In this document: piece after piece, positions 1 to 36,449 of the stretch
How the letters are laid out: each line of letters starts with the position of its first letter
Numbering within the stretch: position 1 is the stretch's first letter
Virus record (IMG/VR): IMGVR_UViG_3300023180_000176
Coordinates: 1-36,449 of that record
Direction: 5' to 3' (one strand)
DNA: 36,449 nt
Source of the DNA: a virus
Notes under the pieces: generated by a model
The model's database searches: none
Seen by the model: only the letters and a program-made list of their open reading frames with translations
What the model was told of the DNA's origin: nothing
Translations under genes and position numbers: made by a program

Positions 1-961
1 GGACAAGACGACGGGTGCTGATGATTTCCTCAATACCACCGTCGAAGAAAGTCTTACGGATAATGTCTGCCCAGTCTACAAGACGCTTACAGAATACGCG
101 ATCTTCCACACTGAGATCCAGAGCAATACCCTCAAGAATCTTTTGCTCAGTTGCAGGAGTAGGATACTCTTGCTCCAAAGTTACGGGGAATCGCTCAAGG
201 AAAGCTTCGTTGAGGACATTGGTGCCGATGAAGCGTCCATCGTCAGAACCTTTTCCTTTAGTGTTAGCAGTAGCAAATACATTGAACCCAGAAGCAGGAC
301 GGACATACTTACCAATCTTTTTCAGGAATACACCTTTACCTTCTAGAATAGACTGAAGGCAAAGGATTTTGTTAGAAGCAAGATCAATTTCATCTAGAAG
401 AAGTACAGCTCCACGTTCCATAGCTTCGATGACTGGACCATTATGCCAAACAGTTTCGCCATTAACAAGACGGAAACCACCAATAAGATCATCCTCGTCG
501 GTTTCAATGGTGATGTTAACGCGAACCAGTTCTCTATTTAGAGAAGCACATGCCTGTTCGACAGAGAAGGTTTTTCCATTACCAGACAACCCAGTAATGA
601 AAGTTGGGTAGAAGATACCAGACTGGATAATCTTCTTTACATCAGAAAAGTTCCCGAACGGGATGAAAGTGTCGTCTTTAACAGGAATCAAAGCAGTTTC
701 TTCCCGATCGGTAGCAGCAGGTGCATCATATACACGTTGAAGTTCTTGAGCAGTCAAGTTCCAACGACCATGACCAGTTTTATATTGGTCAAGTCGTTTA
801 GTGATAGTAGGATAAGAAACATTAAACTCTCGGCAAGCAGCATTGACAGCATCGCCGCCAAACTCATTACCATAGTTTTCCGAAAGGAAGGAGATTAGTT
901 CGTTGACGTTGAGGTTAGACATGCGAGGCATTTGTCCTTGGTGTGTTTCGTTGACTTTCAT
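1..961 (-). CDS. cobS: CobS-like AAA+ ATPase (MoxR type), C-terminus cut by window edge
   Basis: The minus-strand frame from the ATG at 961 stays open to the window edge, giving about 320 residues. It shows an AAA+ core: Walker A GLSGNGKT at about residues 124-131, Walker B LLLDEID at about 187-193 and a sensor-1-like FATANT at about 229-234. The first 90 residues look like a small helical DNA-binding-type domain. In bacteria CobS is the ATPase subunit of aerobic cobaltochelatase, acting with CobT and CobN to insert cobalt in B12 synthesis. T4-type cyanophages carry cobS widely and its role there is unsettled. Immediately upstream (47 bases) is the CobT-like gene, matching the usual MoxR-ATPase/vWA partner arrangement. 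Internal ATGs at codons 11 and 14 are possible alternative starts, because no clear Shine-Dalgarno sequence precedes 961. Family call is secure; a role in cobalamin is inference. Confidence 0.93.
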   Translation of the reverse strand, partial: MKVNETHQGQMPRMSNLNVNELISFLSENYGNEFGGDAVNAACREFNVSYPTITKRLDQYKTGHGRWNLTAQELQRVYDAPAATDREETALIPVKDDTFIPFGNFSDVKKIIQSGIFYPTFITGLSGNGKTFSVEQACASLNRELVRVNITIETDEDDLIGGFRLVNGETVWHNGPVIEAMERGAVLLLDEIDLASNKILCLQSILEGKGVFLKKIGKYVRPASGFNVFATANTKGKGSDDGRFIGTNVLNEAFLERFPVTLEQEYPTPATEQKILEGIALDLSVEDRVFCKRLVDWADIIRKTFFDGGIEEIISTRRLV

Positions 962-978
962 AGTATAAGGGAAATAGT

Positions 979-996
979 GGGGATCAGACGACCCCC
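979..996 (-). other. GC-rich hairpin between the CobT-like gene and cobS
   Basis: On the minus strand a 7-bp stem (GGGGGTC with GATCCCC, one G-T pair) closes a GTCT loop, 13 bases after the CobT-like stop and just before the cobS start. No T-run follows, so it is not a canonical intrinsic terminator. It may be an mRNA processing or stability element that sets the ratio of the two products. Function is inferred. Confidence 0.4.
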
Positions 997-1008
997 GTGG
1001 ACAGTTCA

Positions 1009-3132
1009 TCAAGCGACCATGCTGATGAAGGATGACAAAACTTTCTTGTTAGTCGATTTTGCTTTAAGAGACTTTTTAAATGCTGTACGAATCTGTGCCT
1101 TAGTTGCATCATCAGAAACTTCAAACTCATCGGATTCATTCAAAGTTGTAGATGCAATTGCATACAAAGCAGAGTAACCATTGTCTTTAATTTCCCAGAA
1201 ACGCTCTTTAGACCAACGCTTCTTCATTTGATCGCTGTATTCGTAAGCATAGTTATAAAAGAAATTACGAACATCACGACTAGGAAGAACGCGAATACCA
1301 ATAAGGTTAACTTCAGGGAAATTATCTTTGAGATTTTCAAGCAGAATTTTAGTAACACTTCCTGTCCAGGTATGTTCATTGTATGCAGGTCGATAAACAC
1401 GTCCAATCTTACGATCTCGGATTTGACAAGAAGGATTCAAATGAGCTCGACCCCAATAATCATCATTACTGTTGTATTTTTTAGTTTTATTTACCCGTGC
1501 AATACCTGCAGATTCTCCATCCGTCAGGATAACAGCATTTACTTTTTGAAGATTATTCTCTTTAATGAAATTAGGAATAAGTTCGCGAAGAGTAATCAAA
1601 GATTCATTTAACGGAGTTCCAGACAATCCAAATCCAGGAGCAACATAATCCCAACAACGTTTTTGATGATAGAACGCCATAGAGAACAAGTTACGACAAT
1701 CTTTATCTAAATCTTTTGCCGATCTTTTGTGGGAAAGCAGGTTGAGCATCCGAAAAGAACGAGCCAGATAAAGAGTATTGTTCTCTAGTTCCTGAATCTC
1801 AGATCCATCATCACTATAATCAAAATGCTTATCAGCATATTCATAAGTAAATGCATATGTCTCAAAGGGAATGTTTACCTTCTTACAGAACCAAACAAGA
1901 TTAAGAAGTTGCTTGACAGTATCAAGAATGAAATCTTGCATAGAACCAGACCAGTCAAGAACAAAGATAAGACCATGGTTTTTACCATCAGGAAGAACCG
2001 TAATCTTCTTGAACAAATCTTCGTTATATTTGTAAGTGTGTAATTTAGTGGTGTCTAGAACTCCAGTGCGAGAAACTGATGCTCTAGAATAAGCATCAGC
2101 AGATTTTTTGCACTCAAATTCTTTAACAAGATAGTTAACACCGCTAGCAGCTTCTTTGCGATATTTAAAGTACTCAGAATCTACATGTACTTGAGCACCT
2201 TTCAGTTTATCATTATCAACACTCCATTCATGAATAGACTCAGAAACTTGCTTAATATCAATAATTACGTTTTCTAAAATAAGTTTTGGAAACTCAATGT
2301 AAGTGGTGTCCATCACAGAGTGGTCAATCAATTGCTCTTGGTTACGCTCAAATGCAGAGTCAGTCTTAGAATCAAACTCATCATTTTTTTCACCAGCAGA
2401 AGAAATGCCACTGTATTCAGAATCATCAGCAGCACCATCAGATGCTTCTGAATGCCCTTCAGAATCGCCAGGAAGAGCGTCCTGATCTGCTTCAGATGGT
2501 TTCACTTCAACAGTGCTTCCATTGGACGACTGCTGCTGATTAGAGACTTCTGGAGTTACATCCACTTTCTCTTGTTGTTTACTCTTAATAAAATTAAAGA
2601 TCAATTTAGAAATCTCAAGAACATCATCAAATGTTTTTGCAGTTTCTACCATGCGAACAAAATCTTGTTCAGTATCACTAAACGGAACCGCAGCAAAAGT
2701 ACCAACCTTAAAGTGAATATTAATTCTGTCAATAAAATTCAGCTTACTAAGATCTTCATTAGCAATGCTGAAAAAGTCATCATCAAAAAGTTCTTTGTAT
2801 CCTTTGTAAAAGGTTTTAGCAAATCCAGGAAATTTAATCTTCATCATACGCTCAATGCGAGCGTCTTCTACAACATTAACAAAGGAGGGTGGAACATCTG
2901 CATACTCATCTACATGCCAATCTAAATTTGGAGTATACAATGCATGTCCAACTTCATGTCCAACCAGAAGATCATAAACAATAGTAGATGCTTTCCTCCA
3001 CATAGGCAGGGTCAACACACGCTCTTGTACATCAAAAGATGCAGTGCTTACTTGCTTGTGCTCAACAATTAGATTCTCAGTGGCAAGCAACCTGGCAAGG
3101 TTATCTTTGACTTGGTGGGTAAAGATCATCAT
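1009..3132 (-). CDS. CobT-like protein: HEXXH metallopeptidase-like domain plus vWA domain
   Basis: The product has 707 residues. The N-terminal domain carries HEVGH at residues 59-63, a zinc-metallopeptidase signature, followed by an acidic EDARIE segment at about 89-94 that could supply a further metal ligand. Residues about 190-275 form an acidic, Ser/Glu/Asp-rich low-complexity linker, as in bacterial CobT. A C-terminal von Willebrand factor A domain begins near 388, with a metal-site motif DWSGS at 393-397 and a later LTDGES segment. Such vWA proteins usually work with MoxR/CobS-type AAA+ ATPases, and the next gene is cobS. In cyanophage genomes this gene is commonly labelled peptidase or CobT. 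Whether it chelates cobalt, cleaves protein or acts as a remodelling adaptor is not shown. ATG codons at 3132 and 3129 are both possible; a terminator lies just upstream, so it needs its own promoter, which I could not identify. Confidence 0.88.
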   Translation of the reverse strand: MMIFTHQVKDNLARLLATENLIVEHKQVSTASFDVQERVLTLPMWRKASTIVYDLLVGHEVGHALYTPNLDWHVDEYADVPPSFVNVVEDARIERMMKIKFPGFAKTFYKGYKELFDDDFFSIANEDLSKLNFIDRINIHFKVGTFAAVPFSDTEQDFVRMVETAKTFDDVLEISKLIFNFIKSKQQEKVDVTPEVSNQQQSSNGSTVEVKPSEADQDALPGDSEGHSEASDGAADDSEYSGISSAGEKNDEFDSKTDSAFERNQEQLIDHSVMDTTYIEFPKLILENVIIDIKQVSESIHEWSVDNDKLKGAQVHVDSEYFKYRKEAASGVNYLVKEFECKKSADAYSRASVSRTGVLDTTKLHTYKYNEDLFKKITVLPDGKNHGLIFVLDWSGSMQDFILDTVKQLLNLVWFCKKVNIPFETYAFTYEYADKHFDYSDDGSEIQELENNTLYLARSFRMLNLLSHKRSAKDLDKDCRNLFSMAFYHQKRCWDYVAPGFGLSGTPLNESLITLRELIPNFIKENNLQKVNAVILTDGESAGIARVNKTKKYNSNDDYWGRAHLNPSCQIRDRKIGRVYRPAYNEHTWTGSVTKILLENLKDNFPEVNLIGIRVLPSRDVRNFFYNYAYEYSDQMKKRWSKERFWEIKDNGYSALYAIASTTLNESDEFEVSDDATKAQIRTAFKKSLKAKSTNKKVLSSFISMVA

Positions 3133-3307
3133 GAGAAGATTGAATCGGTATGGGCATATTGTACAAAAAAGGTCGCCCCTTAGGACGACCCATGTGACAC
3201 TTCTTGAACTGTTTCAGGCGTGCTTTTGCCTGACGCAGTGCTTGTGGTTTTAACTTTCGTTTCTGATCTTTCTTGGAATGGTGTTGCCAGTTAGGAAGCT
3301 GAGTCAT
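3101..3307 (-). CDS. Possible small basic protein, overlapping both neighbours
   Basis: This 68-residue frame starts with ATG at 3307, overlaps the end of gp46 by 17 bases and runs 32 bases into the CobT-like gene. The product is strongly basic (many Lys, Arg and Gln in residues 8-45), which could fit a nucleic-acid-binding peptide. A strong intrinsic terminator lies inside the frame, at residues about 40-48, so most transcripts from gp46 would end before its stop codon. That makes the full-length product doubtful. It is kept because the 158-base gap between the flanking genes is otherwise empty and the start overlaps gp46 in the usual phage manner. I do not recognise a family. Confidence 0.4.
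   Translation of the reverse strand: MTQLPNWQHHSKKDQKRKLKPQALRQAKARLKQFKKCHMGRPKGRPFLYNMPIPIQSSHDDLYPPSQR
3165..3190 (-). terminator. Intrinsic terminator at the end of the gp47-gp46 operon
   Basis: On the minus strand GGTCGTCC and GGGCGACC form an 8-bp stem (one G-T pair) around a TAAG loop, followed directly by six Ts. This is a textbook rho-independent terminator. It separates the recombination operon (gp55-gp47-gp46) from the CobT-like/cobS genes. Confidence 0.9.
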
Positions 3308-5024
3308 TGGACTGAAAAGGTTTAGAGAAGTTTTTGACCTTCTTGAACTGTATCACATTATCAAACTTGTCGTGCAAAATATCCTGCTTATGTGAGATAA
3401 CGAAAACATTGTTACCCTCGGTAATGTTTCTGAGGATGTTGATGAAGTCGGCAGTTCCGTTACTATCTAGCGAACTGTCAAATACTTCGTCCAAAATGAG
3501 AAGGTTGGTATTGACTGAGTTCTTCAGTTTAGCAACCTCTCTCCAAGTAAAAAGAAGTGCTAGGTCGATTCTCATCTTTTCGCCCTCAGAGAATGAAGCA
3601 TAAGAAAACTCATCTCTAAATCGCGACTTAATGGTTTCGTTGAATGTATCGTCAAGATTAAAGTTAACATAGAACTCAAGTTCTTGAAGGTACTTGTTAA
3701 TCAACGTATTCATTACGGGAAGATACTTACGAATAATAGTGCTCTTAACACCTCCATCCTTAAGAATGTCAGCAATGATTTTTAATTCCGTTTGCTTCTT
3801 AATAAGTTTTCTGCGTTGAAGTTCTTGAGATTTTCCTTGCTCAATTAGTGTTTTAGTCTTTTCTGTTTCGGCATCAATAAGATCACCATTTGAATTAATT
3901 GACTCAATCTCAGCAAGAATATCTTTGATTCTTTTTTCATTCCATTCTACTTCTTTTAATGCCTCTCGGATCTTAGACTGAGTTGAACTAATAGAATCTA
4001 GAATCTCATTCTTTTTAGATAATAGTTTAATTACTTCTTTACGATCACTATCAAGTTTTTCAAGTGCGTTCTCAAATTTTTCAATCTTACCAGAAGTTTC
4101 CAGTACCTTAGCATCTTTAAGTTCTTGACTTATTTCCTGATTGCACGTAGGACAACTTGCATGATTAGTAAAAAATTTCTGCTCCTTTGCCAGTTCTTTT
4201 ATCTTACTAGAGAATGTAATGTCATACTCTTTAAGTTTATTAATTTTGGTATCGACATCAGCATACTCTTTAATTTTATCATTCAAAGAATTCAATTGAA
4301 CTTCATACCCTTCAGCATCATCTTTCTTGAGTCGTATACTTTCCTCAAGAATTGAAATAGTGTTTTCTTTTTCTTCAATGTTTTGCTGACTTTGATCCTT
4401 AAGGTTTTGGATGTACTTACGCTGAACTTCTACCTTTTCCTTAAGAATAGAAACAGCATATTCAAGTTCCCCAACCTCTTCCTTTATAACCTTAACTCTA
4501 TCTTTAAGAATCACATTCATTGTAGAAAAGATTCTAATGTCAAGGATGTCTTCAATAACTTCTCTGCGACCTGCTGCAGGTAACTGCATAAAAGGAACAA
4601 ATGTTGAAGATCCTAGAACCACAATCTGAGTAAATGATTTGTAATTAAGCTTGAGAACATTCTGCTCTAACCATTTTTGCTGATCATTTGTTGCTGCTGC
4701 TTGGTCCAGTTTTTTCCCATCTTTGTAGATTTCAAATACTGTTGGTTTTATACCTCTTACGATTTTCCAATCAATGTTTCCTACAGTAAACTCAATTTCA
4801 ACTTTCAGATCACCAGAGTTTATAGAATTAACTAACTGTGGTTTATTGATCTTACGGAAAGGTTTATTGAAAAGACCAAAACATAATGCATCAAGTATAG
4901 TAGATTTACCTGCTCCGTTCTCTCCAATGATTAAAGTCTTATTGTGAGAGTTAAGATCAATTGTAGTGTAGTTGTTTCCAGTAGAAAGAAAGTTTCGCCA
5001 TTTAATAGTTTTAAATTCAATCAT
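3291..5024 (-). CDS. 46: gp46, recombination endonuclease subunit (Rad50/SbcC-like)
   Basis: The protein has 577 residues, close to T4 gp46 (560). It has an SMC/Rad50 layout: Walker A GENGAGKS at 34-41, two coiled-coil stretches (about 170-285 and 300-415) flanking a zinc hook CPTC at 291-294, an ABC signature SFSEGEKMR at 477-485, and Walker B LLILDE at 508-513. Gp46 is the ATPase partner of the gp47 nuclease. The complex resects DNA ends for recombination-dependent replication and helps degrade host DNA. Its start overlaps the end of the small DUF3110-like gene by 8 bases, so translation is probably coupled. Transcription likely comes from the sigma70-type promoter ahead of gp55 and ends at the terminator at 3165-3190. 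Confidence 0.97.
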   Translation of the reverse strand: MIEFKTIKWRNFLSTGNNYTTIDLNSHNKTLIIGENGAGKSTILDALCFGLFNKPFRKINKPQLVNSINSGDLKVEIEFTVGNIDWKIVRGIKPTVFEIYKDGKKLDQAAATNDQQKWLEQNVLKLNYKSFTQIVVLGSSTFVPFMQLPAAGRREVIEDILDIRIFSTMNVILKDRVKVIKEEVGELEYAVSILKEKVEVQRKYIQNLKDQSQQNIEEKENTISILEESIRLKKDDAEGYEVQLNSLNDKIKEYADVDTKINKLKEYDITFSSKIKELAKEQKFFTNHASCPTCNQEISQELKDAKVLETSGKIEKFENALEKLDSDRKEVIKLLSKKNEILDSISSTQSKIREALKEVEWNEKRIKDILAEIESINSNGDLIDAETEKTKTLIEQGKSQELQRRKLIKKQTELKIIADILKDGGVKSTIIRKYLPVMNTLINKYLQELEFYVNFNLDDTFNETIKSRFRDEFSYASFSEGEKMRIDLALLFTWREVAKLKNSVNTNLLILDEVFDSSLDSNGTADFINILRNITEGNNVFVISHKQDILHDKFDNVIQFKKVKNFSKPFQSNDSAS

Positions 5025-5277
5025 CAGCTGTTGGTGGAATAATAATGTCGTTTGGGGTTACAATACAATAAGCGTATCCGTTCTCTTCGCAAATATGAAT
5101 GGCAACATCGTCTTCAACTTCAACAACAATCATTTCAGGATAATCATCTGCTGCCAATAATTCACAATGCCTTTCGGCATCTTCTTCACTTTCAAACAAA
5201 TACAAAATATTTTTAGTATCAAAACTCGGTGCATAAGCACCTTCAGATTCATTTCCTTTGATTGTAAGAATATACAT
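5017..5277 (-). CDS. DUF3110-like small protein between gp47 and gp46
   Basis: This 86-residue acidic protein begins with a MYILTIKGN strand, then has an LYLFESEEDAERHCELLAADD helix region and a PEMIVVEVED strand. The pattern resembles DUF3110, a small family found mainly in cyanobacteria with no known function. The assignment is by eye. It is translationally interlocked: its ATG overlaps the gp47 stop (TAATG) and its end overlaps the gp46 start by 8 bases. That position suggests co-expression with the two nuclease subunits, and possibly a regulator or accessory part of that complex, though this is inference. A cyanobacterial host origin is plausible. No catalytic motif is visible. Confidence 0.85.
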   Translation of the reverse strand: MYILTIKGNESEGAYAPSFDTKNILYLFESEEDAERHCELLAADDYPEMIVVEVEDDVAIHICEENGYAYCIVTPNDIIIPPTADD

Positions 5278-6317
5278 TATTCTAACTGTAGTGATTCTGA
5301 ATATATAGATCCTATGATAGATTTTAGCACATCTTTATCATCATAGTCTAGTTCATCAACATAGCGTTCAAGGAATGAAAGTGTACCCTCTATTTCTATG
5401 TCACCTTTAGGGTTTACTACATCGTTGGTGTTGTCAATAATCTTTAAGTCATGAACTCCACATTGATATAGACGTTCAATAATATCATCGTAAGCAAAAT
5501 AATTAGTACGTTTTTCTACAATAAGTTTTACAAATTTATTTTGATATTCATTAACATCAATCTTAGTAGGATCATCAATAGTATCGTTATAATAAATTTT
5601 CTCAAACATGTTAATGGGATTCTTAACAAAGTTTAGTTTTAAACTTTCAGTGTCAAACAAATGGAATCCTCTTACATCTCCATAATCATTCCAATACATC
5701 TGGTAAGGATTACCCAGGTAATATACGTTACCATAATTAGAGCGATGGTGGAAGTGCCCAGAAAATACTTTCTTAAATTTTGAAAACACATCTGGACTCA
5801 TACCGTGCTCCATTACATATCCCTTATGTGCTTCAAATCCAGAAATCTCAAGATGACCCATAGCAATCTTTGCTTCAGTATTAGCAATCTCCTCAAAGGT
5901 TTCGGTCTCATTATCGACACAGATCCAGGGAATAAAGCATATTGGTAAATTACCAATCGTAATTGTTATTGGTTTAGTAATGTGAAACACATTTTCATAT
6001 TCACTTAACAGAATATTGACTGCATTCAAATCAAGAGTGTTCTTGTAATAAGAAGTGTGGTTACCTACTACTGTGTATACAGAGATATCTCGTTCAGCAA
6101 GTTTGTCATAATAATTTTTCTTTGCCCAATCGAGTGACCAAAAATCAATCGACTTACGATTGTCAAAGGTATCACCAAGATCAAACACAACAGAGATGTT
6201 GTGCTTATCTAAAGTTGGGAAGAATACTTCGTCATAAAATTCTTTCATGTAGTCATGAAAAATCTGACTACCTTTCCTCATACCAAAATGCTGGTCAGTA
6301 ATAATAGCAACTTTCAT
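5277..6317 (-). CDS. 47: gp47, recombination endonuclease subunit (Mre11/SbcD-like)
   Basis: I place the start at the ATG at 6317, which overlaps the gp55 stop as TGATG. An in-frame TTG at 6320 would add one residue but is unlikely. The 346-residue product (T4 gp47 is 339) has the metallophosphoesterase motifs in order: DQH near residues 8-10, GDTFDNR near 48-54, GNHTS near 85-89, and GHFHH near 187-191. These bind two metal ions for Mre11-type nuclease activity. With gp46 it resects double-strand ends during phage recombination. It sits in a tightly overlapping cluster gp55-gp47-DUF3110-gp46, all probably read from the promoter at 6808-6836. Confidence 0.97.
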   Translation of the reverse strand: MKVAIITDQHFGMRKGSQIFHDYMKEFYDEVFFPTLDKHNISVVFDLGDTFDNRKSIDFWSLDWAKKNYYDKLAERDISVYTVVGNHTSYYKNTLDLNAVNILLSEYENVFHITKPITITIGNLPICFIPWICVDNETETFEEIANTEAKIAMGHLEISGFEAHKGYVMEHGMSPDVFSKFKKVFSGHFHHRSNYGNVYYLGNPYQMYWNDYGDVRGFHLFDTESLKLNFVKNPINMFEKIYYNDTIDDPTKIDVNEYQNKFVKLIVEKRTNYFAYDDIIERLYQCGVHDLKIIDNTNDVVNPKGDIEIEGTLSFLERYVDELDYDDKDVLKSIIGSIYSESLQLE

Positions 6318-6781
6318 CAATACCTCATCTTCTGTTCAAGGGAATTCTTAATCTGCTCGTAGGAAGCTTCACACCCATATTCATCTCCACTGAATACTTC
6401 GGTAAACCCAGATTTTTCAATCATCTTATTCTTAATATCAACTTGCTTTTTCTCTTTTTGTATTCGTCTAAGAAAAGCGTAGTAAATAATTTGAGTAAAA
6501 TAGGCAAATGGATTAGTTGACTTTGCCGGATCAAAATTGTCGATGTAAGTAATACAGTTCTCAATCCCGTCACCGATCATGTCATCCTTAAACATGTAGT
6601 TGACAAAGTTTGGTTTGTAAGAAAGATGCTGAGCAATCTTCAAAAAGCATCCACCAATGTACTCACCAACTGGTGGTTTGTCGTCGCCAGTTTTTTGTGC
6701 TTCATTTACCTTCTTCTTATACTCAACAATTGCTTGTAAGAAGTCTTTGTTGTTTACGTAATGTTCTTTTTGTCTTGACAT
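6317..6781 (-). CDS. 55: gp55, sigma factor for late transcription
   Basis: The 154-residue protein (T4 gp55 is 185) has the gp55 pattern: a central NCITYIDNFDPAKSTNPFAY segment at about 76-95 and FTQIIYYAFLRRIQKEKKQ at about 96-114. These correspond to a sigma region 2-like core that binds the host RNA polymerase coat region and melts the TATAAATA late box. T4 gp55 works with gp33 and the sliding clamp; neither is in this window. The gene is preceded by a host-type sigma70 promoter with a short leader of about 20 bases, fitting early expression by host polymerase before late genes switch on. Its stop overlaps the gp47 start. Confidence 0.95.
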   Translation of the reverse strand: MSRQKEHYVNNKDFLQAIVEYKKKVNEAQKTGDDKPPVGEYIGGCFLKIAQHLSYKPNFVNYMFKDDMIGDGIENCITYIDNFDPAKSTNPFAYFTQIIYYAFLRRIQKEKKQVDIKNKMIEKSGFTEVFSGDEYGCEASYEQIKNSLEQKMRY

Positions 6782-6807
6782 TAGATTCTATGTTTTCTTC
6801 TCTGTAG

Positions 6808-6836
6808 ATCATAGCACATATTAAGGGGCTTGACAA
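6808..6836 (-). promoter_or_regulatory. sigma70-type promoter for gp55-gp47-gp46
   Basis: On the minus strand: -35 TTGTCA (6836-6831), 17-base spacer, -10 TATGAT (6813-6808). Predicted start is near 6801, about 20 bases before the gp55 ATG. It matches the host consensus and not the late TATAAATA box. Its -35 overlaps that of an opposite-strand promoter because CTTGACAAG is palindromic except for its centre. Confidence 0.75.
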
Positions 6837-6858
6837 GACCCTTGGATCTGTGTATAAT
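6830..6858 (+). promoter_or_regulatory. Near-consensus divergent sigma70 promoter reading antisense
   Basis: On the plus strand: TTGACA (6830-6835), 17-base spacer, TATAAT (6853-6858), a perfect match to the sigma70 consensus. A transcript would begin near 6865 and run antisense into the 3' end of the Sm-like gene at 6907-7350. No plus-strand gene follows, so any product would be a non-coding or antisense RNA. Activity is predicted only from the sequence. Confidence 0.65.
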
Positions 6859-6874
6859 AACACGGTCAGGGTTC

Positions 6875-6896
6875 AGAAAACAGCTTTAAATAAGCT
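6875..6896 (-). terminator. Weak candidate terminator after the Sm-like gene
   Basis: On the minus strand AGCTT-ATTTA-AAGCT forms a short AT-rich 5-bp stem followed by GTTTTCT. The stem is weak. It lies between the uvsW/Sm-like unit and the gp55 promoter, where a transcript boundary would make sense. Confidence 0.3.
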
Positions 6897-6903
6897 TTAA
6901 TAC

Positions 6904-6932
6904 ATACTAAGATTCTTTATTATCCTTAGTAT
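6904..6932. other. Inverted repeat spanning the stop codon of the Sm-like gene
   Basis: ATACTAAG (6904-6911) and CTTAGTAT (6925-6932) are perfect 8-base inverted repeats around a 13-base AT-rich loop. The left arm covers the stop codon at 6907-6909. The hairpin could form in the sense mRNA or in the predicted antisense RNA from 6865. No T-run follows on either strand. Confidence 0.5.
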
Positions 6933-7350
6933 CCATTAAGAATATCTCTTCAAGTAACTCTCTAGCATCATCAATAGATGCTATGAGACCCATATCCTTA
7001 TTGAGTTCTACTTTACCTTTAGAGTTTTTATAGTTCTTAGATCTACTCTGTTTCTTTTTCTTTTCATTCATTTCCAGTTTTAATAAACTCTCTTTATAGA
7101 ACTGAACTGGTAAACCTTCTATTTCAGTAATAGTAATAATGTCATTACCTGAAATAAAAAACTCGGTCTCCCTTGCCATCTTCATCCAGTATTTAATTTT
7201 CAATCCCTGAATAACACCAGGGATATCTATTTCTTCGACTTCAATGGGATGAGAAATTAAGAGGTAGTCCTCTACAGGATCTGCCTCTTTTACCAAACAT
7301 AAAATTTCTTCATTTGTTTTTAGTTTTATATTTGCGAAAAATGGTTCCAT
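6907..7350 (-). CDS. Sm/LSm-like conserved cyanophage protein
   Basis: The 147-residue product begins with a short beta-rich domain (residues about 5-80): an IKLKTNEEILCLVKEAD strand pair, an YLLISHPIEVE segment, then a FFISGNDIITITE segment. The pattern is that of an Sm-like beta barrel, and I recall a crystal structure of an Sm-like protein of putative cyanophage origin from ocean metagenomes; I could not check homology here. A Lys-rich stretch (about 96-116) follows and could bind RNA or DNA, then an acidic C-terminal helix. It lies 2 bases after the uvsY-uvsW pair in the same transcription direction. A role in RNA handling, such as an Hfq-like function, is inference. Confidence 0.85.
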   Translation of the reverse strand: MEPFFANIKLKTNEEILCLVKEADPVEDYLLISHPIEVEEIDIPGVIQGLKIKYWMKMARETEFFISGNDIITITEIEGLPVQFYKESLLKLEMNEKKKKQSRSKNYKNSKGKVELNKDMGLIASIDDARELLEEIFLMDTKDNKES

Positions 7351-7352
7351 AC

Positions 7353-8819
7353 TTACGATTTTAGTTTTACATTTATGATCTCGTAATCAAAATTTTCTTG
7401 ATTGTAGATTTTTACCCTTTCAAATAGATGCTTAAGTGTGTAGTTAGGATTGCTACTATCTTTTGAAGTATCATCTGCTATATCATAAAGAACTGCGGCA
7501 TTTTTATTATCGCCTTTTCGTAGTACTCTACCAATTGATTGCAGATTTCTTACCCTTGATTTGGAAGGACTTGCAAAGATAATGTTGTGTAAATTTTTAA
7601 TATTAATTCCAGTAGAGAAAGTTCCGTAACTAGCAATAATAATTGCATTGGATTCTTGTTCGGTAATAGATCGGATTTGCTCCCTATCTTTTACATCAAC
7701 ACCACCGTGTACGAAGAAAACTTTTCTACCCTCTTTAGCACTACTATTTATCAATTCAAAAAGTGGCTCGCCGTGACGCTCCACATAATTAAAAAGAACA
7801 AGAGTATTGCCTGCTAGATCTAAAGAAAGATTTTTGATGAAATTATTTCTCTTGGGATGAGACACAAGATAATCTATCTCTTCATGATAACTATCAAATT
7901 TTACATGATTGTGTCTTAGAGAAATAATTTTAATTTTTAACCTAGACAAATGACCTTGCTTAATAAGATCGTTTGTATTGGTTATTTTTTGATGAGGACC
8001 AAATAGACCTTCTAATACTAATTTATTTGTTTTACTTCCATCCAATGTACCGGTAAACCCTACACGATACTTTGCATGATGAAGCTTAGTTAAAATGTCT
8101 GTTAAAGATTTTGCTTTAAACAGATGTGCTTCGTCTCCAACTACTGCAGTAAAATTTTCAAAAAACTTTCTTTTTTGTTTGTATACTGATTGCCATGTGG
8201 TGATAGTGATGGGTTTGTCGGAAACCTTTTCAAATCCAGCATATACTTTATGACAATGTTCTTCTGCATCCCAACCATACTCAATAAAGTCTTTATACAT
8301 TTGTTCTACAAGAGATGTAGTTGGGACTACGATCATAATCTTTTGTCCAGTTTCTTGAAGAAAACGAACAATAGAATAAATCATAAATGATTTCCCAGAC
8401 CCTGTAGGGGATACGATTAATCTACGCTTTTTTCTAAGTGCTTCGTAAATTGCTTTATATTGATAATCTCTTGCTTTTAATGTTGTAAATTTTTTAACAA
8501 AAGATTTTACACCATCTAAAGATACCAACTCATCTTCTTCATTTGCCATGCCGAAAAATTCATTATCAGCATAGTCATAATGATACCCACGTTCTTGGCA
8601 AAACTGTTCAATATATTCCCTGAGACCAGCATAAATCTCGCCAGTCCCAGGAGAATACAATCTAATTTTTCCATCCCAATACTTGTTTTTGAAGGCAGGC
8701 ATAAACTGTGCGCCTTCAACATCAAATGTAAAGTGGTCAGATAATTCGTATGAAATGTGTGGTAAAGTTTTCAGTTGAAGATAAACTTCATTTTTCTTTC
8801 GGATAATAACATCACTCAT
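7353..8819 (-). CDS. uvsW: UvsW, RNA-DNA and DNA helicase
   Basis: The 488-residue protein (T4 UvsW is 503) is a superfamily 2 helicase. An N-terminal substrate-binding domain (about 1-110) is followed by motif I SPTGSGKS at 137-144, motif II DEAH at 229-232, motif III FTGT at about 255-258 and motif VI QSIGRVLR at 427-434. In T4, UvsW unwinds R-loops and branched recombination intermediates, shutting off origin replication in favour of recombination-dependent replication. It overlaps the end of uvsY by 8 bases. The upstream promoter is probably the late box before gp3. Confidence 0.97.
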   Translation of the reverse strand: MSDVIIRKKNEVYLQLKTLPHISYELSDHFTFDVEGAQFMPAFKNKYWDGKIRLYSPGTGEIYAGLREYIEQFCQERGYHYDYADNEFFGMANEEDELVSLDGVKSFVKKFTTLKARDYQYKAIYEALRKKRRLIVSPTGSGKSFMIYSIVRFLQETGQKIMIVVPTTSLVEQMYKDFIEYGWDAEEHCHKVYAGFEKVSDKPITITTWQSVYKQKRKFFENFTAVVGDEAHLFKAKSLTDILTKLHHAKYRVGFTGTLDGSKTNKLVLEGLFGPHQKITNTNDLIKQGHLSRLKIKIISLRHNHVKFDSYHEEIDYLVSHPKRNNFIKNLSLDLAGNTLVLFNYVERHGEPLFELINSSAKEGRKVFFVHGGVDVKDREQIRSITEQESNAIIIASYGTFSTGINIKNLHNIIFASPSKSRVRNLQSIGRVLRKGDNKNAAVLYDIADDTSKDSSNPNYTLKHLFERVKIYNQENFDYEIINVKLKS

Positions 8820-9225
8820 CTATACCTCTTGAATATCGTAACCAATCAATTGCATTCTTAATTTGGAATGATCGATTGTTAATATTATTTAGAATGTCTT
8901 TTAATGCCCCTTCTATTTTATCGTAAAGATCCAGTACAGCTTGTGCTTTAATTATTTCTGGATCACCTTTAATATAGATCGGTACTTCAGTCTTGATAAT
9001 TTTATCGTCGGGTGCAGTTTCTTCTCTACCCATATAGAAACTGTACTTTTGCAAATACAGTCTATTGTATTCGTATTCTTTTTCTTTCTTTAGAAGTTGT
9101 ATTCTTAAATACTTGTCTAACCATTTGGAATGAAGAAAAGGTATTCTCCTTGCTTCTTCTCCCAAATCATCACCCATAACAGAGTCTTCGTGCCACTCGT
9201 CAATAAATTGTTGATAAAGATTCAT
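8812..9225 (-). CDS. uvsY: UvsY, recombination mediator
   Basis: The product is 137 residues, the same length as T4 UvsY. It shows the conserved helical pattern: WHEDSVMGDDLGEEARRIP in the first 30 residues, HSKWLDKYLR near 32-41, and a C-terminal NRSFQIKNAIDWLRY near 117-131. UvsY loads the UvsX recombinase onto SSB-coated single-stranded DNA. UvsX is not in this window. The start overlaps the gp3 stop as ATGA and the end overlaps uvsW, so the three genes are probably translated from one mRNA. Confidence 0.95.
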   Translation of the reverse strand: MNLYQQFIDEWHEDSVMGDDLGEEARRIPFLHSKWLDKYLRIQLLKKEKEYEYNRLYLQKYSFYMGREETAPDDKIIKTEVPIYIKGDPEIIKAQAVLDLYDKIEGALKDILNNINNRSFQIKNAIDWLRYSRGIDE

Positions 9226-9764
9226 AGAGTTAATTGTTTGTCAAATTTGTCTAATAATTTAAAATAAGTATATCTAAAAGTTGCAGATGCTGTCAAGTAA
9301 TTAATAGTGTCTGTATCTGTAGTAAACCGTAATGAACTTAATCCTACAGGAAAAGCATCAAAAAATTTGACCTTGAACGATGTGTTGTAGTTACTGGTTA
9401 ACACATTCAATACAATATCTACCTGATCTACATTCCAGTTTTCTTGAAATTTTTTATCTACTTGTTTTTGTACAAAATCTCTCCATTGAGTAGATTTTTG
9501 CGGGTAAGTAATACCTACCATCCAATCATGAATTAATGCGTAATTTACACATCCTTCATCTACTAAAAAATTTACAGTCAGATCTTCATAATTTAATTTA
9601 TCTCCGGACAGTTGAATATCATTGTATGGAGTTGCTTGCACTGGATTGTTCATGGAAATACCAGGAATTAGTGCTTCATTACATTGATAGTCAACTTTAT
9701 CGAATCCAGGTAAATCTAACTTGAATCCTGTAGGTGATAAGAAATTAGCGTTGTAGTCTGACAT
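9222..9764 (-). CDS. 3: gp3, tail completion / tail terminator protein
   Basis: The 180-residue protein (T4 gp3 is 176) lies between gp23 and uvsY, the usual place for gp3 in T4-type cyanophages. The sequence has the tail-tube-like alternating strand pattern, including TGFKLDLPGF near 12-21, LTVNFLVDE near 62-70 and a late SLRFTTDT segment. Gp3 caps the end of the tail tube and fixes tail length before head joining. It has its own late promoter, placed right after the gp23 terminator, so it can be expressed independently of capsid protein. The call rests mainly on position and length. Confidence 0.85.
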   Translation of the reverse strand: MSDYNANFLSPTGFKLDLPGFDKVDYQCNEALIPGISMNNPVQATPYNDIQLSGDKLNYEDLTVNFLVDEGCVNYALIHDWMVGITYPQKSTQWRDFVQKQVDKKFQENWNVDQVDIVLNVLTSNYNTSFKVKFFDAFPVGLSSLRFTTDTDTINYLTASATFRYTYFKLLDKFDKQLTL

Positions 9765-9785
9765 TAGTCTTAGTATTCACATTTA

Positions 9786-9793
9786 TATTTATA
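9786..9793 (-). promoter_or_regulatory. Late promoter -10 box for gp3-uvsY-uvsW
   Basis: TATAAATA on the minus strand, exactly the T4 late consensus, 21 bases before the gp3 ATG and directly after the gp23 terminator. It would be read by gp55-programmed host polymerase. Confidence 0.75.
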
Positions 9794-9798
9794 GGCAT

Positions 9799-9822
9799 AA
9801 AAAAAGACCCCCGAAGGGGTCC
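9799..9822 (-). terminator. Strong intrinsic terminator after gp23
   Basis: On the minus strand GACCCC-TTCG-GGGGTC forms a 6-bp GC-rich stem on a stable UUCG tetraloop, followed by seven Ts. It lies 18 bases after the gp23 stop and closes the capsid transcription unit. Confidence 0.93.
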
Positions 9823-9839
9823 AGTAAAATGTGAATGGA

Positions 9840-11276
9840 TCACATGAGGTTCTTAACAGAAACTCTTCTGTAGTATACGTTAGAACCAACGTTGCCAGCT
9901 GCAAGAGGATCTGCATTACTGGTAACATCGGTAGCACCCTTAGCAAATGGGTTCAGGACCATGCCATAGCGGGTCTTGAATCCGATGCGTGGCTGGAAGT
10001 CCTCAGCACCAACGCTACGTACCATCTGCAGAGGTACATATGGGCAGTAGAACATACCTGCGTCATAAGGTGAAGTACCCTTATAACCAACAACGTAGTA
10101 GTTGTTGCCAGACTGAGATCCTGTACCACCACGGGTAACAGTTGCATATGGGTCAACATATACACGGAAACGACCATTCAGAACACCAGCAAAGGTGTTA
10201 CCGGTGTCGTCTACTTGGAGGCGGTTGTTGCCTTCCAGAGCAGGGGTGTAATCAAGTACGCCTGCCATTGCCAGTGCCGAAGCAACGTCAGCAGAGCACA
10301 TGATCATGTTGCCCTTTCCTCTACGAGTCTCTTGTGCAATTTTGTTAGCATCACGCTCGATTTGGAAGAGAAGACCTTTGAACTTCTCAACTGACCAACG
10401 ACCGTTGGAGTCAACGTCCATGTCGAAAATGCCTTGGTTAGCAGTTTCGATTTCAGCACCACGCTTAGCAGACTTGTAGATGGTACGAACGATTTCTCTG
10501 TTGATTTCAGCAAGAATTTCAGCAGAGAGGATGTTTGCCAGCTCCGACTCAGCATCAAGACCGTGGATAGCACGAAGGTCTTGTGCCAGTTCGATGCTGT
10601 ACGATGCCTTCAGAGCACGGGACTTAGCAGTTACCGAGACTTTCTCGATACCGAATCCCATCTCACGGAAGTCAGGAGTAGCGCCATCGCTATCAAGACC
10701 TTCTGCAACATCGGTTCCCATTGCTACGTCAGCGCCATAACGTGCCTGACGAGTTGCTTCGTTATCACCGAAAACGTCGTTAAGAACAGCAGGGTTGTCA
10801 CCAGTAATGCCAATGTTAGCAGCAGGATCAGTACCAGCAGCACCCGATTGACCTGTCTTGACTTCGTTGTAGAAAGTTTCGGCGCCGTTCTGATCATCAT
10901 ACTTCGCACGCATTGCGAAGATCAGACCAGTAGGACCTGACATTGGTTGTACGCCTGCGAGGTCGTATGCAACCAGATTAGGCATCGAACGACGGATCAT
11001 CGAGATCAGTACTGGATCGAAACCTGCAACAGGACCTGCTACTGCAGCATCAGAACTGAAACCAGCAATACCAACGCCAGCGCCAGTTGCCGAATTTGAA
11101 CCTGTTGTAATTGTTGCTTCCGAGAGGATCTGACGCTCTTCGCGTGAAATACGCTCTTGGTTTTCAAGCAGGATCGAAGTGACAGCTTTCTTGTAGTTAT
11201 CTTCAATTCTTGGAAGATCACCGTGATCAAGAACAGGTGCCCACTTCTCCTGGAGTTGTTGGGAAATACCTAACAT
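9840..11276 (-). CDS. 23: gp23, major capsid protein
   Basis: The 478-residue protein starts with the gp23 pattern QQLQEKWAPVLDH near residues 6-18 and has the HK97-fold capsid domain through to the C-terminus (MVRSVGAEDFQPRIGFKTRY near 422-441). T4 gp23 is 521 residues. T4-type prohead protease cuts after (Ile/Leu)-X-Glu; the best site here is LSE at 51-53, which would remove an N-terminal propeptide as in T4. This cleavage is inferred. A strong AAGGAG ribosome site lies 6 bases before the ATG, fitting very high expression. The gene follows gp22 and ends at a strong terminator. Confidence 0.98.
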   Translation of the reverse strand: MLGISQQLQEKWAPVLDHGDLPRIEDNYKKAVTSILLENQERISREERQILSEATITTGSNSATGAGVGIAGFSSDAAVAGPVAGFDPVLISMIRRSMPNLVAYDLAGVQPMSGPTGLIFAMRAKYDDQNGAETFYNEVKTGQSGAAGTDPAANIGITGDNPAVLNDVFGDNEATRQARYGADVAMGTDVAEGLDSDGATPDFREMGFGIEKVSVTAKSRALKASYSIELAQDLRAIHGLDAESELANILSAEILAEINREIVRTIYKSAKRGAEIETANQGIFDMDVDSNGRWSVEKFKGLLFQIERDANKIAQETRRGKGNMIMCSADVASALAMAGVLDYTPALEGNNRLQVDDTGNTFAGVLNGRFRVYVDPYATVTRGGTGSQSGNNYYVVGYKGTSPYDAGMFYCPYVPLQMVRSVGAEDFQPRIGFKTRYGMVLNPFAKGATDVTSNADPLAAGNVGSNVYYRRVSVKNLM

Positions 11277-11282
11277 TGTTTT

Positions 11283-11288
11283 CTCCTT
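11283..11288 (-). promoter_or_regulatory. Strong ribosome binding site of gp23
   Basis: AAGGAG on the minus strand, 6 bases before the gp23 ATG. It is the best Shine-Dalgarno sequence I noticed in the window and fixes the start codon of the major capsid gene. Confidence 0.85.
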
Positions 11289-11310
11289 AATGGGGGTAGT
11301 AAGTGGTTAA

Positions 11311-12351
11311 TTAATTATTTTTCCAACGGGAAATTGCTGCTGCATAAGCAGCCATTGGACCCTCTACGGGCGATGCAACTTCTCCAGTTGCAATGTCTTC
11401 CTTCAGTTCAACCTTTGCCTTAGGGAAATAATTTTCCTTGATGGTCTCCAGTTTATTCTTGAAGGACTCTGCGGAATCGTACTCAACGCCTTCTGCAAGA
11501 GAAGCAAGCTTCTCTGCTTGGGTTTGTGCAAGACCCTTAGAAACTTCAGCAATCGTTGCCTCTTTTACGAAAGCATTGATTTTGCTGTTGAGTGACATGT
11601 TGGTTTCAATCTGCTCATTGAGCTTTGCTTCCATCTCATCTAATTTTTCTGTCATCTCGTCCATAACATTATATTTCTCTTCAGGGAGTTCTACATAATT
11701 TTCTTCAAAAAGTTGCTTCATTTTGAGCATCATTGTTTCAGCCATTTCCAGCTTGATGCCATTGTGGAGTTCGATTTCGTTCTCTTTCTTCCACTCTTCA
11801 GCAACATATGAGAGGAACTTGTCCATCTTCTCAGCAAGTTCCGACTTAACGGTTTCTACTTGCTCAGAGAGGCGTGCCTCAAATGCTTCTTCAATCTTCT
11901 TGGTTTCTTCAGCAATCTTGGACTTGACTGCTGCGGTGAAGATTGTACGTGCTTTTTCTTGGAATTCTTCGGAGAGTTCTTCACCAGTCAGAAGTGCATT
12001 AACATCTTCTTCAACGGAGAAGGATTCGGTTTCTGTAGTTTCTGCAACTACTTCACCTTCTACTTCCTCTTCTTCCTTCATCTTCTTAGGTGCGGTATCA
12101 CCAGCAGAAGCGTGTGCAGTATTCTGATCGCTTACTTTTGATGTACCTTTATTTGCAATCTTGGAAGAATTGTCATCTGCTTTATAGTTCTGGTTGGTAG
12201 GACCACCCAGATCTTCTTTAGATGAATCTTGAGGTGCAGGCAGATCTAATTTTTGCATTCCATCTGCTTTACCAGCACCATCAGTTGGCGCCTTCTCTGC
12301 AAGAGTTTCTTCTGCGAAAGATTCAAATTTCTGGTCAACTGATGCTGACAT
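11311..12351 (-). CDS. 22: gp22, prohead scaffolding protein
   Basis: The 346-residue protein lies directly between gp21 and gp23. It is rich in Glu, Lys and Ala with long predicted helices and coiled coils (about 115-290), as expected of the T4 scaffold core (T4 gp22 is 269). Residues about 1-110 are a polar, acidic low-complexity extension with an EEEEVEGEV run, which makes it longer than T4. Many (Ile/Leu)-X-Glu triplets occur, which fits destruction of the scaffold by the gp21 protease during maturation. A TAGGAG ribosome site precedes the ATG by 9 bases, and a TATAAATA late box lies about 40 bases upstream. Confidence 0.92.
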   Translation of the reverse strand: MSASVDQKFESFAEETLAEKAPTDGAGKADGMQKLDLPAPQDSSKEDLGGPTNQNYKADDNSSKIANKGTSKVSDQNTAHASAGDTAPKKMKEEEEVEGEVVAETTETESFSVEEDVNALLTGEELSEEFQEKARTIFTAAVKSKIAEETKKIEEAFEARLSEQVETVKSELAEKMDKFLSYVAEEWKKENEIELHNGIKLEMAETMMLKMKQLFEENYVELPEEKYNVMDEMTEKLDEMEAKLNEQIETNMSLNSKINAFVKEATIAEVSKGLAQTQAEKLASLAEGVEYDSAESFKNKLETIKENYFPKAKVELKEDIATGEVASPVEGPMAAYAAAISRWKNN

Positions 12352-12391
12352 GTGCTAGTTCTCCTAATATAGTCTATGTTTTGCTATAATT

Positions 12392-12399
12392 TATTTATA
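12392..12399 (-). promoter_or_regulatory. Late promoter -10 box for gp22-gp23
   Basis: TATAAATA on the minus strand, 40 bases before the gp22 ATG. The stop codon of gp21 (TAA, 12395-12397) lies inside the box. It would allow extra transcription of scaffold and capsid genes. Confidence 0.75.
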
Positions 12400-13045
12400 A
12401 ATCTATTCCTTTTAAGAATTTGGCAAACGCGGAAACTTTAGTCTCTTGGAGATTGTATAAAGTTGCAGCGTCTATTTCTTTCTTAATTGAATTGATATGG
12501 CGTTCTGTAAGAATGCCGTTGTTCCAAACCCACTCCTTTCCTTCCATGATACCTTCAACAAAAGCATCAGGGGCAGAAGGATCTGCTACAATATCAGCAG
12601 CAGTAGCAAGCATGAAATCATCACGAACATAACTTGCACCACTTTTTTCAGAAAGTGATCCAACACCTCTGGATGAAACACCAAGGGTTACCCCTTCATC
12701 AATTAAAGTTTTTGCAATTCTACCCATAGGGGTATCAAGAAGCTTTGCTTTACCGATGTAATTAGTTCCTTCTTTTACGAGTGAAATAATTTTGTGTGAC
12801 GCACGGTCAAGATTTACAGTAGGACCTTCTGGGTGACCCAGTTCTCCTAATGCACGATTTTTAGAAATGTATTGTTCATTATACCTATTAACTTCCTTAT
12901 CCAGGACGTTCATAGGATAAACTCTACCGTTTCTATTTTTAATCTCAGACTGTAAAAAGATTCCTTCGATGAAGTGATTCTTCTCAGAACCATTTCCTTC
13001 TACCAGAAATTTTACATCTTCAATCTGTTCCGTTATCAGTTTCAT
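12395..13045 (-). CDS. 21: gp21, prohead core protease
   Basis: The 216-residue protein (T4 gp21 is 212) is a herpesvirus-assemblin-like serine protease of family S77. Candidate catalytic residues are His71 in GELGHPEGP and Ser124 or Ser125 in GVSSRG, with Asp151/Asp155 in the ADIVADP segment nearby. The enzyme is built into the prohead core, then cleaves gp22, gp23 and other core proteins after (Ile/Leu)-X-Glu, which triggers maturation. The start overlaps the preceding small gene by 26 bases, suggesting translational coupling. The stop codon is embedded in the gp22 late promoter. Confidence 0.95.
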   Translation of the reverse strand: MKLITEQIEDVKFLVEGNGSEKNHFIEGIFLQSEIKNRNGRVYPMNVLDKEVNRYNEQYISKNRALGELGHPEGPTVNLDRASHKIISLVKEGTNYIGKAKLLDTPMGRIAKTLIDEGVTLGVSSRGVGSLSEKSGASYVRDDFMLATAADIVADPSAPDAFVEGIMEGKEWVWNNGILTERHINSIKKEIDAATLYNLQETKVSAFAKFLKGIDL

Positions 13046-13217
13046 CTTGGGTTTGTTCGGGTTCGGTTTCTAAATCTTTGAACAAATTTGCACCAACTTT
13101 CTCTTTTTCAAGAGTAAGGATTTGTGCTGCTTTATTCATAATGATATCTTTGACAGCATCTGAAGCATCAGCAAGCTGATCCCTCATAATCATGTCAACA
13201 ATTTTATTGGGTTCCAT
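13020..13217 (-). CDS. Small prohead core protein (gp67/gp68-like)
   Basis: This 65-residue protein sits between portal gp20 and protease gp21, where T4 has gp67 and gp68. Its helical first half (ADASDAVKDIIMNKAAQILT near 17-36, then EKEKVGANLF near 37-46) follows the loose pattern shared by small T4-type prohead core proteins, and it ends in an acidic tail from about 50. Such proteins help form the internal scaffold and are cut by gp21. A GAGGT ribosome site precedes the ATG. The family is inferred from position and pattern, not a verified match. Confidence 0.85.
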   Translation of the reverse strand: MEPNKIVDMIMRDQLADASDAVKDIIMNKAAQILTLEKEKVGANLFKDLETEPEQTQDETDNGTD

Positions 13218-13231
13218 AATTAACCTCGATA

Positions 13232-14842
13232 CTATTTAGTGTTTGAATTTCCTGACGTTTTTGGTGCAGGAGGATTCTTCATTTGGTCTATTTGTGCTCT
13301 TTGAGTTTCTAATTCAAGATCAGCAGTTTGCTTCTCTTGGGCAATTTGATCAAGAGGATCAATAACTTGTCCCGCCTTGATCTCATTATTTATCTGTTCT
13401 TTCATCTCTTCAATTTCTTTTTCAGTAAACTGAAGGAGTTGACGCATTACATATTCTTGGGAGAAATACTTTCCAACATAAAGATCTAACTTGTCAAGAA
13501 CTTCCATTTTCCTATCAAGCATATCAAGATCTGCTTTTTCAGAAAAATGATTATCATACAAGAAGTCATATTGAATATGCTCCTTCATTTCTTCCCAATC
13601 TTCGGGTGCAATAACACCTTTCAGAATGAGTTGTGTTTTAAGAAGGTCGTGTAAAAGATCAGAGAACTTTTTACGAAGACGACCTACAAATTTTGTAAAT
13701 TTAATTTCATCTCTATTGATTTCTTCTGACTTACCAAGATCAAAAGATTTGTCACTTTCTAATCTAGAAGGTGGAACATTAAGAGCTTTATATACCTGCG
13801 TTTGAAAATACTTAATGTCAGTAAGTTCTCCAAGATTCTGACCACCAGGCAGTGTAGTAATTTCTGTACCACGACCACCTTCACGACGAGGTAACCAGAA
13901 ATCTTCAAGCATACTCATATGCTTTTTGTCATCACGAACTTCGCCAGTATTAGAATCGTATACTAACTTATTTCTATAACGCGACATAACATCACGTAGA
14001 TATTGCTCTGCCTTTACCTTTGGAAGATTGCCGACATCAATGTAGAAAATTCTACGTTCGGGTGCTCTTGACAAACGATAGATAACAATGCTGTCCTCAA
14101 GCATTCTAAGTTGATTCAGATACTTGATTGCTTTGTGGAGATAACTTAATGTAATGTTTCTACCTTGATCTAAAATACCAGAGGTGACAGATGCAATAGC
14201 ATCTTTTGCAATTTTAATTCCCTGGTTAGTAGAGTTTATTCCTTTTGCATTGTATACATAAAATTCTGTAACTTTGCCATAATCATATTTGTTAAATTGA
14301 TCTGCATCAATTGCAGGTTTTTCAACAAGGCGAACTTTTTTAATCTTTAATGGGTCAATATATCTTAATTCTAACAATCCTTTTGAAGGGTCTTCTAAAT
14401 CAATTACTTTGTGATAATATAATCTGCCATCAACATACCAACGCCTAAAAATTTGATGAGCAGATTTATCAAAATCAAGAAGACGTTTTACTTGATTAAA
14501 CTCTTCTCTAATTCTTTCTTTGATAGATTCTGATACTTCTAAATTTGACAGTTCTACCTCTACTGGACTGTCATCTTTATCTGTAACAATAGCTTCGTTT
14601 GTGATATCTTCGATAGCACTATCCACTTCAGGATTAAGTGCCATTTCCCTATAGCGTCTAATGAGATTGATCTCATCACGCTTCTTAGTATCGTCAAGAT
14701 CTACATAATGACCAAACCACCCCCCATACGGAGTGATGGTAGAGGTGGCATCGTTATCTGTTGGTGGAACAGGGGACGAAGCTGCCCTCGCCCCCTTTTT
14801 GAGATCCTCATCCTTAATTGAAAATCCAAATAATTGCGCCAT
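13232..14842 (-). CDS. 20: gp20, portal vertex protein
   Basis: The 536-residue protein (T4 gp20 is 524) shows the conserved portal core, including TPYGGWFGHYVDLDD near 37-51, NLIRRYREMALNPEVDSAIE near 58-77 and SYLHKAIKYLNQLRMLEDS near 233-251. Twelve copies form the ring at one capsid vertex that starts prohead assembly, docks the gp16/gp17 terminase and later joins the neck. The C-terminal region is Gln- and Glu-rich. The gene has a probable late box just upstream (14873-14880). Gp20 is the marker gene used in surveys of cyanomyovirus diversity. Confidence 0.98.
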   Translation of the reverse strand: MAQLFGFSIKDEDLKKGARAASSPVPPTDNDATSTITPYGGWFGHYVDLDDTKKRDEINLIRRYREMALNPEVDSAIEDITNEAIVTDKDDSPVEVELSNLEVSESIKERIREEFNQVKRLLDFDKSAHQIFRRWYVDGRLYYHKVIDLEDPSKGLLELRYIDPLKIKKVRLVEKPAIDADQFNKYDYGKVTEFYVYNAKGINSTNQGIKIAKDAIASVTSGILDQGRNITLSYLHKAIKYLNQLRMLEDSIVIYRLSRAPERRIFYIDVGNLPKVKAEQYLRDVMSRYRNKLVYDSNTGEVRDDKKHMSMLEDFWLPRREGGRGTEITTLPGGQNLGELTDIKYFQTQVYKALNVPPSRLESDKSFDLGKSEEINRDEIKFTKFVGRLRKKFSDLLHDLLKTQLILKGVIAPEDWEEMKEHIQYDFLYDNHFSEKADLDMLDRKMEVLDKLDLYVGKYFSQEYVMRQLLQFTEKEIEEMKEQINNEIKAGQVIDPLDQIAQEKQTADLELETQRAQIDQMKNPPAPKTSGNSNTK

Positions 14843-14872
14843 TCCAAATATAAAGTAATTGTACCGTTACTC

Positions 14873-14880
14873 TATTTATT
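14873..14880 (-). promoter_or_regulatory. Late promoter -10 box for gp20
   Basis: AATAAATA on the minus strand, 30 bases before the gp20 ATG, in a 53-base gap after gp19. It matches the relaxed NATAAATA form of the late box. Confidence 0.6.
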
Positions 14881-14895
14881 CAATTAATAATTTAA

Positions 14896-15516
14896 TCAAA
14901 ATGCTGTAGTAAATTCTCCGTTTCCAGTTTCAAACTCAGCATTTGCTGCATCCAGATACTGGTACTGGAACTCAACATCAAACTCTTCAATCTGATCATT
15001 GCTATCGTATGCAAGGTTAATTGCACCAACGCTAGTTGGCCAAGCACCTACGAGTTTGTAAACTCTAAGAACTGCGTTAGGATCCTCAGCACCTGCAGAG
15101 AAACCTGCGGAATCAATATTTTTATCAAGTTGTCTTACTGTAAGATCTTTAAAGTAACCACCAAATCTATCACCACCAAATGCCATTGTTCCGAGATTTT
15201 CATCAGTCTTGTTACCAAGATTGATCCAGTTTTCAAATGCTGCTCTCAGATCAAAATCAGTGGTGTTGTAGAATGTTGCAGTCCAAGCATCGAATGTTCT
15301 ATCGCCAGGAATCTTAAGAAAACGACCTCTAAATGGTACTTCAATTAATCCTTGAGTTGCTGCAGGAATTGCAGCAGATCTGCATAAGAATTTAGTCTTA
15401 GTCGTTAACTGATTGGTATTTCCAGAAACATTTTGTGGAAATGGAATCTCTACTTGATAGAGATTGGGGCGGACCCCGCCCTGTAATTTAGATTTGAAAT
15501 CTATGATGTTTGCCAT
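14896..15516 (-). CDS. 19: gp19, tail tube protein
   Basis: The 206-residue protein (T4 gp19 is 163) begins MANIIDFKSKLQGGVRPN, the cyanophage tail-tube start, and is beta-rich. It contains GRFLKIPGDRTFDAWTATFY near 64-83, a typical tube-protein segment. Hexameric rings stack to form the inner tube through which DNA passes. A GGAGC ribosome site lies about 10 bases upstream of the ATG. It follows sheath gp18 by 43 bases in the usual order. The extra length is in the second half (about 120-190). Confidence 0.95.
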   Translation of the reverse strand: MANIIDFKSKLQGGVRPNLYQVEIPFPQNVSGNTNQLTTKTKFLCRSAAIPAATQGLIEVPFRGRFLKIPGDRTFDAWTATFYNTTDFDLRAAFENWINLGNKTDENLGTMAFGGDRFGGYFKDLTVRQLDKNIDSAGFSAGAEDPNAVLRVYKLVGAWPTSVGAINLAYDSNDQIEEFDVEFQYQYLDAANAEFETGNGEFTTAF

Positions 15517-15559
15517 TGTTAGTTGCTCCGGGTAAGTTTATTTTTAAAAATCAATAATA

Positions 15560-18301
15560 TTATCTACCAATAATCTCATCAAAAGATACGCCTGTTCTAG
15601 TAGCAGTAAATGTCAGAGTGATGAAGTTGATAGAACGAGCAGGTTGAATATAAATTTCGGCAACAAATTCATTGTTGTCAACAATTGCAGGAGTATTGTT
15701 TGTGGTGTCACAAATTACTCTGAAATCATAGATACCTCTTCTTGCCTGTACATCACGTAAGAAAGGTTCAACAACAGACTTAAACACGTTTCTTGTTGTT
15801 TGATCATTAATTTCAAAGAGTTGTGCTTGTGCAGCTTGCTCAACTGCCTTTTCAATAACCAAGAACAACTTACGAACGTTAATTCTATCGAACGCCGATG
15901 GATTAGAAAGAGCAGTTTTGTCTCCAAAGAGAACTGCACCCTGACCAGGGAATACTGCAATTGGGTTTACTCTATTTGCATAGAGTTCATCTCTATCATT
16001 TTTACCTGGATTCCAAGCAAGTTTTGCTAAATTGCGAATACCACCTCTGGAGAAACCAGCAGGAGAGAACCATGGTTCATTTGTATTAACAGTGTCTGCA
16101 ACTAAACCAGCAACATCAGTATTGCAAGGGATGTAACGATATACATCGTTCCAGCGATCATAGATGTACTTATAGTTAGAATCAATTACCAAGTAGGAAT
16201 TGCTTCCAACTGCGGAATAGAAGTTCTTAATATTTTTTACAATATCGATATTGCTAAGTGCTTGACCAGTTGCTGAAAGAATATTTCCTTTATGTGGAGA
16301 ACCAAAAGCAATACAATCTTTTCTTTCAGCAGCAATAGCAGCAATAGCACTCAGTTTTTCTTTAGTTTGTTCTTCAATTGGGAGACCTGGACCCATAATT
16401 ATATAATCAATTGATACTGAGTCGGTATTTTTAAACAGATTATAAGCAGCAATAATATCTGTTGAACTGATACCATACTCTCCAGAAGACAATTTAGTGT
16501 AATCTGATCCAGCTGTAAGTGAATATGATCTAGCACCAACTGGTTCAAACTCAGAAGTTCTTTGTAAATAACCAAAGTTTGTGGCACCGACATAGATGTA
16601 TGCACTTGATGATGAAATTACATCTTTAAAATAATTTGAACCACCTTGAGGTGATCTTGCATTATATGCCTTTGAAGCATATTGGAATACTTCAAGAACA
16701 GTTCCTTTTGCTCCGGAAATTAAACCATCTTCATCAACAACTGCAACGTGAACTGCATCGTATGCTTGAGCATCTAAGAAATCCTCAGCATCTTGTGTTG
16801 TTCTTGGTCTTGCAACCAATGAATTCCATCTAACTGTAGATCCTGGATACAGAGTTTTAGTTTCATACCACGCTTCGCCATTATCTACTGCTGCTAAAGT
16901 ACCTGCAACTCCAGTAGTTACATCGCCTATAGCAAATAATGCACTAGTACCTGGGTTTCTTAAATATGAATCGGATTGATCTACATGAATAATATGAACA
17001 ATCAAATTGCCAGATTCAGTTAATCCGGTATCAATAACTTTACCTTTTTTGGAAGTACCTACTGATACAAAAGATCCTAAGGCAGGAGCAGTAATTGCAC
17101 CAGTATAAGTTAAGGATTGTCTTGGACCATGGTCAATAGTTGCAATTCTGATTGAATTACCCCATTCTCCAGCAGTTTTTGCTGTGTATAAAAATGGAGC
17201 CGTGTTTCCGGACGAATATGAACTTTCGTATACTTCGTCTCTTGAAATTTTAAATGGTTCAGCAGAAATTGCAGTTGAACCTGTTGCTGTAGTTCCTGGT
17301 GCAGGAGCAGTTGCTGTCAGTCCAGCAAAGTTAGTGTAATTGCCATATTGAGTAAATGTAACTCCAGTTACAGATCCTCCTGCAGAAACTGATAACGTAG
17401 CAACAGCAGCTGTTACTGCAGCACCGCCAGCAAATGTTACTGTATAAGTATCTGCTGGATCATAATTGCTTCCTGCATTGTCAATGCTAACTTCAACGCC
17501 AGTTGGAGCACTAATATTAATAGCAGTTACTCCTCCATTGTATCCAGTACCACCAGAAATAGTAATAGAAGTGATCTGACCATTTGTTCTTACTACAGAT
17601 ACCGTAGCATCATTATTACCACCATCTACAGTAATGGTTGGATCTGCAGAATAACCACTTCCTGCTTCAGTGATGCCACTACCAACAGTCAACGTTGTTG
17701 AATCTAATACACCACCAGTATTAGTAATGCCTGATCCATCTGCGGTAGCAGTTGTACCTTGAGATACTTGGAGAGTTGCAGTAAGTCCCACTGGAGCAAA
17801 AGTTACTGTTGGAGGGTTTTGATAACCTGCGCCACCGTCAGTAATTGTAACACTAACAACAGTACCAGTAACAGGATCTCTATCTGCAGTACCAGTAGCA
17901 ACTCTACCACCTTCAGCAAGTGCCAATTCGGGAGCACTAAAAGTTACTACAGGTGCAGAGGTATAATTTGAACCTACATTGGTAATTGTTACTGCAGATA
18001 CCGATTGATTCAATCTTGCGACAGCGTTGTACAGTGAAGATTGATCAACTCTACTTACGGAAAGAGTTCCACCGTAATTTAAATAGTTTGTAGCAGACAA
18101 CCAATACTCTGCATTACCGGCAGTGGGCTCACCGAAAGTTGAAATTAATTCACTCTCGCGAGTAATTGTTACTGGTTCTCCAATTGGACCTTTTGAAAAT
18201 GGAGCAGCAAATGCTGCGATATTACCATTAGTAATATCTGCTCTTCCAGCTGTTAGGTCTACTTCCCTAACAACTACTCCAGGTGAGCGTAAAACTGCCA
18301 T
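15560..18301 (-). CDS. 18: gp18, contractile tail sheath protein with repeat insertion
   Basis: The 913-residue protein is much longer than T4 gp18 (659). Residues 1-100 (SPGVVVREVDLTAGRADIT near 6-24) and 345-913 match the sheath family. The C-terminus has the handshake-forming domain, including VEPFLRDVQARRGIYDFRVI near 841-860. Residues about 103-345 are an inserted block of six imperfect beta-type repeats with a GxGY..xP pattern, probably displayed on the tail surface. The sheath contracts to drive the tube through the host envelope. A TAGGAG ribosome site lies 6 bases before the ATG, and an AATAAATA late box 36 bases upstream. Confidence 0.96.
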   Translation of the reverse strand: MAVLRSPGVVVREVDLTAGRADITNGNIAAFAAPFSKGPIGEPVTITRESELISTFGEPTAGNAEYWLSATNYLNYGGTLSVSRVDQSSLYNAVARLNQSVSAVTITNVGSNYTSAPVVTFSAPELALAEGGRVATGTADRDPVTGTVVSVTITDGGAGYQNPPTVTFAPVGLTATLQVSQGTTATADGSGITNTGGVLDSTTLTVGSGITEAGSGYSADPTITVDGGNNDATVSVVRTNGQITSITISGGTGYNGGVTAINISAPTGVEVSIDNAGSNYDPADTYTVTFAGGAAVTAAVATLSVSAGGSVTGVTFTQYGNYTNFAGLTATAPAPGTTATGSTAISAEPFKISRDEVYESSYSSGNTAPFLYTAKTAGEWGNSIRIATIDHGPRQSLTYTGAITAPALGSFVSVGTSKKGKVIDTGLTESGNLIVHIIHVDQSDSYLRNPGTSALFAIGDVTTGVAGTLAAVDNGEAWYETKTLYPGSTVRWNSLVARPRTTQDAEDFLDAQAYDAVHVAVVDEDGLISGAKGTVLEVFQYASKAYNARSPQGGSNYFKDVISSSSAYIYVGATNFGYLQRTSEFEPVGARSYSLTAGSDYTKLSSGEYGISSTDIIAAYNLFKNTDSVSIDYIIMGPGLPIEEQTKEKLSAIAAIAAERKDCIAFGSPHKGNILSATGQALSNIDIVKNIKNFYSAVGSNSYLVIDSNYKYIYDRWNDVYRYIPCNTDVAGLVADTVNTNEPWFSPAGFSRGGIRNLAKLAWNPGKNDRDELYANRVNPIAVFPGQGAVLFGDKTALSNPSAFDRINVRKLFLVIEKAVEQAAQAQLFEINDQTTRNVFKSVVEPFLRDVQARRGIYDFRVICDTTNNTPAIVDNNEFVAEIYIQPARSINFITLTFTATRTGVSFDEIIGR
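17267..17995 (-). repeat. Six degenerate repeats inside the tail sheath gene
   Basis: Sheath residues about 103-345 contain six related units beginning near residues 104, 150, 204, 244, 270 and 312. Each has a V/I-T-I strand, a G-x-G/N-Y turn and a second T-V-T-F or I-T-V strand. Spacing is irregular (about 26-54 residues). The host fold of gp18 is continuous on both sides. Confidence 0.7.
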
Positions 18302-18337
18302 TTTTATCTCCTAGAAATATGTCATATTTACTAAATC

Positions 18338-18345
18338 TATTTATT
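18338..18345 (-). promoter_or_regulatory. Late promoter -10 box for gp18-gp19
   Basis: AATAAATA on the minus strand, 36 bases before the sheath ATG, in the 84-base gap after the small zinc-motif gene. Confidence 0.65.
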
Positions 18346-18385
18346 ATTTTCTTAGTTTCTAGGGGGGAAACCGTGCATGAACATA

Positions 18386-18616
18386 TTACCAGTCGGGATA
18401 TATCCAAAAACCAGTATCTTTCTTTCTTGTTTTTAGTATTCTTTTTTTCGTGCAGTCTTTACACTCATATGAATATGAAGATGGATAACCTTTTTTAGAT
18501 TTTCTAATTAAGTAAAAATCTGTAAGTAAATCTTTTGTTTGATTGCAAACTCTACAAATTCTTTCATTAAACAATAAGTAATCTAAATCAAATTTATCTT
18601 CATCAAAATCTTTCAT
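18386..18616 (-). CDS. Small zinc-ribbon protein, endonuclease VII N-terminus-like
   Basis: The 76-residue protein has two CxxC pairs, CRVC near residues 21-24 and CKDC near 52-55, with a TDFYLIRK segment between them. This pairing is the zinc-binding pattern that often precedes HNH or endonuclease VII domains in phage proteins, but no catalytic His-rich HNH core follows. It could be a remnant of such a nuclease or a stand-alone zinc-binding factor. The start overlaps the gp17 stop as ATGA, so it is translated with the terminase, which suggests a packaging-related role, though that is only inference. Confidence 0.85.
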   Translation of the reverse strand: MKDFDEDKFDLDYLLFNERICRVCNQTKDLLTDFYLIRKSKKGYPSSYSYECKDCTKKRILKTRKKDTGFWIYPDW

Positions 18617-20307
18617 CTATATTCCCACATGTAATTCATTTCTCCATATTCACTAGTGCTTCCATTATAAGATCCTCTTCCGTCTTCGGTCAAATACCAA
18701 ACATTACCTTCATTATCTACACTGTTATAATCTGTTAATCCATCATCAATAAATCCAAATGGTGCCATGTCCTGATCAATTTGATTCTTTTGCTCTTCAT
18801 ATAATCTCTTACGAACATCATTGTCCGTCATTTCTTTAAAATAATCTTGAGCAACTAACCATGCAAAGATTACAAGGCACATTGCCAAGTCATCATTACA
18901 ACCTTCTTCAGCTTCAAAGGATTGCTTCTTTTGAATAAATGTAGTCAGTTCTGCAATAATGTCATAATCACTGATTAGCAATTTATCAGATTCAATTAAT
19001 TGCTTAAGGTTGGAGCAACCAATCTTCTTAACTGTTGTACTTGTCTTAACTCCAAGTTGTGTCTTAGATCCAGAGAATCCCTGACCAACTAACTGACCAG
19101 CACGACCCCTCATGGCACACATTAAAAGATTTTCATTCTCTAAATCATATTGAAGAATAGATGCTACCTGATCACCAATATCATTTACTTCGCATAAAAT
19201 AAATGCTTTGTTATAACTTGTAGAAACCTGATGAATAATGTTAGGGAACAACATAGGTTTAATCTCATTGTTCCTATAAATTCCAACAACTTTATATGGA
19301 ACTGTTGTTATATCATATAAAATAAAAGCAGAGTAGTCGTTATTAGTTCCTCTAGACACATCAACAGTCATTAGATATTCATGTTCTGGAATTGGATCTT
19401 CATATATTTTCAATCCGCCACTATTGTGAATTGGTTCTTCGTATGTCATTGTACGAAGTTTTGATGCTGCAATTAGAGTATCAACAGATCCTAAGAATTC
19501 ACATTCAAATTCTTGAGTAAACTGTCTTTCTGAAGTGTTTGCAATAGTCTGTGCTTTCCAAGCTTCGTCTCTACCCGGAACTTGAGACCAATGAACTTCT
19601 GTTGTTGTATACTCGTTTCTACCAAGTTCGGCATCGTGCCATAACTTGTAGAACATGTTCATCCCGTTTGGTGTTGAGATGATGATAACTTTTGTGCTTT
19701 TACCAGAAGAAATAGTAGGATAAACAGAACTAAAGAATTGCTCCGCAATATGGTTTGGAATGAAAGCAAATTCGTCGAGGAAGATGATATTAAACGACAT
19801 GCCTCGGACAGCAGACGCAGATGTAGAAGCTGCCAATATCTTACTGCCATTTTCCAACTCCATAGATCCTTTGTTCCATGCAATGATACCCTGCTGCATC
19901 CAAGTGGGTAAATTTTCATATGCAAGTTGTAACCTCCCGAGAAGTTCTCTCGCAGTAGATGCTTTGTTTGCTAGAATACCAATATTCACACTATCATTAA
20001 AGATAGCATAATGTAATAGGTATGAAACTACTGTTGTTGATTTTCCTGTCTGTCTAGGAAGCTTTGCAATATTAAATCTATTTTTATGAAATGTTTCAAT
20101 CATGTCTTCCTGGAAGTCCCACATTCTAAATGGGACTAGACCTTCATCAAGAGAAACAATTTTAATGTAATTTTTTGCAAAATATACAGGATCTTGCTTA
20201 CATTTCAAATACTCTTTGATTTGTTCTTGAGTAAAATTAATAGGTACGTTTGCCTTTTTAAGGTTTGGGTTACCTAAATAAATTTCATTTTGCGTTAATT
20301 TTGCCAT
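18613..20307 (-). CDS. 17: gp17, large terminase subunit
   Basis: The 564-residue protein (T4 gp17 is 610) has both terminase domains. The ATPase has Walker A-like PRQTGKS at 84-90, Walker B IIFLDE at 174-179 and coupling motif STPNG at 211-215. The RNase H-like nuclease has VDVSRG with Asp316, Glu373 in CEVND, and Asp472/Asp473 in GCNDD. It pumps DNA into the prohead through the gp20 portal and cuts the concatemer. The ATG lies directly after the tiny Cys-rich gene and the stop overlaps the zinc-ribbon gene. Gp16, its small partner, is encoded about 1 kb upstream. Confidence 0.98.
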   Translation of the reverse strand: MAKLTQNEIYLGNPNLKKANVPINFTQEQIKEYLKCKQDPVYFAKNYIKIVSLDEGLVPFRMWDFQEDMIETFHKNRFNIAKLPRQTGKSTTVVSYLLHYAIFNDSVNIGILANKASTARELLGRLQLAYENLPTWMQQGIIAWNKGSMELENGSKILAASTSASAVRGMSFNIIFLDEFAFIPNHIAEQFFSSVYPTISSGKSTKVIIISTPNGMNMFYKLWHDAELGRNEYTTTEVHWSQVPGRDEAWKAQTIANTSERQFTQEFECEFLGSVDTLIAASKLRTMTYEEPIHNSGGLKIYEDPIPEHEYLMTVDVSRGTNNDYSAFILYDITTVPYKVVGIYRNNEIKPMLFPNIIHQVSTSYNKAFILCEVNDIGDQVASILQYDLENENLLMCAMRGRAGQLVGQGFSGSKTQLGVKTSTTVKKIGCSNLKQLIESDKLLISDYDIIAELTTFIQKKQSFEAEEGCNDDLAMCLVIFAWLVAQDYFKEMTDNDVRKRLYEEQKNQIDQDMAPFGFIDDGLTDYNSVDNEGNVWYLTEDGRGSYNGSTSEYGEMNYMWEYR

Positions 20308-20308
20308 A

Positions 20309-20461
20309 TCATTTCCACTTCGGAGGAGAGTCGGGACATGTCATCCCTGGGATTAGTGTCTTAAGAGGCATAAAGCATCCACATAAAGTGCATTGCTTTG
20401 TTGTCTTTTTATAAAATTCGCAAGACTCGCATATTGCAAGTTTCTCTGATGATGTAAGCAT
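20309..20461 (-). CDS. 50-residue cysteine-rich protein upstream of gp17
   Basis: A complete small frame from ATG 20461 to TGA 20309-20311 encodes 50 residues. It has six cysteines: CESC near 11-14, CTLCGC near 24-29, and one more near 42 in PGMTCPDSPPKW. The arrangement suggests one or two bound zinc ions. The stop is 1 base before the gp17 ATG, so it is translationally linked to the terminase gene. AGGATT upstream may act as a weak ribosome site. I recall similar tiny Cys-rich proteins next to terminase genes in T4-type cyanophages, but no function. The coding call rests on the Cys pattern and perfect packing between neighbours. Confidence 0.85.
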   Translation of the reverse strand: MLTSSEKLAICESCEFYKKTTKQCTLCGCFMPLKTLIPGMTCPDSPPKWK

Positions 20462-20489
20462 AATTTATAATCCTAAATTTAATGTTTAA

Positions 20490-20762
20490 TTAACCAACAA
20501 CTCCTACTGCAGTTGCTACGACATCGGACACATTTGAACCTACTTCAATAGTATCTGTTTTGTACTTTTGAATAATTGCATCTTCACTTGGGTGTACAAG
20601 TAGACTACCAATTACACTGCCAGTGTCGTCCTTCAGGGTTACTAAATGTGAGTTTCCAGAAGCATGATTGTGCTGAAGAAGAACTCTATTTGCTTCACCA
20701 AGATTTGTTGGTGTATCTGAAAGGGTAGTAGATTGCCCTTTTAATTGAAGTACTTGTGCCAT
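20490..20762 (-). CDS. Small hypothetical protein, possibly a virion component
   Basis: The 90-residue product lies between gp16 and gp17. It has Thr, Ser and Val-rich strands, including ANRVLLQHNHASGNSHLVTL near 24-43 and GSVIGSLLVHPSEDAIIQK near 48-66. It has no signal peptide or membrane segment and a C-terminal VVATAVGVVG tail that could be a packing or assembly tail. I do not recognise the family. Beta content and position among late structural genes make a minor head or decoration protein plausible. A GATAAATA late box lies 20 bases before the ATG. Confidence 0.85.
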   Translation of the reverse strand: MAQVLQLKGQSTTLSDTPTNLGEANRVLLQHNHASGNSHLVTLKDDTGSVIGSLLVHPSEDAIIQKYKTDTIEVGSNVSDVVATAVGVVG

Positions 20763-20781
20763 TTAAAATAATGTTTATTTT

Positions 20782-20789
20782 TATTTATC
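20782..20789 (-). promoter_or_regulatory. Late promoter -10 box upstream of the 90-residue gene and gp17
   Basis: GATAAATA on the minus strand, 19 bases before the ATG at 20762. Its first bases form part of the upstream gene's TGA stop (20788-20790). Confidence 0.55.
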
Positions 20790-21255
20790 AAAGATTGGTA
20801 ATAGTAACCATAATATCGCCAAGGTTTAGTGGATCCTCGTTCCATCTTCTCACCGTAAATACAACTTTGTCAGTAAACCTTGCCACTGCAACTTGTGCTC
20901 CGTTGGTATAAACCCAATCCGTTCCATCATACGTAGCATGTACAATATAATCAGTTCTAGCAGAATATGCTGTTGGGAATGTGAGTGTGTAAAGTTCGTC
21001 TAGACCACCACCGCCAGAGTGAGAAACTGTATAACCAGTAGTTCCAGTCCAGGTTGGAGATAATCCATTCAAAGTGATAAAACCCTTTGCTACTGGACCA
21101 CCCCCTACAGGATTACCACCAGCAGTTACTCCATCGGAAACTCTAAGAGTTGTATCTTCTCTGTCATAAAATAGATCACCCTCGTTGCCAACAAATGAAG
21201 ATGCTGTAGTTCCACCTAATACTTCTACAAAAGCTCTATGAGTAATGTTTGACAT
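20788..21255 (-). CDS. Hypothetical structural-type protein
   Basis: The 155-residue product starts with a motif common in phage fibre or virion proteins: GTTASSFVGNEGDLFYDR near 15-32 followed by TTLRVSDGVTAGGNPV near 35-50. A beta-rich second half contains GLDELYTLTFPTAYSARTDY near 84-103 and ends IMVTITNL. I do not recognise a named family, but the pattern suits a surface or decoration protein. It has its own AATAAATA late box 19 bases upstream, inside the end of gp16, and ends with tandem stops TGA TAA. Confidence 0.85.
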   Translation of the reverse strand: MSNITHRAFVEVLGGTTASSFVGNEGDLFYDREDTTLRVSDGVTAGGNPVGGGPVAKGFITLNGLSPTWTGTTGYTVSHSGGGGLDELYTLTFPTAYSARTDYIVHATYDGTDWVYTNGAQVAVARFTDKVVFTVRRWNEDPLNLGDIMVTITNL

Positions 21256-21273
21256 TTGACTAAACTTTTATTT

Positions 21274-21702
21274 TTATTTATTATCAAGCAATCCTTGCTT
21301 AATTAGTTTTGATAATTCTGAAGTAGAACCAACAAACAATGCATTGTTATTTGTAATTTGTTGTTTGGATTTTGGTCCTTCTTCTAAATCTTGCATCTTT
21401 TGCTGCAGTGCAATTAATTTTTCAGCAGCATCAGACACACTTTTTACTAGTTGACCAGCAACTTCATATGCTCTAGGATGGTCAGTATTATTTGCAACAT
21501 CTAATATTCCAGACAATGCTTCTTGACCTTTTTCTATTACATCATAAAGTTGACCACGGGTATATTCATAATCTTTCTTGATGTCTTTTTCTACATCAAC
21601 AATACGTTCTGTTCTTTTCTTTGGTTTCTCTACTGGTTCAGCTGATACTATTTCTGTATCAACTTCTAGAGTATTTTCTATTCCTTCATAATTTTCCTTC
21701 AT
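21274..21702 (-). CDS. 16: gp16, small terminase subunit
   Basis: The 142-residue protein (T4 gp16 is 164) has an acidic N-terminus (1-45), a central helical pair with EYTRGQLYDVIEKGQEAL near 46-63 and AAEKLIALQQKMQDLEE near 91-107, and a flexible C-terminus ending LSKLIKQGLLDN. T4-type small terminases oligomerise through the central coiled coil, recognise concatemeric DNA and regulate gp17. Its ATG overlaps the gp15 stop as ATGA. In contrast to T4, two small genes and the Cys-rich gene separate it from gp17. Confidence 0.92.
   Translation of the reverse strand: MKENYEGIENTLEVDTEIVSAEPVEKPKKRTERIVDVEKDIKKDYEYTRGQLYDVIEKGQEALSGILDVANNTDHPRAYEVAGQLVKSVSDAAEKLIALQQKMQDLEEGPKSKQQITNNNALFVGSTSELSKLIKQGLLDNK
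21275..21282 (-). promoter_or_regulatory. Late promoter -10 box overlapping the gp16 stop
   Basis: AATAAATA on the minus strand, 19 bases before the ATG at 21255. The gp16 stop TAA (21274-21276) uses the last bases of the box. Confidence 0.6.
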
Positions 21703-22514
21703 AGATCCTCAGCAAATGTTACAAGTTCATTGAATCCAAAATCATCTCCGGGTTCTACTAAAGCATCATCTAAAGTATCAATGACGCCATCTTCATTATT
21801 ATCTTCTTTTGCTTTTGGTGTTACAGAATATTGTCTATATCTTCCTGGTGTTACAATATCTGTTGTTGGATATTCTTTAGTAATTGCTTCTCTAATGAGT
21901 GCCGATTGTGTAGATGGACCGTAGAAATATGTCTTGGCAGTAAAAAACATTACATATGTAATATATCTTCTATCTAAGAAACTTTCATCCCAAGTATCTT
22001 CGTAAGTGATGTTGTCCAGTACAAATGGAACATCTCTTTTTTCATCCATATCTGTAATCATATTAATGGTCACATTAAATGATGGTTGGAAAAATGGCAA
22101 GATTTGTTCTACAATCTGCAGAGCATCATTTTGTGATTTAGCAATAATTCCTAATTCAAACCCAAGATTATATGGTACTGGAACATACTGTGTTTTAATT
22201 TTAGTACCGTCACCAGTAATTACTTCAGTGTATTTTTGAATTGGTGAAAGTTTTCTACTAGAATCATAAGAGATCCCAGTCATTTCAAAATAAATTCTTG
22301 GTAATGTAATAGAAGTTTTTCTTTGTTTATTTGAATATTGTTCTAATCTAGCAATAAACTTTTGCTTTGGACCATATGCCAATGGAACTTTTTGAACCTG
22401 AATAACTTTACCTGTTGCAGGTTCAGTGGTTTTTAATGTTATGTTATTAAAAAGCGTACCAAATGCAACAATAATTTTTCTTGTTGATTCGTTATAAAAA
22501 TGTGATCCTAACAT
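21699..22514 (-). CDS. 15: gp15, tail sheath stabilizer and tail completion protein
   Basis: The 271-residue protein matches T4 gp15 in length (272) and pattern. It begins MLGSHFYNESTRKIIVAFGTLFNNITL, shortened here to the first residues MLGSHFYNESTRK, and has LPRIYFEMTGISYDSSRK near 69-86. Gp15 caps the sheath and tube end with a hexameric ring and binds the gp13/gp14 neck. Residues about 240-265 form an acidic stretch (EDNNEDGVIDTLDD). Its start overlaps the gp14 stop (TAATG) and its stop overlaps gp16. Confidence 0.95.
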   Translation of the reverse strand: MLGSHFYNESTRKIIVAFGTLFNNITLKTTEPATGKVIQVQKVPLAYGPKQKFIARLEQYSNKQRKTSITLPRIYFEMTGISYDSSRKLSPIQKYTEVITGDGTKIKTQYVPVPYNLGFELGIIAKSQNDALQIVEQILPFFQPSFNVTINMITDMDEKRDVPFVLDNITYEDTWDESFLDRRYITYVMFFTAKTYFYGPSTQSALIREAITKEYPTTDIVTPGRYRQYSVTPKAKEDNNEDGVIDTLDDALVEPGDDFGFNELVTFAEDL

Positions 22515-23407
22515 TAGATGCTACCTGTGTAATTACCATATTCCCCAAAAGGATTGCCTTCTGTCCAATCAATAATGTCGTCGCCAGAATTTTCTATTTC
22601 TCTGTTTTGATCATAGTTAGTATTTTCAATACTTAAAGTATCAAAAGATACTAGATCATACTCAGCACTACTCATTGTTCCAGTGATAACTTCTCCTGGT
22701 GAGAAATCTCCTGATCTATTTATAATTACTAGTTTATCGTTTCCTGTATTCCACGAAGAAACTTTAGCAGTAGTGCCAGATTCCGAACCCTGAATAACTT
22801 CTCCAATCATATAATCTCCGCCAAGATTATCACCACGATCAAGTGTAAGAGTTATACCAACATCAAGTTCAAGCTCAGATACATCAATGCCATCTATTCC
22901 AGTATCGAAATGATCTCCTCCCATATCATACAATTCTGCTATTAATTTATAGAATTGGATTTCACCAAATTGATAAAATGGATCTTCCCTATTGACAAAT
23001 TTTATTTCATATAAATCTTGAGTCAGTGGATAATATAGCAAATCACCTTCGTTAGGAACTCCTGGAATAGTTAGTGATATATCGTCTTGCTCAGTTACTA
23101 CTTGTTCCCATCTTCGCTTAGAAACTCTAAAGACAATCTCGTCAGTTATTTTGAGACCAAATTTACTTATGAACTCACTATTTTCATTAAATCCTTCTAC
23201 ATTCTGTAACAACATTTCAATCTGGAATTGATTCATAAAATTAGATTTTACTACATCATCTAAGGTATTATCTTTTACTGACATTCTTGGAATATAATAG
23301 ATATCAGTTCCAAACAGTTTTATCTGTTCATCTACTAAATCTTGATAAAGATTTTTCTCGCCAGAAAATCCTTTATGGTATTGTGGAAAATAGTGACTAG
23401 TTGGCAT
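22514..23407 (-). CDS. 14: gp14, neck protein
   Basis: The 297-residue protein (T4 gp14 is 256) begins with the family pattern YFPQYHKGFSGEKNLYQDLV near 6-25 and DIYYIPRM near 35-42. It is beta-rich with an acidic tail. Residues about 180-240 look like an added beta module (GDNLGGDYMIGEVIQGSESG), which may explain the extra length. Gp14 with gp13 forms the neck that joins packaged heads to tails and prevents DNA loss. It lies 1 base after gp13 and overlaps gp15. Confidence 0.95.
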   Translation of the reverse strand: MPTSHYFPQYHKGFSGEKNLYQDLVDEQIKLFGTDIYYIPRMSVKDNTLDDVVKSNFMNQFQIEMLLQNVEGFNENSEFISKFGLKITDEIVFRVSKRRWEQVVTEQDDISLTIPGVPNEGDLLYYPLTQDLYEIKFVNREDPFYQFGEIQFYKLIAELYDMGGDHFDTGIDGIDVSELELDVGITLTLDRGDNLGGDYMIGEVIQGSESGTTAKVSSWNTGNDKLVIINRSGDFSPGEVITGTMSSAEYDLVSFDTLSIENTNYDQNREIENSGDDIIDWTEGNPFGEYGNYTGSI

Positions 23408-23408
23408 T

Positions 23409-24209
23409 TTACCCGATCATATCTAGAGGTGGAACAGCATACTTACTTAATACTTCCGATTCTATCTTTTCAATTTCGACAACAGCATCTTCATATAACT
23501 GTCTACCGTTCATTGTAATTCCACCAGGAAGTTGAACATTATTAAATTTAATTAAATTTTGTCCCCACTGCCTTTTAATTAATGCAGTAGCATATCTCTT
23601 CATAAACATGTCATTATACATCTCTGTGACATCATTTGGATTCAATAATCTGTGAGCTTCAATTAACAAGTAATTACCTTCAGTTAAAAACTTTTGATTG
23701 ATATCTAGATACAAACGATCTCTACGCATGTTATATCTAAATTGTTGGAATGATCCGTTGTTAAGAACCATATCCATAGACTCAAGAAATTGCTTAACTA
23801 AATAATAACTTAATATATCTACTGAACCAAATTGGTATAGATCATTCAAAAACAATTGATATTCAATTCCAAATAAATTAGATCTGATATTACTTCCTAC
23901 CATTCCATATACTTTACTAATACCAAGTACATGTGATGGAACTGGAAGATAATTATTATCCTCTTTCCAAATTGTTCCAGATGCAGTTGTGCTAGTTGTT
24001 GTATCAAATCTAGCAATATCATCTGCAGTTATTTGATGAACCAAATAACATCTTTCCATTCCATTATAGCAATTCTCCTGAAAGAATTGAATTGCATCAT
24101 CAATTAAATCATCGACTTGATCTACATCAACATTAATTTCTAAAACCGGGGCACCCAAACGCCTCAAACAGTAGTCAGTAAATTCATCTCTACTTGATGG
24201 TTGTGCCAT
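23409..24209 (-). CDS. 13: gp13, neck protein
   Basis: The 266-residue protein (T4 gp13 is 309) has the neck signature: SSRDEFTDYCLRRLGAPVLE near 5-24, DQVDDLIDDAIQFFQENCY near 30-48 and TALIKRQWGQNLIKFNNVQL near 210-229. It forms the ring that closes the portal after packaging. It is the first gene of the late morphogenesis block and has one or two T4-type late boxes in the divergent intergenic region upstream. Confidence 0.96.
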   Translation of the reverse strand: MAQPSSRDEFTDYCLRRLGAPVLEINVDVDQVDDLIDDAIQFFQENCYNGMERCYLVHQITADDIARFDTTTSTTASGTIWKEDNNYLPVPSHVLGISKVYGMVGSNIRSNLFGIEYQLFLNDLYQFGSVDILSYYLVKQFLESMDMVLNNGSFQQFRYNMRRDRLYLDINQKFLTEGNYLLIEAHRLLNPNDVTEMYNDMFMKRYATALIKRQWGQNLIKFNNVQLPGGITMNGRQLYEDAVVEIEKIESEVLSKYAVPPLDMIG

Positions 24210-24230
24210 TATTGCAAAGTACTTTAGAAC

Positions 24231-24238
24231 TATTTATG
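24231..24238 (-). promoter_or_regulatory. Late promoter -10 box (proximal) for gp13
   Basis: CATAAATA on the minus strand, 21 bases before the gp13 ATG. Confidence 0.65.
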
Positions 24239-24257
24239 TGTTGCCATCTCTTTGGAC

Positions 24258-24265
24258 TATTTATA
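24258..24265 (-). promoter_or_regulatory. Late promoter -10 box (distal) for gp13
   Basis: TATAAATA on the minus strand, an exact T4 late consensus, 27 bases upstream of the proximal box. The flanks of the two boxes are similar (GAACTATTTAT and GGACTATTTAT on the plus strand), which suggests a duplicated promoter. Confidence 0.65.
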
Positions 24266-24288
24266 TTATACATAAAATAAAAACAATT

Positions 24289-24813
24289 ATGCATCTTATA
24301 GATACTTGGAACTTTGAACCGAAGACTGATCTTGAAAAATATCTTAAGTTCGTCGCTAATGATTTAAAAATTTCTCCATGGTTATCACCTAAAGATAGTG
24401 TAAGTTTTATTGATGGAACTCATGCTTATACTCTTCACAGAGAAGGTCAATTCCAAGTTCAACTTTATATTTTGCGTCCAAATATTATTGTTCCAGATCA
24501 CATTCACCCTAATGTTGATAGTTTTGAAGTTGCTATAAGAGGAGTAACATTTAGGCACTCTGGAGAAATATTCTTAACTCCAAACAGAGATGATTTGGTG
24601 GGGAGAGCAATATATGTTGGTCATGATCAGTGGCATGGTGGATATTCATCTGATCAGGGTGGAGTATTTCTTTCAGTACAAGAATGGTTGAATGGTGTTA
24701 AACCTTCAACTGTTGCTGATGACTGGGTTGGAGATCCTATGGGTCCACTTCATGTGGAAAATATTTCTGCATATGATCAAATCAATCATAAAGATGAGAA
24801 TGCATCCGAATAA
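24289..24813 (+). CDS. Cupin-like protein, the only plus-strand gene
   Basis: I choose the ATG at 24289. An in-frame ATG at 24238 would add 17 hydrophobic residues and place the start inside the gp13 promoters, so it is unlikely. The 174-residue product looks like a single-domain cupin: HIHPNVDSFE at 71-80 gives two His and a Glu ligand candidate, and GHDQWHGG at 111-118 supplies a further His, with beta strands around (FQVQLYILRPN, VAIRGVTF). Cupins bind a metal and act as enzymes or sensors; the substrate here is unknown. Its 3' end overlaps the convergent 79-residue gene by 32 bases. I see no clear plus-strand promoter or terminator. The AT-rich leader and opposite orientation suggest separate acquisition. 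Confidence 0.9.
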   Translation: MHLIDTWNFEPKTDLEKYLKFVANDLKISPWLSPKDSVSFIDGTHAYTLHREGQFQVQLYILRPNIIVPDHIHPNVDSFEVAIRGVTFRHSGEIFLTPNRDDLVGRAIYVGHDQWHGGYSSDQGGVFLSVQEWLNGVKPSTVADDWVGDPMGPLHVENISAYDQINHKDENASE

Positions 24814-25021
24814 TTTCTTTCATTTGATCGTAATTGTATGGTCCATGAGAACCTACAATATCTGAAATAAAATCTGGATCTGGGGAATCAGAATCCCATT
24901 TTATAACAGTATATTGTCCATCGGGAGAGTATTGAAGATTATCTAAATTTTGAATTATCTGGGAAAAATCAACTTTTGATACTTCTCCTGCAGGAATTAT
25001 AAGATATGTTCTGTTTATCAT
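24782..25021 (-). CDS. Conserved cyanophage hypothetical protein
   Basis: The 79-residue protein begins INRTYLIIPAGEVSKVDFSQ (residues 2-21), a start I recognise as recurring in small T4-type cyanophage proteins of unknown role. The rest is acidic and polar (KWDSDSPDPDFISDI near 41-55) with a C-terminal helix YDQMKEIIRMHSHLYD. It overlaps the cupin gene tail-to-tail by 32 bases. It sits 1 base after the next unknown gene in the same direction. No function can be assigned. Confidence 0.85.
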   Translation of the reverse strand: MINRTYLIIPAGEVSKVDFSQIIQNLDNLQYSPDGQYTVIKWDSDSPDPDFISDIVGSHGPYNYDQMKEIIRMHSHLYD

Positions 25022-25022
25022 T

Positions 25023-25664
25023 TTATTTTACTCTTTGAATTTTTGATATTATTCCAATAAACCAACACCCATTGGATGTTATTTTATAATCTCTCATTCT
25101 CAAATTATAATTTTCTCCACACTTTAAAAATTGATTTAATCTAGATTTAGAAGTTGGTTTTGATGTTAATAAGTATCCTGGTTTTACATCGTAAATTTTC
25201 ATTGTTTCTGGACAACCAATAAAAATTTCTCTATGAAAACTTCTACCAAGTGTCATTAAAGAAACTCCAACCGTAGTGGCATCTTCTTTTAACCTAACTG
25301 TTAAATTATATATCTTCCTCTCAGTCCTATCTCCACCAACTTTTCTTTTTACTCGTTTTGCGTGAAGAGTTCTTTTCCAAGTAGGAGTAACTCCACCCTG
25401 TATTGGAGTTTTTACCTTTAAAATTCTTGCTACATAATCAGACAAATCTGAATAGATTATAACTCTAGTGTAATGATAATCTGAAAATGTATATTGCCCT
25501 TTTTTAAATTTTATTTGAGATAAACTTTTTGGGTGTCTTTTATATCCTGCTCTTTTAAGTGCGGTTCTATCTGATATATTTTGTCTTCTTTTTTTCTCCT
25601 CATAACTAAAATGGTCCTTTCCAGGACCACGGGGATATAATAACCTTCCAATAGCTCTTTCCAT
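25023..25664 (-). CDS. Basic protein of unknown function
   Basis: The 213-residue product is rich in Lys and Arg, with a basic helical region KKRRQNISDRTALKRAGYKR near 24-43 and further basic strands (RVKRKVGGDRTERK near 104-117). The C-terminal half looks beta-rich, with GRSFHREIFIGCPETMK near 140-156. I do not recognise a family. The 2-base gaps to the adhesin gene upstream and the small gene downstream put it in one transcription unit with the fibres. It could be an assembly factor or a nucleic-acid-binding protein; neither is shown. Confidence 0.8.
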   Translation of the reverse strand: MERAIGRLLYPRGPGKDHFSYEEKKRRQNISDRTALKRAGYKRHPKSLSQIKFKKGQYTFSDYHYTRVIIYSDLSDYVARILKVKTPIQGGVTPTWKRTLHAKRVKRKVGGDRTERKIYNLTVRLKEDATTVGVSLMTLGRSFHREIFIGCPETMKIYDVKPGYLLTSKPTSKSRLNQFLKCGENYNLRMRDYKITSNGCWFIGIISKIQRVK

Positions 25665-25666
25665 TA

Positions 25667-27886
25667 TTATTCGTTAATTGTAATTGTCGAACTCGTTGCT
25701 ACAACTGTTCCAGAAGTACTTCCAGTTCTAACTTGCAATGTAAATGTTTCTTTATTATCCGAAACTCCATCATTTCTGGCAGTTAAAGTTACGGAACCAG
25801 TATTGTTGTTAATTGTGAAAGAACCGGAAGTTGTATTTTGGGTAAAGTCTGCAGCTGAAACATTGCCACCACCACAAGTCCAATATAAAGTTGTCCCATT
25901 GGCAACATTAGTTGTAGTTATTGTGAATGTTGTGGATTGTGGCGATCCTGCACCAGATGTTTCGTAAATTGTTGTTGCTGTCTGTGTGATGGAATATGTT
26001 GGAGGAGATGATACAGTTTCAGTCGATGCTGTTGCTTGAGATAGTCCAAGTGCCACACATTTTGCATTGTATATCTGTGCAATTTCTGCGTGAGTTAGTT
26101 CTCTATTATAAATTAATGCTTTGGCAACTTCTCCATCAACATTACCTGCTGCTCCGGCATTAGCACGACCTATGGCAACATTTGTTCCAGTTGAGGTATC
26201 AATAGCTCCAGAACTATCTGTATAGTTTACAAGTTTTTGTGCGTTATGATATAAGGTTATATTTGGAATGTCATTAGCAGCACCAGATCCGGCAGTGAGT
26301 GTGTTGGTTCCTGTGGTTCCTGATACTGCTTCTGTTTCGGATCTGTAAATACTTGTAGTTCCTCCAGAACCTCCACTATCACTGTCGCCATTACCTCTAT
26401 CTCCCCTAGTGCCTACAGATACTGTGTATTGTTGACCAGCAGAAACAGTCCAACTTCCATAAGCAAGACCGCCACCGCCGCCACCTGCTCCTGGTTCGTC
26501 GGACTTGTCTGGGTCATTATCTCCACCACCACCGCCACCACCGATGACAACAGCAGAAATAGATGTTACTCCTGAAGGAACTGTGAATGTTCCACTAGAA
26601 GTAAATGTTTGTTGTGTTGTCGCAGATGAAGAAGCATTTGATGGATATGAATAACTACCCCAAACAATTCTTGCAGCTCCATACCCACCATATCCACCAG
26701 TGTATGAAGAAGAAGCAGAACCTCTTACTCCACCGCCACCGCCACCATATGCTCCTCCATCTCCACCATCAACACTGCTTGAACTGTTTCCAGCACCACC
26801 ACCAGAACCGCCACTAGAACCAGATCCACTAGAACCAGCACCGTATATTCCTACACCACCACCACCGTCAGTGGATCCACCACCACCGCCACCGCCACCA
26901 GAACCGGAGGACCCACTGCTGCTATTTCCATCATTGCCATCACCACCATCACCCGTGTATCCAGCGGCGCCACCACCGCCACCGCCATAACTGCTACTGG
27001 AACCGGAGTTTCCTCCGTCTCCACCATTACCACCATTGGTTCTTTCTAGACCTGACGAAGAACCACCATTACCTCCGCTGTCTTCGCCGCCACCGCCTCC
27101 GGAACCACCGCCACCAATTAGGTAATCATTGGTGAATGTTATGGTGGTATTGGATAAAGTAGATGTAAGATTACTTGATAATGTAATAGTTCCTGTGGAG
27201 CTATTAAATGCGGTAACTGTTGTATTGGCAGGAATTCCTGTTCCACTAACTCTAGTGCCAACATAAAGAAAATTAAAAATAGCAGATGATGTAGATGTTC
27301 CAGAACCACCAGAACAGGTGGCAGCAACCATATTCCAAGTATTTGTGGTCAAGTTTTTAGTTGCTAATCTATAAGCACCACCAATCCCCATATTAAATTG
27401 ACCACTGGTATTGATTTCCATTGCCCACTTTTTACCGTTTCCGGCAGTGGGGTCTCCCCAAGTTAAAAGTCTTTGAACAGTAGATGGTGGTGAGGCGTCT
27501 AATTTAAAAAATACAATGGAAGTTCTTGCTCCTGTACCAGTGACACCATTATATCCAGACAGATTTACATAGTCATCAACACCATCAAATACTATCTTAC
27601 CAAAGTTTCCAGAGTTAAATGCTGCCCCATTAGTAAAGGTTCCACTATAGTTGCTAGAACCTAAATCTTGAACAGTTCCGCTATGTTCTGAAATCTGACC
27701 ATCATAATGATATTGAAGACCGGTTGGTGGAATACCATCGGTCCCATAAAAATTGGAAAAACTTATGGCACCAGTCGTTGGAGCATTATCTTGACCACGA
27801 TACTCACCAAGCTCTAGTGGATTCTTTCCACCGAACTCGCCTGCTATTTGTGATAAAGATATTGCTCCAGAAGACTGTAGTGTCAT
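25667..27886 (-). CDS. Mosaic tail adhesin: LamG split by glycine-rich modules, Calx-beta-like end
   Basis: The 739-residue protein has an N-terminal attachment module (1-50, SSGAISLSQIAGEFGGKN, then ISFSNFYGTDG). A concanavalin/LamG-like fold runs from about 57 to 190 and resumes near 540, finishing with YNRELTHAEIAQIYNAKC near 593-610. Between them are a receptor-binding-type Gly-rich module (255-410, closing GGYGAARIVWGSYSYPSN) and a second Gly-rich module (425-515, TFTVPSGVTSISAVVIGG). Residues 625-739 resemble a Calx-beta repeat. Such proteins form the tip of tail fibres and bind host surface sugars or proteins. Lys is scarce and Gly/Ser very abundant. Family assignments are by eye. Confidence 0.9.
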   Translation of the reverse strand: MTLQSSGAISLSQIAGEFGGKNPLELGEYRGQDNAPTTGAISFSNFYGTDGIPPTGLQYHYDGQISEHSGTVQDLGSSNYSGTFTNGAAFNSGNFGKIVFDGVDDYVNLSGYNGVTGTGARTSIVFFKLDASPPSTVQRLLTWGDPTAGNGKKWAMEINTSGQFNMGIGGAYRLATKNLTTNTWNMVAATCSGGSGTSTSSAIFNFLYVGTRVSGTGIPANTTVTAFNSSTGTITLSSNLTSTLSNTTITFTNDYLIGGGGSGGGGGEDSGGNGGSSSGLERTNGGNGGDGGNSGSSSSYGGGGGGAAGYTGDGGDGNDGNSSSGSSGSGGGGGGGGSTDGGGGVGIYGAGSSGSGSSGGSGGGAGNSSSSVDGGDGGAYGGGGGGVRGSASSSYTGGYGGYGAARIVWGSYSYPSNASSSATTQQTFTSSGTFTVPSGVTSISAVVIGGGGGGGDNDPDKSDEPGAGGGGGGLAYGSWTVSAGQQYTVSVGTRGDRGNGDSDSGGSGGTTSIYRSETEAVSGTTGTNTLTAGSGAANDIPNITLYHNAQKLVNYTDSSGAIDTSTGTNVAIGRANAGAAGNVDGEVAKALIYNRELTHAEIAQIYNAKCVALGLSQATASTETVSSPPTYSITQTATTIYETSGAGSPQSTTFTITTTNVANGTTLYWTCGGGNVSAADFTQNTTSGSFTINNNTGSVTLTARNDGVSDNKETFTLQVRTGSTSGTVVATSSTITINE

Positions 27887-27896
27887 AAGTTATCAA

Positions 27897-28187
27897 TTAT
27901 TCTGCTGCTGGATCTGCTGCTGGATCTGCTGCTGGATCTGCTGCTGGATCTACCTCTGGTTCAGCATTTGGATCGACAAAAGTAATTGCTCCGACAGCAA
28001 CCTTATTCTCAACTCCTCTGAGTTGACCTTCAAGAATCTCTTGAAGATAATCCGCATCTACAGAACCATTTTCCAAATGTGGAATATTAATAGTTCTTTT
28101 GTGGGTATGCCCGTCTGCATTTGTATATGTTACTTCTACAGTGGTGTCTTCGGCAGCATATGTTGCCACTTCATATGTAATGCTCAT
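27897..28187 (-). CDS. Small acidic protein with a DPAA repeat tail
   Basis: The 96-residue product is polar and acidic. Residues 1-75 form a beta/alpha unit (VEVTYTNADGHTHKRTINIP near 17-36, a helix DADYLQEILEGQLRG near 44-58). The C-terminus is four DPAA-type units coded by a 12-base tandem repeat. I do not recognise the family. Its start overlaps the coiled-coil gene as ATGA, and it lies between two fibre genes, so it may be a fibre assembly partner or small structural part. The repeat tail may vary between relatives. Confidence 0.85.
   Translation of the reverse strand: MSITYEVATYAAEDTTVEVTYTNADGHTHKRTINIPHLENGSVDADYLQEILEGQLRGVENKVAVGAITFVDPNAEPEVDPAADPAADPAADPAAE
27901..27948 (-). repeat. 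Four copies of a 12-base tandem repeat
   Basis: On the plus strand TCTGCTGCTGGA is repeated four times without error, then degenerates. It is in frame and codes for the DPAA tail of the preceding protein. Slipped-strand changes would add or remove four residues without shifting the frame. Confidence 0.95.
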
Positions 28188-28402
28188 GGTGCTTCAGTTT
28201 CTTCCTGTACTTCGGTTTCTTCTTGGGTGGGTTCTGATTCGGGAATAGTTACACCTTTTGCTTGAAGGTATTCAATAATTCCTTGAAGTTTAAGGGCACT
28301 TTCCTTTCTAACATTAATTTGAGTATTCAACTCATTAATTTCAGAAATAAGTTTACGCTGTTGTTCAATAGCAGATGCTAAATTTTGTTGATCTTCATTC
28401 AT
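28184..28402 (-). CDS. Small coiled-coil protein of the tail-fibre region
   Basis: The 72-residue protein is a helix with heptad-like pattern (NLASAIEQQRKLISEINELN near 7-26) and an acidic Glu-rich tail from about 55. I recall similar small coiled-coil proteins near fibre genes of marine T4-type phages, without a known role. A fibre trimerisation or assembly helper is possible. It has a TATAAATA late box 28 bases upstream and its stop overlaps the next gene as ATGA. Confidence 0.85.
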   Translation of the reverse strand: MNEDQQNLASAIEQQRKLISEINELNTQINVRKESALKLQGIIEYLQAKGVTIPESEPTQEETEVQEETEAP

Positions 28403-28430
28403 GGTTTTACAAAAAAATATTGTATGTGAT

Positions 28431-28438
28431 TATTTATA
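28431..28438 (-). promoter_or_regulatory. Late promoter -10 box downstream of the giant fibre gene
   Basis: TATAAATA on the minus strand, 28 bases before the ATG at 28402. It would drive the two small proteins and the mosaic adhesin separately from the 1761-residue fibre gene. Confidence 0.7.
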
Positions 28439-28447
28439 AAGAAAGTC

Positions 28448-31400
28448 TCAATTTAATTTTAATTGCTCAATTTCTTGAGTCAATTTATTTATCTGATTTT
28501 GTTGCTCTTTAATTGCCTCAATCAATAATCCAACCATATTGCCATAAGCAACAGATTTGATTCCATCTTCATTAGTTTCTACTGCTTCAGGGAGAACTTT
28601 TTCAACCTCTTGGGCAATGACACCAGTGTGGCGCTTATCGCTATCCAAATCTGTTCTATCGTAAGTGATGCCTCTAAGTGATTGAAGTTTATCAAGAGCA
28701 TTTGGAATAAGTTCAATGTTTTCTTTAAGAGTTATATCCGAATATGCAGTTACATTTCCTGTTGCAGTAAAATCACCTGTAGATCTTGCAAATGTAAATC
28801 TTATTGTTGATCCATCTCTCATAAACAATGAACCAACAGTGCTGTTCATATCAAAATACATATTCGACCCATTGCAGAACATTTCAAAATCATTTCCAGT
28901 TCCAAAAGTCTGGAAAATATTATCATTGAATCTTAAAGTTCCAGATGTTTTTACATCACCAGCATCAGATCTTAAGAAACTTGCTGCTTGAATGCCATCA
29001 ACAGTATCAGCATCTAATCCACTACCAGAACCATCATTACCAGCGTGCCAGGCAGTGTTGCCTGAGATAGTAACTGTTCCGCCATTTGGAGCATTAAATG
29101 TTGCACCACTGCCACCTACTTGGAGAGTTCCATCAGTTCTTAATGTTCCTGTGTTGTGGTAGATTGACTTGTTATTGTAGGTTCTAATCCAGGTGCCGTC
29201 GGACATATACCAACCACCAGCATATGTTTGATTATACCAACCTGTGGCACCACTAGATCTAAACCAGTTTGAACAACCAACAGAATTATCACTACCAGAA
29301 TCAAATCCACAACTTACTCTGGTTCCAGTCAGTCTGGTGAATGAATCATCTACATCAGATCTCAAATAATTTGCACCTTGAACACCATCAAGAGTATCCG
29401 CGTCAAGTCCAGATCCAGAACCATCGTTACCTGCGTGCCAAGTTGTGTTGCCATCTACCCACTTACCGACTTGAACATTACTCTCTGTCGAGGTAATTGT
29501 TCCAAGTGTAGTTGTGACTGTACAGCTCCACCCATTATGCCAAGATGCAGCAGTATACTGAGTATGCCCTGCAAGAACTTCTGTCACTCCAAATTGTACA
29601 TAAGGCCAATTAGAGGTTGACTCTCCAATGTAAATTGCACATTTAGTTCCATCATGACCAAATCTTACATTGAAATTTCTCCCTCCTGCTAAAGAAGGAT
29701 CATTGAGAATGTATGCAAAAGTATTAATCCAACTGGTAGATGAAGCATAATTATAACCACCACAATGGACATCAAAAGATTCACCACTTGCATATTCATA
29801 AACTCTAATAGTCAATCGCAACATGGTACTTGTCCATGAAACCGGGAGAGTAATTTTTAAATAACCAATTGAAGATGCTGGACCTGCAGAAGAACTTGCT
29901 CCTCCTGGGTTTGTGATGCGTAATACTCCTCCACTACCAACAAAACCTTCTGCTTGCAAATATCCAGAAGTGCTATCATCAGAATCAGACCTTAAGAACT
30001 GAGTGCTATCAAGACCATCAAGAGTTCCGGCACTACCAGTAATATTAATTCCCCAAGTTCCACTAGCATCACCACCAGTTCTTGTTGGAACATTTAAGAA
30101 TCCGCGAATGGAACTAGTATCGCTACAAACTCTTAGGTAGTTATCATTACTATTATTATACCGGAATACTAGTCCTCCACCAATTTGAGTTTGATTTGGG
30201 TATGTCTGGCGAATTAATCTTGCATAAATGTCACCAGATGCATCTCTTCCTGCAACAGTATTTGCAGTTGCAGCATTATCCACCAAGTTTTCGCCATCAA
30301 GCAAGTCAGCATCTAACCCAGAACCTGATCCATCGTTACCAGCGTGCCAGACTTGATTGGAACCAATTTTTAGATTTGCCCATTCGGCAGTTGCCCAACG
30401 GGTATTCTGTGAAGTAAATACTGCTCCCCACCCATCTTCATTTTTGATTAATAAACCACCACCATTACTACCTGTGAAAACTGAGTTTGGATCATAAGTA
30501 CCTGCGCCATATCCCGTGTCACTGTAGAAGTTTTCATCAAATGCAAGTGTTCCAGTTCCCCCAGAATAATATCCCGCGGATTCTGTATTGTTAAATATTA
30601 CCGCATTTAATGTAAGAGGATTTCCGGTAGAAGTTAAAGTAATTTGGCCTGTTGCAGTATCATCCGCATCAGATCTTAAGAAACTTGTGGAATCAATCCC
30701 ATCAAGTAAATTAGAATCGGCTGCTTTACCTGTAGTGGATAACTTACCATCTAAAGCAGTTTGGAGACCATCAACATTACTGATAACATGGTTATGACTA
30801 TCATCAGCAACAACAATAGCATTATAGGTTCCACTAACGTCACCACCGAAACTCGTGGATGTAGTCAATGCTGTAGATGCTGGTTGATAATAAGAACCTT
30901 GCTGTCCATCAAGAGTATCAGCATCTAAACCTGACCCAGAACCGTCGTTACCAGCGTGCCAAACCTGATTAAATCCAGTCCCTATTTTAACATTTTCTGC
31001 TAAAACAGTTCTGTTGCTAAATATATTTCCACTATCTGTAAATGAAGTAATAACTGAATTACTACTTTGATCTGTGTAGATCATACCGCGTTTTAATTCA
31101 GTAGCAGTAACCACTAAATTTTTGGTAGTCCTGCCAGAAGGAACATGAATAGCAAGACCATATGTATATGAAGATCCAGTAACAGTTGTTCCATAAATTA
31201 ATACTTCCCAAGCATTACTATTTTCACCAACATCCGCACTATCACCATGACCTCTTCCTACATTTAATGGATATAATCTATAATAACTACCTGATAGTTG
31301 ATTATATCCACCCTGCCAAAGATAAGTAGAGGTTCCTGAATGAGCACCAGTTTCGGAAGAAACTTGAATTAACAATGAAATTGTTCCTTCAGTATCCTGC

Positions 31401-33733
31401 CATTTGCCCAATTGATATAATTGACCTGCTGCGACGGTCTTAGACCATACTCTTTGAACTGCTAATCCTCCACCTTGTTGGGAACTTTGTGTTCCATATC
31501 TAGTATCGGCATTAAATGTGATAACCCCAGAAGCAGTGTCGGCAGTATCAGACCTTAAGAACTGAGAACTATCAATTCCATCAAGTAAATTAGAATCGGC
31601 TGCTTTACCTGTTGTAGATAAATAGTAGGAACCTTGCTGTCCATCAAGAGTATCAGCATCTAAACCTGACCCAGAACCATCATTTCCTGCGTTCCATGCA
31701 ACATTACCATTTATCTTAAGAGAGTTATTATTTCCTACAATACTTACTCCAGATAATCCATATGCAGTACCACCATCAAGAATGATACCTGTTGGCCAGT
31801 TTATTTTTATCTGTTGATAATTGCTTGCTGACCAAGCACCAGAAGTTCTGTAAATTGCATATTCACTAGTAGAAGTATGCCAGAAGATACCTTCATTATT
31901 AGTTGCTGTGCGTCCTACAGTACTAGAAGCACCATTATTATTGAGTCCTATTGCTATAGCATAAGAAGACCCTCCAATTCTAATGTCTCCAGATTTTGTC
32001 TGTAAAGTTGATGACGTATTTAAGTAATAAGAACTATCTTGTCCATCAAGCAAGTCTGCATCTAGACCAGAACCTGATCCATCGTTACCAGAATGCCAAA
32101 CCGTACCACCATTAACGGAAGCAGAAGCACCACTCACTGTTAATGTTCCAGGAATTATTGTATTTCCAGAAGTATTGAGTAAAGTTAAAGTTCTTGTTAA
32201 ACTAGCAAAAGATCCACTGTATTGTCTTACATAAATTGGTTCATTTCCATTATCTGCTGTTGCAATTTCGACTTCTCCGGCATCAGAAGCACCACTCATT
32301 CTGATTCTAAAAAAGTCATTATTTGCCATTGTGCCGTAAATCAAATCAGCAGTTCCACCCGCGGCCGCAGTTTTGATAAGTGTTCCTGAGAAATTGGTCG
32401 CAGTAATTGTGCCAGCACTAAAGTTACCAGAACCATCACGAGCAACTATTGTTGAAGCTGTATTTGCTGATGTTGCATTAGAAGTTACAGTAAAAGTACT
32501 ATTTGTAGATTGGTTTGCTGTAAATGATGCTGAACCAGATAAACCAGTTCCCGATACATTTAGTGTAAGAGTTCCATTATTTGGTGTTGAAGATGCTGGA
32601 GTATTTGTAAAGTTATTATAGTCAAGGTAATAAGAACCCTGTTGACCATCAAGTAAGTCAGCATCTAGACCACTGCCAGCACCATCGTTACCTGTGGTGT
32701 ATACTACATTTCCACCAATGGTAACATCTCCACTGTCTGGTATTCTTATCTCTCTAGATGTGTTTAATTGGTTAAAAAGAGAAATATAGGTTCCATACCT
32801 ACCAACAAAATCTAAAGTAGCACCTCTAAATCTAATACCATTCTCTGTTGTTCCCGTATTGACAATTGGTCTTGCTGTAAATGTTATAACACCAGAGGCA
32901 GTATCTGCAGCATCAGACCTTAAGAAACTTGATGACTGAATACCATCAAGTAAGTCAGCATCAAGTCCAGATCCAGAACCATCATTACCGGCATTCCATA
33001 TTACATTACTATTAATAGTGAGACCACTATTAGTGGTGTTAGTAAAGTTTATAGCACTTGATGTTCCTGGTCCTTGTATTTCTAAAGTTCCGTTTGTAAC
33101 TACATCATCGAAGACCGCAAGTCTTGTAGCATTATTTCTTCTGATTATAAATGGTGTTTGACTATTTGGACCATCCCAATTTATATCAACTATTCCTCCA
33201 TATATCTTAATTTGTCCAGCTGCACCACCATTGACATAAATTCCACCTCTAGTTCCTAAAGACGGATGAGTTGATACGATATCAAGACCTGGAACATCAG
33301 TTCCAAATCGATTTGGAGACGATGTTAAAGTAGTAGTCCAACTTGAACCACTAGTTTTAATTGATAATGTCCCTGTATTAGAAATATTACCTACAACATC
33401 TAAGGCTACAGTTGGAGATGATGTCCCTATACCAACTAATGGAGTTGATTCAAATGGAGCAATTAATATAGTTCCATTTGCATTTACATCAATACTAGGA
33501 ATACCAGATACATCATTAACCGAAAAAATACTACCACTGCTTAAACTATTTGTGATAGAAAATAATTGTCCAGCAGTTCCTTCAAAAGACAGAGTACCAC
33601 CATCAAGGTCATATACCTTAGCAGTTATTGTAGAGGAACTGCTGGAGGTTGCACCTACAAACTCAATTTTAGGATCATCTGTACTTGATCCTTTATTAGG
33701 AGTTATAAGAATATCTTTATCTGAAAGTGCCAT
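28448..33733 (-). CDS. Giant repeat tail fibre with self-cleaving S74 chaperone
   Basis: The 1761-residue protein is a beta-rich, Ser/Thr/Gly-rich fibre. It has eight copies of a motif NDGSGSGLDAD(L/T)LDG and related shorter LDGIDS..FLRSD units. The C-terminal 97 residues, from Ser1665 (SDITLKENI), are a Peptidase_S74-type intramolecular chaperone with GVIAQEVEKVLPEAV near 1704-1718 and a final coiled coil. In this family the domain trimerises the fibre, then cuts itself off just before the conserved Ser (Lys1670 as partner is likely). The fibre would be a host-recognition or baseplate-linked long fibre. A terminal helix of about 25 residues ends the chain. Confidence 0.93.
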   Translation of the reverse strand: MALSDKDILITPNKGSSTDDPKIEFVGATSSSSSTITAKVYDLDGGTLSFEGTAGQLFSITNSLSSGSIFSVNDVSGIPSIDVNANGTILIAPFESTPLVGIGTSSPTVALDVVGNISNTGTLSIKTSGSSWTTTLTSSPNRFGTDVPGLDIVSTHPSLGTRGGIYVNGGAAGQIKIYGGIVDINWDGPNSQTPFIIRRNNATRLAVFDDVVTNGTLEIQGPGTSSAINFTNTTNSGLTINSNVIWNAGNDGSGSGLDADLLDGIQSSSFLRSDAADTASGVITFTARPIVNTGTTENGIRFRGATLDFVGRYGTYISLFNQLNTSREIRIPDSGDVTIGGNVVYTTGNDGAGSGLDADLLDGQQGSYYLDYNNFTNTPASSTPNNGTLTLNVSGTGLSGSASFTANQSTNSTFTVTSNATSANTASTIVARDGSGNFSAGTITATNFSGTLIKTAAAGGTADLIYGTMANNDFFRIRMSGASDAGEVEIATADNGNEPIYVRQYSGSFASLTRTLTLLNTSGNTIIPGTLTVSGASASVNGGTVWHSGNDGSGSGLDADLLDGQDSSYYLNTSSTLQTKSGDIRIGGSSYAIAIGLNNNGASSTVGRTATNNEGIFWHTSTSEYAIYRTSGAWSASNYQQIKINWPTGIILDGGTAYGLSGVSIVGNNNSLKINGNVAWNAGNDGSGSGLDADTLDGQQGSYYLSTTGKAADSNLLDGIDSSQFLRSDTADTASGVITFNADTRYGTQSSQQGGGLAVQRVWSKTVAAGQLYQLGKWQDTEGTISLLIQVSSETGAHSGTSTYLWQGGYNQLSGSYYRLYPLNVGRGHGDSADVGENSNAWEVLIYGTTVTGSSYTYGLAIHVPSGRTTKNLVVTATELKRGMIYTDQSSNSVITSFTDSGNIFSNRTVLAENVKIGTGFNQVWHAGNDGSGSGLDADTLDGQQGSYYQPASTALTTSTSFGGDVSGTYNAIVVADDSHNHVISNVDGLQTALDGKLSTTGKAADSNLLDGIDSTSFLRSDADDTATGQITLTSTGNPLTLNAVIFNNTESAGYYSGGTGTLAFDENFYSDTGYGAGTYDPNSVFTGSNGGGLLIKNEDGWGAVFTSQNTRWATAEWANLKIGSNQVWHAGNDGSGSGLDADLLDGENLVDNAATANTVAGRDASGDIYARLIRQTYPNQTQIGGGLVFRYNNSNDNYLRVCSDTSSIRGFLNVPTRTGGDASGTWGINITGSAGTLDGLDSTQFLRSDSDDSTSGYLQAEGFVGSGGVLRITNPGGASSSAGPASSIGYLKITLPVSWTSTMLRLTIRVYEYASGESFDVHCGGYNYASSTSWINTFAYILNDPSLAGGRNFNVRFGHDGTKCAIYIGESTSNWPYVQFGVTEVLAGHTQYTAASWHNGWSCTVTTTLGTITSTESNVQVGKWVDGNTTWHAGNDGSGSGLDADTLDGVQGANYLRSDVDDSFTRLTGTRVSCGFDSGSDNSVGCSNWFRSSGATGWYNQTYAGGWYMSDGTWIRTYNNKSIYHNTGTLRTDGTLQVGGSGATFNAPNGGTVTISGNTAWHAGNDGSGSGLDADTVDGIQAASFLRSDAGDVKTSGTLRFNDNIFQTFGTGNDFEMFCNGSNMYFDMNSTVGSLFMRDGSTIRFTFARSTGDFTATGNVTAYSDITLKENIELIPNALDKLQSLRGITYDRTDLDSDKRHTGVIAQEVEKVLPEAVETNEDGIKSVAYGNMVGLLIEAIKEQQNQINKLTQEIEQLKLN
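29008..33000 (-). repeat. Eight dispersed repeats in the giant fibre gene
   Basis: Eight near-identical segments of about 48 bases code for the NDGSGSGLDAD..LDG motif. They lie near 29008-29050, 29394-29442, 30301-30350, 30914-30961, 31650-31698, 32050-32098, 32653-32702 and 32952-33000. The intervening segments differ in sequence and length (about 250-850 bases). Such repeats allow recombination to swap fibre modules. Confidence 0.85.
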
Positions 33734-33759
33734 TTATTTATATAATTCCTTTTACTATG

Positions 33760-33766
33760 TATTTAG
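33760..33766 (-). promoter_or_regulatory. Possible late -10 box for the giant fibre gene
   Basis: CTAAATA on the minus strand, 26 bases before the fibre ATG. It is a relaxed late box. An exact TATAAATA at 33735-33742 is too close to the ATG (33733) to make a leader. Confidence 0.35.
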
Positions 33767-33769
33767 ATT

Positions 33770-35602
33770 CTATTCGGTGAGTGATTGAAGTGTGCTTGGA
33801 TCTAGAACTTGTTCCCAATAAGTCATTCGTTTGATATGACCATTTAGCATATTTACAGTTCCATATACATTTCTACCAATACCATGAAAATCAGAATCGA
33901 CAGAAGAGTTTGTTGTTCCTGTTGCTGAACTAGGATATGAAGCATTTACAATATCACAATTTGTTCCATTATTACTATAGGTCATTGCATTTTTTGCAAA
34001 TGAACTTAAGTGCTCTTGTCCAACCAACTGTATAGCAGTTCCCCCAAACCAAACAGCGTGTCGATTATTGTAAACGTGTGATGCTTGACCAGCAATAAAA
34101 GTAGCAGCACCACTAGGAGACCAAACTCTTCCATATCCACCCTGATTACTTTCTAGTCCTCCTCTATACTCAGCATATGCAGTTCCTTTCGTATAATCCC
34201 ACCAGTTTGAAGTGTCTAGAAGTGCAGAATCTACACTTCTTGTTACTGTGCTTCCTGATGTTGGAATGTAAGAGGTTTTAAAAGTTCCAGTCTCTCTTTG
34301 GAACCCCCAGAATAAATATGTTCCTACATCTACTGGAACCAAATATTGAAGTGTGCCGACATTAGTTTGAGTTGGATCAGTGGGACCCTGCCAACACCTA
34401 TACCAACCATTACCATAATCTTCTACTCCACCAGTTGGATGTCTTGCGTCACTTGAATATGTCTTTGTAGATATATTCCAAGTATATGGATCACCTAATC
34501 CTCCCTGACCAGTAAAAGTTACACCATTACCAGATAAAACTTTTACAAAAAATGATCTAGTCACATTAGAACCGGTTGTCCATCCACCCCATCTTAACCC
34601 AGTAGTAATTTGAGTTGAGGTAATCACAACTTGAGTAGCAGAAGTTGTTCCATCTAAACCAACTCCTGAGGTTGAATATGATACTCCAGATGAGGGATAT
34701 TGTGGATTTCCTGTGTTTGAATAGGTCATACTATTAGTCCTACTCTCCTCAATCAACAATCCCAAACTCTCACCAGTCACTGGGTCGTGGTCGAATCTTG
34801 GGGCACCTGATGCTGTTCCTGTTGTTTTTGCATAAGGACTAGGAGTTGAACTTTTTTCAATCTGAGCACCCCAAATATAGAAATATTCTCCTATTGCTAC
34901 AGCATTTGCGCCATTAGAAAAAATACTATATTCTATACTTCCATTAGATGTTGCAGTTCCAGTTACAGAATATCTATACCATCCATCTGAATATTCAGTT
35001 ATAGTATAAGTTCCCCCACCACTATCATAGGTCCCATTTGAAATATTAAAAAACACCTCACTATTTGGGATTGGATAACCTCCAGTACCCGAAGAATCGA
35101 GATCTAGTCCAATAGTTCCTGTATAAGTTCCTGCTTTTATAAACCAAGAAATAGTATAAGTTTCTCCAGTTACAACTGATATTCCAGATAGTTTATATAC
35201 AAATAAAGTCCCATATGATGTAGAATCTCTAGTAACTTTAGTTGCACTATTAGTTCCATCTGGAGCAGAAAAATTCTCAGTTAAAGTACAATCATATTTT
35301 GTCCAATAATTATTTGTAAACTCTTCACTATAAAGAATTAAATTTACTCCAGCAGTTTTAATCACACCATTACTATCAACATAAGTCGCAGCACTAGTTC
35401 TGGTAAATGTAACAAGATTACTTCCACTTACATCATCAACTAAACTCTTATTCTCTGCAAAGTTTAAGTCTAATGCTGGTGTTCTTCCAGGGTTTCCTTC
35501 CTTTCCTATAGACCAAAGACTATACTTCTTAACAGAATCTGCAACTCTAGTTTTATCACTTTGGGTTAGATAATTATCTGTAACTCCTGCATAAACTCCC
35601 AT
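33770..35602 (-). CDS. Tail adhesin with carbohydrate-binding-like domains
   Basis: The 610-residue protein has an N-terminal helix/attachment region (1-45) and a first beta-sandwich, about 85-255. That domain closes with SDGWYRYSVTG near 205-215 and YIWGAQIEK near 242-250, a pattern typical of CBM-like domains in phage adhesins. A linker GAPRFDHDPVTGESLGLLIE near 266-285 recurs in phage fibre proteins. A second sandwich (about 295-455) closes with NGWYRCWQG and LFWGFQRE. The C-terminal part (460-610) is LamG-like. It probably binds host surface sugar. The start overlaps the stop of the LamG gene as TAATG. Confidence 0.88.
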   Translation of the reverse strand: MGVYAGVTDNYLTQSDKTRVADSVKKYSLWSIGKEGNPGRTPALDLNFAENKSLVDDVSGSNLVTFTRTSAATYVDSNGVIKTAGVNLILYSEEFTNNYWTKYDCTLTENFSAPDGTNSATKVTRDSTSYGTLFVYKLSGISVVTGETYTISWFIKAGTYTGTIGLDLDSSGTGGYPIPNSEVFFNISNGTYDSGGGTYTITEYSDGWYRYSVTGTATSNGSIEYSIFSNGANAVAIGEYFYIWGAQIEKSSTPSPYAKTTGTASGAPRFDHDPVTGESLGLLIEESRTNSMTYSNTGNPQYPSSGVSYSTSGVGLDGTTSATQVVITSTQITTGLRWGGWTTGSNVTRSFFVKVLSGNGVTFTGQGGLGDPYTWNISTKTYSSDARHPTGGVEDYGNGWYRCWQGPTDPTQTNVGTLQYLVPVDVGTYLFWGFQRETGTFKTSYIPTSGSTVTRSVDSALLDTSNWWDYTKGTAYAEYRGGLESNQGGYGRVWSPSGAATFIAGQASHVYNNRHAVWFGGTAIQLVGQEHLSSFAKNAMTYSNNGTNCDIVNASYPSSATGTTNSSVDSDFHGIGRNVYGTVNMLNGHIKRMTYWEQVLDPSTLQSLTE

Positions 35603-35661
35603 TAGATTCCAAACCTCCCTCTGAGTGCATTGAAGTTTTGTTGGATTTCCGATGCCGTTAG
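35602..35661 (-). repeat. Direct repeat copy A, 3' end of LamG gene
   Basis: This 60-base stretch matches 36390-36449 at 55 of 60 positions. It encodes the C-terminal end, about ASEIQQNFNALRGRFGI and stop, and the overlapping ATG of the next gene. Confidence 0.95.
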
Positions 35662-36390
35662 TGCTTTGTTGTATATGGAGACAGTTGATATTTTACCATC
35701 AATCTCAAATATAGGACTATTATTAACATTTTCTCCTACTTGACCACCAATTGACAATCGTGCAGTTCCATTTTGTATCTCACCCAAGGAACCGGCAATG
35801 TATGTTGTGGTTGTTGAATACGAAACTCCATTAATAAATAAAGAATATCTTCCAGCATTATCAATACTACCATCATAAGAGATAACAAAATTATACCATT
35901 TACCAGTTTCAATAGTTGCTCCTACGGTTCTATATCCAGCATAAGAACCTCCACTTAGATTGAAATAAGTAAAAAATTCAAGTTGTTGAGATCCGTATGC
36001 ATTAGACGGATTTCTTACTATAAATGAATATTGTCTTTGATTTTCGCTAAAATTGCTATCTCCATTTTTATTTACCAAATTGTTTCCGTTTTCAAGTAAA
36101 GTATCATAATTTGCCCAAACACTAATGGTAAACTTTTTATCTGCTCCACATGTTACCTCATCGAGAATATCCCCTAAGATTGCAACATCATCAGTTCCAT
36201 CAAAATCAAATATATAATAATTATTTACAGTATTGAACAAATATGTTGGGCCATTTAAAGTTGCATTATTACCATTACCACTCAAATCAGACCAAGTAGT
36301 TCCACTACCAGAATATGACTTAGAATTATTTGCATCAAGTGCTAATACTAGTCCGTCAGTAACTATTCTTGGAGAATGTGCAAGTCCCAT
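35602..36390 (-). CDS. LamG-type (concanavalin-like) adhesin
   Basis: The 262-residue protein is one LamG fold. It has DGLVLALDANNSKSY near 12-26, WSDLSGNGNNATLNGP near 33-48, FDFDGTDD near 62-69, and the closing YNKALTASEIQQNFNALRG near 240-258. These proteins attach to fibres or baseplates and bind sugars. The C-terminus is nearly identical to that of the gene just upstream, at the window edge, showing a paralogous array. Start and stop are both TAATG overlaps. Confidence 0.88.
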   Translation of the reverse strand: MGLAHSPRIVTDGLVLALDANNSKSYSGSGTTWSDLSGNGNNATLNGPTYLFNTVNNYYIFDFDGTDDVAILGDILDEVTCGADKKFTISVWANYDTLLENGNNLVNKNGDSNFSENQRQYSFIVRNPSNAYGSQQLEFFTYFNLSGGSYAGYRTVGATIETGKWYNFVISYDGSIDNAGRYSLFINGVSYSTTTTYIAGSLGEIQNGTARLSIGGQVGENVNNSPIFEIDGKISTVSIYNKALTASEIQQNFNALRGRFGI

Positions 36391-36449
36391 TAGATTCCAA
36401 ACCTCCCTCTGAGTGCATTAAAGTTTTGTTGGACTTCTGATGCTGATAG
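36390..36449 (-). CDS. C-terminal fragment of a paralogous LamG-type adhesin
   Basis: Only 19 residues and the stop codon are inside the window. They read LSASEVQQNFNALRGRFGI, nearly the same as the end of the next gene (KALTASEIQQNFNALRGRFGI). The stop TAA overlaps the ATG of the gene at 35602-36390. The start lies beyond the window. This is clearly a paralogue of the LamG-type adhesin. Confidence 0.85.
   Translation of the reverse strand, partial: LSASEVQQNFNALRGRFGI
36390..36449 (-). repeat. Direct repeat copy B, end of upstream LamG paralogue
   Basis: Partner of 35602-35661, 55 of 60 identical. The first 30 bases (from the stop codon inward) are identical, so homologous exchange between the adhesin genes is likely. 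The repeat may extend past the window. Confidence 0.95.

Follow-up and report, generated by a model that had tools for sequence, protein, structure and literature searches.

Why should a promoter with perfect consensus boxes stand beside the late sigma-factor gene of a T4-like phage, pointing away from it, with no gene of its own to transcribe? The question is raised by the 36-kb virus record IMGVR_UViG_3300023180_000176, from a T4-like cyanophage (the whole stretch of 36,449 nucleotides is called the window here); its relatives are phages of Synechococcus and Prochlorococcus, with ~75% DNA identity over the alignable parts. Marine cyanophages are without T4's motA/asiA and alt/mod genes (PMC2984593, PMC5780444), and for that reason the ordering of early, middle and late transcription in them is unsettled. 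The reading favoured here, to which the sequence evidence gives roughly an even chance, is that the site is a host-sigma promoter with an operator at its start site: it would send an early antisense RNA across the late unit and, where the promoters overlap, interfere with the gp55 promoter.

The initial annotation had placed two opposed promoters at this site, and both are there in the sequence, within 6808-6858:

6808..6813 (read 6813-6808), minus strand: gp55 promoter -10, TATGAT, preceded directly by a TG (extended -10)
6831..6836 (read 6836-6831), minus strand: gp55 promoter -35, TTGTCA, which overlaps the -35 of the plus promoter
6830..6835, plus strand: -35 of the plus (antisense) promoter, TTGACA, read from the sequence
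6853..6858, plus strand: -10 of the plus promoter, TATAAT, read from the sequence; relatives have TAnAAT-like boxes, the third base being free
6865, plus strand: predicted start of the antisense RNA, a G placed by geometry 7 nt past the -10; G in 93% of clusters
6823..6843, no strand: 21-bp imperfect palindrome AAGGGGCTTGACAAGACCCTT around the shared -35, read directly from the sequence

The plus promoter, TTGACA-17-TATAAT, matches the sigma-70-type hexamers (TTGACA and TATAAT, 16-18 bp apart) at 12/12 positions and is the sole exact match on either strand of the 36 kb. Shuffles give an average of 0.02 exact promoters per window, and 12/12 is the best score in 0.03% of shuffled 200-nt upstream regions. 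The minus promoter, TTGTCA-17-TATGAT, scores 10/12; its predicted start lies at ~6801, and gp55 begins ~20 nt below. Both -35 boxes overlap within CTTGACAAG (6829-6837), which is nested in the palindrome; the -10 boxes are 39 bp apart in the window and the predicted starts ~64 bp apart. The palindrome was rejected as a conserved element in its own right, its outer arms not being kept in relatives, and the region contains no tandem repeats. As the initial annotation had it, no plus-strand gene follows: the ORF list holds no plus-strand ORF of at least 40 aa starting between ~6865 and 7648, and the idea that the plus promoter drives a gene of its own in the window was dropped on that ground. What is left is a promoter that faces a gene and lacks an ORF, as expected of a cis-antisense promoter.

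Is the plus promoter an accident? Relatives of gp55 were gathered by protein, with four different queries, and supplemented with named phages, so that the motif was not selected for; the set comprises 336 loci, seven of them reached through the motif, in 106 clusters at 90% identity. An exact TTGACA with exactly 17 bp to the -10 is present in 72 of the 106 clusters, always antisense to gp55; with at least 5/6 matches in the -35, 4/6 in the -10 and 17 bp between, the number rises to 90/106. Sequence information is near its maximum at both boxes and near background over most of the spacer. The site occurs in phages of Synechococcus, Prochlorococcus and Pelagibacter: named carriers are S-PM2, P-SSM2, Syn1, S-SM2, P-TIM68, ACG-2014j, S-SSM7 and S-RIM2, and in two Pelagibacter phages, HTVC008M and Mosig, the antisense promoter scores 12/12. 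It is degenerate in ACG-2014f and in the OM43 phage Melnitz-3, and T4 has no comparable antisense promoter. This conservation among gp55 relatives rules out chance as the origin of the plus promoter. The initial annotation had called for just such a comparison, and had counted relatives that keep the minus promoter alone as evidence against its reading; the outcome was the opposite, the plus promoter being conserved with its spacer fixed at 17 bp, and the minus promoter the one that shifts position.

Conservation extends past the plus -10. A block of typical form AACnCTGTnAGGGTT is conserved on the predicted plus start site; it and its further genomic copies are additions to the initial annotation. 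In the window it reads:

6859..6873, plus strand: start-site block AACACGGTCAGGGTT, a candidate operator; it is an inverted repeat lying across the predicted start, with 4 of its 5 arm pairs matching in the window

Among the gp55 clusters, conserved sequence runs on beyond the predicted start, typically as AACnCTGTnAGGGTTnA, and then into a purine tract. A T-G step is conserved 6-7 nt past the -10; its fit to an RNA 5' end 5-9 nt below the -10 is suggestive at most. The arms of the block vary yet match: AACTC/GAGTT, AACCT/AGGTT, AACTG/CAGTT, AACAG/CTGTT and AACCG/CGGTT occur, as do GGGTA/TACCC, CCCTA/TAGGG, AGGCA/TGCCT and AACGG/CCGTT, around a centre TG(T). In HTVC008M and Mosig the antisense promoter is followed by AGGCA-TG-TGCCT and AACGG-TGT-CCGTT. 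When the downstream halves were redealt among clusters, the observed arm pairing was reached in none of 2000 permutations; the controls gave 206/2000 for a downstream block and 11/2000 for the spacer, the latter signal probably coming from an interleaved second -35. A first inverted-repeat test, by within-row shuffles, was also positive, but its downstream control was somewhat high as well, and the permutation test is preferred. If G-U pairs are counted too, the margin above the null becomes smaller (0.34 against 0.53); a DNA palindrome accords with this better than an RNA hairpin does. A hairpin at the RNA 5' end was rejected as first choice, since G-U pairs add nothing and the upstream arm precedes the predicted start; a DNA operator is the likelier reading for the same reasons. 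An inverted repeat over a start site, with covarying arms, is what the operator of a dimeric regulator would show, and the block looks like a candidate operator for a phage regulator.

The same module stands elsewhere in these genomes. An IMG/VR scan with the -10/start-site pattern alone, the -35 not being part of the pattern, listed at least 120 matches: 92 of the 120 listed adjoin gp55/Sm-like, all antisense to them; of the other listed matches, 5 precede a small PHROG_718 gene, 3 precede CP12/CpeT and 20 lie elsewhere. Among the 113 distinct sites of the listed matches, 110 have an exact TTGACA 16-18 bp upstream, 102 of them at exactly 17. Searches of whole records found up to three sites per genome, that is, one or two besides the gp55 copy in many genomes; the reversed pattern gave 0 matches in every record searched. 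Wherever a downstream gene is readable the other copies are co-directional with it; such genes include CP12/CpeT, PHROG_718, a resolvase-like ORF and a GIY-YIG-like ORF (the last two named by eye). The variable bases of the gp55 copy recur in 14 of 15 extra copies (P = 0.0001, for pattern-found copies in 11 partly related genomes): spacers differ between copies within genomes while the block variant stays, and S-RIM2 has AACCATG in all three. A blastn search with the intergenic region alone recovered few gp55 sites, because spacers diverge, yet exposed other genomic copies. A motif search over non-cyanophage and divergent records added little beyond extra copies in Melnitz-3 (MZ577098), which has three degenerate ones, at 39,729, 73,657 and 132,105, one of them at gp55. 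In uncultured phages the same promoter module stands before GIY-YIG-like ORFs, as if it were a travelling cassette.

The genes around the site indicate what an antisense RNA would meet:

9805..9822 (read 9822-9805), minus strand: strong intrinsic terminator closing the preceding unit
9786..9793 (read 9793-9786), minus strand: T4-type late promoter box TATAAATA, before tail tube-uvsY-uvsW-Sm-like
9222-9764, minus strand: tail tube gene
8812..9225, minus strand: uvsY, upstream in the late unit with uvsW and the Sm-like gene (PF11056, E = 3.3e-26)
7353..8819, minus strand: uvsW helicase gene, opposite the predicted antisense RNA (UvsW_N PF21241, E = 4.9e-12)
6907..7350, minus strand: Sm-like protein gene, putative antisense RNA target (PF16243, E = 5.2e-5, below Pfam's own cut-off; PHROG_471)
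6317..6781, minus strand: gp55, late sigma factor (PHROG_234, E = 1.7e-65)

The minus-strand order is tail tube, uvsY, uvsW, Sm-like, gp55, gp47, gp46, the last two taken from the annotation of relatives. Since the terminator and late box stand in front of the tail tube gene, a late unit is read as ending with uvsY, uvsW and the Sm-like gene, and the antisense target is bounded by that box and terminator. The Sm-like gene is labelled 'methylamine utilization' in relatives; Pfam suggests an Sm-like (RNA-binding) domain. At its 3' end lies a hairpin, ATACTAAG...CTTAGTAT (6902-6932). The assignment made in the initial annotation, of the minus promoter to gp55 and the plus promoter to an RNA antisense to the Sm-like gene, gains support: the two look like functional opposed promoters. 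uvsW may not be strictly late in the window, because further sigma-70-like promoters stand in the late region, for example at 9296-9267 before uvsY. That one is half of another promoter-like pair in opposed orientation, at 9238-9296, a short way upstream of uvsY: the minus member, TTGACA-18-TATACT (11/12), could serve uvsY-uvsW-Sm-like as a sigma-70-type promoter in addition to the late one; the plus member is TTGTCA-16-TAAAAT (10/12).

The initial annotation had explained the site as a two-way competition switch operating from one shared -35. The layout is real in the window, and competition is plausible there, as overlapping promoters can compete if one is strong (PMC12825309). Of the 98 clusters with the plus promoter, 96 also have a minus promoter scoring 9/12 or better, but the arrangement of the two varies: the -35 is shared in 39 of 106 clusters (154 loci); in 23 each -35 lies inside the other's spacer, as in Syn9 (TTGACAAACTTGTCAA), where the G of CTGT, the predicted start, falls at about 123,698 on the minus strand; in 34 the promoters stand back to back with separate -35s, where sharing is impossible. 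By these counts the shared -35 is one tolerated layout of three and not the rule. Polymerase on one promoter should exclude the other in the shared and interleaved layouts; direct competition cannot be the general function of the pair, because 34 clusters have the promoters back to back. The switch therefore fails as a conserved principle; it also leaves the plus start-site block unexplained, and as an account of the site it is unlikely. Far less credible still is a functionless plus promoter, a by-product of symmetry in the gp55 promoter: spurious bidirectional promoters of that kind are common in bacteria (PMC12825309, PMC10268837), but near-consensus sequence and spacing are kept here across many lineages, even where the two promoters share nothing, and the start-site block with its covariation is independent of any such symmetry.

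Two further readings give the RNA itself the active part, and we consider both quite improbable. The plus RNA might stay hybridised downstream and prime leading-strand synthesis, making the site an R-loop replication origin comparable to T4 oriF/oriG. A promoter without a gene, in two or three copies in many genomes, would suit this, as would the composition of the transcript: the first ~25 nt are purine-rich (0.59 against ~0.38 further on) and the next stretch, +25 to +49, is mildly AT-rich (0.73 against 0.66 overall), T4 origins being a promoter plus an AT-rich element, undone by UvsW (PMC3016281). The AT enrichment is weak, however, the other module copies stand before genes, and the start-site repeat would have no role; an origin placed by GC skew was rejected, the skew having no extremum at gp55 in Syn9. 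Alternatively, the plus RNA might act in trans, as a small RNA whose 5' end is conserved. The bases past the start site are conserved, with the purine tract behind them, and the first 200 nt in the window fold mildly better than expected (z = -2.1); against this, there is little conservation beyond ~22 nt past the -10, a plus-strand terminator within ~900 nt shows no excess over shuffles (8 vs 8 of 104), and Rfam gives nothing at gathering score over the window and only chance matches near the site.

Timed antisense transcription, the favoured reading, is suggested by the combination of a strong host-sigma promoter, a candidate start-site operator and no gene behind. The site would be a conserved divergent promoter node where the late unit (tail tube-uvsY-uvsW-Sm-like) meets the replication/late-sigma unit (gp55-gp47-gp46). 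The gp55 mRNA would come from the minus promoter; unmodified host polymerase of the sigma-70 type would read the plus promoter from the start of infection, and its RNA, running antisense through the Sm-like gene and uvsW, would keep the late unit repressed, either through antisense pairing or through polymerase collision. Where the promoters overlap, as in the window, polymerase on one side would also exclude the other and restrain gp55; in E. coli, strong transcription one way from overlapping promoters can repress the other (PMC12825309). The start-site inverted repeat would be the operator of a dimeric phage-encoded regulator, controlling one or two other promoters as well; as this regulator accumulated, the antisense promoter would be shut, and gp55 and the late unit released. 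Early silencing of the uvsW unit would be sensible, because T4 UvsW is made only late and dismantles origin R-loops (PMC3016281).

Known systems offer partial likenesses. In the bidirectional promoters of E. coli (Warman et al., PMC12825309), opposed sigma-70 promoters likewise overlap, and polymerase on one excludes the other there; those share a -10, have starts usually 18 bp apart (PMC10268837) and have low basal activity, whereas in the phage pair it is the -35s that overlap, the predicted starts lie ~64 bp from each other, and the plus promoter is conserved and close to consensus. CfrI of S-PM2 (Millard et al. 2010, described in PMC2984593) is also an antisense RNA in a T4-like cyanophage; it spans a homing endonuclease gene and psbA, while the RNA predicted here lies elsewhere, at gp55/Sm-like, and its site is family-wide, S-PM2 itself included. 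T4 oriF/oriG with their UvsW control (PMC3016281) resemble the site in that RNA rather than protein may matter, in proximity to uvsW and in several copies per genome; their promoters are MotA-dependent middle ones, accompanied by an AT-rich element, and no such element stands out at the gp55 site.

A wider scenario is possible, though we would lean against it: an early regulon common to marine T4-like phages, in which a dimeric phage regulator, rapidly changing in specificity, would bind a palindrome at the start sites of two or three strong promoters, the most conserved being the antisense promoter, by which the late sigma factor and the UvsW unit would be timed. The promoter and repeat are kept in phages of cyanobacteria and SAR11, and OM43 phages have them in degenerate form; among lytic phages, this would be a rare antisense promoter conserved throughout a family. 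Being near-invariant, the promoter and start-site repeat beside the late sigma gene would supply DNA bait for the missing regulator, with a short list of promoters. Doron et al. (2016) reportedly found a novel early-gene regulatory element in Syn9. It is possibly the same as the module, of which Syn9 has a copy at 52.8 kb in a stretch of small ORFs. At 168,329 in Syn9, after psbD, a promoter-like site runs directly into a terminator-like hairpin (TATAATAAGGGGGTCAAACGACCCTCTTTTT).
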